NCBI RefSeq assembly: GCF_022095675.1
Contig: NZ_JAHYSG010000036.1
Span: forward strand, 39,706 to 103,705
Direction of reading: 5' to 3'
From: Dactylosporangium sp. AC04546
GTDB taxonomy: Bacteria > Actinomycetota > Actinomycetes > Mycobacteriales > Micromonosporaceae
DNA: 64,000 bases
Positions within the stretch are counted from its first letter, which is position 1. Every line of letters starts with the position of its first letter. Below are positions 1 through 64,000 of the stretch, in pieces. Below the pieces are notes generated by a model. The model had not been told where the DNA came from, made no database searches, and saw only the letters and a program-made list of their open reading frames with translations. The position numbers were made by a program, and so were the translations under genes.

Positions 1-583
1 GGAAGAACAGCCCGGCGCTGTCGTCGATGAGGATGTCGGCCTCGACGCTGCGGCCGTTCTCCTTGCCGCCGAACCACCAGATGCAGGTGACGGCGAGCAG
101 CCCCTTGTTGAGCGGGCCGAAGGACACCGCGTTGTGGCCGTCCCGCTCGCCGCAGCCCCCGTCGGGCGTGACGCCGGCCTTGTGATCGGTCTTCCCGGCG
201 TACGACTCCTGGATCCCCAGGTTCTCGGGCAGGCCGCAGTCGTTGCGGCCGGTGTCCACGGACGTGGCCGCGCTGCGCAGGGCGGAGACGACGTCGGCGC
301 GGTTGCCGAGGTACGCCGGGATCGTGCGCTCGTTGACCTGCCAGCGCAGCGAGCTGCGCCACCGCATTCCCAGCCAGGTGCCGGCCGGGTCGTCGCACCG
401 CCCGCCGTCCTGGCCGGTCTCCGCGGGCTCGCCGGCCGGCGGCCCGGGGATCACCGGGAGCCAGCCCTTCGACACCCCCGCGCTGGCCACGCGCAGTGAC
501 GAGTCCGGGCCGCCGGGCGGTCCGGTCACCAACGCGAGCGCGCAGACAAGCAGCAGGAAAAGCCCCTGCCGGGTCCTTGGCAC
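1..583 (-). CDS. Secreted protein, matrixin-like (partial, C-terminus outside window)
   Basis: Open from a GTG at 583 to the window edge (194 codons seen). An ATG at 591 is in another frame and stops early, so the GTG is chosen; its ribosome site is weak. Residues 1–25 form a signal peptide (short basic start, then a Leu/Val/Ala-rich core). The mature part reads RWRSSLRWQVNERTIPAYLG, then a Cys-containing middle, then SVEADILIDDSAGLFF at the edge. The pattern of a W-x-V opening strand, a Val/Ala/Leu helix and an 'EADI' strand resembles M10-type zinc metalloproteases just before their HExxH helix. That motif would lie beyond the window, so catalysis cannot be confirmed. The call is an inference. 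Confidence 0.55.
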   Translation of the reverse strand, partial: MPRTRQGLFLLLVCALALVTGPPGGPDSSLRVASAGVSKGWLPVIPGPPAGEPAETGQDGGRCDDPAGTWLGMRWRSSLRWQVNERTIPAYLGNRADVVSALRSAATSVDTGRNDCGLPENLGIQESYAGKTDHKAGVTPDGGCGERDGHNAVSFGPLNKGLLAVTCIWWFGGKENGRSVEADILIDDSAGLFF

Positions 584-752
584 GCGTTCATTCTGTTCCG
601 CGCCACCACCCTGAGGAGTGACTTTCGGTAAATGCGCCCGAGACGCCATGGCGCGCAGGATTCCCCCGGCCGGTCGATCGACACCTGCGTTGCAACCGGC
701 AGCCGGGTGATCGTCGGACAGAATGCTGATCTTGCGCTCGTGGCCGAAGGCG

Positions 753-786
753 AATGCGGCCCGGCGAGCGTTCGCCGGGCCGCATT
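753..786 (-). terminator. Perfect 15-bp hairpin after the LuxR-type regulator
   Basis: Arms 753–767 and 772–786 are exact reverse complements with a four-base loop. The hairpin lies 17 bases beyond the stop of the regulator at 803. There is no T-run, as is common for actinobacterial terminators. Confidence 0.75.
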
Positions 787-802
787 GCGCGTTCGGAGCG
801 GG

Positions 803-1438
803 TCAGGCGGCGTCGACCGAGACCAGCAGGCCCTGGTTGACGGCGGCCATGAGCGCCTGGGAGCGGTTGTTGACCCGCAGCTTGCTGTACAGGCGGGAGA
901 CGTAGGTCTTCACCGTCGCCTCGGAGACGGCCAGCCGCTGGGCGATCGTCGGCAGGCTGAGCCCGTCGCGCATCAGCGACAGCACCTCCTGCTCGCGCTG
1001 GCTCAGCAGGCCCGACTGCCCGCGCCGGCGGGACAGTGCCGACGACAGCCCGGGGGCGGTGAACGAGTGCGGCGCGACCGCGGCGTGCCGGATGGCGGCG
1101 AGCACCGAGGAGATCGGCGCGGCCTTCGTGACGTACGCCGACAGGCCGGCGTCGAGCGCCCGGTACAGCAGGTTGTCGTCGCTCACCGCGCTCAGCAGCA
1201 CCACCCCGAGGTCGGGGCTGCCGGCGCGCAGCCGGCGGGCAAGCGTGATGCCGTCGGTGTCGGCGAGCGACGCGTCGATCGTCACGACGTCGGCCCGGGT
1301 CTCGGCCACGACGCGCTCGGCCTCGGTGGCGCTGCCCGCCTCGCCGACGAGCGCGATGTCGGGGACGGCGGCCACGACCCGGTTGAGACCGAGCCGGAGC
1401 AGGACGTGTTCGTCGACGGCGACCAAGCGGATCGTCAT
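803..1438 (-). CDS. NarL/FixJ (LuxR-type) response regulator
   Basis: A cytoplasmic two-component regulator of 211 residues, a normal length for the family. The receiver domain (1–120) has the phospho-acceptor D55 in TIDASL and the conserved lysine K105 in YVTKAAP. The N-terminal acidic pair is reduced to D9/E10 in AVDEHV. A linker leads to a LuxR helix-turn-helix (about 145–200) with the hallmarks LSQREQEVL and VSEATVKTYVSRLYSKL. A GAGGAG ribosome site precedes the ATG. No kinase gene is directly beside it in the same direction; the GAF kinase at 1935–3200 on the same strand is the nearest candidate partner. Target genes are unknown. Confidence 0.93.
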   Translation of the reverse strand: MTIRLVAVDEHVLLRLGLNRVVAAVPDIALVGEAGSATEAERVVAETRADVVTIDASLADTDGITLARRLRAGSPDLGVVLLSAVSDDNLLYRALDAGLSAYVTKAAPISSVLAAIRHAAVAPHSFTAPGLSSALSRRRGQSGLLSQREQEVLSLMRDGLSLPTIAQRLAVSEATVKTYVSRLYSKLRVNNRSQALMAAVNQGLLVSVDAA

Positions 1439-1615
1439 CCTGGGTGCTCCTCGGGGAAAGGCGTCGTGACCTGCGATTTGCGTTGCTCAGCAAGCGTCGC
1501 AGCGGGCCCGGGCACGCAGCCAGATGCTGCACTGGAGCTGCGCTCGTCGGCACCCGTGCTGCACCGAAGGACAATCGGACAGCGGTGGACACCGTCGCCT
1601 TTTAGGCTCGAAGTC

Positions 1616-1957
1616 ATGCCTGAACTGGTGGACCGCGTGCGGGAGATCTGTCTGGCGTTCCCGGGCGTCACCGAGAAGCTCAGCCACGGCACGCCGCTGT
1701 GGTCCGCCCGCAAGGGCTTCGTGCAGATCTGGCCGGACGGCCATCACGACAACGACTTCCCGCACCTGTGGTGCGCCGCCCCGCCCGGCGCGCAGGAATC
1801 CCTGATCGCGCGGGATCCCCGGCGGTACTTCCGGCCGCCGTACGTCGGGCACCGCGGCTGGGTCGGCATGCGGCTCGACGCGGAACCCGACTGGGACGAC
1901 GTCGAGGAGCTGTGCGAGCTGGCCTACCGCACGGTCACGCCAGCAGCTCGAGGTTGA
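1616..1957 (+). CDS. MmcQ/YjbR-family DNA-binding-fold protein
   Basis: A small protein of 113 residues with the MmcQ/YjbR (CyaY-like fold) signature: an N-terminal helix (VREICLAFPGVTEKLSHG), then strands with FVQIWPDGHHD, then a C-terminal YVGHRGWVGMRLD segment and an acidic helix DWDDVEELCELAYR. The family is widespread in bacteria and its biochemical role is not settled. The ATG at 1616 starts exactly at the family N-terminus. It is transcribed divergently from the LuxR-type regulator (177 bases between them), and its 3' end overlaps the convergent GAF kinase gene by 23 bases. Confidence 0.85.
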   Translation: MPELVDRVREICLAFPGVTEKLSHGTPLWSARKGFVQIWPDGHHDNDFPHLWCAAPPGAQESLIARDPRRYFRPPYVGHRGWVGMRLDAEPDWDDVEELCELAYRTVTPAARG

Positions 1958-3200
1958 TCCGCTCCGGCGGCTTCGGGAGCGTGATGCGGACGGTGGTGCC
2001 GCCGCCCGGGGTACCGTCGATGACCAGCTCGGCGTCGTGGGCCTCGATGATGCGCCGGCAGGTGGCCAGGCCGATGCCCGAGCCCTCGATGTCCGGCCGC
2101 AGCCTGGTGAACATCTCCGTGACCCGCGGCCGGTCCTCGGGCGGGATGCCGATGCCGTTGTCGGCGACGCTCACCGTCCAGCCCGTCGGCGTCTCGGAGC
2201 CGGTCAGCCGGATGCGGCACGGGCGCACCGGGTCGCGGAACTTCACCGCGTTGCTGAGCAGGTTCTGCAGCAGCACCCGCAGCTGGGTCACGTCGCCGTG
2301 GACCGCCGGCAGCGGCTCGATCTCGACGGTCGCCTGGGCCGCCGCGACGGCGGTGCCGATGTCCTCGAGCACCTGGTGCGCGACGGTGTCAAGGGCGACG
2401 TCGGTGAACGACGGCCGGCCGCCGACCGAGGCGAGCGACAGGACGTCCTCGATCATGCGCCACATCCGGGTCGCCGACGACAGCGCCTTGTCGACGCAGC
2501 GCTTCGCCACCGGGTCGTGCTCGACCGCCGGCACGTCGGAGAGCATCGCGACGAAGCCGAGCACGCCGGTGAGCGGGTTCTTCAGGTCGTGGCTGACCTG
2601 CCCGGCGAAGTGCTGCAGCGAGGCGTTCGAGCGCTGGAGCTCCGTGCTGGTCCGGTGCACCTGGTCGAGCGCCTGCTCCAGCAGCCGGCCGTGGCGGTGC
2701 AGCTCCATCACGTCCATCACCAGGCGGGCCAGCTTGTCGAGGCCGTCGCGCTGCCGCGGGGTCAGGTCGTGCGGCTCGCCGTCGAACACGCACAGCGTGC
2801 CGAGCGTGTGGCCGTGCTTGTCGCGCAGCTGCGAGGAGGCGTAGAAGCGCACGTGGTCGATCTCGCCGGTGACGAACGGGTTGTGGGCGAAGCGCGGGTC
2901 GAGCGTCGCGTCGCCTACGACCACGGTCTCCGGCTCGACCATCGCGATCGCGCACATCGAGTCCTCGCGGTCGCAGACGCCGGCGTCGAAGCCGTAGGCG
3001 GCCATCTGGTGCTGCCGCGACGCCGAGATGATGTTCACGACCGCGTTCGGCACGCCGCAGATGTAGGCCGCCAGCTCCACGACCGCCGGCAGGTCGGGCA
3101 GCGGCGGCCCGCCGACGATGCCGTAGGTCGCCAGCGACCGCAGCCGTTCCTGCTCGTCGGCGGGGACCGGGTACGTGCGCTGCTGTGTGGTGCTGGTCAT
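1935..3200 (-). CDS. GAF-domain sensor histidine kinase
   Basis: A 421-residue kinase without membrane segments, so presumably cytosolic. The N-terminal GAF domain spans about 35–168 and has the CDREDSMCAIAM and RFYASSQLRDKHG segments common in GAF sensors of small ligands or redox state. A short coiled linker (168–195) leads to the dimerisation helix with H204 in QVSHDLKNPL. The HATPase domain has the N-box LLQNLLSNAVKF (N317), the G1 motif DNGIGIP and the G2 motif GSGIGLATCRRI. It is therefore complete, and probably active as a kinase. It ends convergently with the YjbR gene. The partner regulator is not certain. Confidence 0.92.
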   Translation of the reverse strand: MTSTTQQRTYPVPADEQERLRSLATYGIVGGPPLPDLPAVVELAAYICGVPNAVVNIISASRQHQMAAYGFDAGVCDREDSMCAIAMVEPETVVVGDATLDPRFAHNPFVTGEIDHVRFYASSQLRDKHGHTLGTLCVFDGEPHDLTPRQRDGLDKLARLVMDVMELHRHGRLLEQALDQVHRTSTELQRSNASLQHFAGQVSHDLKNPLTGVLGFVAMLSDVPAVEHDPVAKRCVDKALSSATRMWRMIEDVLSLASVGGRPSFTDVALDTVAHQVLEDIGTAVAAAQATVEIEPLPAVHGDVTQLRVLLQNLLSNAVKFRDPVRPCRIRLTGSETPTGWTVSVADNGIGIPPEDRPRVTEMFTRLRPDIEGSGIGLATCRRIIEAHDAELVIDGTPGGGTTVRITLPKPPERINLELLA

Positions 3201-3231
3201 AGCGCCGACGATAGGGGCCGACGGTTGCAGG

Positions 3232-3660
3232 TCAGCCCAGTTCGTAGTCCAGCACCAGCGTGTGTGCCCCGTCCTCGGCGACGACGATCTCGGCCGCGCC
3301 GCGCAGGCCGGTCAGCTCGCCGGTGCCGGTGTCGGGCACGACGGTCCACGAACCCTCCCGGTGGCCGCCGGATCCGGTCGCGGTGTGGTGCAGCACGAAC
3401 GTCCCCGCGCGCCCGTGCAGGCTTCCGGCGAGGCGCTCGAAGCCGACGTACGCGGCCGACCCCTCGACCGCCGCGCCGCACATGATGGTCTCGGCCTCGC
3501 TCGTGCCGTCGAAGTCTCCGGTGAAGGTCTTCCTGATGCGGGTGCGCGACAAGCGGGCGCCCGGCCGCTCGTCGTAGACGTCCTCAACCCACTCGTCGAT
3601 GCTGAACGGCGCCGCGGCCCGGTTTCCCATGCGCACCAGCCTGCCCGAGATTCCTGACAT
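3232..3660 (-). CDS. DUF3224 family protein
   Basis: A 142-residue protein of the DUF3224 type, predicted as a small beta-barrel. Family features are visible: an N-terminal strand with FSIDEWVEDVYDE, LSRTRIRKTFTGDFDGTSEAE, a central YVGFERLAGSLHGRAGTFVL, and a C-terminal GTGELTGLRGAAEI. No catalytic residues are assigned to the family. The ATG at 3660 shares one base with the stop of the upstream kinase gene (TGATG), which argues for translational coupling. An internal ATG (residue 11) would also fit the family start. The coupling to a kinase is the only functional clue. Confidence 0.82.
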   Translation of the reverse strand: MSGISGRLVRMGNRAAAPFSIDEWVEDVYDERPGARLSRTRIRKTFTGDFDGTSEAETIMCGAAVEGSAAYVGFERLAGSLHGRAGTFVLHHTATGSGGHREGSWTVVPDTGTGELTGLRGAAEIVVAEDGAHTLVLDYELG

Positions 3661-4664
3661 CAACCGTCAGGTACATCCGGAAGGGTGATCCGCACGGTCA
3701 CGCCGGGCCGGTCGACCGAGGTCACCATCGCGCCGCCGTGCCGGGCGGCGATCTCGCGGGCCAGCATGAGGGCGAGCGCGCCGGTGCGGTGCTCGTCCGG
3801 GTGGTCGGGGTGCGGGACGCGCAGCGACAGCAGCCGCTCGGCGGTCAGCGTCGCGGCCGTGCCGGCGGTCACGACCACCGTCCAGCGGTCGTCCTCGTGC
3901 CGCGCGTCGACGCCGATCGGCGCGCCGGCGTCGTGGGCGACGGTGACCACGCCGACGGCGGTGTGCAACAGCTGGCGCAGCAGCGCCGGGTCGCCGCGCG
4001 GTGCCGGCCCCGGCCCGACCGTCGCGCCGGCGGCCAGGCCGCTCAGCAGGCCGGCCAGGTCGACCGGCACCGTGTCGAGCGGCTCCTCGGCGGTCTCCAG
4101 CTGGGTCAGCAGCAGCAGGTCGGCCACGACCAGCTGCATCCGCTCGGCGTTGCGCCGGATGACCGACAGCGCGGCCTGACGGTCGGCCGGGCTGAGCCCG
4201 ACCACGTCGTCGCCCGCCTCCAGCATCGTGGCGAACGTGACGATCGAGGTCAGCGGGGTCCGCAGCTCGTGCGAGGCGACCCGGATGAACTCGGTGCGCA
4301 GCCCGGACAGTTCGGTGAGCAGCCGGTGCCGCTCCTCCAGGCCGGTCTCGGCCCGGGCCCGCAGGTACAGCTCCAGGTCGGGCGGGGTGCGTTCGCCGAG
4401 CGCCCGCACGGTCGCGCAGCCGGGGCGCAGGGCGAGCGCGACGCGCAGCTCGTGGCCGTCGCGGTGGACGAGCGGCGCGTCGAACGGCTGCCCGGCCGGC
4501 ACGGCCGCGTCGCGCAGCCGGGCGGGCAAAAGCAGCTCGGCGAACGGGGCGCCCAGGGCCAGCTCCCGTTCGTAGCCGAACAGCTTCGTCGCCTCCGGTG
4601 GCCAGGCGCTGACGACACCGCGGTCGTCGATCGGTATGTCCACCGGTTCGCCACTGATGAGCAC
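3660..4664 (-). CDS. PAS-like histidine kinase with a degenerate ATPase domain
   Basis: A 334-residue cytosolic kinase-like protein starting at a GTG with a GGAGGA site upstream. A short PAS-like sensor (about 8–95) is followed by a coiled linker and an intact dimerisation helix with H132 in RVASHELRTPLTS. The ATP-binding half is eroded. The N-box position reads RQLLHTAVGVVTVA with no Asn, and the G1 position reads VVTAGTAAT instead of DxGxG. Only the last part, RTGALALMLAREIAARHGG, resembles a normal G2 region. It may act as a scaffold, phosphatase or phosphorylation target and not as an active kinase. It lies head-to-head with the kinase at 4774 and is coupled to the DUF3224 gene downstream. 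Confidence 0.85.
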   Translation of the reverse strand: MLISGEPVDIPIDDRGVVSAWPPEATKLFGYERELALGAPFAELLLPARLRDAAVPAGQPFDAPLVHRDGHELRVALALRPGCATVRALGERTPPDLELYLRARAETGLEERHRLLTELSGLRTEFIRVASHELRTPLTSIVTFATMLEAGDDVVGLSPADRQAALSVIRRNAERMQLVVADLLLLTQLETAEEPLDTVPVDLAGLLSGLAAGATVGPGPAPRGDPALLRQLLHTAVGVVTVAHDAGAPIGVDARHEDDRWTVVVTAGTAATLTAERLLSLRVPHPDHPDEHRTGALALMLAREIAARHGGAMVTSVDRPGVTVRITLPDVPDG

Positions 4665-4773
4665 CCGCTCGGTCCTCCGGAAACGTTACAGGACATGTCA
4701 TTACATTGCGTAGGATATGCGTGTACCGACAGTAAGCGTCAAATGTCGCAAAGGCTGCCGGCCGAGGAGAGCT

Positions 4774-6669
4774 TTGCGTGGAGAGACCGACCGTCTGGTC
4801 GACACCGGCCTGATCGAAGGTGCCGTGGTCGACCTGGTGGTCCGTGCGGCGAACGCGGCCACCGTGGTGGACGCCCAGCGGCTCGTGGCCGAGCTGCGCG
4901 GCTTCTCCGGCGTGCGCACCGCGGAGATCGTGACCGCGCTGACCCCGGTCGCCGGCGACCTGGACCTGCTGGCCCGGCTGCCTGTCGGCCCGGCCCAGTG
5001 GGGCCAGGAGCTGCGGGTCGAGTTCAGCGCCACGCCTGCCCGCGTGGAGCTGATGCCGGCGGCGGCCGAGATCGCCGCCGCCGCCGACCGCGCGCTCGCC
5101 CAGCCGTGCCGGGCCGTGGCGCCCCCGCCGATGCTCGGCTCGCCGCTCGCCTGGGCGATCACCACCGGCGCCCGGGCGATGATCGTGGCCGTCGACCCGG
5201 CCCGCGGCTGGAGCGCGCTGTCCGACTCGTTCACCACGGTCCTCGGCTACGACCGGCACCGCCCGCCGGACTGCCGCCTCGTCGACCTGATCCACCCGGA
5301 CGACCGGCCGGCCGCCGCGGCCATGTTCCTCGCCTGCTGCACCGGCCGGCACCCCGACCGGGCGGTCGACCTGCGGCTGTGCACGATCGGCGGGCACTGG
5401 CGCACGATCGAGGTGGCCGCCCGCAGCTTCGTCGACGACGCCCAGGTCGGCGCCGTCGTGTTCTTCGGGCTCGACGTCACGCACCAGCGCGAGACCGAGC
5501 GCACCGCCCGCCGGGAGCAGCAGCGGCTGGCCCGGCTGGTCGAGACGACCGGCGACGGGCTGCTGCTGCTCGACGCCGCCGGCCGGGTCGGCCTGGCCAA
5601 CCGGGCCGCGCACCGGCTGCTCGACACCGGCGTCACCGACGACGACGACCCGATCGACTGGGCCGCGATGATCGCGCGGGCGATCGAACGGCTCGGCCCC
5701 GACGCCGGGCGGGTGGAGCGGCTGCGCGCCGGGTTCCGCGCGCGCAGCGCGGTCGTCGGCGAGGAGCTGGCGTTCGAGGACGGCCGGGTGCTGGAGCTGG
5801 ACCTGGTGCCCGTCTCGTCCCCTGGCGACGTCGACGGCGGCACGCTCGTCCATCTGCGGGACGTGACCGCGCGGGTGGCGGTGCGGCGCGGGCTGGAGGA
5901 GCGCAGCCGCGGGCTGGAGGAGCGCAACCGCGCGCTCATCGAGGCGACCGCGCTCAACAACGAGTTCATCGCGAGCGTCTCCCACGAGCTGCGCGGGCCG
6001 CTCTCGTCGGTCGTCGCGTTCTCGCACCTGCTCGGCGACGTCACGACGGGCGTGCTCAGCGAGGACCAGCGCACGTACCTCGACGTCATCGACCGCAACG
6101 CCAACCGCCTGCTGCGCCTCATCGAGGACCTGCTGCTGCTGTCCCGCCTGGAGTCGCGCACGCTCCAGCTCAAGCCGGTGCCGACCCGGCTGCCGGAGCT
6201 GCTCTCGGCGGCCGTGGCCGAGCGGGTGCCGGCCGCGCTCGCCGCCGGTATCGACCTGACCCTCGTCTGCGCCGACGGCCCGGAGCTCGTGTGTGACGAC
6301 ACCCGCGTGCACCAGGTCGTCGACAACCTGGTGAGCAACGCGGTGAAGTTCACCCCGAGCGGCGGGCGGGTCACGGTCCGGGCCGGCCCGGCGGAGCCGC
6401 CGGGAGAAGGCTGGCGGGTCGCCGTCGCCGACTCCGGCGTCGGCATTCCCGCCGCCGACCTGCCCCGGCTGTTCAGCGCGTTCTTCCGCGGTTCCAACGT
6501 GACCGCGGTGGTCGGGCGCCAGGTCATGCCCGGCACCGGACTCGGCCTGGTCGTCAGCCGGGCCATCGTCGAACTACACGGCGGCAGCATCAGCGTCGCC
6601 AGCACCGAAGGGGTCGGCACGACGGTCACGCTGTCGTTGCCCACGCGACCGGCACGGAATGGGGGATGA
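4774..6669 (+). CDS. PAS-domain sensor histidine kinase
   Basis: A 631-residue soluble kinase. The N-terminal 95 residues are an alpha/beta domain I do not recognise. PAS domain 1 lies at about 130–245 (LGYDRHRPPDC, LIHPDDRPAA, FFGLDVTHQRE) and PAS domain 2 at about 250–370. A coiled helix follows, then H404 in SVSHELRGPLSS and a full HATPase domain (DNLVSNAVKFTPSGG, DSGVGIP, GTGLGLVVSRAI). The TTG at 4774 is chosen because a GAGGAG site lies just upstream. A GTG at 4778 is better spaced from that site but is out of frame and stops after 11 codons. It overlaps the OmpR-type regulator by four bases, so the two are a two-component pair. Confidence 0.9.
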   Translation: MRGETDRLVDTGLIEGAVVDLVVRAANAATVVDAQRLVAELRGFSGVRTAEIVTALTPVAGDLDLLARLPVGPAQWGQELRVEFSATPARVELMPAAAEIAAAADRALAQPCRAVAPPPMLGSPLAWAITTGARAMIVAVDPARGWSALSDSFTTVLGYDRHRPPDCRLVDLIHPDDRPAAAAMFLACCTGRHPDRAVDLRLCTIGGHWRTIEVAARSFVDDAQVGAVVFFGLDVTHQRETERTARREQQRLARLVETTGDGLLLLDAAGRVGLANRAAHRLLDTGVTDDDDPIDWAAMIARAIERLGPDAGRVERLRAGFRARSAVVGEELAFEDGRVLELDLVPVSSPGDVDGGTLVHLRDVTARVAVRRGLEERSRGLEERNRALIEATALNNEFIASVSHELRGPLSSVVAFSHLLGDVTTGVLSEDQRTYLDVIDRNANRLLRLIEDLLLLSRLESRTLQLKPVPTRLPELLSAAVAERVPAALAAGIDLTLVCADGPELVCDDTRVHQVVDNLVSNAVKFTPSGGRVTVRAGPAEPPGEGWRVAVADSGVGIPAADLPRLFSAFFRGSNVTAVVGRQVMPGTGLGLVVSRAIVELHGGSISVASTEGVGTTVTLSLPTRPARNGG

Positions 6670-7373
6670 TCGTGAGCCGACTTCTCGTCGTCGAGGACGA
6701 TCCGGATATCGCCATGGCGCTGCGCCTGCTCCTCACGCGCGCGGGGCATCAGGTCGCGCATGCGAAGGACGGCCGGACCGGCCTGCGGGACGCCTACACC
6801 GAGCGGCCCGAGCTGGTCATTCTCGACATCGGGCTGCCCGGGATGGACGGGTGGCAGGTCTTGGAGCGCCTCCGCGACGTCAGCGACGTCCCGGTGCTGC
6901 TGCTCACCGCGCACGGGCAGGAGTCGGACAAGGTGCGGGGACTGCGGGGCGGGGCCGACGACTACCTCACGAAGCCGTTCACCAACGCGGAGCTGGTGGC
7001 CCGGGTCGAGGCCCTGCTGCGGCGCAGCGCCGGCCCGGCGTCCTGGGCCGACGAGGTCTACGACGACGGCGTGCTGCGCATCGACCCCGCGGCCCGGCGC
7101 ACGTTCGTCGCCGGCGAGGAGGTGCGGCTGACCCCGACCGAGTTCCGGTTGCTCAACGTGCTGGTGCGCCATGCCGGGGCGGTGCTGTCGCCCAACCAGC
7201 TGCTGGCCCAGGCGTGGGACGACCCGACCGGCATCGGCCCGGAGCGGGTCAAGTTCGCCGTGCTGCGGCTGCGGCGGAAGCTGGGCTGGACCGACCCCGA
7301 CGCGTCGCCGATCGAGTCGGTGCGGGGCTTCGGCTACCGGTACCGGCGGCCGGTCATGGACCGTGCGGAGTAG
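6666..7373 (+). CDS. OmpR/PhoB-type response regulator
   Basis: A 235-residue regulator with a receiver domain (about 5–118; acidic pair D11/D12, phospho-acceptor D54 in LVILDIGLPGMDG, T81, K103 in YLTKPF) and a C-terminal winged helix (about 138–230) with LTPTEFRLLNVL and the typical last strand VRGFGYRYR. It starts inside the stop of the kinase gene (ATGA overlap), so it should be the cognate partner of that PAS kinase. A GTG six bases later is an equally good start by spacing to a G-rich site. The regulon is unknown. Confidence 0.94.
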   Translation: MIVSRLLVVEDDPDIAMALRLLLTRAGHQVAHAKDGRTGLRDAYTERPELVILDIGLPGMDGWQVLERLRDVSDVPVLLLTAHGQESDKVRGLRGGADDYLTKPFTNAELVARVEALLRRSAGPASWADEVYDDGVLRIDPAARRTFVAGEEVRLTPTEFRLLNVLVRHAGAVLSPNQLLAQAWDDPTGIGPERVKFAVLRLRRKLGWTDPDASPIESVRGFGYRYRRPVMDRAE

Positions 7374-7487
7374 GACAACCGACGTGGGCCGAGAACCCAG
7401 TAGCACCCGGGCGGGACCGGGCGGTACGACCGGCGCGGCGCACGCTGGATCGCGTCACCGCCCCGCCGAGACCGAAATGGGTGCCAG

Positions 7488-8228
7488 ATGATCGATCTCT
7501 CCGCCGACGGCCACGTCCACACCGCGTTCTCGTCCGGCCGCGACAGCGTGAGCGTGCTCGTCGCGGCCGCCGAGCAGGCCGGCCTGACGGAGCTCACCTT
7601 CGCCGACCGGGTGGGGCCGGACACCAGCTGGCTCCCGCCGTATCTCGCCTCCATCCAGCGGGCGCAGCAGCGCACCGACGTCGTCCTGCGGCGCGGGGTC
7701 GAGGTGGAGGCGATCGGCATCGACGGCTGGCTCGCGTTCCCGTCCGACCTCGGCGGGCTGGAGGTCATCTCGGTCGGCCTGAACCGGCTGCCGCTGCCCG
7801 CCGGCCTGCTCAGCCCGGACGCCGTGCGCGGCCTCGTCGACAACGGCACCATGCGCGCGCTCGACGTGATCGACCAGGTCGTCACCGTCACCGCGCTGGC
7901 AGTCGAGCGGGTCTCCCGCTACGCGCCGACCCGCCTGGCCCGTCCGCTGGACTTCCTGGCCCGGGCCGGCATCGACGAGTCCGCGGTGCCCGACGCGGCC
8001 CTCGCCGACCTGGTCGGGGCGCTGCGCGCCAACGGCACGGTCGTGGAGGTCAGCGAGCGGCACCGGCTGCCCGGCGCCCGCCTGGTGCGGGCCTGCGTCG
8101 AGCAGGGCATCCGGCTGGTCGCGGCGAGCGACGCCGTGCGGGCCGGCGAGGTCGGCGTGTTCCGCTACGTCCGGGAGGTGTCGGCAGCGGTGTCGGCGGA
8201 GGCATCGACAGCCAGCGCCGCCTGCTGA
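7488..8228 (+). CDS. PHP-domain protein with incomplete metal site
   Basis: A 246-residue protein of the polymerase and histidinol-phosphatase (PHP) fold. Motif I is present (DGHVHTAFSSGRDS, metal ligands H9 and H11) and so is the motif II acid (RRGVEVEAIG). Later ligands are changed: the position that usually reads GS-x-H is VISVGLNR, and the usual C-terminal ASDAH reads AASDAVRAG, with Val for His. The active site is therefore probably weak or non-functional for a three-metal phosphoesterase. It follows the two-component pair by 115 bases in the same direction. Substrate unknown. Confidence 0.75.
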   Translation: MIDLSADGHVHTAFSSGRDSVSVLVAAAEQAGLTELTFADRVGPDTSWLPPYLASIQRAQQRTDVVLRRGVEVEAIGIDGWLAFPSDLGGLEVISVGLNRLPLPAGLLSPDAVRGLVDNGTMRALDVIDQVVTVTALAVERVSRYAPTRLARPLDFLARAGIDESAVPDAALADLVGALRANGTVVEVSERHRLPGARLVRACVEQGIRLVAASDAVRAGEVGVFRYVREVSAAVSAEASTASAAC

Positions 8229-8243
8229 ACCGGCATCCTCCGG

Positions 8244-8282
8244 CCCGCCGTGGTTACCCCAAAAGTGGGGAATCGCGGCGGG
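8244..8282 (+). terminator. Stem-loop between PHP gene and GAF-PAS kinase
   Basis: Outer arms 8244–8250 and 8276–8282 (7 bp) enclose a second 4-bp stem, 8257–8260 with 8267–8270, and an A-rich loop. It sits 16 bases after the PHP stop and 23 before the next start, so it may end the first transcript or fold in the leader of the second. Confidence 0.5.
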
Positions 8283-8304
8283 TCGGACCTTTAGCATCAA
8301 GATT

Positions 8305-9978
8305 GTGCCGAAGGATCGCGAACTCGTCCTCGTCTCGCTGCTGCAGGAGGCGACCCGGATCGCGAACGAGGCCGACCATCTCCTGGAAGCCGGGCTGCCC
8401 GTCCTTCGGGCGGTGTGCCAGGCGACCGGCTGGCAGGCCGGCCACATGTGGCTTCCCCACGAGACCGACCGGCGGTCCTTCGTCTCCACCGGCATCTGGC
8501 ACGAGGAGCGGCCCGGCGCCTTCGCCGACCTGCGCGCGGCCACCGAGGAGCGGCACTTCGCCCTCGGCGTCGGCATCGCCGGCGAGTCGGCCCGCACCGG
8601 CCGCCCGGTCTGGATCGCCGACGTGCGCACCTCCTCGTCCTTCCTGCGCGGCCCGGTCGCCCGCGTCGGCTCGGCGATCGCCTTCCCGGTCACGGCCCGC
8701 GGCGTGACCGCGGCCGTGCTGGAGTTCTTCACCCACGAGCCGGCCGACCCCGACACCGGCCTGCTGGAGATCATGGCCGACGTCGGCATCCAGCTCGGCC
8801 GGGTCGCCGACCGCATGGCCGCCCGGCAGGCGATCGTTTTCGGCTCGCAGCGCCTCGAGCGCATCCTCGACAGCTGTGTCGAGGCGTTCGTCGCGATGGA
8901 CGAGGGCGGCATGATCACCAGCTGGAACGCGGCCGCCGAGAAGGTCTTCGGCCTGTCCAAGGAGGAGGCGATCGGCCGCCGGCTCGGCGACACGATCGTG
9001 CCGCCGCGCTTCCGCGAGGCCCACCACCTCGGCGTCGGGCGGTTCCTGACCACGGGGGAGAAGCGCGTCCTCGACAACCGCATCGAGATCGCCGCCTGGC
9101 ACACCAACGGCTACGAGTTCCCGGTCGAGCTGGCCACCTGGGCGGTGCGCGACCCGATGCTCGGCTGGACGTTCAACGCCTTCGTCCACGACATCACCGA
9201 CCGGAAGCGGACCGAGGACGCGCTGCGCCTGGCCTACGAGCACGAGCGCGAGGCGGTGTCCCGGCTGCGCGAGCTCGACGTGGCCAAGAGCGACTTCGTG
9301 GCGACCGTGTCGCACGAGTTCCGCACGCCGCTCACCAACGTCATCGGGCACCTGGAGGTGCTCACGTCGGGCGACGCCGGTGAGCTCAACCCGGCCCAGG
9401 CCCGCATGCTCGGCGTCATCGGCCGCAACGCCGACCGGCTCCGCGCGCTCATCGAGGACCTGCTCACCATCTCCAAGGTGGAGGCCGGGGTCTTCGACCT
9501 GGAGCTGCGCCCGACCGACCTGCACGAGGTGCTCACCGAGGCGTACGACGCCGTCGAGCCCCGCGCCAAGCGCCGCAACCACCGGCTGGTGCTCTCGGTC
9601 GAGGGCCAGCCCGGCACCATCGAGGCCGACCCCGAGCAGCTCCGGCGGGCCGTGGTCAACCTGCTCGTCAACGGCGTCAACTTCACGCCCGACGGCGGCA
9701 CGGTGGAGCTGACCGCCCGCGTGGCCGACGACCACGTCGAGATCGCCGTGCGGGACAACGGCGTCGGCATCGACCCGGAGGAGCAGCCGCGGCTGTTCAC
9801 CCGGTTCTTCCGCGGCACGTTCGCGGTGCGCGAGGCCGTGCAGGGCGCCGGGCTGGGCCTGGCGATCACCAAGACGATCATCGAGGGCCACGGCGGCGAC
9901 GTGCTGGTCGACAGCATCGTCGGCCACGGCACGACGTTCACGATCAGGATTCCGCGCGAACGCCCGGTCTGGCTGTAG
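8305..9978 (+). CDS. GAF-PAS sensor histidine kinase
   Basis: A 557-residue soluble kinase from a GTG start. The GAF domain (about 15–170) includes LGVGIAGESARTGRPVWIAD and AFPVTARG. A PAS domain (about 185–300) has FVAMDEGGMITSWNAAAEKV and a PAC end HDITDRKRTEDAL. The dimerisation helix has H337 in TVSHEFRTPLTNVIGH, followed by a complete HATPase domain (NLLVNGVNFTPDGG, DNGVGIDPEEQPRLF, GAGLGLAITKTI). No adjacent response regulator is in the same direction. The convergent receiver–HEAT–glycosyltransferase operon overlaps its 3' end by 35 bases; that the receiver at 12552 is its partner is only a guess. Confidence 0.92.
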   Translation: MPKDRELVLVSLLQEATRIANEADHLLEAGLPVLRAVCQATGWQAGHMWLPHETDRRSFVSTGIWHEERPGAFADLRAATEERHFALGVGIAGESARTGRPVWIADVRTSSSFLRGPVARVGSAIAFPVTARGVTAAVLEFFTHEPADPDTGLLEIMADVGIQLGRVADRMAARQAIVFGSQRLERILDSCVEAFVAMDEGGMITSWNAAAEKVFGLSKEEAIGRRLGDTIVPPRFREAHHLGVGRFLTTGEKRVLDNRIEIAAWHTNGYEFPVELATWAVRDPMLGWTFNAFVHDITDRKRTEDALRLAYEHEREAVSRLRELDVAKSDFVATVSHEFRTPLTNVIGHLEVLTSGDAGELNPAQARMLGVIGRNADRLRALIEDLLTISKVEAGVFDLELRPTDLHEVLTEAYDAVEPRAKRRNHRLVLSVEGQPGTIEADPEQLRRAVVNLLVNGVNFTPDGGTVELTARVADDHVEIAVRDNGVGIDPEEQPRLFTRFFRGTFAVREAVQGAGLGLAITKTIIEGHGGDVLVDSIVGHGTTFTIRIPRERPVWL

Positions 9979-11431
9979 CCGGCTCGTCGGCCGGCTGCGG
10001 CGGCGTCAGTACCGTCTGGAAGCCCGTCCGCGTCATCTTGCCCCACTCGTGCTTCCCGCCGCGGATCGCCGCCCACATGCCCATGGTCCGCCAGAAGGCG
10101 GTCAGCTGGCGGTACCCGATGTTCTCCAGCAGCGACGCCAGCACCGACGAGACCAGGTCGGTCCAGCGGTGGTAGCGGTGGAACGAGTACTCCTCGACGG
10201 TGAGCGCGACGAGGTTCAGCAACAGCGCGTAGCCGTAGGCCACGGCGACGAACACGAGCGCGAAGCCGGCGTCGACGGCGCCGAGGTAGAGCCCGAGCGG
10301 CACGAGGACGACGCCGGCCAGCTCGATGACCGGGGCCAGCAGCTCGAACAGCACGTAGTAGGGCATCGCCACCAGGCCGATGCGGCCGTACCGCGGGTTC
10401 AGGATCATCCCGCGGTGCTTCGACAGGATCTCGGTGATCCCGCGGTGCCAGCGCCGGCGCTGCTTGCCGAGCACCTTGAGCGTGCCCGGCGCCTCGCTCC
10501 AGGACACCGGCTCGGCGACGAACACGATGCGGTAGTCGCGCTTCTGCCGCCGCAGGTGCCGGTGCAGGCGCACCACGAGCTCGGCGTCCTCGCCGATGCA
10601 GTCGTGGTCGAGGCCGCCGATCTCGACCAGCAGGTCGCGCCGGAAGATGCCGAACGCGCCGGAGATGATGAGCAGCCCGCCGAACCGCGACCAGCCGGTG
10701 CGGCCCAGCAGGAACGCGCGGAGGTACTCCACGACCTGCACCCTGGCCAGCCAGTCGCGCGGCATCCGCACGTCGACGATGCGGCCCGCCACGACCGTGC
10801 AGCCGTTGGCGACGCGGATGACGCCGCCGGACGCGACCGTGCGCACCGGGTCGTCGGTGAACGGCTTGGCGACCGACAGCAGGGCCTGCGGGTCGAGGAT
10901 CGAGTCCGCGTCCACCATGCAGACGAGCGGGTGCTGGGCGACGTTGATGCCGGTGTTCACCGCGTCGGTCTTGCCGCCGTTCTCCTTGCGGACCACGACC
11001 AGCGGGTCCGGCCGGCCTTTCGGCACGTGGACCGAGAGGATCCGGCCGCGGGTCGGGGTCGCGTCCGGTACGACCCGGGGCACCTCGACGAGATCGAACT
11101 GCGCCCGGAGCCGCTCGAAGGTGTCGTCGGTCGAGCCGTCGTCGATGACGATGACCTCGAAGACGGGGTACCGCAGGGCCAGCATCGCCTGCACCGACTG
11201 CACGATGCCGGCCGACTCGTTGTGCGCGGGGACGAGCACCGAGACGGGCTCGGTGAGCGGGCTGCGGTACGTCTCCTCGTGGCCGGCGAAGGGCACCCGG
11301 CGCAGGTGGTGCACGAACTCCGTGCCCGCGAGCGCGATCAGGACCAGGTAGCTGGTGTTGATGAGCAGGAAGTACGTCAGGATCGCGACGTCGGTGACGC
11401 GCAGGATCTCCCGGACCCAGTCGGCGGTCAT
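9944..11431 (-). CDS. Membrane glycosyltransferase, family 2 (cellulose synthase-like)
   Basis: A 495-residue processive-type GT2 enzyme of the cytoplasmic membrane. One N-terminal membrane segment (about 15–37) is followed by the catalytic domain with DDG (97–99), DAD (174–176), ED (281–282) and QRRRWHRG (324–331). These are the D, DxD, ED and Q(Q/R)xRW signatures of processive polysaccharide synthases. Three or more C-terminal membrane segments follow (about 350–430). The product could be an exopolysaccharide; the sugar cannot be told from the sequence. Its start overlaps the HEAT gene stop by four bases (ATGA), so the receiver, HEAT and glycosyltransferase genes are coupled. No PilZ domain is seen. 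Confidence 0.92.
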   Translation of the reverse strand: MTADWVREILRVTDVAILTYFLLINTSYLVLIALAGTEFVHHLRRVPFAGHEETYRSPLTEPVSVLVPAHNESAGIVQSVQAMLALRYPVFEVIVIDDGSTDDTFERLRAQFDLVEVPRVVPDATPTRGRILSVHVPKGRPDPLVVVRKENGGKTDAVNTGINVAQHPLVCMVDADSILDPQALLSVAKPFTDDPVRTVASGGVIRVANGCTVVAGRIVDVRMPRDWLARVQVVEYLRAFLLGRTGWSRFGGLLIISGAFGIFRRDLLVEIGGLDHDCIGEDAELVVRLHRHLRRQKRDYRIVFVAEPVSWSEAPGTLKVLGKQRRRWHRGITEILSKHRGMILNPRYGRIGLVAMPYYVLFELLAPVIELAGVVLVPLGLYLGAVDAGFALVFVAVAYGYALLLNLVALTVEEYSFHRYHRWTDLVSSVLASLLENIGYRQLTAFWRTMGMWAAIRGGKHEWGKMTRTGFQTVLTPPQPADEPATARPGVRAES

Positions 11432-12555
11432 GACGTCAGTTGCCGGCGGCGGTCGTCGAGCTCGGCCGCGGCCAGCGCCTCCCGGGCGTGCGCGGCGCTC
11501 AGCACCACCTCGGGGTCGGGCTCGAAGCCGCCGGCGGCGTGCCGGGGCCGGACGTGCTCGCGGTGCTCGGCTGCGACCAGCGCGGCCCGGCCGGCGTTGC
11601 CGAGGCGCAGCAGGGACCGGGCGGCGTTGTGCGCGACGGCGTAGTCCGGGTCGGCCAGCAGTACCGTCAACGCCTGCGCGGACGTGGCCGCGCCGAGCTC
11701 GCCGAGCGCCCTGGCCGCCTCGGCCCGCAGCGGGCCCGGCTTGTCCGGCTCGAGCGCGTCCAGCAGCGGGGCCACGGCCGTGCGGGTGCCGAGCCGGCCC
11801 AGCGTGCGCGCGGCGCGGATCCGCACGTGGATGTCGGGGTCGGCGCGCAGGGCGCTCTCCACCCGGACCGTCGCGCCCACCGCGCCGACCAGGCCGAGCA
11901 CCTCCGCCGCGGTGGCCCGGACCGCCGCCCGCGGGTCGTCGAGCGCGGCCAGCAGGGCCGGTTGCGCCCCGGTGCCGAGCCGGGTGAGCGCGGTCGCCAC
12001 CACCTGGGCCGGCACCGCCCGGCGGCCGGCCAACGTGGCCAGCAGCGGCTGCGTCGCGCCGACGTCGCCGATGCGGCCCAGCGCGCGGGCGGCGACCACC
12101 CGCACGTCGGGGTCGGGGTCGCCGAGCAGGTCGCACAGGGGGAGCAGGGCGTCCCTGCGGCCGAGGTTGCCGAGCACCTCGGCGGCCTGCGCGCGCACCA
12201 CCGGGTCGCGCCGCTTGAGCTGGCTGCGGGCCCGCCAGGCGGCGCCGCGCCGCTCGAAGACGTCGACGAGCGTGGTGTGGGCCTCGCCGCGCACCTTGCC
12301 GAGCAGGGCGATCGCGTTGGGCTCGACCGCCAGCCAGACCTCGTCGGGCAGCCGGACCAGCTCCTCGATCCGCGCGGGGTCGTCGTCGCCGGCCGCGATC
12401 GCGAGCAGCAGCCGGCGGGCGGGCCGGGCCAGGCGGGCCCGGCGCGCCTCGCGGGCGCGGCGGACGGTGCGGCCGCCGACGATGAGGGCACCCAGGAGGA
12501 ACGCCGCGGCCAGCATGACGATCAGCGCGACCAGGGCCGCGCCCGCGAGCGTCAC
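11428..12555 (-). CDS. Membrane-anchored HEAT-repeat protein
   Basis: A 375-residue protein with one N-terminal membrane segment (about 3–28) and a cytosolic solenoid. At least seven HEAT/PBS-lyase-type repeats of about 30 residues are visible, each carrying a motif like VRAQAAEVLGNLG, VRVVAARALGRIG, VRATAAEVLGLVG or IRAARTLGRLG. Such solenoids are protein-interaction scaffolds. The GTG start overlaps the stop of the receiver gene (GTGA), and its stop overlaps the glycosyltransferase start. The likely role is to link the single-domain receiver to the membrane synthase; this rests on context only. Confidence 0.87.
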   Translation of the reverse strand: MTLAGAALVALIVMLAAAFLLGALIVGGRTVRRAREARRARLARPARRLLLAIAAGDDDPARIEELVRLPDEVWLAVEPNAIALLGKVRGEAHTTLVDVFERRGAAWRARSQLKRRDPVVRAQAAEVLGNLGRRDALLPLCDLLGDPDPDVRVVAARALGRIGDVGATQPLLATLAGRRAVPAQVVATALTRLGTGAQPALLAALDDPRAAVRATAAEVLGLVGAVGATVRVESALRADPDIHVRIRAARTLGRLGTRTAVAPLLDALEPDKPGPLRAEAARALGELGAATSAQALTVLLADPDYAVAHNAARSLLRLGNAGRAALVAAEHREHVRPRHAAGGFEPDPEVVLSAAHAREALAAAELDDRRRQLTS

Positions 12556-12926
12556 GTGCGCATGCGGGCCAGGACCGCCTCGACCCGGCTCACCAGCTCC
12601 CGCGGGCTGAAGGGCTTGACGATGTAGTCGTCGGCGCCCGCGCCGAACCCGACCTCCACGTCGCCCTCCTGGGCGCGGGCGGTGAGCAGGATGATCGGCA
12701 GCGACTTCGTCCCCTGCTCGATGCGCAGCTGGCGGCACACGTCGATGCCGGACATGCCGGGCATCATGACGTCGAGCACGACGAGGTCGGGCGGGTTCTC
12801 GGTGGCGGCGGTGAGCGCGGCCAGCCCGTTGTCCACGGCCACGACGTCGTATCCGGCCTGCTCCAGCTTGAACGCGACGAGGTCCCTGATGTCCATGTCG
12901 TCGTCGGCGACCAGGATCGCGGTCAT
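12552..12926 (-). CDS. Single-domain response regulator (receiver only)
   Basis: A stand-alone receiver of 124 residues with all key positions: D8/D9/D10, phospho-acceptor D52 in LVVLDVMMPGMSG, T82 in LLTARAQ, and K104 in YIVKPFSP. No output domain follows, so it must act by protein contact (CheY/Spo0F style). It is the first gene of a three-gene operon with four-base overlaps to the HEAT scaffold and then the glycosyltransferase, so it probably controls that membrane enzyme after phosphorylation by an unlinked or nearby kinase. Confidence 0.93.
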   Translation of the reverse strand: MTAILVADDDMDIRDLVAFKLEQAGYDVVAVDNGLAALTAATENPPDLVVLDVMMPGMSGIDVCRQLRIEQGTKSLPIILLTARAQEGDVEVGFGAGADDYIVKPFSPRELVSRVEAVLARMRT

Positions 12927-13002
12927 GGGCCCTCGCTCGTCTAGGGGTTTTCCTCATGATATGCGGCTTTTAGCGCGGTCGCGGCGGGTTCGCCGCATGC
13001 CT

Positions 13003-13029
13003 CGGCCCGGCGTGCGCAACGCCGGGCCG
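13003..13029 (-). terminator. Perfect 11-bp hairpin after the SRPBCC gene
   Basis: Arms 13003–13013 and 13019–13029 with a five-base loop, 15 bases beyond the SRPBCC stop at 13044. A smaller 6-bp hairpin (12981–12996) follows on the same side. There is no clear T-run next to it. Confidence 0.7.
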
Positions 13030-13043
13030 GTGGTGGGGCTCGG

Positions 13044-13697
13044 TCAGCGCTCGCCGTGGTGCTGGGACTGGCGGGCGCGCATGATGCGGTCCTCGTTGTG
13101 CTGCATCGGGCCCAGGTTGCCGGTCGGCGGCATGCCGGGGTTCGGGCGCTCGTTCGGCGCGTGCGTGAGCCCGGACGCGGAGGCGATGTCGCGGGCGATC
13201 GATCCCGCGCTGCGCCTGGTCGTCGCGGCGGCCGGCCCGGCCTGCGTCGCGGCGTTCCCGGCCGTCTCCTCGGCGCCGGTCGCGCTCTGCCGCTCGCAGA
13301 AGCGCTTGAAGCCCTTCAGGTCGGCCTTGAGGCGCCGGTTCAGCACCTCGACCGCGTGCTGCTCGGCCGGCATGAGCTCGCGCGCGTCGATCTGGAGCTC
13401 GGCGATGACGCGGGTCATGTCGTCGGCCATCGGCTCCAGGCGCAGCGCCTCGATCACCTGCGGGCCGCTCGTCGCCTCCCAGCACAGGAACTCGCCGGGC
13501 CGCGACTCGGTGATGCGGGCGTCGAACTCGGCGCGGTTGCCGCCGAGGTCGAGCACCATGTGGGCGCTCGATCCGTCGATCGGCGCCATGCTCATGATGC
13601 CGGACATGAACTGCGGGTAGTTCTCGAAGTGTGTGAGCTGCTCGTAGGCGACCCCGACGGGAACGGCCACCTCGATGGACTCTCGTGCTGTGCTCAT
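13044..13697 (-). CDS. SRPBCC (START-like) family protein with disordered C-terminus
   Basis: A 217-residue protein. Residues 1–145 form a START/polyketide-cyclase-like helix-grip fold: ESIEVAVPVGVAYEQLTHFENYPQF, then FLCWEATSGPQV, and a C-terminal helix ending in LKADLKGFKRFCE. Residues 146–217 are Ala/Thr/Gly-rich and hydrophilic, probably disordered, with no domain. Actinobacterial proteins of this layout bind or modify hydrophobic ligands in some cases, but many are of unknown role. It is a single gene with its own terminator, and a GGGGGGACC stretch upstream of the ATG serves as ribosome site. Confidence 0.82.
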   Translation of the reverse strand: MSTARESIEVAVPVGVAYEQLTHFENYPQFMSGIMSMAPIDGSSAHMVLDLGGNRAEFDARITESRPGEFLCWEATSGPQVIEALRLEPMADDMTRVIAELQIDARELMPAEQHAVEVLNRRLKADLKGFKRFCERQSATGAEETAGNAATQAGPAAATTRRSAGSIARDIASASGLTHAPNERPNPGMPPTGNLGPMQHNEDRIMRARQSQHHGER

Positions 13698-13810
13698 GGT
13701 GGTCCCCCCTTGTCGGACAAGCCTTGTCAGGTCAGACCGTACCGACGGGTACGTCCGAGTTGAGACCGATTCACGGTTTTGGTCGGTTGCTTTCGACGGT
13801 ACGCGTGCGG

Positions 13811-13837
13811 AAGCCCCGGACCTGTGGCCCGGGGCTT
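13811..13837 (-). terminator. Hairpin after the subtilase gene
   Basis: Arms 13811–13819 and 13829–13837 (9 bp exact, GC-rich) lie 15 bases beyond the stop of the peptidase gene. Confidence 0.7.
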
Positions 13838-13851
13838 GCGTCGTGCGGTCG

Positions 13852-15426
13852 TCAGACGGTCAGCGTCCAGCTGTCCAGCGTGCCGGTGTCGCCGGCGAAG
13901 ACGTCCTTGACCTGCAGCGTCCAGGTGCCGTTGCGGGCCTCGGCCGACAGGTCGACGGTGTAGGTGGCGTTGAGGTCGGCCACGTCGTCACCGGAGATCG
14001 CGCTCTTCAGCTTGTACGCGGTGCCGTCCGGCGCGACCAGGTCGACGCGCAGGTCACCACGGTCGGTGTGCTTGACGGCGACCTTGACGGTGGCGGTCTT
14101 CGAGCCGGTGCCGGGGCAGTTCGCGACGACGACCTTGCTGGAGACGGTGGCGCGGTCGGCGATGGCGACGTCGGTGGCGTTGGTGGCCGGGCCGCAGGCC
14201 GGGACCGGGGCCGGGGTCACCGGCGTGGCCGGGCCGGTGCTCAGGAACGAGCCGGTGTACAGCAGCTTGTTCGGCGAGCCCGAGCCCGCGCTCTTCACGG
14301 CGCCGTCGATGGCGCCGTTGACGAGGGCGTCACGGACCTGGGCCGGGGTGGCGGACGGGTGCGCGGCGAGGTACAGGGCGGCGGCGCCGGTCACGTGCGG
14401 GGTGGCCATCGACGTGCCGGACATCTTCTGGGTGCCGGTGTTCGAGCTGTTGGCGCTGGACAGGATGTTCACGCCGGGGGCGAAGAGGTCGAGGCAGGAG
14501 CCGAAGTTGGAGAAGCCGGCGCGGGTGTCCTTGCTGTCGGTCGCGCCGACGGTGATCGCCTCCGGCAGGCGGGCCGGGGACTTGCCGCACGCGTTGGCCG
14601 AGTCGTTGCCGCCGGCGACCGCGTAGGTGATGCCGGCCGCGATCGACTTCTTGACCGCGTTGTCCAGCGTGGTGCCGGCCGAGCCGCCGAGGCTCATGTT
14701 GGCGACGGCGGGCTTGACGGCGTTCTTGGTGACCCAGTCGACGCCGGCGATGATCTGCGAGTACGAGCCGCTGCCGTTGCAGTCGAGCACGCGGACGCCG
14801 ACCAGCTTGACGTCCTTGGCGACGCCGTAGGTGGCGCCGCCGACCGTGCCGGCGACGTGCGTGCCGTGGCCCTGGCAGTCGGTCGCGTCCGCGTCGTTGT
14901 CGACGAAGTCGTAGCCGGAGCGGGCGCGGCCGCCGAACTCGCTGTGCGTCAGGCGGATGCCGGTGTCGATGATGTACGCCGTCACGGTGCTCGCCGGGCC
15001 GTAGGTGTACGAGCCGTTCAGCGGCAGCGCCTGCTGGTCGATGCGGTCGAGGCCCCAGGTCGCGCCGGTCTGGGTCGCCTCGACGGTGACGACGCGGTCC
15101 TGCTCGACGTAGGAGACGGCCGGGTCGGCGGCGAGGCGCCGGGCGGCCTGGGCGCTCATGCGGCCGGAGAAGCCGCGGACCGCGCTGTCGAACCGGGCGT
15201 CCACCTTGCCGCCGACCTTGCCCGCGAGCGTCTCGGAGCTGGCCGTCGAGCCGTCCTTCAGCACCACGATGTACCGGTCGTGCAGCACGCCGGCACCGCC
15301 GGCACCCTGCACGACGCCCTCGGCCGGGGCGGCCGCGGCGAATCCGGTGAAGGCGAGGACGGAGACGGCGGTGGCAGCCGTGCCGAGGACGACTCCGGTG
15401 ATGGTACGGCGGGCGGTGTGCTTCAT
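13852..15426 (-). CDS. Secreted S8 (subtilisin-like) serine protease with C-terminal P domain
   Basis: A 524-residue extracellular protease. It has a signal peptide (1–33, cut near AAAAPAEG), an I9 inhibitor propeptide (about 50–117; RYIVVLKDG to YVEQDRVV), then a proteinase K-like catalytic domain with D154 (IIDTGIR), H190 (GHGTHVAG), oxyanion N274 (AGGND) and S339 (SGTSMATPHVTG). A Pro-rich linker (about 398–410) leads to a P/homo B-type beta-sandwich (about 415–524; DRGDLRVDLVAPDG, GTWTLQVKD, LDSWTLTV). All catalytic residues are present. It is a single gene between two strong hairpins. A role in extracellular protein degradation is likely. Confidence 0.95.
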   Translation of the reverse strand: MKHTARRTITGVVLGTAATAVSVLAFTGFAAAAPAEGVVQGAGGAGVLHDRYIVVLKDGSTASSETLAGKVGGKVDARFDSAVRGFSGRMSAQAARRLAADPAVSYVEQDRVVTVEATQTGATWGLDRIDQQALPLNGSYTYGPASTVTAYIIDTGIRLTHSEFGGRARSGYDFVDNDADATDCQGHGTHVAGTVGGATYGVAKDVKLVGVRVLDCNGSGSYSQIIAGVDWVTKNAVKPAVANMSLGGSAGTTLDNAVKKSIAAGITYAVAGGNDSANACGKSPARLPEAITVGATDSKDTRAGFSNFGSCLDLFAPGVNILSSANSSNTGTQKMSGTSMATPHVTGAAALYLAAHPSATPAQVRDALVNGAIDGAVKSAGSGSPNKLLYTGSFLSTGPATPVTPAPVPACGPATNATDVAIADRATVSSKVVVANCPGTGSKTATVKVAVKHTDRGDLRVDLVAPDGTAYKLKSAISGDDVADLNATYTVDLSAEARNGTWTLQVKDVFAGDTGTLDSWTLTV

Positions 15427-15560
15427 ATGTCAGCGTCCCTTGCGGTAGCGGGCATTGTCGTTCCTGGCCTTGCGAGAACAAGGTTCCGGTGCTCGGGTGG
15501 CGCGCCCGGGACCCGGTCAGGAGCAGCGCAGTTGCCGCGTTTCCCGGCGTTTCGGGAAAT

Positions 15561-15601
15561 GGCGAAGGCCGCCCGGACGAAATGTCCGTGCGGCCTTCGC
15601 C
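15561..15601 (-). terminator. Strong 18-bp hairpin after the GH26-like gene
   Basis: Arms 15561–15578 and 15584–15601 pair at 17 of 18 positions with a five-base loop, 18 bases beyond the GH26-like stop. The rest of 15427–15560 is the promoter and leader of the peptidase gene; I see no gene in it. Confidence 0.82.
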
Positions 15602-15618
15602 CTCCGAAGAGGTGGGAT

Positions 15619-17220
15619 TCAGAGCTTCACGTTGAAGCGCGGGTCGGCGGCGATCTTCTGGAACCCGGCGAGCGCTTCCGGGGTGTCGTCCATGCGGATG
15701 TCGTGCCCGTTCTGGTCCTTGGCGGTCTCGAAGTACACCAGGCCCTTGATCGCCGGCATCCCGGCCAGCTGCGGCAGGACGGTCGCGTAGACGGCGGCCT
15801 TGTTCTTGCCCACGACGGTCGTCGAGGAGTCGTAGACGCCCCACTCGGCGACCATGATCGGCTTGCCCGGGTGCCTGGTGGTGGCCCACGTGTACCAGCC
15901 CGGGAACTTCGCCTTGTCGTTGGTGCGGTTCATCAGGTAGTTGAAGTCGCCGTAGTGGAAGCCGCCCGGCTGGGCGTTGTTGTAGGTGTCCACGCCGACC
16001 CAGTCCACGACGTCGTCACCCGGGTAGAGGTCGGCCCACCACGTCGTGTTGTTCCACTTCTCGTAGTTCATGTAGGCGACCACGAAAACGGCGTTCGTCA
16101 CTCCGTTGGCCTTCATGCGCAGCGCGGTGTGGCGGAACATCGCGGCGTAGTCCTTGGCGGTCATCCCGGAGCCGGCGGCCGGGTTCACGTCGTTCTCCGG
16201 CTCGTGGTGCAGGACCATGAAGAACTTCTTGGTGTAGTTGGCCTTGATGTAGTTCGAGAGGCGGTCGATGCGGGCGTCCTGGTCGCCGCGGGCGACATTG
16301 GCCCACTTCGTTCCGTAGGCGACCTTCCAGTTCAGCATCAGCACGCGCGGGTTGGCCGGGTCGTTCGCCATCGCGATCTCGTTCTTGGTCGGGAAGAGCT
16401 CGTCACCCTTGTGGTACGTGTGGTAGACGGTCGAGGTCCGGCCGGTCTTCTTCTCGAAGGTCTTCAGGGCCTCGTCGCGCGGCACGTCGGAGAAGCCGCC
16501 GGCCGCCGCGCCCCACAGCACGCCGCAGGACGGCACCAGCTTCGCGTCGACGGTGCAGTCGCCACCCGCCGGCGCCGACTCGACCGGCGCCGGCGGGGTC
16601 GTGACCGGCTTGCTCGGTGCCGGCTTGCTCGGTGCCGGGCGGACCACCGTCACGGCGAGGGCCGGCTGACCCGTGGCGGCCTCGGATGAGCGGAACCGGG
16701 CCGGGCTGTTGGCCACGGTCGAGGTGACCGCGAAGGTGTACGTCCCGGCGCCCTTGACCACCGAGCTCACGTCGAACGCGACCGAGGTGGCCCCGCTCGC
16801 GGGCTTCACCGTGGTGACCACGGCGCCGACCTTCGGGTCGTTCTTCGCCGACAGCGCCTTCTCCGTCCACGCCGTGTCGGCGACGCGGCTCAGGGCCAGC
16901 GCGGCCGGGAAGGCGCGCGACTCGCGGGTCAGGGTCACCTGGGCGCCCTTGACCTTCACGCCCTTGCCCGGGTCGGCGACGGTGAACTTCAGGTAGGTCA
17001 CCATCGTGTCGCCGCCCTGGCGGCCGGCGACCAGCGTGTCCGAGCTGCCGAAGTTGTAGCTCGGCCGGCTGCTGGAGCTGTAGGTGTCCTCCGCCGCGCC
17101 CGAGCGGACGACGTCGGTCGTCTCAGCGCCGGCGTTGCCGGAGAAGACGGCGGTGCCGGCTCCGGCGCCAATGGCGAGTGCGGCGATCGGCATCAATGTG
17201 CGGGCGTGGCGACGAATCAC
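15619..17220 (-). CDS. Secreted GH26-like glycoside hydrolase with N-terminal CBM-like domain
   Basis: A 533-residue exported enzyme. Signal peptide 1–32. Residues 35–193 form a beta-sandwich of the DNRLRE/CBM96-like type (AAEDTYSSSSRPSYNFGSS, TYLKFTV, TAWTEKAL). A Pro/Ser/Lys linker (about 194–218) leads to a TIM-barrel with GH26 features: the acid/base E340 in LHHEPEND and the likely nucleophile E459 in VAEWGVYD, plus VDWVGVDTYN. GH26 enzymes cut beta-mannans and related glucans; the substrate here is open. The GTG start is followed by a twin-Arg-like MIRRHAR. It sits behind a leader of up to about 350 bases with several nested hairpins and is divergent from the DUF7455 gene. Confidence 0.88.
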   Translation of the reverse strand: MIRRHARTLMPIAALAIGAGAGTAVFSGNAGAETTDVVRSGAAEDTYSSSSRPSYNFGSSDTLVAGRQGGDTMVTYLKFTVADPGKGVKVKGAQVTLTRESRAFPAALALSRVADTAWTEKALSAKNDPKVGAVVTTVKPASGATSVAFDVSSVVKGAGTYTFAVTSTVANSPARFRSSEAATGQPALAVTVVRPAPSKPAPSKPVTTPPAPVESAPAGGDCTVDAKLVPSCGVLWGAAAGGFSDVPRDEALKTFEKKTGRTSTVYHTYHKGDELFPTKNEIAMANDPANPRVLMLNWKVAYGTKWANVARGDQDARIDRLSNYIKANYTKKFFMVLHHEPENDVNPAAGSGMTAKDYAAMFRHTALRMKANGVTNAVFVVAYMNYEKWNNTTWWADLYPGDDVVDWVGVDTYNNAQPGGFHYGDFNYLMNRTNDKAKFPGWYTWATTRHPGKPIMVAEWGVYDSSTTVVGKNKAAVYATVLPQLAGMPAIKGLVYFETAKDQNGHDIRMDDTPEALAGFQKIAADPRFNVKL

Positions 17221-17641
17221 TGTGCGGGCCCTTCCGTAGGAAGCTCGAATCCGGTGGAGCGGTGTTTCCGTCCGGCGTTGTCATCCGGACCTCCACAAGA
17301 TTCGGGAAGCCGGGGTACACCCCCGGTTCGCCGCGAGTTGCCGTTGGGGTGCCCGCCCTCCCAACCCTCTGTCCACAGTGGACTAGCCACGCTGTCGCCG
17401 CGCTCGGTGGCCGTTCGCCTGACGGCTGGTGTCGGATCGTTGCCGAGCGGGTATGTGACGTTCCCCGGTGGTGCATCGGACGAACGGACAGAGTCGGCAA
17501 CCGACCAGTGACCAAAAGCCAACGCTTCTGAACTAGGCGCACAAATCAGACGAACGTAGTGTTGATCTGGTAAGCCGCATCACCCGAATAAGCCGCATTT
17601 CACGCAGCACCCATCCGATTCGAGTTGTCGAGGAGACTGAG
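17221..17641. promoter_or_regulatory. 421-base divergent intergenic region with structured minus-strand leader
   Basis: No gene is seen here. Read on the minus strand (towards the GH26-like gene) it contains four hairpins in a row: a nested stem 17402–17407 with 17443–17448 enclosing 17410–17414 with 17422–17426; a stem 17371–17375 with 17379–17383; a stem 17343–17348 with 17360–17365; and 17310–17315 with 17321–17326. This looks like an RNA leader, possibly a riboswitch, but I could not match it by eye to the GEMM (c-di-GMP) or ydaO (c-di-AMP) consensus. The other half carries the promoter and leader of the DUF7455 gene, including a nine-base direct repeat (AAGCCGCAT). Confidence 0.5.
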
Positions 17642-17872
17642 ATGACCCCGATGCTGATCTCGCGCCCGGCCGTTCACGTCGTCCCCGAGCTCGTGGGGGA
17701 GTGGTGCGACAGTTGCGGCGCCGCCGCCAAGATGACCGCGACCTTCGGCACCTCTGGTGACCTGTCCTTCTGCGGCCACCACGCCAAGCGCTACTCGGAC
17801 CGCATCGCGGCGACCGCCGACAAGGTCGTCGTCGAGGCCGGCTTCGACTGGCGGGCCTCCGCGGAGGTCTGA
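17642..17872 (+). CDS. DUF7455 domain protein (small zinc-finger-like)
   Basis: A 76-residue protein of the actinobacterial DUF7455 type. It carries C22-x-x-C25 in EWCDSCGAAA and C45-x-H47-H48 in SFCGHHAKRY, a likely zinc-binding set, with a short beta-hairpin between them. Its role is not known; members are usually found as single genes near core metabolic or sigma-factor genes in actinobacteria. A GAGGAGACTG site sits just before the ATG. A hairpin terminator follows at 17891. Confidence 0.85.
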   Translation: MTPMLISRPAVHVVPELVGEWCDSCGAAAKMTATFGTSGDLSFCGHHAKRYSDRIAATADKVVVEAGFDWRASAEV

Positions 17873-17890
17873 TCCGCTGAGCCGCGAAGG

Positions 17891-17925
17891 CCGGGTTCCC
17901 CACGGATGGGGGCCCGGTCTTTTCG
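17891..17925 (+). terminator. Hairpin with T-run after the DUF7455 gene
   Basis: Arms 17891–17900 and 17908–17917 pair along 10 positions (two G·U), followed by TCTTTT. It ends 54 bases before the GGDEF-EAL start, which argues against the longer upstream start of that gene. Confidence 0.75.
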
Positions 17926-17971
17926 CGTGTTCAGCGGCAAGTCGGTAAAAATCCGACAAAGCGCCGATACC

Positions 17972-19462
17972 ATGCAATTCGTGCGCCGCAAGCCCAGTCC
18001 ACACCCGCGCCGGCCGGATCCGGGCGCGCTCGCCGGCGCCGTCGTGGTCTTCGGCCTGGCATTCGCGGCGATGGTACCGGGGGTGCTGCGCCAGTCGTCG
18101 TCGCTGTTCGCGGCCGTGGTCGCCCTCGGCGCCGCCGGCGTCGCCGGTGTCCTCGTGCGGCGCCGGTCGCGCGCGTCGTCGGCGACGCGGAGGGGTCTCG
18201 AACGCGCGCTGCGCGAGCGGGCGACCCGCGACCCGGTGACCGGCCTGGCCAACCGGGCGCGCTGCACCGCCGCCCTCGGCGGCCCCCGGCCCGGCCTCAC
18301 CGTCGCGCTGCTCGACCTCGACGGCTTCAAGGAGGTCAACGACGCGCTCGGTCACGACGCCGGCGACGCGCTGCTGGTCGAGGTGGCGGCCCGCCTGCGG
18401 GCCGCGCTGCCCGGTGCCGACCTGCTCGCCCGGCTCGGCGACGACGAGTTCGCCGCGGTGTGGCGCACCCCGCCCGGCGCGTCGGTCGACGGGGTGCTGC
18501 AGCGCCTGCGGCCCGCCTACGCCGTGGCCGGCCGCCAGGTCCACCTGACCGGCAGCGTGGGCCTGGTCACCGCGACCGGCCAGCGCACGTCGGCCGAGCT
18601 GCTGCGCGACGCCGGCCTCGCCCTCGACGCGGCGAAGCTGGGCGGGAAGGACCGGATCGTCCGGTTCGACGCGGGGCTGCGCGACGCCGCCGACCGGCAC
18701 CGGGAGCTGGCCGCCGGGCTGCGCCGGGCGCTGCGCGAGGGCGAGCTCACGCTGCACTACCAGCCGGTCGTCCGGCTCGCCGACGGGCGGATCACCGCCG
18801 TCGAGGCCCTGCTGCGCTGGCACCCGCCGGGCGGCGAGCCGATCCCGCCCGCGGCGTTCATCCCGGTCGCCGAGGCGACCGGGCTCATCGTGCCCATCGG
18901 CCGCTGGGTGCTGCGGCGGGCCTGCGCCGAGGCGCGCGAGTGGCACGAGCGGGACGGTATCGCGGTCACCGTCAACGTGGCCGCGCACCAGCTGCGCGAG
19001 CCGGACTTCGCCGACGACGTGCGGGCCGCGCTGGACGCCGCCGGCCTGCCGCCGGCCGCGCTGGTGCTGGAGCTGACCGAGTCGGCGCTGGTCCGCGAGG
19101 CGGAGGCGACCGCCCGGCTCGCGCCGCTGCGCGCGGACGGGGTCCGGATCGCGATCGACGACTTCGGCACCGGCTACTCGTCGCTGGCCTACCTCGTCCA
19201 CCTGCCGGTCGACGTGCTGAAGATCGACCGCGCGTTTCTCGCCTCGGCCGTCGACACCCCGCTCATGCGGGCCATCCTCCAGCTCGCCGCGGGGCTGTCG
19301 CTGCAGACGGTCGCCGAGGGTGTGGAGACCGAGGCGCAGGCCGCGACGCTGCGGGCGCTCGGGTGCGACGGCGCGCAGGGGTACCTGTTCTCCCGGCCGG
19401 TGCCGGCCGGCGAGGTGCCGCGGCTACGCGGCCTCGAACTCGGTGCGGCGCGGGCGGGGTAG
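17972..19462 (+). CDS. GGDEF-EAL protein, likely c-di-GMP phosphodiesterase
   Basis: A 496-residue protein with two short N-terminal membrane segments (about 22–62), a GGDEF domain (about 80–235) and an EAL domain (about 245–490). The GGDEF site is changed to LGDDEF, so cyclase activity is doubtful. The EAL domain keeps its residues: EALLRW, the Asn in VTVNVAAHQL, ELTES, the Asp pair in AIDDFGTGYSS, Lys in LKIDRAF and Glu in AEGVETE. It should therefore cleave c-di-GMP, with the GGDEF part perhaps sensing GTP. The ATG at 17972 is preferred because an upstream start at 17906 would lie inside the terminator. It is convergent with, and overlaps by 39 bases, an active-type GGDEF gene. Confidence 0.9.
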   Translation: MQFVRRKPSPHPRRPDPGALAGAVVVFGLAFAAMVPGVLRQSSSLFAAVVALGAAGVAGVLVRRRSRASSATRRGLERALRERATRDPVTGLANRARCTAALGGPRPGLTVALLDLDGFKEVNDALGHDAGDALLVEVAARLRAALPGADLLARLGDDEFAAVWRTPPGASVDGVLQRLRPAYAVAGRQVHLTGSVGLVTATGQRTSAELLRDAGLALDAAKLGGKDRIVRFDAGLRDAADRHRELAAGLRRALREGELTLHYQPVVRLADGRITAVEALLRWHPPGGEPIPPAAFIPVAEATGLIVPIGRWVLRRACAEAREWHERDGIAVTVNVAAHQLREPDFADDVRAALDAAGLPPAALVLELTESALVREAEATARLAPLRADGVRIAIDDFGTGYSSLAYLVHLPVDVLKIDRAFLASAVDTPLMRAILQLAAGLSLQTVAEGVETEAQAATLRALGCDGAQGYLFSRPVPAGEVPRLRGLELGAARAG

Positions 19463-20938
19463 CGGGACCGGCTCGGGCCAGCCCTCGTGCTCCGCCGCGG
19501 CCGGCCGGTGGCTCGCCGCCACGACCCGGTCGCGGCCGGCCCGCTTGGCCGCGTAGAGGGCCCGGTCGGCCACCTGGACCAGCTCGTCCGGCGTGCCGGC
19601 GTCGCCGGGGAGCACCGCGGTACCGATCGACACCGTGACGCCGCGGAAGACGCCGCCGCCGACGTCGACCGAGCCCGCCGCGACGATCCGGCGGATGCGC
19701 TCGGCCAGGGCGGCCAGCCGCGGCTCGTCGGCGTCGGACACCAGCAGCGCGAACTCCTCGCCGCCGTACCGCGCGACCAGGTCGCCCGCGCGGGCGGAGG
19801 CGCGCAGCCGGCGGGCCACGTCGCGCAGCACCCGGTCGCCGGCCGGGTGCCCGAAGGAGTCGTTGATGTGTTTGAAGTGGTCGATGTCGAGCAGGATCAC
19901 GCCGACCGCCCGGTGCCGGCGGCCGGCCTCGACGCGCAGCCGCTCCTCGAACGCCCCACGGGTGGTCAGGCCGGTCAGCGCGTCGGTGACCGCGATGCGG
20001 TGCTGGGCCGCGACCAGGCCGGCCATCCGGCCCAGGACCAGCAGGAACAGCAGCGCGCAGGCGACCGCGATCACGGGCACGTCGCTGACGTCGCCGCGCC
20101 GGTACTGCACCAGCAGCACCACCGGGGCCAGTAGCGACACGGCGCCCAGCCCGACCAGCCGCATCGACGCCGGGCCGACCGGTCGGGCGTGGCCGGGCTC
20201 GTCGATCCGGTGCATCGAGGGGTGCAGGACGGCCGCGCCGAACAGCGCGTACGTCATGAGCCACAGCAGGGACGACCAGGCGTCGCCGGTCTCGCCGGCC
20301 AGCGTGTAGACGGTGTCGCCGCCGGCCATGGTCACCAGGCCGCCGAGCAGCAGCAGGAAGGACGGGGTGCGGGCGCCGCCGCCGAGCAGCAGGCGCAAGG
20401 CGATGACGAGGACCAGCAGGTCGCCGACCGGGTAGGCGATCGTCACCGCGCGGGCGGTCGCCGTCATGCCCTCGTCCGCAGTCAGCGGGCCGATGAGATA
20501 CACCCAGGACACCAGGCCGGCGCTGATCGCCATGATCCCGGCGTCGAACATCGTGGTGAGCTGCCAGCCGGGGGCCCGGCGGCGGACGAAGGTCACCAGC
20601 GCGCCGATGATCAAGGGGTACTGCATGAGGTAGCAGACGTCGGCGAGGCCGGGGAAGGCCCGCGCGCCGGCGAGGTAGGCCGTGTCGCCGAGGGCGTAGG
20701 CCAGCTGGCTCGCCCCCAGCAGGTACCAGCCGCGGCGCCCGGGCGGGCGGCGGCGGTGCGTGACGGCGAGGATCACGCCCGCGGTGATCGCGGCGAGTCC
20801 GGTATACAGCGCGCTGGCCAGCACCGGGACGTCCCCGGTGGTCTTCAGCGCGACGAAGCCGACGGCGGTCAGGGTCCCGAACACGGCGAAGAGCGCCCAG
20901 ACGGGCGGCTTCGCATCGTGCTCACGGACGGTAGTCAC
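19424..20938 (-). CDS. Membrane diguanylate cyclase (GGDEF)
   Basis: A 504-residue inner-membrane protein. Residues 12–305 hold about nine hydrophobic segments forming a membrane sensor of unknown ligand. The GGDEF domain (about 315–475) has the intact site RYGGEEFALL, the upstream TDALTGLTTRGAFEERL and LLDIDHFKHINDSFGH motifs, and DRALYAAKRAGRDRV. It should make c-di-GMP from two GTP. It faces the GGDEF-EAL gene tail to tail with a 39-base overlap, so a synthase and a likely hydrolase sit side by side. The 148 bases before it hold its promoter and that of the small gene at 21087. Confidence 0.93.
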   Translation of the reverse strand: MTTVREHDAKPPVWALFAVFGTLTAVGFVALKTTGDVPVLASALYTGLAAITAGVILAVTHRRRPPGRRGWYLLGASQLAYALGDTAYLAGARAFPGLADVCYLMQYPLIIGALVTFVRRRAPGWQLTTMFDAGIMAISAGLVSWVYLIGPLTADEGMTATARAVTIAYPVGDLLVLVIALRLLLGGGARTPSFLLLLGGLVTMAGGDTVYTLAGETGDAWSSLLWLMTYALFGAAVLHPSMHRIDEPGHARPVGPASMRLVGLGAVSLLAPVVLLVQYRRGDVSDVPVIAVACALLFLLVLGRMAGLVAAQHRIAVTDALTGLTTRGAFEERLRVEAGRRHRAVGVILLDIDHFKHINDSFGHPAGDRVLRDVARRLRASARAGDLVARYGGEEFALLVSDADEPRLAALAERIRRIVAAGSVDVGGGVFRGVTVSIGTAVLPGDAGTPDELVQVADRALYAAKRAGRDRVVAASHRPAAAEHEGWPEPVPLPRPRRTEFEAA

Positions 20939-21086
20939 GTTCTCTATTGTCCGTCATCGGCGCTCGTATGCCGTCCCCCAGTCGGTCTTTTGTCGCCTGC
21001 CGTATCTCACCCTGTCCGCAACTCGGCGGACACGCTGCTGCTCCGGGCGCAGAGTGTGCTGGACGACACGAGAAAGGAGCATGGTC

Positions 21087-21323
21087 ATGACGCCGCAGCT
21101 TCTCGAACACGTCCGGGCCGAGGCGCTCTTCGTGTCCGACGTGCAGTCCTCCGAGTCACTGAGCGTGGAGCGCATCCGGACCGCGGTCATGGCCGCCGTG
21201 CGGCGGCACGGGCCGCGCGGGTGTGCGGCGCTGGTCGCGCACGAGTTCGGTGAGCACCCGGACACGGCGGTCAGCCGCATGGGCTGGGTGCTGCGCCAGG
21301 TGCGCCTCGCGTACACCGGCTAA
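21087..21323 (+). CDS. Small conserved-type hypothetical protein
   Basis: A 78-residue protein I do not recognise. It is mostly helical: TPQLLEHVRAEALFVSDVQ, SLSVERIRTAVMAAVRRHG, CAALVAHEFGEHPDTAVSRM, WVLRQVRLAYTG. An AAAGGAG site at 21073–21079 fits the ATG at 21087 (spacing 7) better than the ATG at 21081. It is divergent from the diguanylate cyclase and lies 35 bases before the ligase gene in the same direction, so it may share its transcript. Confidence 0.7.
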   Translation: MTPQLLEHVRAEALFVSDVQSSESLSVERIRTAVMAAVRRHGPRGCAALVAHEFGEHPDTAVSRMGWVLRQVRLAYTG

Positions 21324-21358
21324 GGCTTTTTGTCAGACCCCTGGTCCAGAATCCGGGT

Positions 21359-22888
21359 ATGCGGTTTGCTTCGCTGGCCACGGCCTCTGCGGCGGTCGCC
21401 GCCGCCTCCGGGCGCAATGCCAAGATCGACCTGCTCGCGGCGGCGCTGCGCGACCTCGGCGCCTCCGGTGACGAGCGCACCGTCTCCGCCGGTGCCGCCT
21501 ATCTCTCCGGTGAGCTGCGCCAGCGCACGACCGGGGTCGGCTGGGCGTCGCTGCGCGACCTGCCGCCGCCCGCGGCCGAGCCATCGCTGACGGTCGCCGA
21601 CGTCGACCTGGCCTTCGAGCGGATGTCGCAGGCCGCCGGCAAGGGGTCCCAGGCGGTGCGCAAGGGCCTGGTCGGCGACCTGTTCGGCGCCGCCACCGAG
21701 CCCGAGCGCCGGCTCCTCGTCGGCGTGCTCAGCGGCGAGCTGCGCCAGGGCGCGCAGGCCGGCCTGCTGGGGGAGGCGCTCGCCCGGGCCGCCGGCATCC
21801 CGCCCGCCGTCGTCCGCCGGGCCCTGCTGCTCGCCGGTGACCTCAAGGCGGTCGCCGCCGACGCGCTCGTCGGCGGGCCCGAGGCGCTGGCGGCCTACCG
21901 GCTGACCGTCGGCCGCCCGCTCGCCCCGATGCTCGCGCAGAGCGCCCCGACCGCGGCCGACGCGCTCGCCGTCACCGGCACCCCGGCCGCCGCCGACGTC
22001 AAGATCGACGGGGTGCGCATCCAGGTCCACCGGTCGGGCGACGACGTGCGCGTGTTCAGCCGCAGCCTCGACGACCTCACCGCCCGGGTCCCCGCCGTGG
22101 TCGCGGCGGTGCGGGCCCTGTCGCTCGACGCCGTCGTGCTCGACGGCGAGGCGGTCGGGGTCGACGTCGACACCGGCCGGGCGATCCCGTTCCAGGAGAC
22201 CTCCAGCCGGGCGGCCCGGCGCGACGGCGTGTCCGTGCTGCATCCGTTCTTCTTCGACGTCCTGCACCTCGACGGCGAGGACCTGCTCGACCGGCCGGCG
22301 GCCGAGCGGTGGGCGGCGCTGGAGCGCGTCGTGCCGCCCGAGCTGCGGGTCGGCCGCACCGTGCTCACCGACCCGCAGGACGCGGAGGAGGCCTTCGCCC
22401 GCGCGGTCGCCGCCGGGCACGAAGGTCTGGTGATCAAGTCGGCCGCCGCGCCCTACGACGTGGGCCGGCGGGGCGGCGCCTGGGTCAAGGTCAAGCCCCG
22501 GCATACGCTCGACCTGGTCGTCCTCGCCGTCGAGCGGGGCCACGGCCGGCGCAAGGGCTGGCTGTCCAACCTCCACCTGGGCGCCCGCGACCCGCAGGCC
22601 GGCGGCTTCGTGATGCTCGGCAAGACGTTCAAGGGCATGACCGACGAGATGCTGCGCTGGCAGACGACCCGCCTCGGCGAGCTGGCGGAGTCCGACGACG
22701 GCTGGGTGGTGACGGTCCGGCCGGAGCTGGTGGTGGAGATCGCCTTCGACGGCGTGCAGACGTCGTCGCGCTATCCGGGCGGCGTGGCGCTGCGCTTCGC
22801 CCGGGTGCTGCGCTACCGCGAGGACAAGCGCCCCGACGAGGCCGACACGATCGACGCCGTGCGGGCGATTCACCGGGGCGCGGCGTGA
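21359..22888 (+). CDS. ligB: ATP-dependent DNA ligase (LigB type)
   Basis: A 509-residue ligase that seals nicks in DNA through an enzyme-AMP intermediate. The N-terminal DNA-binding domain (about 1–190) is followed by the nucleotidyltransferase domain with the adenylated lysine K215 in VKIDGVRIQVH, then RSLDDLT, DGEAV, FFFDVLHLDG, EGLVIKS and the motif V-like WVKVKPRH. A C-terminal OB fold (about 400–500) has GRRKGWLSNLHLG and FKGMTDEML. The length and layout match the mycobacterial LigB group (Rv3062-like), not LigC or LigD. Its last 19 bases overlap the convergent SURF1 gene. This is an accessory repair ligase beside the NAD-dependent LigA. Confidence 0.92.
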   Translation: MRFASLATASAAVAAASGRNAKIDLLAAALRDLGASGDERTVSAGAAYLSGELRQRTTGVGWASLRDLPPPAAEPSLTVADVDLAFERMSQAAGKGSQAVRKGLVGDLFGAATEPERRLLVGVLSGELRQGAQAGLLGEALARAAGIPPAVVRRALLLAGDLKAVAADALVGGPEALAAYRLTVGRPLAPMLAQSAPTAADALAVTGTPAAADVKIDGVRIQVHRSGDDVRVFSRSLDDLTARVPAVVAAVRALSLDAVVLDGEAVGVDVDTGRAIPFQETSSRAARRDGVSVLHPFFFDVLHLDGEDLLDRPAAERWAALERVVPPELRVGRTVLTDPQDAEEAFARAVAAGHEGLVIKSAAAPYDVGRRGGAWVKVKPRHTLDLVVLAVERGHGRRKGWLSNLHLGARDPQAGGFVMLGKTFKGMTDEMLRWQTTRLGELAESDDGWVVTVRPELVVEIAFDGVQTSSRYPGGVALRFARVLRYREDKRPDEADTIDAVRAIHRGAA

Positions 22889-23682
22889 GGCTCCTCGGCC
22901 TGCTGCTCCTCGTCCTGCTCGTCGAGGAGGTCGCCCGTCGCCGGGCCGCGCGCCTCCTTGCGGGCCAGGTAGGCGAAGCCGTAGAGGGTGAGCAGGGCAA
23001 AGAGCCACCACTGCAGCACGTAGCCCGCGTTCTGCAGCGCGTTCTCCTTCTCGGGCGCCACGGCCGTCAGGCCGGCCGCGGGCTGGTCGGAGCTCACGTA
23101 GGCGTCGAAGATCGCGTAGGGGAGGGCGGGCGCGATGGCCGCCGGCGTGATCCGGCGGATCTCCGAGCGGCCGTTGACCTCCTGCGGGGCGCCGCCGCGG
23201 CTCTCCGCCGGGCGCAGCCGCCCGAGCACCGTGACCTCGCCGTCCGGCGCGGCCGGCACCTGGGGCGCGGCCAGCGCGCCGCCCGGTGCGGGCGCCACCC
23301 AGCCCCGGTCGACCAGCACCGCCGTGCCGTCGGCGAGCACCAGCGGGGTGAGCACCTCGAAGCCGACCCGGCCCTCGACCGTGCGGCCGCGGACCAGGAT
23401 CTCGTGCGACCGGTCGTAGCGGCCGGTCACCCGCACCCGGGTCCACTCGGTGTCGCCGGCCGGGGCCGGCCCGACCGAGCCGGGCGCGCCGGTCGGCTTT
23501 CCGACCAAGTCGGTGAACGCCATCGGCGTCGCCGTGGTGCCCGCGGAGATGCGGGCGTTGACCGCCGCGCGCTGGTGATAGCGGTCGAGCTGCCAGAAGC
23601 CGAGCAGCACCATGACGGCCGCCGCGGCGACCGTCAGCGCGGCATAGCCGAGCCAGCGGGGCGACGCGAGAAACCGGTACAC
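22870..23682 (-). CDS. SURF1 family cytochrome oxidase assembly protein
   Basis: A 270-residue membrane protein. An N-terminal membrane helix (about 8–28) starts right after the actinobacterial SURF1 opening VYRFLASPRWLG, which fixes the GTG at 23682 as start. The extracytoplasmic domain has the family motifs LGFWQLDRYHQR, RGRTVEGRVGFEVLTPL and VLVDRGWVAP, and a second membrane helix lies at about 230–250 (LQWWLFALLTLYGFAYL). The last 20 residues are acidic (DEQDEEQQ). SURF1 helps insert heme into the aa3-type oxidase. No oxidase gene is in the window. Confidence 0.93.
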   Translation of the reverse strand: MYRFLASPRWLGYAALTVAAAAVMVLLGFWQLDRYHQRAAVNARISAGTTATPMAFTDLVGKPTGAPGSVGPAPAGDTEWTRVRVTGRYDRSHEILVRGRTVEGRVGFEVLTPLVLADGTAVLVDRGWVAPAPGGALAAPQVPAAPDGEVTVLGRLRPAESRGGAPQEVNGRSEIRRITPAAIAPALPYAIFDAYVSSDQPAAGLTAVAPEKENALQNAGYVLQWWLFALLTLYGFAYLARKEARGPATGDLLDEQDEEQQAEEPHAAPR

Positions 23683-23778
23683 ATCGTGCACGGTATCCCG
23701 TGCGTTCCGGAGCCTCGCTATGGCGCCCACCCGGTATCGTCCGGGACACACGTCTGCCCCGACGCCGGAGGAGCACCG

Positions 23779-26700
23779 ATGAGCACGATTCCGCGGCTTG
23801 TGATCAGCGCGCCGTCGTCCGGACACGGCAAGACCGCGGTGTCGGTCGGCCTGCTCGCCGCGCTCTCCGCCCGCGGTTACCGGGCGGCCGGCTTCAAGAT
23901 CGGTCCCGACCACGTCGACGCCGCCTACCTCGGCCTCGCCGCCGGCCGGCCCGGCCGCAACCTCGACCCGCGCATGGTCGGCGCGAAGCGGATGGGCCCG
24001 CTGTTCGCGCACGGTGCCGGCTCGCTGGACATCGCCGTCGTCGAGGGCACGATGGGCCTGTTCGACGGGCTCGCCGGGCGCACCGACAGCGAGTCCACCG
24101 CGCAGATCTCCGGGTTGCTGCGCGCGCCGGTGATCCTCGTGGTCGACGTCGGCGCGATGGGGCAGTCGGTCGCCGCGCTCGTGCACGGCTTCCGGGCCTA
24201 CGACGAGCTGCTCTGGCTCGGCGGCGTGATCCTCAACCGGGTCGCCTCCACCCGGCACGAGCAGCTGCTCCGGGAGGCCCTCGACGACATCGGCGTGCCG
24301 GTCCTCGGCGCGCTGCGCCGGCACGCCCTCACCGACGTCGGCGACGCGGGCGCCCCGCTGCCGTCCCGCCACCACGGCGTCGCCCCGGTCGTGCACCACA
24401 ACATCGACGCCGTGCGCGCCGTGCGCCGGCTCGGTGAGGTCATCGCCGGCGCCGTCGACATCGACCGCACGATGGCCCTGGCCCGCTCGGCCCCGCGGCT
24501 GACGGCCGAGGCGTGGAACCCGGAGTCCGAGGTGGCCCTGGCCGGCGCGTCCGACGCCGCCATCTCGTCGCTCGCCTCCACCCGCATCGGCCGGCGCCCG
24601 GTCGTCGGCGTCGCGTTCGCCTACCCGGAGACCGCCGAGCTGCTCCGCGCCGCCGGCGCCGACGTGGTGCCCTTCGACCCGTTGCGCGACGAGCTGCTGC
24701 CCGACGGCGTCGACGGCCTGGTGGTCGGCGCGGCCCTCCCGGAGTCGTATGCCGAGGAGCTGACCTTCAACAGCCGCCTGCGCGCCGCCGTCGCCTCGCA
24801 CGCCGCCGCCGGCAAGCCGATCGCGGCCGAGGGCACCGGCCTGGTCTGGCTGTGCCGCGACTACAACGGCCGCGCCATGTGCGGCGTCGTCGACGCCTCG
24901 GCCCGCGACACCGACCTCGTCGTCCTCGGCTACCGGGAGGCCACCGCCCGCAGCTCCTCGGTGCTGCTCCCGGTCGGCACCCAGGTCGTCGGCCACAAGA
25001 TGCACCGCACGACGGTCACCCCGCGCGCGGGCCTGCAGGCCGCGTGGACCTGGGCCGGCGGCCCGGCCGAGGGCTTCGTGCAGCGCGGCATCCACGCCTC
25101 GTACCTGGGCCTGCACTGGTCCGGCACGCCGGGCATCGCGAGCCGCTTCGTGGCCGCCGCGGGCGCCACCGCCGCGCCGGCCCCGGGCCAGTGGACGACC
25201 CCGACCACCAACCCGTATGGTCGCCCGCCGTCGGCCGTCTCCACCGCCCAGGTGGGTTCCCCGCACATCCCGGCCGGGACGGTCCCGACGGCCCAGGTCC
25301 CGACCCCGGCGTACGCCCCGGTCTCCGCGGCCCCGCTGCCGGCCGCCTCGCTCCCCGCGGCGCAGCCCGCCGCCGCGGGCGTCGAGGGCGGCCCGGTGCG
25401 GACCATGCGCGGCCTGCCGTCGACGCTCCAGCTGCCGGGTGAGGTGGCCGCTCCCGGCGACGCCACGGCCGCGTCGGCCCCTGCCGGTTCGCCGGCCTCG
25501 GGTGGTTTGCCAGCCTCGGGTGGTTCAGCGGTTTCGGGCGGTTCGGTGGCTTTGGCCGGTTCATCCGTCTCGGGCGGTTCGTCCGTATCGGGCGGTTTGC
25601 CGGTCTCGGCGGGGCCCGCGGTCCCGGCCGCCGCGGCGGCCCTGCCGCCGAATGCTCCGACCTCGCCCGGCGCGTCGTCCCCGTTCGGACCGGCGCTCGG
25701 GCCCGCGGTCCCCACGCCCTGGACCTCTGTGCCGCCCGCCGAGGCCTCCGCGCTGTCGGCGGCCGCTCCGGCGGGTGCGGTGTCCGCGCCGACCGGCTCC
25801 CTGTACGGCACCCCCCAGGCCACCGCTTCGCTCGCCGACGCGCCGGCCGCGTCCGCTGTGTCCTCCCTGCCGTCCGGCTCGGTGTCGGCGGTCCCGTCCG
25901 GTCCGGTCGTCGAGCCGGCCGCCGTGTCCTCGGTCGAGTCCGTGGAGTTCGTGGAGTCCGGCGTCGGCGACGACCCGACCACCGTGCTGGCCCCGGCCGG
26001 CACCACCGGGGCCGGCGAGGCCAGCCCGTCCACCGCGACGGACGGGGCGAGCGTTGGGGTGCCTTCCTGGCCGAATCCGCCCGCGGAGGCCGCCGGCCTG
26101 TCATCGTCTGGGGTTGTGCCGACGACGACCCTCGCCCCGGACAGCGGCCCCTCAGAGCAGCCCGCGTCGTCGCCGGTCTCGTCGGCGGCCGTCGACGCGG
26201 TGCCGTCCGCCGCGGCCCAGGTCTCCACGCCGCCCGGCGTGGCGGTCGACGACCAGCTCCGCGCGGCCACCCCGGCCACGTCCGCGGCGATGCCGGTCTC
26301 GTCGGCCCCGATGCACCCGGTGACCGCGCCGGTCTCCGCGGCGCCCGCGGGCGTGACGGCGATGCCCGCGGCCGGCTCCGACCTGGTCGCGCCCCCGCCG
26401 GTCGAGCTCGCCGACCCGGCCGACTACGTGTCGGCTCCGCCCGGCGACTACGCCGTGGCCGAGGCCCCGGTGTCCGGCGCCCCGCTGTCCACGAGCGTCC
26501 CGGGCGGCTCGGTGTCCGCGCCGCCGCTGGGCCTGGACGCGTCGCCCGGCTCATTCACGGCCGAACCGCTCGCCCCGGGTGGTGCGGATCCGGCGGGGGA
26601 GTCCGGCGGCACGCTGGCCGGCGCCGCGGCGGGTTCCGGCGGTGCTGATCTCGGCAGCGCTGATCTCGGCGGCGCGGGGCTCGGCGGTGCGGGGTTTGGC

Positions 26701-26841
26701 GGTGAGGGGCTCGGCGGTGATGCTGCCACCCACACCGGGGCGGTCGCGGCGCGGTCCGGCGACGGTGATGGTGACGAGGACGGCGCGGACGGGCAGGGCG
26801 GTGGCCGGCCCGGGGCCGGCGGGAGTGGTGAGGCGGCCTAG
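23779..26841 (+). CDS. cobB: CobB/CbiA-like protein lacking the glutaminase Cys, with giant low-complexity tail
   Basis: A 1020-residue protein, twice the usual length. Residues 1–460 are a cobyrinate a,c-diamide synthase: P-loop SAPSSGHGKTAVS, FKIGPDHVDAAYLGL, VEGTMGLFDGLAG, VILNRVAS, then the glutamine-amidotransferase half with GAALPESYAEELT. The nucleophile loop, normally AEC-x-GL, reads AAEGTGLVWL: Gly352 replaces Cys. The usual GHEFH segment is GHKMH (405–409). Residues 461–1020 are Ala/Pro/Ser/Gly-rich with SGGS-type repeats, an acidic Val/Glu stretch and a five-residue repeat near the end. No stop or frame break separates the parts. A GGAGGAG site precedes the ATG. It may use free ammonia or be a regulatory paralogue. 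It overlaps the GNAT start by one base. Confidence 0.8.
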   Translation: MSTIPRLVISAPSSGHGKTAVSVGLLAALSARGYRAAGFKIGPDHVDAAYLGLAAGRPGRNLDPRMVGAKRMGPLFAHGAGSLDIAVVEGTMGLFDGLAGRTDSESTAQISGLLRAPVILVVDVGAMGQSVAALVHGFRAYDELLWLGGVILNRVASTRHEQLLREALDDIGVPVLGALRRHALTDVGDAGAPLPSRHHGVAPVVHHNIDAVRAVRRLGEVIAGAVDIDRTMALARSAPRLTAEAWNPESEVALAGASDAAISSLASTRIGRRPVVGVAFAYPETAELLRAAGADVVPFDPLRDELLPDGVDGLVVGAALPESYAEELTFNSRLRAAVASHAAAGKPIAAEGTGLVWLCRDYNGRAMCGVVDASARDTDLVVLGYREATARSSSVLLPVGTQVVGHKMHRTTVTPRAGLQAAWTWAGGPAEGFVQRGIHASYLGLHWSGTPGIASRFVAAAGATAAPAPGQWTTPTTNPYGRPPSAVSTAQVGSPHIPAGTVPTAQVPTPAYAPVSAAPLPAASLPAAQPAAAGVEGGPVRTMRGLPSTLQLPGEVAAPGDATAASAPAGSPASGGLPASGGSAVSGGSVALAGSSVSGGSSVSGGLPVSAGPAVPAAAAALPPNAPTSPGASSPFGPALGPAVPTPWTSVPPAEASALSAAAPAGAVSAPTGSLYGTPQATASLADAPAASAVSSLPSGSVSAVPSGPVVEPAAVSSVESVEFVESGVGDDPTTVLAPAGTTGAGEASPSTATDGASVGVPSWPNPPAEAAGLSSSGVVPTTTLAPDSGPSEQPASSPVSSAAVDAVPSAAAQVSTPPGVAVDDQLRAATPATSAAMPVSSAPMHPVTAPVSAAPAGVTAMPAAGSDLVAPPPVELADPADYVSAPPGDYAVAEAPVSGAPLSTSVPGGSVSAPPLGLDASPGSFTAEPLAPGGADPAGESGGTLAGAAAGSGGADLGSADLGGAGLGGAGFGGEGLGGDAATHTGAVAARSGDGDGDEDGADGQGGGRPGAGGSGEAA

Positions 26842-27416
26842 TGTCCACGTGGTCGGTGGCGCTGCGGCGCTTCCCCTCGCTGGTGGTGCAGACGCCGCGG
26901 TTGTCGGTGCGGCCGCTGTGCGGCGACGACGACAAGCGGGTCGGTGAGATCTTCGCCGACCGGCTGGTGCGGCGGTGGCTGCCGGTGGCGGCGGACGACG
27001 CGAGCGAGTTCGACGCGTATGCGTGGTGCACCGAGCTTGCCGTCGAGCGCCGCGACAGCGGGGCCGGTGACCACTACGGGATCGTGCGCCGCGAGGACGA
27101 GCGGCTCGTCGGGTGCCTCTGGACCAAGAACACCGACTGGCTGACCCGGTCGGCCGAGATCGCGTACGCGGTGGCCGCCGACGCCCGCGGGTACGGCGTG
27201 GCGCCGGAGGCCGTCGCCGTCCTGGCGTTGTCGCTGCTGCTGGAGCACCGGTTCCAGCGGATCGAGGTGCGTGTCGCGCCCGGCAACATCGCGTCGCGGC
27301 GGGTCGCTGAGAAGGCCGGCTTCACGTACGAGGGGCTGCTGCGCAACGCCGGGTCGCTGCAGAGCGGCCGGGTCGACCTGGAGAGCTGGTCGCTGGTCCC
27401 GGCCGACATCCGCTGA
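26841..27416 (+). CDS. GNAT family N-acetyltransferase (RimJ/RimL type)
   Basis: A 191-residue acetyltransferase starting at a GTG that shares a base with the preceding stop (TAGTG). Family landmarks are an N-terminal TPRLSVRPL, the central beta-hairpin GCLWTKNTDW, the acetyl-CoA loop region VAADARGYGVAPEAVAVL and the C-terminal motif APGNIASRRVAEKAGFTYEG typical of the RimJ/RimL group. Such enzymes acetylate protein N-termini or small amines. The coupling to the CobB-like gene hints at co-expression, not a shared pathway. The stop codon lies inside a 17-base tandem duplication. Confidence 0.88.
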   Translation: MSTWSVALRRFPSLVVQTPRLSVRPLCGDDDKRVGEIFADRLVRRWLPVAADDASEFDAYAWCTELAVERRDSGAGDHYGIVRREDERLVGCLWTKNTDWLTRSAEIAYAVAADARGYGVAPEAVAVLALSLLLEHRFQRIEVRVAPGNIASRRVAEKAGFTYEGLLRNAGSLQSGRVDLESWSLVPADIR

Positions 27417-27437
27417 CCGGCGACATCCGCTGGCCGG
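27404..27437. repeat. 17-base tandem duplication spanning the GNAT stop codon
   Basis: Units 27404–27420 and 27421–27437 match at 16 of 17 positions (CGACATCCGCTG-A/G-CCGG). The first copy encodes the last residues and stop of the acetyltransferase. The rest of the 158-base gap to the penicillin-binding protein gene holds no gene I can support. Confidence 0.8.
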
Positions 27438-27574
27438 TGGACAGTCGGTCGATGGTGCTGGTGCGACCGGCCGCCTCTAGCCGCTCCAGAGTGCCGTGCA
27501 GGGAGGCGAAGTCGTCCGGGCCGACACCGCTGACGGGTCGACCCGGGGGGCTGGTCGCTCGTCCCGGTGGCCGG

Positions 27575-29749
27575 TCAGTGGCGGGCCGGGCGCGGGCGGG
27601 CGGGCTTGCCGGCCACCGCGGCGCTCGGCGGGACGAAGTCGCGGACCTGGGTGCCGGCCAGCGCCTCGCGCAGGGTGTCCGCCACCGTCTCGCGGGGCTT
27701 GGAGGCGTTGCCCGAGCCGACGCGGTGCAGCGGGTTGTCCGGGTCGGCGATGAACGCGGCCGCCGTCAGGGTGGGTGTCATGCCGACGAACCAGGCCGCG
27801 CGGTTGTCGTCCGTGGTTCCTGACTTGCCGGCCACGGGGCGGCGGACCGTCGGGTAGACACGCGAGGCCGTCGACCAGCCGCCGCAGTTGCCCGTCGCGG
27901 CCTTGTAGCCGGTCACGCAGCGGGCCGCGTCGACCGCGCCGCGGGCCACGTCGGGCGACAGGACCTGGGCGCAGCGGGGGCGGGCCACCGGGACGCCCTT
28001 GGCGTCGAGGACCTCGGCGCCCGACGGGTCGGTGATCGACGTGACCGGGATCGGCTCGCAGTGCCGGCCGTCGGCCACGACCGTGGCGAAGGCGCCCGCC
28101 ATCTCCAGCGGCGTGGTGTCGGCGACGCCGAGCGTGAAGGCGCCCCACGTGCGGGCCTTGGCCTCGGAGGCCTGCAGCTTGTCGATGCCCGTGCGCCACC
28201 GCAGGCCGAGCCGTTCGGCCATGCGGACCGCCGACTCCGCGCCGACGCGCTGTTCGAGCTGCACGAAGAACGTGTTCACGGACTTGCCGAACCCGGAGTA
28301 CATCGTCTGGCGCCCGGTCATCGAGTCCGAGGCGTTCGACGGGCACCAGCTGTCGGCGCCGCAGCGGGCCGGGCTGTCCCGGCCGGTCTTGTACTTCGAC
28401 TGGAACGTCTTCGGCGAGTAGATCGTCGTCGACAGCGGCAGGCCCTGTTCGAGGGCGGCCAGCATGGTGAACATCTTGAACGTCGAGCCGGCCTGGTACC
28501 CGGCCATGTCGCCGCCGCCGAGCAGCGGGTTCACCGTGTTGGGATAGTTGCCGTGCAGGCGCTTGCGCTGGCGGGGGTCGGAGTGCGGGCCGTTGCTCGC
28601 GCGGTCCAGCGAGTAGACCCGGTTCACCGCCATCGCGCGGACCAGGCCGGTGGCGGGCTCGATGAGGACCTGGCCCAGCGCGTACGGGCTGCGGGTGCGC
28701 TCCCGCTTGAGCACCTGCTGCTGCGCGATCTGCTGGACGCGCGGGTCGAGCGACGTGACGACCGTGTAGCCGCCGCGGCGCAGTGCGTCGAGGCGCTCGC
28801 CGGGGCTGTCGCCGAACGCCGCCTGCTGGCTCCACCAGGTGCGAAACCACGCGCAGAAGAAGCCCCAGCCGGGCCGGGTGGCCAGGCAGTCGTTCGGCGG
28901 CTCGGTCAGCCGCAGGGCGATCGGCGTCGCGCGGGCCTCGTCGGCGAGGGCCGGCGTGAGGTACCCCAGCGCGGCCATCCGCCCGATCACGTAGTCCCGC
29001 CGCGCGGTGGCGGCCCGCGGCTCGGCGCTGGCCGGGTCGTACGCCGACGGGGCCTGCACCAGGCCGGCCAGCAGCGCCGCCTCCGGGACCGTCAGGTCGG
29101 CGGGCAGCTTCGAGAAGTACACCTCCGCCGCCGCCCGCACGCCGTAGGCGCGGTGGCCGAAGTAGGCGACATTGAGGTACCGCTCGAGAATCTCCTGTTT
29201 GGAGAGGTGTTTCTCCAGCTCGATGGCGAGCCTCATCTCCCGCAGCTTGCGCGCGCCGGTCTGCTCGGTGGCCCGGTTGACCTCCTCCGGCGTGACGGCG
29301 GTGTCGCGCAGGACGTTGCGCACGTACTGCATGGTGAGCGTCGACGCGCCCTGGGACACCGAGCCCGCCTTCTGGTTGGCGACGAACGCCCGCGCGACGC
29401 CCTTGAAGTCGACGCCGTGGTGCTCCCAGAAGCGCGCGTCCTCGGCCGCGACGATCGCCTTCTGGATGCTGTCGGACATCTCGGCGAGCGGGACGTACGT
29501 GCGGTACTCCTCGTAGAACTGGGCGAGGAGCCCGCCGTTGTCGGCGGCGTAGACGCGTGTGGTCTGGGCCGGCGTCGAGGCGCGCAGCGCGCCGGCCGGC
29601 GTGATGAGAGCATCGGCGCCCTTCTTCGCGCCGATGCCGGTGAGCGCCACGATCGGATAGACCAGCGCGGCGACCGCCAGCCCGGCGACCAGGCCGGTCC
29701 GCAACAGGCGGAGCAACCCGCCGAACACTCGCAGCGTGCGCGTGATCAC
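27575..29749 (-). CDS. Class A penicillin-binding protein (transglycosylase/transpeptidase)
   Basis: A 724-residue bifunctional peptidoglycan synthase. One N-terminal membrane helix (about 13–38), then a GT51 glycosyltransferase domain (about 70–260) with the catalytic E103 in AAEDARFWEHHG, plus QGASTLTMQYVRN and KHLSKQEILERYLN. The transpeptidase domain (about 345–680) has the nucleophile S422 in GSTFK, SVN at 490–492 and KSGTT at 642. It polymerises lipid II and crosslinks it outside the membrane. The Cys-rich insert after the SxxK helix (ARCGADSWCP) is notable. It starts divergently from the cobC-like gene, 47 bases apart. The tail is short and Pro/Arg-rich. Confidence 0.95.
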   Translation of the reverse strand: MITRTLRVFGGLLRLLRTGLVAGLAVAALVYPIVALTGIGAKKGADALITPAGALRASTPAQTTRVYAADNGGLLAQFYEEYRTYVPLAEMSDSIQKAIVAAEDARFWEHHGVDFKGVARAFVANQKAGSVSQGASTLTMQYVRNVLRDTAVTPEEVNRATEQTGARKLREMRLAIELEKHLSKQEILERYLNVAYFGHRAYGVRAAAEVYFSKLPADLTVPEAALLAGLVQAPSAYDPASAEPRAATARRDYVIGRMAALGYLTPALADEARATPIALRLTEPPNDCLATRPGWGFFCAWFRTWWSQQAAFGDSPGERLDALRRGGYTVVTSLDPRVQQIAQQQVLKRERTRSPYALGQVLIEPATGLVRAMAVNRVYSLDRASNGPHSDPRQRKRLHGNYPNTVNPLLGGGDMAGYQAGSTFKMFTMLAALEQGLPLSTTIYSPKTFQSKYKTGRDSPARCGADSWCPSNASDSMTGRQTMYSGFGKSVNTFFVQLEQRVGAESAVRMAERLGLRWRTGIDKLQASEAKARTWGAFTLGVADTTPLEMAGAFATVVADGRHCEPIPVTSITDPSGAEVLDAKGVPVARPRCAQVLSPDVARGAVDAARCVTGYKAATGNCGGWSTASRVYPTVRRPVAGKSGTTDDNRAAWFVGMTPTLTAAAFIADPDNPLHRVGSGNASKPRETVADTLREALAGTQVRDFVPPSAAVAGKPARPRPARH

Positions 29750-29796
29750 AAATCTAAGCTAGGACAAATCGACCCCGGATACGCGACGATCGCCTG

Positions 29797-30810
29797 ATGC
29801 TGCGGTTCCACGGTGATGCCGAGGTCGCCCCGGGCCTCGTCGACCTGGCGGTCAACGTCCGGCAGGAGGCGGCGCCGTCCTGGCTCTCCGGGCCCGTCGC
29901 CGCCTCGCTCGCGCACCTCGCGCGGTACCCCGACCCGGCCGAGGCCACGGCCGCGATCGCCCGGCGGCACGGCCGGACGGCCGACGAGGTGCTGCTGACG
30001 GCCGGGGCGGCGCAGGCCTTTACGCTGCTGGCCCAGGCCTTCCGGCCGCAGCGGGCGGTGGTGGTGCATCCGCAGTTCACCGAGCCCGAGAGCGCGCTGT
30101 GCACGGCCGGGCACGCGGTGGACCGGCTGATCCTCACGCCCGACGACGGTTTCGCGCTGTCGGCGGTACCGCAGGACGCCGACCTGGTGGTCCTGGGAAA
30201 CCCGACGAACCCGACGTCGGTGCTGCACCCGGCCCGCGAGGTGGCCGCCATCGCGCGGGAGGGCCGGATCACCGTCGTCGACGAGGCGTTCGCCGACACG
30301 GTCCCCGGCGAGCCGGAGTCCCTCAGCCGGCGCCGCGACCTGCCCGGCCTCCTGGTGATCCGGAGCCTGACCAAGACCTGGGGCCTGGCCGGGCTGCGGA
30401 TCGGCTACGTGCTCGGCCCGCCGGGCCTGCTCGCCCGCCTGGCCGAGCACGCACCACTGTGGAGCGTGTCGACGCCGGCCCTCGCGGCCGCCCTCGCGTG
30501 CGCCTCGGACCGGGCCGTGGCCGCCGAGCACGACATCGCCGTGCGGCTGGTCGCAGACCGGGCGCACCTCGTCGGCGCGCTGGAGCGGGTCGGCGGCGTC
30601 ACGGTCGCCGGCCGCCCGGCCAGCTCGTTCGTCCTGATCCGCGTGCCGGACGGAGTACGGGTCCGCGAGGCGCTGCGAACCCACGGGTTTGCGGTGCGAC
30701 GTGGCGAAACCTTCCCGGGACTGGGCCCGGACTGGTTACGTATTGCCGTGCGGGACACTGCCACGAGTGACGCCTTCGTCGCGGTGCTGTCGAACGTCCT
30801 GAGAGGATGA
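29797..30810 (+). CDS. cobC: CobC-like pyridoxal-phosphate aminotransferase (threonine-phosphate decarboxylase type)
   Basis: A 337-residue fold-type I PLP enzyme of the histidinol-phosphate aminotransferase/CobC group. The PLP lysine is K193 in RSLTKTWGLAGLRIGYV; the PLP-phosphate loop is LLTAGAAQAFTLL; GNPTNPTSV and VVDEAFADT carry the ring-binding Asn and Asp. In cobalamin clusters such proteins are taken to supply the aminopropanol arm or an equivalent step. It overlaps or directly abuts cobT, which supports that pathway and argues against histidine synthesis. It could still be an aminotransferase of other specificity. Confidence 0.85.
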   Translation: MLRFHGDAEVAPGLVDLAVNVRQEAAPSWLSGPVAASLAHLARYPDPAEATAAIARRHGRTADEVLLTAGAAQAFTLLAQAFRPQRAVVVHPQFTEPESALCTAGHAVDRLILTPDDGFALSAVPQDADLVVLGNPTNPTSVLHPAREVAAIAREGRITVVDEAFADTVPGEPESLSRRRDLPGLLVIRSLTKTWGLAGLRIGYVLGPPGLLARLAEHAPLWSVSTPALAAALACASDRAVAAEHDIAVRLVADRAHLVGALERVGGVTVAGRPASSFVLIRVPDGVRVREALRTHGFAVRRGETFPGLGPDWLRIAVRDTATSDAFVAVLSNVLRG

Positions 30811-30812
30811 TC

Positions 30813-31856
30813 ATGCTCAACGAGACACTCGCGGCGATCGGGCCGCTCGACGACGAGGCGATCGCCGCCGCGCGGGCGCTCCAGGCCCGCCTGACCAAGC
30901 CGGCCGGCTCGCTCGGCTCGCTGGAGACGCTGGCCGTGCGGCTGGCCGGGCTGGCCGGCGCCTGCCCGCCGCCGATCCCGCAGCCGGCCGCGCTGGCGAT
31001 CTTCGCCGGCGACCACGGCGTGCACGAGCAGGGGGTCACGCCCTGGCCGCAGGAGGTCACCGCGCAGATGGTGGCCAACTTCGTGGCCGGGGGAGCGGTC
31101 GTCAACGCGTTCGCCCGCCAGGCCGGGGTCGACGTGACCGTCGTCGACGTGGGGGTCAAGGCCACTCTGGAGCCGTCGGCGGGGCTGCTCGACCGCAAGA
31201 TCCGCCCGGGCACCCGCGACCTCAGCGTCGAGCCGGCCATGACCCGCGACGAGGTGCTGCGGGCCCTCGTGACCGGCATGGAGGTCGCCGACGACCTGCT
31301 GAACGGCGGCGCGCACGCCCTGCTCACCGGCGACATGGGCATCGCCAACACCACCCCGTCGGCGGCCCTCATCGCGGCGTTCACGCACGCCGACCCGGCC
31401 GCCGTCACCGGGCTCGGCACCGGCATCGACAGCGAGACCCACGCCCGGAAGGTGGCGGTCGTCACGTCGGCCGTCGTCGGGCTGCACGCCGAGGACCCGA
31501 TCGACATCCTGGCGGCGGTCGGCGGCCTGGAGCACGCCGCGCTGACCGGGTACATCCTGCGTGGCGCCGCACGGCGGGTCCCGGTGATCCTCGACGGCGT
31601 CATCGCCGCCTCGGCCGCCGTCGCGGCGCACGCGATGGCCCCGGCCAGCGTGTCGGCCATGGTCGCCGGGCACCGGTCGGCCGAGCCGGGCGCCACCGCC
31701 GCGCTGAGCTATCTTGAGCTCGAACCGCTCGTCGACCTGGGCCTGCGCCTGGGCGAGGGCACCGGCGCCGTCCTGGCGCTGCCGATCGTGGCCAGTGCTG
31801 TCCGCGTCTTGCACGAGGTCGCCACTTTCGATTCCGCTGGAGTAGCCCACAAGTGA
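30813..31856 (+). CDS. cobT: Nicotinate-nucleotide–dimethylbenzimidazole phosphoribosyltransferase
   Basis: A 347-residue cytosolic enzyme that makes alpha-ribazole phosphate, the lower ligand of cobalamin, from nicotinate mononucleotide and dimethylbenzimidazole. Family motifs: LTKPAGSLGSLE, FAGDHGVHEQGVTPWPQEVT, the glycine loop TGDMGIANTTPSA, FILDG-like VILDGVIA, HRSAEPG, and the catalytic Glu in LGLRLGEGTGA near the C-terminus. The ATG at 30813 is best spaced to GAGAGG; an in-frame ATG at 30807 overlaps the cobC stop. Its own stop overlaps the next gene (GTGA), so cobC, cobT and the CysG-like gene form one operon. No cobalamin riboswitch is seen upstream. Confidence 0.95.
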   Translation: MLNETLAAIGPLDDEAIAAARALQARLTKPAGSLGSLETLAVRLAGLAGACPPPIPQPAALAIFAGDHGVHEQGVTPWPQEVTAQMVANFVAGGAVVNAFARQAGVDVTVVDVGVKATLEPSAGLLDRKIRPGTRDLSVEPAMTRDEVLRALVTGMEVADDLLNGGAHALLTGDMGIANTTPSAALIAAFTHADPAAVTGLGTGIDSETHARKVAVVTSAVVGLHAEDPIDILAAVGGLEHAALTGYILRGAARRVPVILDGVIAASAAVAAHAMAPASVSAMVAGHRSAEPGATAALSYLELEPLVDLGLRLGEGTGAVLALPIVASAVRVLHEVATFDSAGVAHK

Positions 31857-33052
31857 CCCCATACCCCCTCGGACTGCAACTGGACGGGCTGCGCGTGCTG
31901 GTGGTCGGCGGCGGCGTCGTCGCCACCCGCCGCGTGCCCGCCCTGCTCGACGCGGGCGCGGACGTCGTGCTCGTCTCGCCGCACGTGACCCCCGCCCTCC
32001 AGGCCCACGTCGACGCCGGCCGGCTGACCTGGCTGGCCCGCCGGTTCGAGCCCGGCGACGTCGACGACGCCTGGCTGGTGCACGTGGCGGTGAACGACCC
32101 CGCCGCCGCGGCGGAGATCAGCCGGGCCGCGGCGGCGCGGCGGGTCTTCTGCGTGCGTGCCGACGACCGGCACGCCGCCACGGCCTGGACGCCGGCGGTG
32201 ACCCGGCACGGCGCGCTCACGGTCGCCGTGCTGGCCGGCGGCGACCCGGTCCGGGCGGTCGCCGTCCGCGACGCGATCGCCGAGGAGCTCGCCGGCGGCT
32301 TCGGCGGGGTCCGCCCGCCCGACGCGGCGCCCGGCCGGGTGGCCCTGGTCGGCTCCGGCCCGGGCGACCCGGAGCTGCTGACCGTCCGCGGCCGCCGCCT
32401 GCTGGCCGCCGCCGACGTCGTCGTGGTCGACCGGCTCGCCGCCGGCCTGCTGCTCGACGAGCTGCGACCCGAGGTGGAGGTGTTCGACGCCTCGAAGATC
32501 CCCTACGGCCCGTCCGCGGCCCAGGAGGAGATCAACCGGGTCCTGGTGGACCGGGCGCTGGCCGGCAGGTTCGTCGTCCGGCTCAAGGGCGGCGACCCGT
32601 TCGTCTTCGGCCGGGGCGGTGAGGAGATCCAGGCGTGTGCCGCGGCCGGCGTGCCGGTGACGGTCGTGCCGGGCATCTCCAGCTCGATCGCGGTGCCCGG
32701 GGCGGCCGGCATCCCGGTCACTCACCGCGGCATCGCCCACGAGTTCACCGTCGTCTCCGGGCACCTGGCGCCCGGCCATGCGGAGTCGCTGGTCGACTGG
32801 CCGGCCCTGGCCCGGCTGCGGGGCACCCTGTGCGTGCTGATGGGGCTGAAGAACCTGCTTTCGATCGCGGCGGTGCTCCAGGAGCACGGCCGGGCCCCCG
32901 ACACGCCCGTCGCCGTGATCCAGGAGGGGACCACGCGGGACCAGCGGGTGGTGCGGGCCACGCTGTCGACCGTCGCCGACGCGGTGAAGGAGGCGGCGAT
33001 GCGCCCGCCGGCCGTGGTGGTGGTGGGCCCAGTGGTAGACGCGCTGCTCTAG
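31853..33052 (+). CDS. cobA: CysG-like fusion: precorrin-2 dehydrogenase + uroporphyrinogen-III C-methyltransferase
   Basis: A 399-residue two-domain enzyme. Residues 1–150 are a precorrin-2 dehydrogenase/sirohydrochlorin ferrochelatase-like Rossmann domain (VVGGGVVATRRVPALLDAGA). Residues 160–399 are the SAM-dependent methyltransferase that turns uroporphyrinogen III into precorrin-2: VGSGPGDPELLTVRG, VVVDRLA, VVRLKGGDPFVFGRGGEE, VVPGISSSIAVPG, LCVLMGLKNL. It feeds both siroheme and cobalamin synthesis. The dimerisation domain of enterobacterial CysG between the two parts is reduced. GTG start, coupled to cobT by a four-base overlap. Confidence 0.92.
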   Translation: MTPYPLGLQLDGLRVLVVGGGVVATRRVPALLDAGADVVLVSPHVTPALQAHVDAGRLTWLARRFEPGDVDDAWLVHVAVNDPAAAAEISRAAAARRVFCVRADDRHAATAWTPAVTRHGALTVAVLAGGDPVRAVAVRDAIAEELAGGFGGVRPPDAAPGRVALVGSGPGDPELLTVRGRRLLAAADVVVVDRLAAGLLLDELRPEVEVFDASKIPYGPSAAQEEINRVLVDRALAGRFVVRLKGGDPFVFGRGGEEIQACAAAGVPVTVVPGISSSIAVPGAAGIPVTHRGIAHEFTVVSGHLAPGHAESLVDWPALARLRGTLCVLMGLKNLLSIAAVLQEHGRAPDTPVAVIQEGTTRDQRVVRATLSTVADAVKEAAMRPPAVVVVGPVVDALL

Positions 33053-33080
33053 CCGCCCCGAGCCGCCCCGCCGTTTCCAA

Positions 33081-33159
33081 CCCGCGATCTTGGAGTTGTG
33101 GTCCCTGACTTATGCGGATTTGTCCGATAAATCCGGGACCACAACTCCAAGATCGCGGG
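33081..33159. repeat. 25-bp perfect inverted repeat with shared core element
   Basis: Arms 33081–33105 and 33135–33159 are exact reverse complements around 29 bases; an inner 6-bp stem (GGATTT/AAATCC) sits in the spacer. It lies between the convergent CysG-like and trehalose genes, so it may act as a two-way terminator. Its centre (about 33109–33137) closely matches the centre of the inverted repeat at 41513–41553, which suggests a mobile or dispersed palindromic element. Confidence 0.85.
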
Positions 33160-33190
33160 CGGAGCGGGCGGAGCGGGCGGAGCGGGCGGA
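33155..33190. repeat. Four perfect 9-base tandem repeats (GCGGGCGGA)
   Basis: Exact copies start at 33155, 33164, 33173 and 33182, followed by a partial copy. They begin inside the right arm of the long inverted repeat. This is a short microsatellite, not a CRISPR. Confidence 0.9.
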
Positions 33191-33233
33191 GCGGTGGGGC
33201 GCCGGCCCGTGCGGGCCGGCGCCCCGGCGAGCG

Positions 33234-35789
33234 CTACGAGCGGTCGAGCTCCAGCGCACAGCGGATCAGGCCCAGGTGCGAGTAGGCCTGGGGGTGGTTG
33301 CCCAGGGCCCGCTCGGTGAGCGGGTCGTACTCCTCGGGGAGCAGGCCGGTCGGGCCGGCGCACTCGATGAACTGGGCGAAGAGCTCCTCCGCGTCGGCGC
33401 GGCGGCCGGTGCGCAGGTACGCCTCGATCATCCACGTCGTGCACAGGTGGAACCCGCCCTCGACGCCCGGCAGGCCGTCGTCCCAGCGGTACCGGTAGAC
33501 CGTCGGGCCCTCTCGGAGGTCGGCCTCGACCGCCAGCACCGTCGCCAGGAACCGCGGGTCGTCGTCCTGGAGCAGCCCGGACAGGCCGATCCAGAGCACC
33601 GACGCGTCCATCTCCTCGTAGCCGTAGGCCACGGTGTAGGCGCCGATCTTCTCGTTCCAGCCCTTGTCGAGCACGTTCTCCGCGATGGTCGCCCGCAGCG
33701 AGCGCCACACGTCCGGCACCGGGCGGCCCTGGCGCTCGAACAGCTGGATGCCGCGGTCGACGGTCATCCAGCACATGACCTTGGAGTACACGTAGTGGCG
33801 GGGCCGCCGACGGGCCTCCCAGATGCCGTGGTCGGGCTCGTGCCAGCGCCGCTCGACCGCCTCGACCATCGCGTTCATGAGCGCGAAGTCGCCCTCCTCG
33901 GGCGGGCGGACGTCGGCCAGCGTGCAGATCAGGTCGGCGACCGGGCCGAACACGTCGAGCTGCACCTGGCCGTTGGCGGCGTTGCCGACCCGCACCGGGC
34001 GGGAGCCGGCGTAGCCGGGCAGGGCCTCGATCACGGCCTCCGGGCCGAGCTCGGTGCCGTCCAGGTTGTACAGCGGGTGCAGCCGCTCGGGGTGCCCGTC
34101 GGTGTTGTCGGAGACGCGCAGCGTCCAGCGCACCAGGGACTCCGCCTCCTCGGTCGAGCCGAGGTCGACGAGCGCCTTCGCGGTCAGCGAGGCGTCCCGC
34201 AGCCAGCAGTACCGGTAGTCCCAGTTGCGCGAGCCGCCGATCTCCTCCGGCAGCGACGAGGTCGCCGCGGCCAGGATCGCGCCGGTCGGCTTGTGCCACA
34301 GCCCGCGCAGGGTCAGCGCGCTGCGCTTGACCAGGTCGCGGGCGACCGACGGCAGCTTGAGCGCCTCGGACCAGTCGCGCCACGCGGCCTCGGCGGCGAT
34401 CTGCCGCTCGTGGACGGCGACCCGGGGCGGCTCGATCGAGTCGGTGCCGAGCCGCAGCTCGAGCATCGCCGACCCGCCGATCGCGTTGAGGTCGACCGTG
34501 GCGCGGGCCAGGTCGCTGTGGCCGTCGGAGGTGATGTCCCACTCGATGCCCGGTGAGTAGAGCACCATCGGCTCGTTCGAGCCGAGCACCAGCAGGCCGT
34601 CGTCGCCGATCGGCTGGAGGCGGATGTGCACCTGGCCGAAGTCGGGCCGCGGGACGAAGTCGAGCCGCGCGCGGGAGCTGCCGGACAGCACGCGGATCAG
34701 CGAGTTGCCGGTCGGGTGGTGGTCGAGCCAGTCCGTGACGGTCAGCCCGGACCAGCGGGTCTCGACCGTCATGGTCCCCGGCCGGTACCGCTGCCCGAGC
34801 GGGATCCCGCCGCGCTCCGGCTGGACGGTGAAGTGCCCGGCTGCGGTGTCGCCGAGCAGGTCGGCGAAGACCGCGCCGGAGTCCGGCTTCGGGTGGCACA
34901 GCCAGGTGACGCGCGCGGCCGGCGTCAGCAGCGCGACCGTGTGGGTGTTGGAGAGCATCGAGTGCCGCTCGATCGGCACCGCCTGCTCGCCGAAGAGCCA
35001 GCGCCGCCGGGTGTGCAGCAGCAGCTCCAGGATCGCCACCGCGGCCTCGGCGTCGGGAACGCTGAAGCGGGCCTGCGTCTCGTCGCCGGCGCCGACCTTG
35101 ATGCCCAGATCGGGGCCGTGCAGGTGGGCGAACGCCTTCTCGTCGGTCGCGTCGTCACCCAGGTAGACGATCGCGCTCGCCGAGACCTGCATCCGCAGGG
35201 CGTCGACGGCCAGGCCCTTGTCGGTCGGCACCACCGACAGCTCGATGACCTCCTTGCCGGTGGTCACCTCGATGTCGGGCCACAGGGCGGCGCCGCTGCG
35301 CACGGCGTCGAAGACGCGCTGCGCCACGTCACGCGGCGCGGCGCGGGTGTGCACGGCGATGCTCGCGGGCTTGCCCTCGAGCCGCACGCCGGGCTGGTCC
35401 TTGCAGATGGCGGTCAGGGCGCTCTGCAGCTCGGCGCGGCGCTGCTGGCGCTCGAGCGGCAACTCGTCGACGAAGCCGACGTCGAACTCGGAGCCGTGGC
35501 TGCCGACCAGTCGCACCTCGGCGGGGAGGCGCGACAGGGCGGCGAGGTCACGCAGGGCGCGTCCGCTGATCACGCCCACTGTCGTCTGCGGCAACGACGA
35601 CAGCGCACGGACGGCGGCTACGGATTCGGCAGTGGGGGTCGCCTTCGTTGGGTCGGCGACGATCGGCGCGAGGGTGCCGTCGTAGTCACACGCCACCAAG
35701 AGGTTCGGCACGCGTGCGACGCGCAGCACCGCCGCGCGGAGGTCCGGGTCGAGCGAGAGGACGTGGCCTGTCGCCGAAGTTTGGTTCAT
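33234..35789 (-). CDS. otsB: Trehalose-6-phosphate phosphatase fused to a GH15 hydrolase
   Basis: An 851-residue fusion. Residues 20–260 are a HAD-type trehalose-phosphatase: nucleophile D35 and acid D37 in ACDYDGTLAPI, SGRALRDL, GSHGSEFD and YLGDDATDEKAF. Residues 270–851 are a glucoamylase/trehalase-like GH15 domain: an N-terminal beta-sandwich, then an (alpha/alpha)6 barrel with GSRNWDYRYCWLRDAS, RWTLRVSDNTDG and EMDASVLWIG. The first part releases trehalose from trehalose-6-phosphate made by OtsA upstream (75 bases away, same strand). The second may hydrolyse trehalose or a related glucan, giving synthesis and turnover in one chain. Such fusions are known in actinobacteria. Confidence 0.93.
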   Translation of the reverse strand: MNQTSATGHVLSLDPDLRAAVLRVARVPNLLVACDYDGTLAPIVADPTKATPTAESVAAVRALSSLPQTTVGVISGRALRDLAALSRLPAEVRLVGSHGSEFDVGFVDELPLERQQRRAELQSALTAICKDQPGVRLEGKPASIAVHTRAAPRDVAQRVFDAVRSGAALWPDIEVTTGKEVIELSVVPTDKGLAVDALRMQVSASAIVYLGDDATDEKAFAHLHGPDLGIKVGAGDETQARFSVPDAEAAVAILELLLHTRRRWLFGEQAVPIERHSMLSNTHTVALLTPAARVTWLCHPKPDSGAVFADLLGDTAAGHFTVQPERGGIPLGQRYRPGTMTVETRWSGLTVTDWLDHHPTGNSLIRVLSGSSRARLDFVPRPDFGQVHIRLQPIGDDGLLVLGSNEPMVLYSPGIEWDITSDGHSDLARATVDLNAIGGSAMLELRLGTDSIEPPRVAVHERQIAAEAAWRDWSEALKLPSVARDLVKRSALTLRGLWHKPTGAILAAATSSLPEEIGGSRNWDYRYCWLRDASLTAKALVDLGSTEEAESLVRWTLRVSDNTDGHPERLHPLYNLDGTELGPEAVIEALPGYAGSRPVRVGNAANGQVQLDVFGPVADLICTLADVRPPEEGDFALMNAMVEAVERRWHEPDHGIWEARRRPRHYVYSKVMCWMTVDRGIQLFERQGRPVPDVWRSLRATIAENVLDKGWNEKIGAYTVAYGYEEMDASVLWIGLSGLLQDDDPRFLATVLAVEADLREGPTVYRYRWDDGLPGVEGGFHLCTTWMIEAYLRTGRRADAEELFAQFIECAGPTGLLPEEYDPLTERALGNHPQAYSHLGLIRCALELDRS

Positions 35790-35864
35790 GTCCGGCCTGT
35801 TCGTGGGAGCGATGGAGGTCGTTGGTACATCGGAGGTGGGAACGGCGGGTGATCGGCGGGTGCG

Positions 35865-37265
35865 TCATGAGGCCTCGCCGAGCGCGTCGAGGAAGGCGTC
35901 CGCCCAGGCGCGGACGTCGTGCGAGCGCAGGTGGGAATGCATAGCATGCATCCGCTTGCGCCCCTCGACCGGGTCGACGTGGATCGCGCGCATGAGTGCG
36001 TCCTTCACTCCGTCGAGGTCGTGCGGGTTGCACAGGAACGCCTGGCGCAGTTCGGCCGCCGCGCCGGCAAACTCGGACAGCACGAGGGCGCCACCGCCGT
36101 CGGCGCGGGCACCGACGTACTCCTTGGCCACCAGATTCATGCCGTCCCTCAACGGAGTCACCATCATGACGTCGGCCGCTACGTACAACGCGGCCAACTC
36201 AGCCCGACTGTACGACTGATGGAGGTAGTGCACCGCAGGTTGGCCAACTCGTCCGTACTCGCCATTGATGCGCCCGACCTCGCGTTCAACATTCACCCGG
36301 AGAGTCTGGTAGTGCTCCACCCGCTCCCGACTCGGCGTAGCCACTTGTACCATCACCGTCTCAGGCGCCGTGAGTCGTCCTTCCGACAGCAGTTCCCTGA
36401 ACGCTTTGAGCCTTCTTTCGATGCCTTTGGTGTAGTCGAGCCGGTCGACGCCGAGGATGATCGTGCGCGGGTCGCCCAGCTCGGTCCGGATGGCTTTGGC
36501 TCTGGCCTGCACTTCCGGCGAGGCGGCGAGCCGCTCCATCTCGGCCACGTCGATCGAGATGGGGAACGCTTCGGCGCGCACCGTGCGGCCCTCCCACTCG
36601 ACGATGCCGCGCCGCACGCGGGTGCCGAGCAGATGTCGGGACAGTTGGACGAAGTTCTGTGCGCCGAGTGGCCGTTGGAAACCGACCAGATCGGCACCGA
36701 GCAGGCCCTTGAGAAGTTCGGCCCGGCGGGGTAGTTGCATGAACAGCTCGACCGGCGGGAACGGGATGTGCAGAAAGAACCCGATCCGTAGATCGGGCCG
36801 GGTCTCGCGGAGCAGGGCGGGCACGAGTTGCAGCTGGTAGTCCTGCACCCAGACGGTCGCGCCGGGACCCGCGTGGTCGGCCACGGCCTTGGCGAAGCGC
36901 TCGTTGACCAGGCGGTAGGTCTCCCACCACCGGCGCTTGAAGATGGGCGTCTCGACGGCGTCGTGGTAGAGGGGCCACAGGCTGGAGTTGGAGAACCCCT
37001 CGTAGTACCGCTCGATCTCGGCCGCGCTCAGCGAGACGGGCGCCAGCCGCACGCCCCCGGTCTCGATCGTCTCCTCCGGAAGCTCCGGCTCGCCGACCCC
37101 GCCCGGCCAGCCGACCCAGGTGCCGTTGTACTGCTGGAGCACGGGCTCGAGTGCGGTCACCAGCCCACCGGGGCTCCTGCGAAAGCTCACCTCACCGTCC
37201 GGACCGACCACCTTGTCGACCGGCAGCCGGTTGGCGACCACCACGAATGCACTGTTTCCAGCCAC
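35865..37265 (-). CDS. otsA: Trehalose-6-phosphate synthase
   Basis: A 466-residue GT20 glycosyltransferase that joins glucose from a nucleotide sugar to glucose-6-phosphate. Key segments: [11 protein letters not shown] and [11 protein letters not shown] at the acceptor loop, [46 protein letters not shown] and [16 protein letters not shown]. All are intact, and the length is normal. It lies upstream of the phosphatase–GH15 fusion in the same direction, forming the OtsAB trehalose operon for osmotic and desiccation stress. The 110 bases to the divergent gene at 37376 hold the promoter. Confidence 0.96.
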
Positions 37266-37375
37266 GTGTGTTGTCCTCCCCCTGGGTGATCCACCCTCGT
37301 ACTTTCAGCCTACTGATCCCCATCGCCACCCGGCACCATGCAGCGGGCTGGCTCACAGGTGCGATCCTGCTGTGC

Positions 37376-37936
37376 ATGTCGCGCTACGGTCCTGAAGCGG
37401 AGCGGGAGTCGAGCCGGACGGCCGTCGTCCTGCTGTCGCTGCTCATCCTCACCGTCCTGGGTGCATTGCTGGGCTACATCCTCGGTAAGCGCGACATTGA
37501 CGCTGATAAGTCACTGTCCGGTGACGGAAAGTCTCCCACGGCGTCCGCGCGGACCTCTGCGGGGGCTTCTGCGGCGCCGGTCGCCGAGCCGTGCCCGGAC
37601 TTCATCGGAAAGGCGGCGCAGGCCCGGAAGGGGAATACGAAGCTCCCGCTGGTGCTTGTGCTGTACATCCGCACCGACCGGAACAGCGAGGTGTGGATCT
37701 GTCGCGAGAGCAGCGGCCTCGGCCTGTGGTATCAGGGGCATGACAAGCGGCAGGGCTACTACCCGGACGAGATCCCGGTCGAGGGCGACAACGGTCTGCT
37801 GCTGTCGACCGTGACCGCGGCCGGCGACGGGTTCCTCGCGACCAACGAGGAGACGCAGTACCGGGTGTCCCGCAAGGAGCTCAAGGTCAGCGGCAAGCAG
37901 AACTACACGGCCAATGTCGTGCAGTCGGCGCCGTAG
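37376..37936 (+). CDS. Single-pass membrane-anchored hypothetical protein
   Basis: A 186-residue protein not recognised. It has a short charged N-terminus, one membrane helix (about 17–38, VVLLSLLILTVLGALLG), a Ser/Ala/Thr-rich linker (about 50–70) and an outer domain of about 115 residues with two Cys (PCPDFIGK and VWICRESS), which may form a disulfide. The end part is rich in Tyr and Lys (WYQGHDKRQGYYPDE). The ATG at 37376 is chosen because the membrane helix follows at normal distance; earlier in-frame starts would cover the otsA promoter region. Divergent from otsA. Confidence 0.7.
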   Translation: MSRYGPEAERESSRTAVVLLSLLILTVLGALLGYILGKRDIDADKSLSGDGKSPTASARTSAGASAAPVAEPCPDFIGKAAQARKGNTKLPLVLVLYIRTDRNSEVWICRESSGLGLWYQGHDKRQGYYPDEIPVEGDNGLLLSTVTAAGDGFLATNEETQYRVSRKELKVSGKQNYTANVVQSAP

Positions 37937-38029
37937 GGCCGGATTGGGCACTCCGCGACGGGCCTGGAAAGATTGGGCCTGACATCTGACTTGAACACAC
38001 GTTCCGCAAACCGGAGGTAGGGGCGCACC

Positions 38030-39709
<1,680 letters not shown>

Positions 39710-39712
39710 TCC

Positions 39713-40114
39713 GTGGCCAGGTTCGTCCATCACTGCGCCCTGCGCTGGTCCGACCTGGACGCGTACGGGCACGTCAACAACGCGCGCTTCCTCACCCTCT
39801 ACGAGGAGGCGCGCGTTGCGCTGATGTTCACCGCCGCCCAGGCGGCCGGGCTGGCGACGTTCGAGGACGGCATCGTCATCTCACGTCATGAGATCGACTA
39901 CCTCCGGCCGATCGACTACGGCGACCCGGTCCGCATCGAGCTGTGGCTCGAGGAGATCAAGGCGAGCCGGTTGACGGTCGCCTACGAGCTGTTCGACGGC
40001 GACGAGCTCGCGTCCCGCGCCCGGACCGTGTGCGTGCCCTTCGACCTGGAGGCCGGCCGGCCGCGGCGGGTCAAGGACGTCGAACGCGAGTTCCTCTCAC
40101 CATGGCTTGGCTAG
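39713..40114 (+). CDS. Hot-dog fold acyl-CoA thioesterase (4HBT/YbgC type)
   Basis: A 133-residue hot-dog thioesterase. The active-site strand and helix are clear: LRWSDLDAYGHVNNARFLTLYEEAR, written in parts because the motif D-x-D-x-x-G-H-V-N-N carries the catalytic Asp and the conserved Asn pair. HEIDYLRPIDYGDPVRIE follows. These enzymes cut small or aromatic acyl-CoA thioesters. A GTG start three bases past the ettA stop suggests co-transcription. Its end overlaps the next gene by 13 bases. Confidence 0.92.
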   Translation: MARFVHHCALRWSDLDAYGHVNNARFLTLYEEARVALMFTAAQAAGLATFEDGIVISRHEIDYLRPIDYGDPVRIELWLEEIKASRLTVAYELFDGDELASRARTVCVPFDLEAGRPRRVKDVEREFLSPWLG

Positions 40115-40728
40115 CCGGTTCCAGCCACTCGGACGCCCGGGCGTTCCTCGCGCGGCTGGTGCGGCTGGACCCCGGCGCCCTGGTCCGGTTGCGGCCCGCG
40201 GGGGAGGGCGCGGTGGCCCTGTGGTCCCGCCTTCCATGGGGTGTACTGGTGTGCCGCGGCGTGGCCGGCTCGGTCCCGCGCGACCGGACCGTGCTCGGGT
40301 CCGAGCTGGCGGCGACCCTCGTCGACGGCGAGCTTCCCACATCGCGGGACACTGATTGGCGGTGGTCGATCCCATCGGCGCCCGGCACGGTCGTCGAGCG
40401 GATCCCGGCCGCCGACGTGCGCCGGGTCGGCGCCGCCGCCGCGGAGACCCTGCGGACCGCCGCCGCCGAGGGGGTCGGCGGCCGGGCGGTCGGCTCCCGG
40501 ATGCTGCGCGACGCGCTCCTCGACCACGTGCCGATCATGGTCACGACGGACGACGGATCGCGTATACCCGTCTCCCAGCGCCTCGTCCAGGCCGTCGTCC
40601 GGATGGGCTTCGTCGGCGAGGGCCCCGGAGACTTCGTCGATGTCCGTATTTCGGGCCCATGGACGGCCCTGGCCTGCGCATATGGCTCTGCCTGGCATCG
40701 TGCCGCCGGATCACTCCTCATCGGATAG
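40102..40728 (+). CDS. Hypothetical actinobacterial protein
   Basis: A 208-residue soluble protein that I do not recognise. The N-terminal half is alpha/beta (SHSDARAFLARLVRLDPGAL, ALWSRLPWGVLVCR), and the C-terminal half mainly helical (RVGAAAAETLRTAAAEG, MLRDALLDHVPI, SQRLVQAVVRMGFV). No signal peptide, membrane helix, metal cluster or catalytic motif is seen. The ATG at 40102 lies within the end of the thioesterase gene, so translation of the two is probably coupled, and ettA, the thioesterase and this gene look like one operon. A weak hairpin at about 40740–40768 may end it. Confidence 0.75.
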   Translation: MAWLAGSSHSDARAFLARLVRLDPGALVRLRPAGEGAVALWSRLPWGVLVCRGVAGSVPRDRTVLGSELAATLVDGELPTSRDTDWRWSIPSAPGTVVERIPAADVRRVGAAAAETLRTAAAEGVGGRAVGSRMLRDALLDHVPIMVTTDDGSRIPVSQRLVQAVVRMGFVGEGPGDFVDVRISGPWTALACAYGSAWHRAAGSLLIG

Positions 40729-40897
40729 ACGGCTGTAAGACCCTCACCCGAACGGGTGGTGCGAGGGTGAAATTGGGGGCTGCTGAAACTCGGCCGAACG
40801 GGTACCGTCCTCTTTCGGGTCCACCGCCGAGCGAATTCACCTGGCGACGGACCGCACATGCGGGTGGAGGCGCACGGGGGAGCAGGGAGCGCGGGAG

Positions 40898-41422
40898 ATG
40901 CCAAGATGGCCATGGCGGGCCGAGCCGACGGACAGCACCGTCGCGCAGCTCGCCCGGGAGGACGCAACCCCGGTGACCGACAAGCCGTGCGACGGTTCCC
41001 ACGGGGTCGCGCCGGTCACGCTGCTGCGGGTGGCGGAGGCCCTCGAGAAGCTGGAGATCCGATACCTGACCGACGGCGACGGAAGCCTGCTCGCGCTCTG
41101 GGAGCGCCACGCGGTGCTGTTCGCGCTGGAGGGGCCCTCGGACGAGATCCTGGTGATCCGGGCCCGGCCGCACGCGACCGTGCCGCCGGACTGGGCCGAC
41201 CGGTCCTACCGGGTGGTGAACGAGTGGAACCACACGCGCCGCTTCTACAAGGCGTATGTGGGTGACCCCACCGACCGCGGTCAGCTGCCGATCTACGCCG
41301 AGATGCAGGTGCCGCTGCTGTCCGGCGTCCACGACGCGCTCATCGCCGAGATCGTCGACTGTGCCGCGACGGTCGCCCTGGGCTTCGTGGACTGGCTCCA
41401 CGACGAGGGTGGCCTCCTGTAG
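40898..41422 (+). CDS. YbjN domain-containing protein
   Basis: A 174-residue protein of the YbjN (secretion-chaperone-like) fold. The domain covers about 38–168 with [44 protein letters not shown] and a C-terminal helix [18 protein letters not shown]. YbjN proteins are stress-linked and probably chaperone-like; no enzymatic site is known. The first 35 residues are variable and may be shorter if a downstream start is used. A single gene, 169 bases after the preceding one. Confidence 0.85.
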
Positions 41423-41445
41423 GACCGCCGGCGCAGGCTGCGGAA

Positions 41446-41465
41446 GCAGCTGCACGTGCAGCTGC
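41446..41465. repeat. Perfect 20-base palindrome
   Basis: The two halves, 41446–41455 and 41456–41465, are exact reverse complements (GCAGCTGCAC/GTGCAGCTGC), 24 bases past the YbjN stop. Without a loop it suits a dimeric DNA-binding protein better than a terminator. Confidence 0.7.
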
Positions 41466-41512
41466 ACCCCCCACCGCCGACGCGGTTCGTCACCCATCAG
41501 CTCGCGGTCATC

Positions 41513-41553
41513 GTGTCCGCATTTATACGGATTTGTCGTGTAAATGCGGACAC
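41513..41553. repeat. 13-bp inverted repeat, relative of the 33081 element
   Basis: Arms 41513–41525 and 41541–41553 are perfect complements around 15 bases that contain ACGGATTTGT. The same core, with few changes, lies at the centre of the inverted repeat at 33081–33159. It is upstream of lepA. The remaining gene-free stretch to 41646 shows only the lepA leader. Confidence 0.75.
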
Positions 41554-41646
41554 TGCCGTGAGATGGAGGGTGGCAGTGGCTCAGGGGTACGGCCGGCGGC
41601 GTGGGACGATGTAGGAGATCCCCACCCGCATGGAGAACGGACGCCT

Positions 41647-43527
41647 GTGCCACCGACCATCGACCCCGGCGCGAACCGGCCCGGTGCCACCGCGCCGGAC
41701 CGCATTCGCAACTTCTGCATCATCGCCCACATCGACCACGGGAAGTCGACGTTGGCTGACCGGATGCTGCAGCTCACCGAGGTGGTGGATTCGCGGCAGA
41801 TGCGCGCGCAGTACCTCGACCGCATGGACATCGAGCGCGAGCGGGGCATCACGATCAAGAGCCAGGCGGTCCGCATGCCGTGGGCCGTGCGCGAGGGCGA
41901 CCTGACCGGCGAGGCCTTCGTCCTCAACATGATCGACACGCCCGGCCACGTGGACTTCACCTACGAGGTCTCCCGCAGCCTGGCCGCGTGCGAGGGCGCG
42001 GTGCTGCTCGTCGACGCCGCCCAGGGGATCGAGGCGCAGACCCTCGCCAACCTGTATCTCGCGCTCGAGAACGACATGCACATCATCCCGGTGCTGAACA
42101 AGATCGACCTGCCGGCCGCTCAGCCGGAGAAGTACGCCGAGGAGCTCGCGCACCTCATCGGGTGCGAGCCCGACGACTGCCTGCGGGTCAGCGGCAAGAC
42201 CGGCGTCGGGGTCTCACACCTGCTCGACGAGATCGTGCGGCAGTTCCCCGCCCCGAAGGGCGAGTCGGACGGCGCCGCGCGCGCCATGATCTTCGACTCG
42301 GTCTACGACGTCTACCGGGGCGTCGTGACGTACGTCCGGGTCGTGGACGGGCGGATCGAGGCGCGCGACCGGATCCGGATGATGTCCACCGGCGCCGTGC
42401 ACGAGCTGCTGGAGATCGGCGTCATCTCGCCCGAGCCGATCAAGGGCGCGGCGCTGGGCGCCGGCGAGGTGGGATACCTCATCACCGGCGTGAAGGACGT
42501 CCGGCAGTCCCGCGTCGGTGACACGGTGACGATCAACGCGAAGCCGGCCGCCGAGCCGCTGGGGGGCTACAAGGACCCCAAGCCGATGGTGTACTCCGGC
42601 CTGTACCCGATCGACGGCTCCGACTACCCGCTGCTGCGCGACGCGCTCGACAAGCTCAAGCTCAACGACGCGGCCCTGGTCTACGAGCCGGAGACGAGCG
42701 CGGCGCTCGGCTTCGGGTTCCGCTGCGGCTTCCTCGGCCTGCTGCACCTGGAGATCATCCAGGAGCGCCTGGAGCGGGAGTTCAACCTCGACCTGATCTC
42801 GACGGCGCCCAACGTGGTGTATCGCGTGATCATGGACGACGGCACCGAGCACGCCGTCACCAACCCCAGCGAGTTCCCCGACGGCAAGACGGGCCAGATC
42901 TACGAGCCCACCGTCCGGGCGACGGTCCTGACCCCCAACGACTTCGTCGGCGCGGTCATGGAACTCTGCCAGGGCCGCCGCGGCAGCCTGCTCGGCATGG
43001 ACTACCTGTCCGCCGACCGGGTCGAGCTGCGATACACGCTGCCCCTCGGCGAGATCATCTACGACTTCTTCGACCAGCTGAAGAGCCGCACCAAGGGCTA
43101 CGCCAGCCTCGACTACGAGCCGAGCGGCGAGCAGCAGGCCGACCTGGTCAAGGTGGACATCCTGCTGCACGGCGAGGCGGTCGACGCGTTCAGCTCGATC
43201 GTGCACAAGGACAAGGCGTACAACTACGGCGTCACCATCGCCGCCAAGCTGCAGAAGCTCATCCCGCGCCAGCAGTTCGAGGTGCCGATCCAGGCCGCCA
43301 TCGGCAGCCGCATCATCGCCCGCGAGACGATCCGGGCCATCCGCAAGGACGTGCTCGCGAAGTGCTACGGCGGTGACATCAGCCGGAAGCGCAAGCTGCT
43401 GGAGAAGCAGAAGGAAGGCAAGAAGCGCATGAAGATGGTCGGGCGCGTGGAGGTGCCGCAGGAGGCCTTCATCGCCGCGCTGTCGACCTCCGACACGGCC
43501 CCCACGGACACCAAGTCGAAGAAGTGA
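41647..43527 (+). CDS. lepA: Elongation factor 4 (LepA), ribosome-associated GTPase
   Basis: A 626-residue translational GTPase. G-motifs: AHIDHGKST (27–35), the switch I region with [22 protein letters not shown]. Domain II and the LepA-specific C-terminal domain follow, ending with the basic [20 protein letters not shown] segment. It promotes back-translocation or helps ribosome assembly and stress recovery. The GTG at 41647 gives the usual N-terminus; an ATG at 41630 is out of frame. Its stop overlaps the NUDIX start. The order lepA then hemW then hrcA is typical of actinobacteria. Confidence 0.97.
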
Positions 43528-44012
43528 TGCACTGCCCGCGGTGCGGTGCCCGGCTCGCCCAGGCGCCGCCGACGGCGTGCGGTGCGTGCGCGTACGCCAT
43601 CTACGTCAACCCCCGCCCGACCGGCACCGGGATCATCGTGGAGCGCGGCCGGTTCCTGGCGATCCGCCGGGTCCGCGACCCGCGGGCGGGCTGGTGGGAC
43701 CTGCCCGGCGGCTTCTGCGACGCCTTCGAGCACCCGGCCGACGCGGCCGTGCGGGAGGCGCGCGAGGAGCTCGGCCTGGCGATCGAGCTGGGTGAGCTCG
43801 TCGGCATGTACATCGGGACGTACGAGTTCCAGGGGGAGGCCCTGCCGGTCCTGGACTGCTTCTGGCTGGCGAGTGTGGTCTCCGGGGAGCTGCGCCTCGA
43901 CCCCTCCGAGGCCAGCGAGTACGAATGGTTTCCATTGGCCGATCCGCCGGAAATGGCGTTTCCGACCATGGATGCCGCATTGCGTCGGGTCGCGCTTCGT
44001 TTGGTGCCCTGA
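43527..44012 (+). CDS. NUDIX hydrolase with N-terminal zinc ribbon
   Basis: A 161-residue NUDIX enzyme. An N-terminal rubredoxin-like zinc ribbon (CPRCGARL and CGACAYAI, C-x2-C twice) is followed by the NUDIX domain with the box GGFCDAFEHPADAAVREARE continuing into ELGL, including the metal-binding REAREE core. This layout is shared with NudC-like and ADP-ribose/NADH pyrophosphatase relatives, but the protein is half the length of NudC. The ATG shares one base with the lepA stop (TGATG); a GTG three bases earlier is possible. Substrate unknown. Confidence 0.9.
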   Translation: MHCPRCGARLAQAPPTACGACAYAIYVNPRPTGTGIIVERGRFLAIRRVRDPRAGWWDLPGGFCDAFEHPADAAVREAREELGLAIELGELVGMYIGTYEFQGEALPVLDCFWLASVVSGELRLDPSEASEYEWFPLADPPEMAFPTMDAALRRVALRLVP

Positions 44013-44025
44013 ATCCGTGGGCAAA

Positions 44026-44066
44026 AGAACCTCAACCGCAAAGCACAATCCCCTGGTTGAGGTTCT
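44026..44066 (+). terminator. 12-bp perfect inverted repeat between NUDIX and GlsB/YeaQ genes
   Basis: Arms 44026–44037 and 44055–44066 with a 17-base loop. It starts 14 bases after the NUDIX stop and ends 12 bases before the next GTG, close to that gene's GGAGG site, so it may either end the lepA transcript or control access to the next start. Confidence 0.6.
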
Positions 44067-44078
44067 GAGGAGGAGACC

Positions 44079-44360
44079 GTGACTGTCACCGGAATCATCA
44101 CCGCGCTGATCGTCGGTCTGATCATTGGCGCGCTCGGTCGGCTGGTGGTCCCCGGCCGCCAGAGCATCCCGATCTGGCTGACGATGGTCATCGGTATCGT
44201 CGCCGCCCTGCTGGGCACGGTGATCGCGAACGCGATCGGCATTTCGACCGACACGCCGGGCGTCGACTGGGGCGAGCTGCTCGTCCAGGTCATCCTGGCC
44301 GCCGTGGGCGTGGCGCTGGTGGTCGGCGTGGCCGGCCGTGGTCGCCGCACGCTGCCGTAA
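44079..44360 (+). CDS. GlsB/YeaQ/YmgE family stress membrane protein
   Basis: A 93-residue protein with three membrane helices (about 5–23, 31–50, 66–86). The family pattern is clear: a Gly-rich first helix (IITALIVGLIIGALGRLVVPG), written over its limits in short form, then a WLTMVIGIVAALLGTVIA helix, and a last VILAAVGVALVVGVAGRGRR. These transglycosylase-associated/GlsB proteins rise under general stress; their mechanism is not known. The GTG follows GAGGAGGAGACC, a very strong ribosome site. A perfect hairpin terminator follows. Confidence 0.9.
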   Translation: MTVTGIITALIVGLIIGALGRLVVPGRQSIPIWLTMVIGIVAALLGTVIANAIGISTDTPGVDWGELLVQVILAAVGVALVVGVAGRGRRTLP

Positions 44361-44380
44361 CGGCGCCTACAAAAAGCGAC

Positions 44381-44415
44381 AGGCCCTCGCCTCTTCCCCC
44401 GGGAGGCGAGGGCCT
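44381..44415. terminator. Perfect 13-bp hairpin, probably bidirectional
   Basis: Arms 44381–44393 and 44403–44415, nine-base loop, 21 bases after the GlsB/YeaQ stop. An A5 run on the left side gives a T-run on the minus strand, so it can also stop transcripts coming from the PhyH gene. Confidence 0.85.
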
Positions 44416-44544
44416 CGCCGTATCCGCTCCGGACGGGCCACTCAGCGACGACAATGCCGCACCGCACCGGGCTCGCTGTTTTCGGCCGCGCATTCAGAGA
44501 TAGTGACCTCGGCTCCACCCACACCGGCATCCGCAGCGGAAGCG

Positions 44545-44591
44545 CGAACGCCCGGCCACCCGCCGGGGGTACGGCAGGCACCGGGCGTTCG
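44545..44591 (-). terminator. 11-bp hairpin after the PhyH gene
   Basis: Arms 44545–44555 and 44581–44591 are exact complements with a 25-base loop, 15 bases past the stop of the oxygenase gene. The bases between this and 44415 hold no gene. Confidence 0.65.
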
Positions 44592-44605
44592 AACCAGGCG
44601 TCAGG

Positions 44606-45526
44606 CTAGCGGAGCCACGGGATCGAGCGGTCAAGGAGCCCGCGGGTCTTGAGCTCCTTGCGGAGCGGGATCTCCTCGTCGATGTACCCGTTCCAGTTGA
44701 TGCCCCAGTAGTTGGCGGTGTGGGTCGCCTCGCCGCACAGCTGGCGCTGGACCGGCGTGCGGTTGGCCCACCACTCGCTGTCCGGGTCGATCGGCATGTC
44801 GTCAAGGTTGCGAATCCACCGGTAGGTGTAGCCGATGAACAGCATCTTGCGGGTGATGTCCGAGTAGTTGGGCGAGCGGGAGTGCCACAGGCGGCGGTCG
44901 AAGATGAAGCAGTCGCCCGGGTTCGCCGTGATCTCGACCGTGCCCTCCGGGTCCGGGTTGTGGACCGTGGTGTCGGCCGGGCGCGGCAGCGAGTTCCACA
45001 GGTGGCTGCCCGGGATCACCTTGGTGGCGCCGCGGCCCGTCTCCGACAGGTCGGAGATGACGTAGGCGATCTTCAGCGAGAACATCGGCCGCGGGAGGTT
45101 CGGGTCCATCGTCTCCGGGTCGGAGTTCTGGCGGTACCCGTCCTGGTGCCAGCCCCAGGAGGGCGGCTCCTCCTCGGACGTCGGCGGCGTGACGTCCAGG
45201 TGGTTGTGGTGCGTGTAGATGTTCCAGCCGGCCAGGCCCCACATGTACGGGAAGAGGGTCGGCTGGGTCAGCAGGTGCCCGAACAGGTCGTCACGCGTGA
45301 GGAAGCCCAGCAGGTGCAGGGTGCCGTCCTTCTTCATGGCGCTGGAGCCGGCCGCCTGCTCCTCGGCGTAGACCCGGTCCATCGCGGCCTCGAGCTGCGC
45401 GCGGTGGTCCTCCTTCAGAACGTTGCGGACCAGCAGGAAGCCCTGATCCAGGAACTCCTTGCGGTCGGCCTCGCTGATCGGCTCATAACCGGTGAGACCG
45501 CCGTAGTCGGGTGCAGCGGACGTCAT
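44606..45526 (-). CDS. Phytanoyl-CoA dioxygenase (PhyH) family oxygenase
   Basis: A 306-residue Fe(II)/2-oxoglutarate oxygenase of the PhyH/EctD group. The iron triad is visible: H127 and D129 in WGWHQDGY and H215 in DRRLWHSRSPN, with R226 (ITRKM) positioned for 2-oxoglutarate. The jelly-roll core and the motif GATKVIPGSHLWNSL match small-molecule hydroxylases. The substrate is not clear; it is not beside ectoine genes. It is a single gene with its own terminator. The 136 bases before its ATG hold its promoter and nothing else recognised. Confidence 0.9.
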   Translation of the reverse strand: MTSAAPDYGGLTGYEPISEADRKEFLDQGFLLVRNVLKEDHRAQLEAAMDRVYAEEQAAGSSAMKKDGTLHLLGFLTRDDLFGHLLTQPTLFPYMWGLAGWNIYTHHNHLDVTPPTSEEEPPSWGWHQDGYRQNSDPETMDPNLPRPMFSLKIAYVISDLSETGRGATKVIPGSHLWNSLPRPADTTVHNPDPEGTVEITANPGDCFIFDRRLWHSRSPNYSDITRKMLFIGYTYRWIRNLDDMPIDPDSEWWANRTPVQRQLCGEATHTANYWGINWNGYIDEEIPLRKELKTRGLLDRSIPWLR

Positions 45527-45662
45527 GTCCTCCCCTTACTTTCGTCAACCAGGGAACGACCGATCGTAACGCGAGGTGCATGAGTGTCCGACTCGGGAGT
45601 TGGCCACCTGACACTGTCCGAATGGGCGACAACCTGCTGGTCGCGCGGAACGTCAGGGTACG

Positions 45663-46550
45663 TCAGTACACCTCGGCGACGACCCGCTCGCCCGCCGGTC
45701 CGGCATTGATACCGCCACGCTCGGTGACATGTTTCCAGGCGCCGCTGTCGGCCGTCCACTGCATGTCGTTGAAGACGACGCGCTTGACGCCGTGCTCCTG
45801 GGCCTGGGCGACCAGCCAGTGGGCATACTGCCAGCCGGTCTTCGACTCCCGCACCTTCAGGGCCACCCCGACGAGGTTCGCGACGTCGGCGGTGCCGACC
45901 TCGCCCCAGTCGGCCTTGAGACTGGCCCCGAGGGCCTGGGCGGCGGCCGGACCGCGGCTCTGGTCCTCGGTGACCGTGCAGGCGACGGAGGCGGTGACCT
46001 CGCCGCTGAGGGCGCGGGCCATGATCTCCGACTCGTCGGCCCACTTCTCGTAGGCCTCCGGGTGGGCGCTGCGCTGCACCGCCTGGGCCGCGTCGGTGAC
46101 CCGCATCTTCTCCCAGCCCTTGACCTTGACCAGGGCGGCGTAGAACTTGCCCGCCGCGTACCGCGGGTCGGCGATCTGTGCCGGCGTGCCCCAGCCCTGG
46201 CTCGGCCGCTGCTGGAACAGGCCGATCGAGTCGCGGTCGCCGCCGGAGAGGTTCTCCAGCTTCGACTCCTGCCAGGCGGTCGCCAGCGCGACGACCAGCC
46301 CGCGCTGCGGGATCTTGCGGGTCAGCCCCACGGCGGTGATGGTGGCGGCGTTGGCGAGCTGCTCGGCGTCGAGGTCGACCTCCGCCGTGGGCGACGAGGA
46401 CGAGCCGGTGCCCGCGCTCACCACGCAGGCCTTGCCGGTCGGGATGCGCAGCGGCAGCTGGTCGCTGAGCCGGTGCAGGACGACATACGCGCCGATGGTC
46501 ACGGCGATGGCCACGGCCGCCATCACCGCGACCGTCTGTCGAACACGCAT
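45663..46550 (-). CDS. Exported lysozyme-like-fold protein
   Basis: A 295-residue protein with an N-terminal signal anchor (about 5–27) and a Ser/Thr linker. Residues about 60–160 resemble the soluble lytic transglycosylase fold: the acid in TAWQESKLENLSGGDRDS, then IGLFQQRPSQGWG, and DPRYAAGKFYAAL. The C-terminal 110 residues (about 185–295) form a separate alpha/beta domain (WQYAHWLVAQAQEHGVKRVV). Homologues in actinobacteria often carry unhelpful transport names. Peptidoglycan binding or cleavage is likely but not proven. The start at 46550 has a perfect GGAGGTGA site; an earlier start would add an unlikely tail. Confidence 0.8.
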   Translation of the reverse strand: MRVRQTVAVMAAVAIAVTIGAYVVLHRLSDQLPLRIPTGKACVVSAGTGSSSSPTAEVDLDAEQLANAATITAVGLTRKIPQRGLVVALATAWQESKLENLSGGDRDSIGLFQQRPSQGWGTPAQIADPRYAAGKFYAALVKVKGWEKMRVTDAAQAVQRSAHPEAYEKWADESEIMARALSGEVTASVACTVTEDQSRGPAAAQALGASLKADWGEVGTADVANLVGVALKVRESKTGWQYAHWLVAQAQEHGVKRVVFNDMQWTADSGAWKHVTERGGINAGPAGERVVAEVY

Positions 46551-46610
46551 TGTCACCTCCTGCCCGAGAACTCGACCAGCGTACGTGCCAACCGCCACCT
46601 CACCGGACGC

Positions 46611-47384
46611 TTACGCTCCGTCTGGGATCCAGTTTGGTGCTCTTTTCTCCCGAAAGGCGACGATCCCTTCGAGCCCTTCGGCGGACCCGAAATATCCGAC
46701 AGAGAGCTCGGTCAGCTCGGCCACGTCGTCACGGAACGTGTCGGCTTTCCGGCGCCGCAGCAGCCGTTTGGTCCCGGCCAGGGCACCCGGCGCACCGCGG
46801 ACGAGCGCCGCGACGTAGGCGTCGACCGTCGCGTCGAGCGAGCCGGCGTCGACCGCGGCGGTCACCAGACCCACCTCGGCCGCCCGGGCGCCGCCGAACG
46901 TGTCCCCGGTGAGGAACAACTCGGCGGCCGCGCGCGCGGACAGCCGCGGCAGCACTGTGGCGGAGATCACGGCGGGGATCACGCCGATGCGGACCTCGGA
47001 GAACGCGAACGTCGCGTCGGCCGTGCACACCGCGAGGTCGGCGGCGGCGATCAGGCCCAGCCCGCCGGCCCGCGCCGGGCCGCCGACCCGCGCGACGACC
47101 GGCTTGCCGCTCTCCCAGATGGCCGCGAGGACCTCGCCGACCCGGTTGATCGGCGGCCTGCCCTTGCCGAAGGCCTCGGCGGTCTCCTTGAGGTCGGCGC
47201 CGGAGCAGAACACCGGGCCGGTGTGGGTCAGCACGATGACGCGGACCGCGTCGTCGGCCTCGGCGGCGGCCAGGGCCGCGAGCAGCTCCTCGATCAGCGC
47301 CGTCGACAGCGCGTTGCGGTTGGACGGGCTGTCGAGGGTGAGCGTCGCCACGCCCCGCTCGGTTTGTGCCCGCACGAGAGACAT
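46611..47384 (-). CDS. Enoyl-CoA hydratase/isomerase family protein
   Basis: A 257-residue crotonase-fold enzyme. Visible landmarks: NRNALSTALIEEL, the oxyanion loop VFCSGADLKE, and ATFAFSEVRIGVIPAV, which carries the second catalytic Glu. The first catalytic Glu, usually in a GGG-C-E-L helix, is missing: the helix here reads ARAGGLGLIAAADL. Such single-Glu members are often isomerases or hydratases of unusual acyl-CoAs. It begins only 17 bases from the divergent hemW start. The 295-residue exported protein lies downstream in the same direction. Confidence 0.9.
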   Translation of the reverse strand: MSLVRAQTERGVATLTLDSPSNRNALSTALIEELLAALAAAEADDAVRVIVLTHTGPVFCSGADLKETAEAFGKGRPPINRVGEVLAAIWESGKPVVARVGGPARAGGLGLIAAADLAVCTADATFAFSEVRIGVIPAVISATVLPRLSARAAAELFLTGDTFGGARAAEVGLVTAAVDAGSLDATVDAYVAALVRGAPGALAGTKRLLRRRKADTFRDDVAELTELSVGYFGSAEGLEGIVAFREKRAPNWIPDGA

Positions 47385-47401
47385 GCGGGCACACTAGTGA
47401 A

Positions 47402-48598
47402 ATGCCCGGAGTACTTCCAGAAGGCGAGCCGATCCCACGCGACGGTTCCCTCCCCGACGGGATCGCCGACGCCGCCGGCGCGGAGGGCTTCGGCGTCTAC
47501 GTCCACGTGCCCTTCTGCGCCACACGCTGCGGGTACTGCGACTTCAACACCTATACGGCGAGCGAGGGAGTGCTCAGCACCGGCTACGTCGAGCAGGTCC
47601 TCGACGAGCTGGCCCTGGCCGCCAAGGTGGTCCGCCCGCGCCGGGTCGACACCGTGTTCTTCGGCGGCGGCACGCCGACCCTGCTGCCCCCGGCCGAGCT
47701 CGGCCGCATCCTCGCCGGCATCGACCGCACGTGGGGCCTGGCCGCGGATGCCGAGGTCACGACCGAGGCCAACCCCGAGTCGGTCGATCCGGCGGCGCTG
47801 CGTGACCTGCGCGCGGCCGGGTTCAACCGGATCTCCCTCGGCATGCAGTCCGCGGCGCCGCACGTGCTGGCGGTGCTGGACCGGCGGCACACCCCGGGCC
47901 GGCCGGCGCGGGCGGCCGAGGAGGCCCGCGACGCCGGATTCGCCCACGTCAACTTGGATCTCATCTACGGCACCCCGGGAGAACGCGCCGAGGACTTCGC
48001 CGCCTCGCTGCGCGCGGTCGTCGATGCCGGGGTCGACCACGTCAGCGCCTACGCACTCATCGTCGAGGACGGCACCCGCATGGCCGCCCGCATGCGCCGC
48101 GGCGAGCTGCCCTACCCGGACGACGACGTCGCCGCCGACCGCTACCTCCAGGCGGAGGAGGCGCTGACCGCCGCCGGGCTCGGCTGGTACGAGGTGTCGA
48201 ACTGGTCCCGCGGGGCGCCCTGCCGGCACAACGAGCTCTACTGGCGCGGCGGCGACTGGTGGGGGCTCGGCCCGGGCGCGCACAGCCACGTGGGCGGTGT
48301 GCGCTGGTGGAACGTCAAGCACCCGCACGCCTACGCGGCGCGGCTCGCGGACGGAGCCTCGCCCGGGCAGGCCCGTGAGGTACTGACGAGGGAGGAGCGG
48401 CACATGGAGGACGTGCTGCTGCGAATCCGGCTGGCCGAGGGGCTGCCGCTGTCGATGCTCCCGCCGGACGCGCTCGCCGCGGCGCGGGACTGCCTGGCCG
48501 ACGGGCAACTGGAGGCCGGCGCGTTCGAGGCCGGCCGGGCGGTGCTGACCCTGCGTGGGCGGCTGCTCGCGGACCTGGTGGCGCGCGCCCTCACGTGA
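47402..48598 (+). CDS. hemW: HemW, radical SAM heme chaperone
   Basis: A 398-residue radical-SAM protein. The iron–sulfur motif is C39-x3-C43-x2-C46 in VPFCATRCGYCDF, with the HemW-specific continuation of a Cys-free Asp-Phe. VFFGGGTPTLL binds SAM, and TTEANPESVD, SLGMQSAAPHVL and LDLIYGTPGE follow. The C-terminal winged-helix part has WSRGAPCRHNELYWRGGDWWGLGPGAHS. HemW delivers heme to respiratory enzymes and is often named an oxygen-independent coproporphyrinogen oxidase by mistake. It sits between lepA and hrcA as usual. Confidence 0.94.
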   Translation: MPGVLPEGEPIPRDGSLPDGIADAAGAEGFGVYVHVPFCATRCGYCDFNTYTASEGVLSTGYVEQVLDELALAAKVVRPRRVDTVFFGGGTPTLLPPAELGRILAGIDRTWGLAADAEVTTEANPESVDPAALRDLRAAGFNRISLGMQSAAPHVLAVLDRRHTPGRPARAAEEARDAGFAHVNLDLIYGTPGERAEDFAASLRAVVDAGVDHVSAYALIVEDGTRMAARMRRGELPYPDDDVAADRYLQAEEALTAAGLGWYEVSNWSRGAPCRHNELYWRGGDWWGLGPGAHSHVGGVRWWNVKHPHAYAARLADGASPGQAREVLTREERHMEDVLLRIRLAEGLPLSMLPPDALAAARDCLADGQLEAGAFEAGRAVLTLRGRLLADLVARALT

Positions 48599-48628
48599 AC
48601 GTGGGGCGCGCGCCGGAGCGGATCGGAC

Positions 48629-49162
48629 CTACTTGATGAAGCGGAAGGTCGCCGGGTAGCGGTACAGCTCGCCGCCGTTGGCCTTCATGCCGCCGATGAT
48701 GGCGAAGATGATGATGAAGATCCACACGAGGAACGGCACGAAGAACAGGATGCCGAACGTGCAGACCGACAGGACGACGGCGACGATCATCGCGATGCCC
48801 CACGTGATGTGGAAGTTCAGCGCCTCGTTGGCGTGCGCCTTCACCGTGGGGGACTCGTTGCCCTTGGCCAGCAGCGCGATCAGTGGCGCGATGAAGCCGA
48901 GGACGATGCCGCCGAAGTGGGCGATGAGGGCCCAGGTCTTCTCATCACTGTTGGCGTAGCCGACCGGCGCGCCCGGGGTGCCGTAGGCACCCGGCTGCTG
49001 GTAGCCGTAGGCACCGGGCTGCTGGTACTGCTGCTGGTCGTAACCCGGCTGGTAGCCCGCGCCGGACGTCGGGGGCGTGTAACCACCGCCCGAGGTGGGC
49101 GGGGGGTAATTGGGGTCCGACGGCGAGCCGTACTCCCCCGGGGGGCGAGGTGGTTCACTCAT
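48629..49162 (-). CDS. DUF4870 membrane protein with Pro/Gln/Tyr-rich N-terminus
   Basis: A 177-residue protein. Residues 1–70 are disordered and rich in Pro, Gly, Tyr and Gln with near-repeats such as YQQPGAYG and PPTSG. Residues 75–177 form the DUF4870 domain with three membrane helices ([52 protein letters not shown]), each within family limits, and the motif [14 protein letters not shown]. The function is not known. The ATG at 49162 fits the family. It is divergent from hrcA with 184 bases between. Confidence 0.88.
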
Positions 49163-49303
49163 GGGGGTCACGGTAGGGGCACCGATCAAGCGACGCCAGC
49201 GACACGGCATGACTTCTTTTCGACAAACTTTGCGCAGACCAGGGCCGGACTGCCAGATTGCGCCCAAAACGGATCATCGCCTTGGTCGCCCCGGCGACGT
49301 AGA

Positions 49304-49330
49304 CTGGCACTCACTACGCGGGAGTGCCAG
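49304..49330 (+). promoter_or_regulatory. CIRCE operator (HrcA binding site)
   Basis: Inverted repeat CTGGCACTC–N9–GAGTGCCAG at 49304–49312 and 49322–49330, very close to the CIRCE consensus. It lies 16 bases upstream of the hrcA start and overlaps a possible -10 box (TAGACT at 49300), so HrcA should repress its own operon with dnaJ until heat stress. Confidence 0.93.
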
Positions 49331-49346
49331 TCTTCGAGGAGGTGCC

Positions 49347-50369
49347 ATGGCCCTTGACGAGCGGAAGCTGGAAGTGCTGCGCGCCATCGTCGAGGACTAC
49401 GTCGCCACCCAGGAGCCGGTCGGCAGCAAGGCGCTGGTCGAGCGGCACAACCTGCGGGTGTCACCGGCCACGGTGCGCAACGACATGGCGGTGCTGGAGG
49501 ACGAGGGATACATCCGGCAGCCGCACACGAGCGCCGGCCGGGTCCCGACCGACGCGGGCTACCGGCTGTTCGTCGACAAGCTGTCCCGGGTCAAGCCGCT
49601 CAGCCAGGCCGAGCGCCGGGCCATCGAGCGGTTCCTGATCGGGGCGGTCGACCTCGACGACGTCGTCCACCGCACGGTCCGCCTGCTCGCCCAGCTCACC
49701 CGGCAGGTCGCCGTGGTGCAGTATCCGAGCCTGTCCCGGGCCAGCGTCCGGCACTTCGAGCTGGTGCCGATCTCCACCACCCGGCTCATGGTCGTGATGA
49801 TCGCCGAGACCGGCCGGGTCGAGCAGCGCCTTGTCGACCTGCCCGGCCCGATCCTGGCCGACGACGTCACCGAGCTGCGCCGCAGGATCAACGAGAAGCT
49901 GGTCGGCAAGCGGCTGGTCGACACCCCGCCGCTGGTCCTGGCCCTGGTCGAGGAGTCGGGTCCGGCCCTGCGCCCGCCGATGGCGGCCCTGTCGACGGTC
50001 CTGCTGGAGACGCTGGTGGAGCGCACCGAGGAGCGCATCGCGCTCGCCGGCACCGCCAACCTCGCCCGCGGGGGACTGCTCGACTTCCAGGGTTCGCTCC
50101 GCCCGATCCTCGAGGCGCTCGAGGAGGAGGTCATCCTGCTCAAGCTCTTCGGCGAGGTGGAGCCCAGCATGACCCGGGTCCGCATCGGCGACGAGAACGA
50201 GATCGAGGATCTGCGCGGCACGTCGATCGTCGCCACCGGCTACGGCCCGGGGTCGATCGTCGTCGGCGGGATGGGCGTGCTCGGCCCGACCCGGATGGAT
50301 TACCCCGGCAACATCGCGACCGTGCGCGCCGTGGCACGCTACGTGGGCGACCTGCTGGCGCAAAGTTAG
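49347..50369 (+). CDS. hrcA: Heat-inducible transcription repressor HrcA
   Basis: A 340-residue repressor. The N-terminal winged helix (about 1–75) has [32 protein letters not shown] and [18 protein letters not shown]-like domain and the dimerisation part follow ([35 protein letters not shown]). It binds the CIRCE site just upstream and is refolded by chaperones, giving autoregulation. A GAGGAGG site precedes the ATG. dnaJ follows 86 bases later and is probably in the same transcript. Confidence 0.97.
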
Positions 50370-50455
50370 CCGGGTGACCGAGCGCGGCGGCCGTGTGGGA
50401 CGTCGCCTGAAGGAAGTTGAACAGTCTCATGGACGAGTCAGGGGCATAGGACTCA

Positions 50456-51580
50456 GTGGCGAAGGACTATTACGGGATTCTCGGCGTCAAGCGGGACTCC
50501 ACGGCGGATGAGATCAAGCGGGCCTACCGGCGGTTGGCCCGCGAGTTCCACCCGGACGTCAACCCCGACCCGGCCGCTCAGGAGAAGTTCAAAGAGATCA
50601 ACGCCGCCTACGAGGTCCTGTCCGACCCGCGCAAGCGGGAGATGGTCGACCTGGGCGGCGACCCGCTGGCGCCCAGCGGCGGCGGTGGTGGCCCCGCCGG
50701 CGGCGCGTTCGTCGGCTTCCAGGACATCATGGACGCCTTCTTCGGCACCACGTCGAGCCGCGGGCCACGCCCGCGTGTGCGGCCCGGCGCCGACGCGATC
50801 CTGCGCCTCGACCTCGACCTGCACGAGACGGCCTTCGGCGTCGAGGCGCCGATCACGGTCGACACCGCGGTGGTCTGCAACACCTGCACCGGCGCCGGCA
50901 CCGCGCCCGGCACCCACCCGCAGACCTGCGAGATCTGCGGCGGCCGCGGCGAGGTCCAGTCGGTCCAGCGCACCTTCCTCGGCCAGGTCGTGTCGGCCCG
51001 CCCGTGCTCGGCCTGCCAGGGCTTCGGCACGGTCATCCCGCACCCCTGCGCCACCTGCGGCGGCGACGGCCGGGTCCGCACCCGCCGCACGCTGACCGTC
51101 AAGATCCCGTCCGGCGTCGAGGACGGCATGCGCATCCGCCTCGCCCAGCAGGGCGAGGTCGGCCCCGGCGGCGGCCCGCCCGGCGACCTCTACGTCGAGA
51201 TCCACGAGCGCCCGCACGACGTGTACTCGCGCAAGGACGACGACCTGCACTGCCGCGTGACGGTCCCGATGACGGCGGCCGCCCTCGGCACCCGCCTGAC
51301 CATCAAGACCCTCGACGGCGAGGAGACGGTCGACGTCAAGGCCGGCACCCAGCCGACGTCCACCCTGCGCATCCGCGGCAAGGGCGTCCCGCACCTGCGC
51401 GGCACCGGCCGCGGCGACCTCTACGTCCACCTCGACGTGCGCACCCCGACCCGCCTGGAGCCGGAGCAGGAGCGCCTGCTGCGCGAGTTCGCCCGCTCCC
51501 GCGGCGAGGAGGTGGCCGAGCTGTCCAAGCAGGGCGGCTTCTTCTCGCGGATGCGGGACGCCTTCAACGGCCACGCGTGA
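50456..51580 (+). CDS. dnaJ: Chaperone DnaJ (DnaJ2 type, HrcA regulon)
   Basis: A 374-residue type I J-protein. The J domain (1–70) has the HPD motif at 32–34 (REFHPDVNP). The Gly-rich linker is short ([11 protein letters not shown]). The zinc domain has four CxxCxGxG-like repeats: [32 protein letters not shown]. The C-terminal substrate-binding domain follows. It stimulates DnaK ATPase and delivers unfolded proteins. GTG start; its stop overlaps the rsmE start (GTGA), so hrcA, dnaJ and rsmE form the classical actinobacterial unit. Confidence 0.97.
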
Positions 51581-52275
51581 GCCTGCCGCTGTTCCTGGTC
51601 GGCTCGCTGCCGGGCGAGGGGGCGTTCCGCCTCGACGGGCCTGAGGGCCACCACGCCGCCGACGTGCAGCGGATCACCGCGGGCGAGCGGCTGCTGCTCG
51701 GCGACGGCCGGGGCGGGCTCGCGACGGCCGTCGTCACCGGCGCCCGCAAGGGCGTGCTCGACCTCGACGTCGAGGGTGTCGAGCACGTGAGCGCCCCGGC
51801 TCCCGCGATCACCGTCGTGCAGGGGATCGCGAAGGGCGAGCGCGGCGAGCTCGCGGTCCAGCTCATGACCGAGCTCGGGGTCGACCGGATCGTGCCGTGG
51901 CAGGCGGCCCGCTCGATCGCGCGGTGGAAGGACGCCAAGCCCCTCGAGCGCTGGCGGTCGACCGTGCGGGAGGCGGTCAAGCAGTCCCGCCGGCCCTGGG
52001 TGCCCGAGGTCACCGAGCCGGTCCGGCGCCTCGACCTCGCGGGGTTCGTCCTCGTGTTGCACGAGGAGGCAGCGGTACCGCTGTCGGCCGTCGAGCTGCC
52101 GTCACGTGAGATCACGCTGGTCGTCGGCCCGGAGGGCGGCATCGCCCCGGAGGAGCTGGACACGCTGACAGCGGCCGGCGCCCGCCCCGTGCGGCTGGGC
52201 CGGGAGGTGCTGCGCACCTCGAGCGCCGGCGCGGCCGCGATCGCCGCGCTGTCGGTGCGGCTCGGCCGCTGGTGA
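51577..52275 (+). CDS. rsmE: 16S rRNA (uracil-1498-N3)-methyltransferase RsmE
   Basis: A 232-residue SPOUT-family enzyme that methylates U1498 of 16S rRNA using SAM. A PUA-like N-terminal part ([20 protein letters not shown]) is followed by the trefoil-knot domain with [48 protein letters not shown] and the knot motif [19 protein letters not shown], all intact. It is translationally coupled to dnaJ. The conserved neighbour expected soon after, a HIT-family gene, appears only at 62243, about 10 kb later. Confidence 0.95.
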
Positions 52276-52294
52276 CCGCGCCGAACGTTGGCGC

Positions 52295-52322
52295 TTGCAA
52301 CTTTTAAATTCTTCCGTACGAA
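52295..52322 (+). promoter_or_regulatory. Possible sigma-70-like promoter of the six-gene operon
   Basis: TTGCAA (52295–52300) and TACGAA (52317–52322) with 16 bases between them lie in an unusually AT-rich pocket (CTTTTAAATTCTTC), 112 bases before the first gene of the nuclease/kinase operon. The rest of the 159-base gap shows nothing recognised. Confidence 0.4.
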
Positions 52323-52434
52323 TGCATATCGCGGCATCCAGGGTTGTCCGCGTCAATCCCGTCTGGCAAGCTCCGTGCTTGCCCGGCGATTCACCACGGA
52401 TCGGCGGCAGTGATTTCGTGTCGCTGGAGGTGGG

Positions 52435-53847
52435 ATGGCGGGGGAGCCGGCCGTCCCGCACGGGCGTCGGTCTGTCAATTTCCTCATGCACCGGATGCGG
52501 GCGAATGAGGCGGGTGCGCCGCTGGAGTTCGAGCAGATGCTCGCCGCGCTCGTGCAGACGCTGGACCTCGGCGACGCGCGCCTGGTCCGGCCCGCGCAGG
52601 GCGACTGGGGCATCGACGTCCTGGTCGGCGACCTCGCCGGCCGGGTCACCATCTGGCAGGCGAAGTACTACCCGGACGGCGTGGACCGTGCGCGTCTGGT
52701 CAAGATCAAGGATTCGTTCAAAACCGCGCTTCGTTATGCCGCCACACACAACTATGTCATCGAGCGCTGGGTGTTGTGTGTGCCGTGCAGCCTCTATCCG
52801 GCGGTGCTTCAGGAGTGGGATCAATGGCGGTCCGCGGAACAGCGCGGGACCGGCGTCCAGATCGATCTCTGGGATGAGGCCCGGCTGCGGGAGCTGCTCA
52901 TGCGGCCGGAGGCGGCGCACGTCGCCGGGTCGTTCTATCTGGACGACGAGCCGGCCCGGCCGGCCGCGGTCCGGCTCCGGGTCGTGCCGGGCGGCGGGCC
53001 GCGGGAGGGCTGGCACGGCGGCGACGAGGTGCGCCTCGACGACCGCTGCTACCTGCTGCACGATCCGGTCGAGGAGCTGACCGCGCCCGACGGCGCCTGG
53101 GTGTCCCGGGCGGCGACGGCCGGGATGACGGAGCCGGCCCCGGGCCGGGTGCGGCTGCGCCAGGTCGAGGTGGTGCGCTCCGGCGCGGCCGCGACACTGC
53201 ACCGCGACGCGCTGCTGGCGCAGGCCGAGCTGCTGGCCGCCGCGGGCGGGCGCGGCGGGCTGCCGCGCCGGGTGGCCCTGCACCGGCACGCCGGCGGCGT
53301 GACGCTCGTGACGGCGCAGCCGCCGGGCCCGACCTGGACCGAGGCGTACCAGCAGCGCACACCCGACCGGCTCGGCGCGGCGGCGGCCCTGGCCGCGCTG
53401 CTCCCGGTGGGCGCCGCGCTGGCCGAGCTGCACCGCCGCGGCCACGCCCACCGGGCCCTGGACGGCGACGCCGTGATCCTCGCGGGCAAGGGCCGCGAGG
53501 GGACCCTGCGCGACGCCGGGCTCGCCGGGATGCCGGCGGCGCCCGGCGAGGGGCCGGCCCGCTACCGGGCGCCCGAGCAGCAGCTTCTCGTCCGGCGGGA
53601 CGGTCCGGGGCCGCACACCGACGTGTACCGGCTGGCCGCGCTCGCGTACCACACGCTCGCCGGGCATCCGCCCACCCCGGCGCCGAACCCGCCGGTCGCG
53701 GCCACGCTCCCCGGGTTCCCGCCGGCCCTGGACGAGACGCTGCGGCGGGCCCTGGACGCCGACCCCGCCCGCCGCCCGGCCCTGCCCGGACTGATCGCGG
53801 AGCTCGGCGCCGGCCGGGCCGCGCTGTCCCGCAGCGGGGTCGCATGA
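52435..53847 (+). CDS. Mrr-like endonuclease fused to a pseudokinase
   Basis: A 470-residue fusion. Residues 25–170 are a PD-(D/E)xK nuclease of the Mrr type: E33 in LEFEQML, D61 in GDWGIDVLVGD and the Q75-x-K77 pair in TIWQAKYY. Residues about 190–460 look like a Ser/Thr kinase C-lobe with RYRAPEQ and DVYRLAALAYHTLAG, but HRD is HRA (AHRALDGDAVIL), the catalytic-loop Asn is lost and DFG is DAG. It is thus a pseudokinase, perhaps reading the signal of the true kinase at 59573. GGAGG precedes the ATG. The gene end overlaps the helicase start (ATGA). First gene of a six-gene operon. Confidence 0.85.
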   Translation: MAGEPAVPHGRRSVNFLMHRMRANEAGAPLEFEQMLAALVQTLDLGDARLVRPAQGDWGIDVLVGDLAGRVTIWQAKYYPDGVDRARLVKIKDSFKTALRYAATHNYVIERWVLCVPCSLYPAVLQEWDQWRSAEQRGTGVQIDLWDEARLRELLMRPEAAHVAGSFYLDDEPARPAAVRLRVVPGGGPREGWHGGDEVRLDDRCYLLHDPVEELTAPDGAWVSRAATAGMTEPAPGRVRLRQVEVVRSGAAATLHRDALLAQAELLAAAGGRGGLPRRVALHRHAGGVTLVTAQPPGPTWTEAYQQRTPDRLGAAAALAALLPVGAALAELHRRGHAHRALDGDAVILAGKGREGTLRDAGLAGMPAAPGEGPARYRAPEQQLLVRRDGPGPHTDVYRLAALAYHTLAGHPPTPAPNPPVAATLPGFPPALDETLRRALDADPARRPALPGLIAELGAGRAALSRSGVA

Positions 53848-56804
53848 CGTCCGTGCCCGTCGCCGTGCGCGGCCCGATCGCCGTGATCCCCTCGCCGAAG
53901 GCGATCGCGCAGCTCGGCCAGCGGCCGGACGAGCTGCTCCAGGAGCTGCGGGACCTCTCGGCCGGCGGCGTGCTGCCGGGGCGCCTGGAGCCGCAGGATC
54001 GGCGGCTGCTGCTGTACACCCGCCGGTCCGTGGCCTCGCTGTATCTCACCAAGCGCGCGGACGCGTATCGCCTGGGCAGCGTGTCGCGCCGGTCGTTCCG
54101 GGACGAGGAGCGGCTGCTCGCCGGGGCGCTGCTGGTGCGCTGCCCGGGCGGCTGGCGGTCCTACCAGGACGTGCGCGACCTGGGCGACCCCGGCGGCGGG
54201 CTCCTGCAGCCGGCCCGCTCGGCGCACTGGCCGGAGCTGTGCCGCGCGTGGGACAGCCTCGGCGCGCTCGCCCAGGCGGTGCCGGCCGCACCGGACCGCC
54301 ACACCGCGTTCCTCGACCTGCTGACCGGCGTGGTGGAGGCCGGCCGGGACATCGAGATCGGCCAGAAGAGCAACGCGCGGCCCATGCCGTACCGCAGCCA
54401 CCGCGCGACCGGGGAGCAGCGCTTCTCGGGCCGGGGCGTGTACACGTTCGAGCTGACCCGCCGCGCCGACCTCCAGAAGGGCGACCTGGTCTACGTCGAG
54501 GAGCAGCCGGCGCTGCGCGGACGGGTGGAGCGCAACACCGGCCGCGAGCTGACCGTCCGGTTCGAGGGCGCGCTCGACTACCGCACCATCCCGCCCCAGG
54601 GCGCGTTCCGGCCGCTGCCGAGCACCCGGGTGTACCGCGCGCAGCTCGACGCCGTCGAGTCCGTGCGCGCCGGCAGGGTGGCGAACCCGGCAGTGCCGGC
54701 CGCCCTGATCGACCGGCGCTTCGCGGCGTACCCCCTGGACCGGGCCGCCCGGCCGCGGCGGTCGCTGGACGCCCGCCAGCTGGAGGCGTTCCACCGCGCC
54801 CTGGCCGTGCCCGACCTCCTGCTGGTGCTCGGGCCGCCGGGCACCGGCAAGACCACGACCATCGTGGAGACGGCGGTCGCCGCCGCGGCCCGAGGCGAGC
54901 GGGTGCTCATCACCTCGCACACCAACCGCGCCGTCGACAACGTCCTGGAGCACCTGCCCCCGGATCTCCGGGCGGTCCGGGTGGGCAACGAGGGTTCGAT
55001 GACCTCCGCCGCGCGGGCCCTGCTGGTGGACACCCAGGTCGACGCGGTGCGCCAGGGCATCCTCGCCACGACCGAGGCCGTCGCGGAGCAGCTGTCCGGT
55101 TTCGGGCGGGACCGGGACGTGATCGACCGGTGGGCGGCCCAGCTCACGAGCCGGGTCGCCGACGCCCGCGCCGCCGAGGACCGGGCGGTCGCCACGGACG
55201 GCGCGCTGGCCGCGGCCACGCGGCGCGCGCACGAGCCGATCCGGGCCGGGCTCGACGCCGCCCGGACCGAGGCCGACCGGTGCCGGACGGTCGTGCAGCG
55301 CCTCGACCGGGACCTCGCCGCGGCCCGCGACCGCACGGCCGGCGCGCAGGCCCGGGCCGCCGCCAGGGGAGCGTTCGCGTTCGCGCACCGCTGGTGGGCC
55401 GGCCGGGCCGAACGGCGGGCCGGCGAGCTGCGGGCGGCACGGTCCGCGGCGCAGGCCGAGGCCGGCGGGGCGGACGCCCGCGCGGCGGAGCTGCTCGCCC
55501 AGGCGGCGACGCTGGTGGCCGGCGATCCCGAGGCCGCCCGGCTGACCGCCGAACGCGACCGGTTCCGCGAGGAGCGCGACGGCGCGCTCGCCGACGCCGC
55601 CCGGGCCGCCGAGGTCATCCGGGGCAGCCTGCGCCGGTTCACCGCCGTGCCGCCGGCCCCCGCCGACCTGGCCGGCCACGAGCGGTTCGCGCAGTGGGCC
55701 GGTGGCTCGATCGCCATGCTCGTGCGGCGCAGCGCGCTGCTGGCCGAGTGGCGGGCGCGGATCGCCACCGCCGACGTGCCGCTGCAGCGCGAGCTGGTCC
55801 GCTACGCCGACGTGGTGGCCGCCACCTGCATCGGCACGGCGACCAGCCTGCACCTCGCCGGCCTCGACTTCGACCTGGCCATCGTCGACGAGGCCGGGCA
55901 GATCTCCACGCCGAACCTGCTCGTCCCGCTGGTCCGGGCCCGCCGGGGCGTGCTCGTCGGCGATCACCGGCAGCTGCCACCGTTCCTCGACGACGACGTG
56001 CGGCGCTGGGCGGACGGGCTGGCCCGGACCTCGGACCTGCCGGAGCCGGTCGTCCGCCAGATCGGCGAGCTGCTGCGCCAGAGCGGTTTCGAGCGGCTGT
56101 ACCCCGCGGCCGGCCGGGACAACGGCGTCATGCTCAGCGTGCAGCGGCGCATGCCACGGGTGCTGGCCGACTTCGTCTCGGCCGCCTTCTACGACGGGCT
56201 GCTGGGCACCGAACACCGCGGCGGCGCGGCCGACCCGGTGTTCCGCAGCCCGTTCGCGATGGTGGACACGGCCGACCGGCTCCCGCAGGAGCGGTACGAG
56301 GAGCGCCTGTCCGGCGGCGAGGCGTGGCAGCAGCACGGCTACCGCAACGCCGCCGAGGCGGAACTGATCGCCGAGCTGGTGCACCGCGGCGCCGGCGCCT
56401 ACCCGACGTGGGCGGTGATCGTGCCGTACAAGGCGCAGGTCGCGCTGGTCGTGGACCGGCTCGGTGCCCTGCTCGGCGACGCCGGGCCGGTCGCCGACAA
56501 CGTCGGGACGGTCGACTCGTTCCAGGGCGGCGAGCGGGACCTCGTGGTCTTCGGCTTCACCCGCAGCAACGACCGGGGCGAGGTGGGCTTCCTCACCGAG
56601 CTGCGCCGCCTGAACGTCGCGATCACCCGGGCCCGGCAGCAGCTGGTGCTGGTGGGCGACAGCACCACGCTCGGCGCCGCCACCGACCGCGGGTTCGCCG
56701 CGCTGATCCGCTCGCTGAACACGCACCTCGCCCGGCACGGGGACGTGCGGCGCTCCGCGGATGTGCTGTCGCTGCTGCGCGCCACGGCGGGGCAGCGCCC
56801 GTGA
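53844..56804 (+). CDS. UPF1-like superfamily 1 helicase with coiled-coil insert
   Basis: A 986-residue helicase. Residues 195–255 form a beta-barrel (DLVYVEEQPALRGRVERNTG) like the 1B domain of UPF1 relatives. The core has Walker A GPPGTGKTTT (330–339), motif Ia TSHTNRAVDNVL, Walker B VDEAGQIS (about 680–687), motif III GDHRQLPP, motif IV QRRMP, motif V TVDSFQGGERD (about 887–897) and motif VI NVAITRARQQ (about 923–932). A helical, Ala/Arg/Glu-rich insert (about 410–600) is probably a coiled coil. It should move 5' to 3' on single-stranded DNA or RNA. Four-base overlaps to both neighbours show tight coupling to the nuclease–pseudokinase and the winged-helix gene. Confidence 0.93.
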   Translation: MTSVPVAVRGPIAVIPSPKAIAQLGQRPDELLQELRDLSAGGVLPGRLEPQDRRLLLYTRRSVASLYLTKRADAYRLGSVSRRSFRDEERLLAGALLVRCPGGWRSYQDVRDLGDPGGGLLQPARSAHWPELCRAWDSLGALAQAVPAAPDRHTAFLDLLTGVVEAGRDIEIGQKSNARPMPYRSHRATGEQRFSGRGVYTFELTRRADLQKGDLVYVEEQPALRGRVERNTGRELTVRFEGALDYRTIPPQGAFRPLPSTRVYRAQLDAVESVRAGRVANPAVPAALIDRRFAAYPLDRAARPRRSLDARQLEAFHRALAVPDLLLVLGPPGTGKTTTIVETAVAAAARGERVLITSHTNRAVDNVLEHLPPDLRAVRVGNEGSMTSAARALLVDTQVDAVRQGILATTEAVAEQLSGFGRDRDVIDRWAAQLTSRVADARAAEDRAVATDGALAAATRRAHEPIRAGLDAARTEADRCRTVVQRLDRDLAAARDRTAGAQARAAARGAFAFAHRWWAGRAERRAGELRAARSAAQAEAGGADARAAELLAQAATLVAGDPEAARLTAERDRFREERDGALADAARAAEVIRGSLRRFTAVPPAPADLAGHERFAQWAGGSIAMLVRRSALLAEWRARIATADVPLQRELVRYADVVAATCIGTATSLHLAGLDFDLAIVDEAGQISTPNLLVPLVRARRGVLVGDHRQLPPFLDDDVRRWADGLARTSDLPEPVVRQIGELLRQSGFERLYPAAGRDNGVMLSVQRRMPRVLADFVSAAFYDGLLGTEHRGGAADPVFRSPFAMVDTADRLPQERYEERLSGGEAWQQHGYRNAAEAELIAELVHRGAGAYPTWAVIVPYKAQVALVVDRLGALLGDAGPVADNVGTVDSFQGGERDLVVFGFTRSNDRGEVGFLTELRRLNVAITRARQQLVLVGDSTTLGAATDRGFAALIRSLNTHLARHGDVRRSADVLSLLRATAGQRP

Positions 56805-57976
56805 AGCGGCTCATCTACCCGGCCCGCAGGGCGGTCGAGCACGCCGTCACGGTCCCCGGCGTGCAGCCGCTGCGCCTGTTCCCGGTGCTCTGGCCGCTCT
56901 GGCAGGTGGAGATCAGCGCGAACGTGTACGAGGAGCCGTCGTACGAGATCGTCGACCACTTCCTGGTCCGGGCGGTCGCCGAGGCCGGGCTGGACACCGG
57001 CGCGGAGCTCGCCCGCTTCCTGGCCCTGCCGGTGTCGATGGTCCAGCGCTGCCTGGCCTACCTGGCCCTCATCGGGCACGTGCGGGTCGCGGACGACCGG
57101 GTCACGCTGACCGAGCTCGGCGCCCGCGCGCTGCGGGACGGGGTCCGCTACGAGCCCAGGGAGGCCCGGCAGCTGCAGTACTTCGAGCAGTTCACCGGCC
57201 GGCCGCTGACCCGGGCCCACCACGACGGCGCGGTCACCGTCCTGCCGGCGCCCGAGGTCGCCGACGACCAGGTCACCGACGGCAGCCGCTTCCTGCCGCT
57301 GTTCTCCACGGCCCAGTTCCGGCCGGAGCTCGTCACCGCGCTCGCCGCGCGCCCCGACCGGGCCGCGTTCAACGTGCCGAGCCAGCTGCACGACCTGCGG
57401 TTCGAGGGGCAGCGGGACGGCTACCTCGCCGTCTACCTGATCGAGACGGCCGGTCACGGGCTGCTCGCCTACACCGCCGCCGCCGAGGACCGCGACACCC
57501 TTCTCGAGCGGGTCTGCGCGGAGGCGGCGGGCGTCGGCGACCTCATCGAGGCGGAGGGCCTCGGCGACCCGCGGCGCATCTGGACCGACTGGCTGCGCGA
57601 CCGGGGCGGGGAACCCGGCCTGCTGCGCCGCCTGCCGAGCGGGGTGTGGCGGGCGACCTTCGCCGCCGCCGCGTTCGGCGACCAGCCGAAGCTGCCGGTG
57701 TCCCGCGCCGGCACGTTCCAGCTGCGGCACCACCACTTCCTCCAGCTCTGGTGCGACGACGCGCGCCTGCGGCGCCAGGCGCTGCTCGAGCGCGCCCTCG
57801 GCGTCGTGCGGCTGCCGGACGTCGAGACCGTGGACCACCTCGACCGCCGGGTCCAGCAGCTGGCGCACCTGCTGGAGGTGGCGCCGGTGACCGTGGAGGA
57901 GCTCCGTGCGCACGCCGTCCGGACCGGGGCGGCCGACCGCCTGCCCCTGCTGGACGCGTTGACCGTTCAACCGTGA
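56801..57976 (+). CDS. Unrecognised winged-helix protein of the helicase–kinase operon
   Basis: A 391-residue soluble protein that I do not recognise. Residues about 38–105 read as a winged helix (YEIVDHFLVRAVAEAGL, ELARFLALPVSMVQRCLAYL, ADDRVTLTELGARAL), like initiators or regulators. The middle has strands (GAVTVLPAPEV, GYLAVYLIETAGHGLLAY), and the end is a helical bundle (LRRQALLERALGVVRL, LDRRVQQLAHLLEV). The size and the link to an SF1 helicase suggest a DNA-binding adaptor. GTG start overlaps the helicase stop. A gap of 23 bases separates it from the VWA gene, the only gap in the operon. Confidence 0.75.
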   Translation: MKRLIYPARRAVEHAVTVPGVQPLRLFPVLWPLWQVEISANVYEEPSYEIVDHFLVRAVAEAGLDTGAELARFLALPVSMVQRCLAYLALIGHVRVADDRVTLTELGARALRDGVRYEPREARQLQYFEQFTGRPLTRAHHDGAVTVLPAPEVADDQVTDGSRFLPLFSTAQFRPELVTALAARPDRAAFNVPSQLHDLRFEGQRDGYLAVYLIETAGHGLLAYTAAAEDRDTLLERVCAEAAGVGDLIEAEGLGDPRRIWTDWLRDRGGEPGLLRRLPSGVWRATFAAAAFGDQPKLPVSRAGTFQLRHHHFLQLWCDDARLRRQALLERALGVVRLPDVETVDHLDRRVQQLAHLLEVAPVTVEELRAHAVRTGAADRLPLLDALTVQP

Positions 57977-57999
57977 CTCGTCATGCCTGAAAGGACGTC

Positions 58000-58872
58000 G
58001 TGTACTCCGCCGAGATCAACCGGAACCAGCCGGCCTGCCTGCTGCTGCTCATCGACCAGTCCACTTCGATGTCGTCGGCCTGGGCCGACACGGGCACGAC
58101 GAAGGCCGGCCAGCTCGCGCTCGCGGTCAACCGCATCCTGGGCAACGCCGTGATGCTGTGCACCAAGGGCGACAACCGTGTCTTCGACTACTTCGAGGTG
58201 GGCATCCTCGGCTACGGCGAGGGGGTCCGGCCCATCCTCCACGGTGCCCGTCCCGGCCACGAGGTGCTGCCGATCAGCGAGCTGGCGTTCAACCCCATGC
58301 GGCTCGACCAGGTGAGACGCAAGGTGCCCGACGGCGGGGGCGGCGTGGTCGAGATCCAGACCACCCTGCCGGTGTGGGTCGACGCCGTCGCCGACGGCTG
58401 GACGCCGATGGTCGCCGCCATGCAAGAGGCCGAGCGCCTGATGGCGGACTGGTGCGCCGGCCACCGGCGGAGCTTCCCGCCCATCGTGATGAACATCACG
58501 GACGGTGAGAGCACCGACGGCGACCCGCGGGATGCCGCCGCGCGGCTGCGGTCCACGGGGACCGGCGACGGCGGCACCCTGCTGTTCAACATCCACCTGG
58601 CGAGCGGCGCCGGCAACGCGGCGACGTTCCCGGACTCGGCCACCGGCCTGCCGGACCACTACGCGTCCCTGCTGTTCGACATGTCCAGCCCGCTGCCGCC
58701 GCCGATGTCCGCCGCCGCCGAGCACCTCGGGTACCAGGTCCAGCCCGGCTCCCGCGGCTTCCTGTACAACGCCGAGGCGTACCGGATGATCGAGTTCCTC
58801 GACATCGGCACCCGCGCGGCCACGCCCACCGGCCTGCTGGAGCTCACCGCCGGGCCGGAGTCGATGCGGTGA
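58000..58872 (+). CDS. TerY-type VWA domain protein
   Basis: A 290-residue protein with one von Willebrand factor A domain (about 10–245). The metal site is complete: D19-x-S21-x-S23 in LIDQSTSMS, the Thr in GWTPMVAAM and the Asp in NITDGEST. This matches the TerY group (adjacent strand FEVGILGYG). In TerY-P triads the VWA protein is coupled to a PP2C phosphatase and a kinase and is thought to be the target or scaffold. A GAAAGGA site fits the GTG start. Its stop overlaps the phosphatase start (GTGA). No TerD or TerC is in the window. Confidence 0.9.
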   Translation: MYSAEINRNQPACLLLLIDQSTSMSSAWADTGTTKAGQLALAVNRILGNAVMLCTKGDNRVFDYFEVGILGYGEGVRPILHGARPGHEVLPISELAFNPMRLDQVRRKVPDGGGGVVEIQTTLPVWVDAVADGWTPMVAAMQEAERLMADWCAGHRRSFPPIVMNITDGESTDGDPRDAAARLRSTGTGDGGTLLFNIHLASGAGNAATFPDSATGLPDHYASLLFDMSSPLPPPMSAAAEHLGYQVQPGSRGFLYNAEAYRMIEFLDIGTRAATPTGLLELTAGPESMR

Positions 58873-59576
58873 CCGAGGTGGCGGCGGTGATCCGGACCGT
58901 GCCCAAGCTCGGCCGCGGGCCGGCCGAGAACGAGGACAGCGCCACGATGGACGCCGCGCTCGGCCGGTTCGCCGTCGCCGACGGGGCGTCCACCTCGGCC
59001 CGCCCGGAGGTCTGGAGCCGGCTGCTGGTGTCGGCGTGCGTGGAGGAGGACGCCGACCCGCTGGAGCCGCGGACGCTCGCCCACCTGCGCGAGCGCTGGC
59101 TGGCGGCGGTCGCCGACCCGGCGCTGCCGTGGTTCGCCCAGGCCAAGCTGGAACAGGGCGCCGACGCCGCCTTCGTCAGCCTGCGGCTCGATCCGGTCGC
59201 CGCCACCTACCAGGCCACCGGCGTCGGTGACTCGTGCCTGTTCCACCTGCGGGCCGACCGCATCGTGCGGGTCGGGCCGGTCGAGCGGGCCGGCGGGTTC
59301 AACCGCTTCCCGCTGCTGCTCAGCAGCCGGGCGGCCGCGGCCGCACCGGGCGGGACGGCGCTCGCCGGGAGCTACCGGCCGGGTGACGTCTTCGCGCTGG
59401 CGACCGACGCGATGGCGCACTTCCTGCTCGGCGTGCACGAGCGCATCGGCCGGCTGCCGTCGCTCGCGGCGCTGGTCCGCAGCCCGGAGACGTTCGCCCG
59501 GCAGACCGCGCGGTACCGCTGGCGGGGCCGGATCGCCAACGACGACACGACGCTGTGCGTGGTGACCACCAGGTGA
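58869..59576 (+). CDS. PP2C-type Ser/Thr phosphatase
   Basis: A 235-residue single-domain phosphatase. Metal-binding motifs are present: E20/N21 with D23 in GPAENEDSAT, D38-G39 in AVADGAST, the ATGVGDSCLF strand, FALATDAMA and the terminal ANDDTTLCVV. Short for the family, as in TerY-P triads, with a small flap region. It should remove phosphate from the kinase, the VWA protein or the nuclease–pseudokinase. Four-base overlaps at both ends couple it to the VWA and kinase genes. Confidence 0.92.
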   Translation: MTEVAAVIRTVPKLGRGPAENEDSATMDAALGRFAVADGASTSARPEVWSRLLVSACVEEDADPLEPRTLAHLRERWLAAVADPALPWFAQAKLEQGADAAFVSLRLDPVAATYQATGVGDSCLFHLRADRIVRVGPVERAGGFNRFPLLLSSRAAAAAPGGTALAGSYRPGDVFALATDAMAHFLLGVHERIGRLPSLAALVRSPETFARQTARYRWRGRIANDDTTLCVVTTR

Positions 59577-61492
59577 GGCTGCCGCAGCCGTTCGACTACA
59601 AGATGGCCCTGCAGGCCCCGACGGTGTCCTTCCTCGACGAGGAGCTGCGCCGCTGTGACCCGCGGCGCGACCCGCTGGGCATGCCGGCCAGCGTCGCCGG
59701 CGGGTTCGCCGTCACCTTCGACGTGGCCGTCGAGCGGCACCGGTACGCCGTGCGCTGCTTCTACCGGCAGGGCAACCACCTCCAGCAGCGGTACGCGGCG
59801 GTGGCGAAGTTCGTCCGGGACAGCCGCCTGCCGTTCCTCGTCGAGGTGGACTACCTGGACGCCGGCATCCGGGTCGGCACGGACGTGTACCCCGTCGTGC
59901 GGATGCCGTGGGTCGACGGCGCGCGGCTCGACGACTGGATCGACGACCACCTGGACGATCCGCACGCCCTGAACCGGGTCCGCCGCAACATCGCCGACGC
60001 GGTCGCCGGACTGCGCGGGCACGACGCCGCCCACGGCGACCTCCAGCACGGCAACATCCTGGTGCGGCCCGACGGGGCCGTCCGGCTGGTCGACTACGAC
60101 GGCATGTACCTGCCCGCGCTGCGCGGCTACGGCGCGGCCGAGCAGGGGCACCGCAACTATCAGCACCCCGAGCGGAGGACACAGTTCGACGCGACGCTCG
60201 ACCTGTTCGCGGCCCACGTGATCGACCTCTCGCTGGCCGGGCTCATCCACGAGCCGGGGCTCTGGCGGGAGCTCAACAAGAACAACGGCGAGGGCCTGCT
60301 GTTCTCGGCCGGCGACTTCGCCGACCCGGGCTCGTCCCCGGCCTTCGCCCGGCTGGCCGCGATACCGCCGCTCGCGGAGCCCGCGCGGCGGCTGCACCGG
60401 GCGTGCGAGGCCGGGTTCGACGGGATCGCCGCGGCCCTGGCCGGCGAGCCGGTCAGCGGCTCTGCACGCGGCCGGTCCAGCGCCCGGCCCGGTGGCCCGC
60501 AGCCGCTCGTCCTGCAGGCGACCGACCGGGCCGGCCTGCTGGCGCACCAGGGCGACGAGGCGACCGTCGTCGGCCGGGTCCTGCGCACGAAGACCATCCA
60601 GCGCACCGGGACCATCACGTTCCTGAACTTCGGCGACTTCCGGCGGGGCGCCTTCACCGTCGTCGCCTGGGAACGGGGGCACCGCGACCTGGTGCGGGCG
60701 TTCGGTTCGCCCGAGGACCTCGACGGGAAGTGGGTGTCCGTCACCGGGCTGCTGTCGATCTTCGAGAAGGGCGGGGTGCGGACGCCGCAGATCGAGCTGC
60801 CCAACGCCCGCGCCGTCCGCGTGCTCACCGGGGCGCAGGCGACCGCGCTGCTCGCCTCTGCCGCGACGGCCCCAGGGGCGGCCACCGGGGCATCCGCGAG
60901 GGCGGCGTCGACGGCCGCGGGTGGCCCGGTCGCCGGCCTCGACGACCAGCTCAGCCAGCTCTACACATCAACCGGGTTCACCAGCCGGCTCGGCGGGGCC
61001 ACGGGTGCCACAGCGGCGACCCCGCCGGCGGCCGGCCCGGCGAGCCCGCCGCCGCGGCAATCGACGCCGCCACCACGCCGGCCCACACCACCGCCGCGCC
61101 AGCCGAGCACCGGCCGGACGCCGCCGGGCCGGCCGTTCTCGCCACCTCCCGGCCCGTCCTCAGCGCCGCCCCACTCCGGCCCGCCGTACTCGGGGCCGCC
61201 CTACGGCGGGCCGTCGCGGCCGACCGGCCCGCCCTGGCCGGGCCGCACACCCGCGCCCCACCAGCGGCCGGACGACTTCGACGGCATCGGCCTGATCGCG
61301 GTCGCCGCGGCCCTCTTCCTGGGCCCGGCCGGCCTGATGGTGAGCGTGTACGCCATGTCGCGGGAGCGTCTCCGGCACCCCGTCGACCGGGTGGCCGGGG
61401 TGGTCGCGATCCCGATCTCGATCCTCTGGATGCTGTACTGCTGCTGCGTCGGGTTCAACAACTTCGCGCAGGGATTGCTGGCCGGCGGCTGA
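59573..61492 (+). CDS. Membrane-anchored protein kinase with OB-fold-like domain
   Basis: A 639-residue kinase of the TerY-P type. The kinase domain covers about 40–290: the beta-3 position reads YAVRCF (Arg where Lys is usual), the catalytic loop HGDLQHGN (154–161) is intact, and DFG is DYD (174–176). Residues about 320–410 read as an OB-type beta-barrel (ATVVGRVLRTKTIQRTG, GKWVSVTGLLSIFEKGG), suited to nucleic acid. A Pro-rich stretch (about 475–560) is followed by two membrane helices near the C-terminus (about 566–590 and 602–630). It could join nucleic-acid sensing to membrane localisation. Last gene of the operon; the SDR gene beyond is convergent. Confidence 0.9.
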   Translation: MRLPQPFDYKMALQAPTVSFLDEELRRCDPRRDPLGMPASVAGGFAVTFDVAVERHRYAVRCFYRQGNHLQQRYAAVAKFVRDSRLPFLVEVDYLDAGIRVGTDVYPVVRMPWVDGARLDDWIDDHLDDPHALNRVRRNIADAVAGLRGHDAAHGDLQHGNILVRPDGAVRLVDYDGMYLPALRGYGAAEQGHRNYQHPERRTQFDATLDLFAAHVIDLSLAGLIHEPGLWRELNKNNGEGLLFSAGDFADPGSSPAFARLAAIPPLAEPARRLHRACEAGFDGIAAALAGEPVSGSARGRSSARPGGPQPLVLQATDRAGLLAHQGDEATVVGRVLRTKTIQRTGTITFLNFGDFRRGAFTVVAWERGHRDLVRAFGSPEDLDGKWVSVTGLLSIFEKGGVRTPQIELPNARAVRVLTGAQATALLASAATAPGAATGASARAASTAAGGPVAGLDDQLSQLYTSTGFTSRLGGATGATAATPPAAGPASPPPRQSTPPPRRPTPPPRQPSTGRTPPGRPFSPPPGPSSAPPHSGPPYSGPPYGGPSRPTGPPWPGRTPAPHQRPDDFDGIGLIAVAAALFLGPAGLMVSVYAMSRERLRHPVDRVAGVVAIPISILWMLYCCCVGFNNFAQGLLAGG

Positions 61493-61495
61493 CGG

Positions 61496-62224
61496 TCAGC
61501 GGAAGTAGCTGGCGCCGTTCAGATCCAGCACCGAGCCCGACGACCACTCCGACGACGCCAGGAACAGCACCGCCGCGGCGACCTCCTCGGGCCGCGCGAC
61601 CCGGTTGAACGGGCTCTGCGCACGGATCGCGTCGCCGTCGCCCTGGTCCATGATCGCCTGGCCCACGTCGGTGGCGACGAAGCCGGGGGCGACGGCGTTG
61701 ACGGCGATGCCGCTCGGGCCGAGGGCCAGCGCGAGCGACTGGGTCATCGAGTTGAGCCCGGCCTTCGCCGCGCCGTAGGCGGGGTAGCGGGGCTCGCCAC
61801 GGAACGCGCCGCGCGACGACACGTTGACGATCCGCCCGCCCGGGCCCAGGTGGCGCGCCGCGCAGAAGCAGACGTTGGCCGGGCCGAGCAGGTTGACGGC
61901 GAGCGTCTCCTGCCAGGCCGCCTGCCACTCGTCGTAGCCCTGCTCCAGGATCGGGTGCTCGATCGCCGTCGCCGCGTTGTTCACGACCACGTCCAGGCCG
62001 CCGAGGGCCGCCGCGGCGGCGTCGACGAACGCGCGCACCGATGCCGGGTCGCCGAGGTCGCCCGACACGATCGCGTGGCCCTCGCCGGGCAGGGCGGCGA
62101 GGTCGAGGCCGGGGGAGTTGCGGTGGTGCAGGGCGACGCGGTCGCCGTTCGCGGCGAAGGCGTGGGCGATCGCGGCGCCGATGCCCCGGGACGCGCCCGT
62201 GACCAGGACTCTACGTGCAGACAT
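61496..62224 (-). CDS. Short-chain dehydrogenase/reductase (SDR)
   Basis: A 242-residue classical SDR. The NAD(P) loop TGASRGIG is at about 8–15, NNAAT follows, and the active site has Ser in NVSSRG and Tyr/Lys in YPAYGAAKAG. The C-terminus SGSVLDLNGASYFR is typical of FabG-like oxidoreductases. Substrate unknown. It is convergent with the kinase gene, with three bases between the stops, and divergent from the HIT gene (18 bases). It probably belongs to the flanking chromosome and not to the nuclease–kinase operon. Confidence 0.92.
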   Translation of the reverse strand: MSARRVLVTGASRGIGAAIAHAFAANGDRVALHHRNSPGLDLAALPGEGHAIVSGDLGDPASVRAFVDAAAAALGGLDVVVNNAATAIEHPILEQGYDEWQAAWQETLAVNLLGPANVCFCAARHLGPGGRIVNVSSRGAFRGEPRYPAYGAAKAGLNSMTQSLALALGPSGIAVNAVAPGFVATDVGQAIMDQGDGDAIRAQSPFNRVARPEEVAAAVLFLASSEWSSGSVLDLNGASYFR

Positions 62225-62242
62225 GCGGCCTAGTATGCCTAG

Positions 62243-62593
62243 GTGACGAATGACTGCCTGTTCTGCCGCATCGTCGCGGGGGAGATCCCGGCGACCGTGG
62301 TCCACGAGACCGACGAGACGCTCGCGTTCCGTGACATCGGGCCCAAGGCGCCTGTCCACGTGCTCGTGATCCCCAAGGAGCACTTCACCGACGTCGCCGC
62401 GCTCGCCGTCGCCGACCCGGGCCTCGCCGGGAAGGTGCTGGCCGCCTGCGCCGCGGTCGCCGCGGCGGAGGGGCTCACCGAGGACGGGTACCGGGTGATC
62501 TTCAACGCCGGTCCGCACAGCGGCCAGGAGGTCTTCCACGTCCACGCGCACGTCCTCGGCGGCAGGCCACTGGGCCCGATGGTCTCGGCATGA
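62243..62593 (+). CDS. HIT family (HINT-type) nucleotide hydrolase
   Basis: A 116-residue histidine-triad protein. C5-x2-C8 in NDCLFCRI, the KAPVHVLVIPKEHF segment and the triad H99-V-H101-A-H103 are present. HINT enzymes cleave phosphoramidates of AMP. It starts at a GTG; its stop overlaps the next start (ATGA). In many actinobacteria a gene of this type follows rsmE closely, so it marks the right border of the inserted region. Confidence 0.94.
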   Translation: MTNDCLFCRIVAGEIPATVVHETDETLAFRDIGPKAPVHVLVIPKEHFTDVAALAVADPGLAGKVLAACAAVAAAEGLTEDGYRVIFNAGPHSGQEVFHVHAHVLGGRPLGPMVSA

Positions 62594-63933
62594 GGCCGGT
62601 CCAGCGGTACGAGCGCATCGTCCGGCGCGTGCAGGCGGAGGCCCGGGTGCCGGCGCTCAGCGTCGCGGTCCACCGGGCCGACCGGCCACTGTGGACCTTC
62701 CAGATCGGGGCCGACGCCGGCACGCAGCTGCGCATCGGGTCGGTCACCAAGACGTTCACGGCGGTGCTCGTCATGCAGTGCCGCGACGACGGGCTGCTCG
62801 ACCTCGACGACCAGATCGCCCGTCACCTGCCGGTCAAGGCGCACGGCGAGCTGACGATCGGCCGGATGCTCTCGCACCTGTCGGGCCTGCAGCGGGAGCC
62901 GTTCGGCGACGTGTGGGACACCATGGCCGCGCCCGACGTCGAGGGGCTGCTGGCCCAGCTCGACCGGGCCGAGCAGGTGCTCCGGCCGGGCCTGCGGTTC
63001 CACTACTCCAACCTCGCCATCGCGCTGCTCGGGCACCTCGTCGGCCGGCTGCGCGGCGGCACCTGGGAGGAGGTGCTGCGGGACCGGATCCTGGAGCCGC
63101 TCGGCCTGCACGACACCGCGTCGGTCCCCGCGCGGCCGGCGACCGGGTACATGGTCGACGCCTGGTCCGACTACGCGCACCCCGAGCGGCCCGACGACTT
63201 CGGCGCGGTCGGCCCGGCGGCGCAGCTGTGGAGCACGGCGGCCGACCTGGCCCGCTGGGCGGCGTTCCTGGCCGACCCGCGGGAGATGGACCCCAACGGC
63301 GCCGTCCTGGCCGCGCCGACCGTCGAGGAGATGCGCGCGCCGAAGGTGGTCACCGAGGACGTGCTCTGGGCGCGGGGCTTCGGGCTCGGGCTGATCCTGC
63401 ACCCGCAGGCCGGACCCGAGCGCATCGTGCACGTCGGCCACGACGGTGCCATGCCGGGCTTCCTGGCCGGGGCCTACGGTCGCGTCGGCGGCAGCGGTAC
63501 CCCGGGCGCCCTCGCCGTCGCCGCCCTGGGCTCGTCGGGGACCGCGGGCGAGATCCTCGAGCTGCCGCACGAGCTGCTCGCCGCCGTCGTGGAGGAGGAG
63601 CCGGCCGAGATCGCGCCGTGGGTGCCCGGCGAGCCGGCGCCCCCGCAGTACCGCTCGATGCTCGGCCGCTGGTGGAGCGAGGGCTTCGGGTACGTCTTCA
63701 GCTGGCGCGACGGCGGCCTGCAGGCCCGCCGCGCCGACCAACCGGCGGCCCTCCCGCCGGCCCGGTTCGCGCCGGTCGAGGGGGAGCCCGACGTGCTGCG
63801 GACGGTGTCCGGGCGCGAGGCCGGCGAGCTGCTGCGCCTGACCCGCGACGAGGAGGGCCGCGTGGTGCGGATGCACTGGGCCACGTACCGCGTGACCCGC
63901 GCCCAGGAGGCCTTCGACGGCCACGCCTTCTAA
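62590..63933 (+). CDS. Serine beta-lactamase-like hydrolase (class C/D-alanyl-D-alanine carboxypeptidase type)
   Basis: A 447-residue protein of the serine hydrolase group. Active-site motifs: S51-x2-K54 in RIGSVTKTFT, Tyr-Ser-Asn in FHYSNLAIAL and the third motif HVGHDG (KTG equivalent). The C-terminal 110 residues are a beta-rich lipocalin-like domain (MLGRWWSEGFGYVF). No signal peptide is seen, so it may be cytosolic, with esterase or peptidase activity instead of antibiotic resistance. It is coupled to the HIT gene. The final 67 bases of the window hold no recognisable feature. Confidence 0.9.
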   Translation: MRPVQRYERIVRRVQAEARVPALSVAVHRADRPLWTFQIGADAGTQLRIGSVTKTFTAVLVMQCRDDGLLDLDDQIARHLPVKAHGELTIGRMLSHLSGLQREPFGDVWDTMAAPDVEGLLAQLDRAEQVLRPGLRFHYSNLAIALLGHLVGRLRGGTWEEVLRDRILEPLGLHDTASVPARPATGYMVDAWSDYAHPERPDDFGAVGPAAQLWSTAADLARWAAFLADPREMDPNGAVLAAPTVEEMRAPKVVTEDVLWARGFGLGLILHPQAGPERIVHVGHDGAMPGFLAGAYGRVGGSGTPGALAVAALGSSGTAGEILELPHELLAAVVEEEPAEIAPWVPGEPAPPQYRSMLGRWWSEGFGYVFSWRDGGLQARRADQPAALPPARFAPVEGEPDVLRTVSGREAGELLRLTRDEEGRVVRMHWATYRVTRAQEAFDGHAF

Positions 63934-64000
63934 CTTGATCTTTAACCTTGGGTCGGTCGGCATCGGCCCCGGCTGATCGAGGGTGCAGCCCTTGATTGAT

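Follow-up and report, generated by a model that had tools for sequence, protein, structure and literature searches.

The question raised by this locus is whether six same-direction genes, which a reading of open reading frames places on the + strand at 52435–61492 of the window (the whole 64,000-nucleotide stretch of Dactylosporangium sp. AC04546 analyzed here), form one system, and whether that system serves defence. A sequence-only reading had regarded them as a single operon and candidate defence system, possibly with a restriction-like effector held under phosphorylation control. The block and its flanks comprise the following features:

51580..52275, + strand: rsmE, left flank; adjoined by the SDR gene in 6/6 congeners
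52276..52434, + strand: leader from rsmE to gene 1; it forms the block's left edge and presumably contains its promoter (sequence read)
52435..53847, + strand: gene 1, N-terminal Mrr/LmuA/Avs4-type PD-(D/E)xK nuclease and C-terminal pseudokinase
53844..56804, + strand: gene 2, UPF1/IGHMBP2-like SF1 helicase, MkoA helicase part (PADLOC, NCBIfam, structure chains, motifs)
56801..57976, + strand: gene 3, winged-helix protein with an MkoB-homologous N-terminal third and a conserved C-terminal part
58000..58872, + strand: gene 4, TerY-like VWA protein (PADLOC TerY; MIDAS string DQSTS)
58869..59576, + strand: gene 5, PP2C phosphatase of the TerY-P triad (PADLOC PP2C; acidic strings)
59573..61492, + strand: gene 6, Ser/Thr kinase with OB domain (STK_OB) and two C-terminal TM-like segments (PADLOC STK_OB; motif strings)
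61496..62224, − strand: SDR oxidoreductase, right flank; adjoined by rsmE in 6/6 congeners

Gene content of the block

Overlaps of 4 bases connect genes 1/2, 2/3, 4/5, and 5/6, and 23 bases (57977–57999) separate genes 3 and 4, which confirms the linkage described earlier; the starts of gene 3 (GTG 56801) and gene 6 (GTG 59573) were picked by their overlap with the stop of the preceding gene. Pfam matches were weaker than those to PADLOC, and only gene 2 and the VWA match of gene 4 reached the Pfam cut-offs. Motif strings were found for the nuclease, helicase, VWA, PP2C, and kinase, and we take these to be catalytic motifs.

Gene 1 combines a nuclease (residues ~15–170) with a kinase-like domain (residues ~175–460). 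The former matched the LmuA nuclease in PADLOC (2.7e-31) and retains an intact GID...QAK string, and the latter matched the kinase parts of MkoA (9.7e-10) and PglW (4.7e-8). A Mrr_cat match stayed under the Pfam cut-off (E 0.0063), and a predicted model of low overall confidence (pLDDT 49) gave fold matches to the Avs4 effector, AspBHI, and MspJI. The same genome harbors a Lamassu locus elsewhere (LmuA 9.7e-98, LmuB 8e-207), whose LmuA shares 44% identity with the gene 1 nuclease over 170 aa. In an alignment of 20 homologues, tallied by eye, the catalytic-loop Asn of the kinase-like domain is missing in all 20 and the HRD Asp in 16, while the Asp at the DFG position is retained in all 20. Judged by this loss of catalytic-loop residues, the domain is a pseudokinase, and the proposed Mrr-like nuclease–pseudokinase stands.

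Gene 2 is the UPF1-like helicase expected from the earlier reading. It matched MkoA in PADLOC (PDLC03920, 8.8e-102 over residues 226–959), TIGR00376 in NCBIfam (4e-65, under that model's cut-off), and the SMUBP-2, DNA2, UPF1, and SEN1 chains, and contains the strings GPPGTGKT and DEAG. The winged-helix protein encoded by gene 3, formerly labeled unknown, is by profile similarity an MkoB/CnuE-type partner: its N-terminus matched MkoB in PADLOC (2.1e-12), and hhalign aligned residues 10–135 with MkoB (prob 91.9, E 7.1e-7). It gave zero Pfam families, including no PLD family and no HEPN match, and has no HxK motif; neither PDB sequences nor plasmids yielded a match. The predicted model is of low overall confidence (pLDDT 55), and fold searches, which covered mainly residues 27–115, found no known fold for the C-terminus (residues 255–391), a negative that carries little weight given this coverage. 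A sample of 396 genomes from the phylum returned its own copy and three fragments (1e-4 to 4e-4).

The contiguous genes 4–6 matched TerY (1.6e-84), the TerY-P PP2C (2.1e-28), and STK_OB (1.6e-86) in PADLOC, in line with the TerY-P triad already recognized. The DxSxS string of gene 4 is present as DQSTS; gene 5 reached only 0.061 for PP2C_2 in Pfam and contains the PP2C acidic residue strings; gene 6 has intact HGDLQHGN and DYDG strings and hydrophobic segments at 572–590 and 610–628. Searched against phages, gene 4 gave no match. Going by these family assignments, the block consists of two adjoining defence modules of known kinds, i.e., Mokosh-like genes 1–3 and TerY-P genes 4–6.

Distribution of the core and the triad

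The block sits between two housekeeping genes, rsmE and the SDR gene. Searches of six other Dactylosporangium genomes placed these two genes 36–712 bases apart in 6/6, without the block. Because this spacing is at most 712 bases in the six congeners, the block represents variable cargo; a conserved housekeeping block, the outcome named earlier as contradicting a defence role, was ruled out by these junctions.

Six-frame profile searches located genes 1–3 as a three-gene core at 20 loci. The core is patchy: all three genes occur in 18 of 354 family genomes, and genes 2–3 only in two more. TerY-P adjoins it at two of the 20 loci, the window and D. siamense, with the triad on the same strand after a 23-base gap in the former and divergent in the latter. 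It was not seen at the other 18, and for 17 of these the genome yielded no strong TerY match; at one of the core loci, the Frankia contig stops ~0.6 kb past gene 3, which leaves one side unread. The core therefore does not require TerY-P, and a fixed six-gene system was ruled out. Strong TerY matches were present in ten of the 354 genomes, eight of them without the core; in the two genomes with both, core and triad adjoin. In one further core genome, G569, TerY is matched only weakly (2.7e-6) and at a distance from the core. Counting the 20 genomes with genes 2–3, presence-only co-occurrence of core and TerY (2/354 genomes) was not significant (hypergeometric p 0.10).

Both linkages fall in Dactylosporangium, and a single origin followed by later rearrangement was not rejected (p-AU 0.281 for the helicase, 0.315 for the triad). 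These values give no support to two independent acquisitions of TerY-P; the layout alone differs. Although all six genes are confirmed, they do not make up a fixed unit, and the conserved entity is the three-gene core. The single composition seen by the sequence-only reading does not hold, and its counter-scenario of mostly unlinked homologues applies between core and triad but not within either module. Overall, its interpretation is partly supported.

N-terminal modules and genomic neighbourhood

Among the core loci, gene 1 carries four kinds of N-terminal module, i.e., Mrr-type, DUF4145/HsdR-N-like, Cap4-like (weak matches), and hydrophobic. The module differs between lineages, whereas the pseudokinase, the helicase, and gene 3 are constant. 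Six Mrr-type loci were assigned by whole-length profile matches, and five of these together with the LmuA of this genome were aligned with the window. L078, L023, and L080 are DUF4145-like: each matched PDC-M16A in PADLOC, and L023 and L080 also gave Pfam matches. L083 and L026 are Cap4-like, with Pfam values under the cut-off (0.016 and 0.0032) and PADLOC LmuA matches of 7.6e-6 and 0.0047. Hydrophobic N-terminal stretches were found in L028, L084, and L085, and for L028 and L085 neither Pfam nor PADLOC gave an N-terminal family. For L077, L079, L082, L027, L086, and L084, the module type was judged by eye; no N-terminal module was seen in the L081 ORF. On the helicase tree (19 rows) the types are not scattered but require three changes, the minimum for four types. 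Module exchange is therefore old rather than frequent, and frequent recent effector swapping was ruled out.

These modules bear on a restriction-like system, in which the helicase would target an Mrr-like nuclease to cut incoming DNA directly and TerY-P would be a minor regulator. The Mrr_cat match and the predicted folds resembling Avs4, AspBHI, and MspJI are consistent with it. However, the chassis bears DUF4145-like or hydrophobic modules in other lineages, which suits an exchangeable suicide effector better than a dedicated DNA cutter, and we consider direct restriction improbable.

In the flank survey, 99 ORFs next to the 19 core loci other than that of the window were compared with 42 control ORFs from the window; ORFs came from a G+C-based caller, so some are probably not genes, and those >1100 aa were left out. 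At 1e-20, the flanks matched 104 PADLOC families and the control two (families tallied, not loci). This contrast is weak, because a single DrmD-like helicase by itself accounts for ~20 of the families, and even the commonest ones were matched by no more than 5/99 flank ORFs. When ten core neighbours were scanned singly, eight gave no match and two matched DrmD/DrmA-type models; of these two, only the neighbour of L084 is a full-length DrmD of DISARM (E 0), an example of the further defence genes that accompany some core loci. Pfam identified GmrSD_C and Recombinase in 2/99 flank ORFs each. Within the window, the flanks of the block are not a defence island. As for the block itself, PADLOC defence families match both halves, in agreement with the defence role suggested before.

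A stress or RNA-quality-control operon, in which the UPF1-like helicase and TerY-P would answer metal or translation stress with defence as incidental, could account for the helicase matches to UPF1, SMUBP-2, and SEN1, and PMC11090510 links TerY-P triads to tellurite resistance. Against this speak the patchy distribution, the rsmE–SDR junctions of congeners without the block, the nuclease common with Lamassu, and the alternative N-terminal modules; furthermore, Pfam gave no TerC or TerD match in the six genes. We regard this explanation as very unlikely.

Relation to known systems and proposed mode of action

The core is a split relative of Mokosh type I, with which it has in common an MkoA-type helicase, a kinase-like domain, and a winged-helix partner of the MkoB type, arranged in identical order. 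It differs in that the kinase-like domain is split off the helicase, degenerate, and fused to a nuclease, that the MkoB relative has no PLD motif, and that TerY-P is attached; in 5/5 Mokosh reference loci read on plasmids, helicase and kinase are fused, with an intact loop in cis. The PLD motif of MkoB is likewise missing in 3/3 rhizobial loci, and present in 2/2 cyanobacterial loci read. All three rhizobial operons contain their own, overlapping PP2C, and by analogy this lone phosphatase is a precedent for phosphatase-coupled Mokosh. PMC11291487 states that Mokosh degrades viral transcripts.

The triad agrees with TerY-P in its contiguous VWA, PP2C, and STK_OB matches, but begins 23 bases behind a Mokosh-like core, in the same orientation, and its kinase bears two TM-like segments, a possible further difference. 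CoCoNuT types II and III-A (CnuH, CnuE, and TerY-P), as described in PMC11090510, likewise have a UPF1-like helicase, a downstream wHTH protein, and TerY-P in one locus. In contrast, the six genes gave no McrB/McrC-type (CnuB/CnuC) match, with rsmE and SDR as the next genes, the kinase is of the OB type instead of carrying the zinc ribbon given there, the nuclease resides on a separate pseudokinase protein, and gene 3 is free of HEPN matches. With Lamassu the block has only the homologous LmuA nuclease domain in common, here borne by a pseudokinase and with no LmuB SMC match in the six genes. PglW of BREX type 2 is another protein in which a nuclease precedes an inactive kinase domain; however, its nuclease is of the NERD type, and its single chain adds an active kinase and wHTH modules (PMC12839542), and other BREX proteins found no match in the six genes. 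In the kinase–kinase–phosphatase module KKP (PMC11341870), a toxic anti-phage output is likewise controlled by a kinase/PP2C balance, but the kinases are the toxin there, whereas the likely effector here is the nuclease.

Two independent defence modules caught at one site, with a common transcript but no common mechanism, would explain why each occurs singly (18/20 core loci, 8/10 strong TerY genomes), and stand-alone TerY-P-like modules are cited as anti-phage systems in PMC11090510. Core and TerY-P are nevertheless joined in two layouts, a UPF1-like helicase, wHTH, and TerY-P are also reported there as linked in CoCoNuT II and III-A, and a lone PP2C accompanies Mokosh in the three rhizobial operons. 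We judge such an independent capture possible, but less likely than not.

Our preferred reading, for which we see a slightly better than even case, is an anti-phage system combining a Mokosh-type sensor and a pseudokinase-borne nuclease, switched by the TerY-P kinase and phosphatase. Foreign nucleic acid would be recognized by the helicase together with its winged-helix partner, and this would unleash the nuclease. TerY-P, the predicted on/off switch of the complex, may supply in trans the kinase activity lost in cis from the degenerate domain of this Mokosh-like effector chassis. We infer that the proteins form a complex and sense a nucleic acid, that phosphorylation either locks or triggers this complex, and that the system has a phage phenotype.

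In this natural operon, a Mokosh-type core whose own kinase is dead is coupled to a kinase and a phosphatase that are encoded apart from it and are apparently active. Since effector, sensor, kinase, and phosphatase are encoded by separate genes that can be removed individually, the role of phosphorylation is directly testable, and the varying N-terminal module tells parts of the chassis from payload. More tentatively, though still plausibly, the locus could represent an actinobacterial immune chassis not described before, in which a pseudokinase docking adaptor plugs interchangeable effectors (a Lamassu/Avs-type nuclease, a Cap4-type nuclease, a DUF4145 module, or a membrane module) into a Mokosh-type sensor, with TerY-P switching in trans. 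If so, Mokosh, Lamassu/Avs, and TerY-P would be exchangeable parts of one signalling design.

Layout, motifs and insertion site of the six-gene block

52435-61492, + strand: six-gene block, all six genes co-directional

The six-gene layout described by the sequence-only reading was confirmed. Six plus-strand genes, encoding products of 470, 986, 391, 290, 235, and 639 residues (genes 1 to 6; GTG 56801 was taken as the start of gene 3 and GTG 59573 as that of gene 6), show 4-base overlaps at four junctions and a 23-base gap at one, a layout that is that of one predicted transcription unit. A PADLOC scan of 42 further ORFs called in the window gave matches to two families at 1e-20.

Motif strings, which we take to be the catalytic ones, were found in the gene 1 nuclease (GID...QAK), the helicase (Walker A and DEAG), the VWA protein (MIDAS), the PP2C (acidic strings), and the gene 6 kinase (HGDLQHGN and DYDG). 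The kinase-like domain of gene 1 is best read as a pseudokinase: in an alignment of 20 homologues, counted by eye, the catalytic-loop Asn is absent in 20/20 and the HRD Asp in 16/20, and the DFG-position Asp is retained in 20/20. Both core-linked TerY-P kinases (window 59573-61492; L032 1825-3924) end in two TM-like hydrophobic segments, which suggests a membrane-anchored switch.

The flanking genes, rsmE and the SDR oxidoreductase gene, are neighbors in all six other genomes of the genus, with spacings between aligned parts of 36, 41, 47, 157, 258, and 712 bases (the SDR alignment is fragmented in G003; the 712-base gap, in G001, has room for a small gene). As none of these six genomes carries the six-gene block at this site, the block represents variable cargo at a housekeeping junction.

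Distribution of the core and its varying N-terminal modules

Counting the own genome, relatives of gene 3 occur in 10/101 relatives and 38/354 family genomes; a phylum sample of 396 yielded the own gene and three fragments only. The longer gene 3 type was found in 20 of the 38 family genomes, 18 of which carry genes 1-2-3 in order (gene 3 ends the contig in one, G550); gene 1 was not detected in the other two. A further 17 match the gene 3 N-terminus only, with a partial helicase match adjoining in the 12 that were read, and one holds a weak fragment. Loci L030, L087-L090, and L102-L108 (genus g30 of the family), with a partial helicase match, a relative of the gene 3 N-terminus, and no pseudokinase gene detected, may represent another branch of this system. 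The full core was found at 20 loci, counting G064 (same gene order) and Frankia sp. AgB32. In G004 (L027 9504-16649), the core helicase gene is interrupted by an opposite-strand gene (567 aa), perhaps a mobile element.

The C-terminal pseudokinase of gene 1 is retained while the N-terminus varies between loci.

Gene 1 N-terminal modules (types assigned partly by eye)
Mrr/LmuA-type: 6 loci
DUF4145/HsdR-N-like: 5 loci
Cap4-like (weak matches): 5 loci
Hydrophobic: 3 loci
No module: 1 locus

These types are not scattered on the helicase tree (22 rows), which shows three changes for four types among 19 typed rows; the test neither favors nor rejects a single clade of Mrr rows (p-AU 0.489). At L084 (5799-8930), a full-length DrmD of DISARM adjoins a core locus with the hydrophobic type. 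As a whole, the survey of genes flanking the core loci counts as weak evidence.

Gene 1 shares its nuclease family with LmuA of Lamassu. The own genome has a Lamassu locus on another contig (L031 13253-17774, C162; LmuA 9.7e-98, LmuB 8e-207), adjoined by an endonuclease/exonuclease/phosphatase-family gene. On two Streptomyces plasmids (L123 8037-8954; L124 7869-8993), genes for LmuA-type nucleases lie within what look like Lamassu operons; labeled as serine/threonine protein kinase, these genes are probably mis-annotated.

Comparison with Mokosh type I

NERD and PLD domains are listed for Mokosh type I (PMC10952713), and Mokosh is stated to degrade viral transcripts (PMC11291487). Five plasmid Mokosh I loci (Oscillatoria, Allocoleopsis, Agrobacterium fabrum, Sinorhizobium chiapasense, and S. 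medicae; the rhizobial members are near relatives) were picked among the 25 records listed out of 379 that matched, mostly by kinase label. An intact HRD...N kinase loop precedes the helicase in 5/5 proteins, whereas the window has a degenerate kinase-like domain in gene 1. In all three rhizobial operons (L117 4679-10372, L120 3679-9375, L121 3637-9375), a PP2C gene with PP2C motif strings overlaps the end of MkoB, which lacks the PLD HxK motif. Both cyanobacterial operons retain the PLD motif, and no annotated PP2C adjoins them. A Mokosh-type operon with a phosphatase thus exists, the five picked loci giving no frequency. L120 and L121 also contain a DUF3800 gene.

Linkage to TerY-P and proposed mechanism

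TerY occurs in 6/101 relatives. Among the 354 family genomes, its matches are strong in 10 (E at or below 1.4e-56) and weak in five more (2.7e-6 to 1e-3). Core and strong TerY coincide in two genomes, the window's and D. siamense, and are adjacent in both, on the same strand in the former and divergent in the latter. A third core genome, G569, shows a weak TerY match at a place distant from the core. The triad closest to the window's (G632; VWA 69%, PP2C 62%, first 280 kinase residues 65%) lies in a genome where the family search found no gene 3 match. The chief rival reading, two independent modules sharing one transcript, draws on such separate occurrences, faces the adjacency in both shared genomes, and appears rather unlikely to us.

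Related combinations appear in the literature. In PMC11090510, a wHTH-effector CnuE protein typically follows the UPF1-like CnuH helicase, CoCoNuT types II and III-A include TerY-P, and TerY-P-like modules that stand alone and use an OB-fold kinase are counted among anti-phage systems, with a citation of Gao 2020. Further cases are PglW as nuclease, pseudokinase, and kinase (PMC12839542); an anti-phage module of the kinase-phosphatase kind (PMC11341870); and a kinase, PP2C, and vWA trio adjoining actinobacterial GAP1-N2 systems (PMC7159879). In a literature search of partial coverage, none of the titles listed dealt with a split, TerY-P-linked Mokosh core; the TerY-P survey of Anantharaman 2012 may mention related loci.

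The earlier interpretation, a restriction-like effector under phosphorylation control, is supported in part. As the most likely mechanism, at slightly better than even probability, we propose that the products of genes 2 and 3 would sense foreign nucleic acid or load onto it, that the pseudokinase would couple the nuclease to these two proteins, and that TerY-P would determine which state the complex adopts. Both the sequence of steps and the sign of the phosphorylation effect are inferred.
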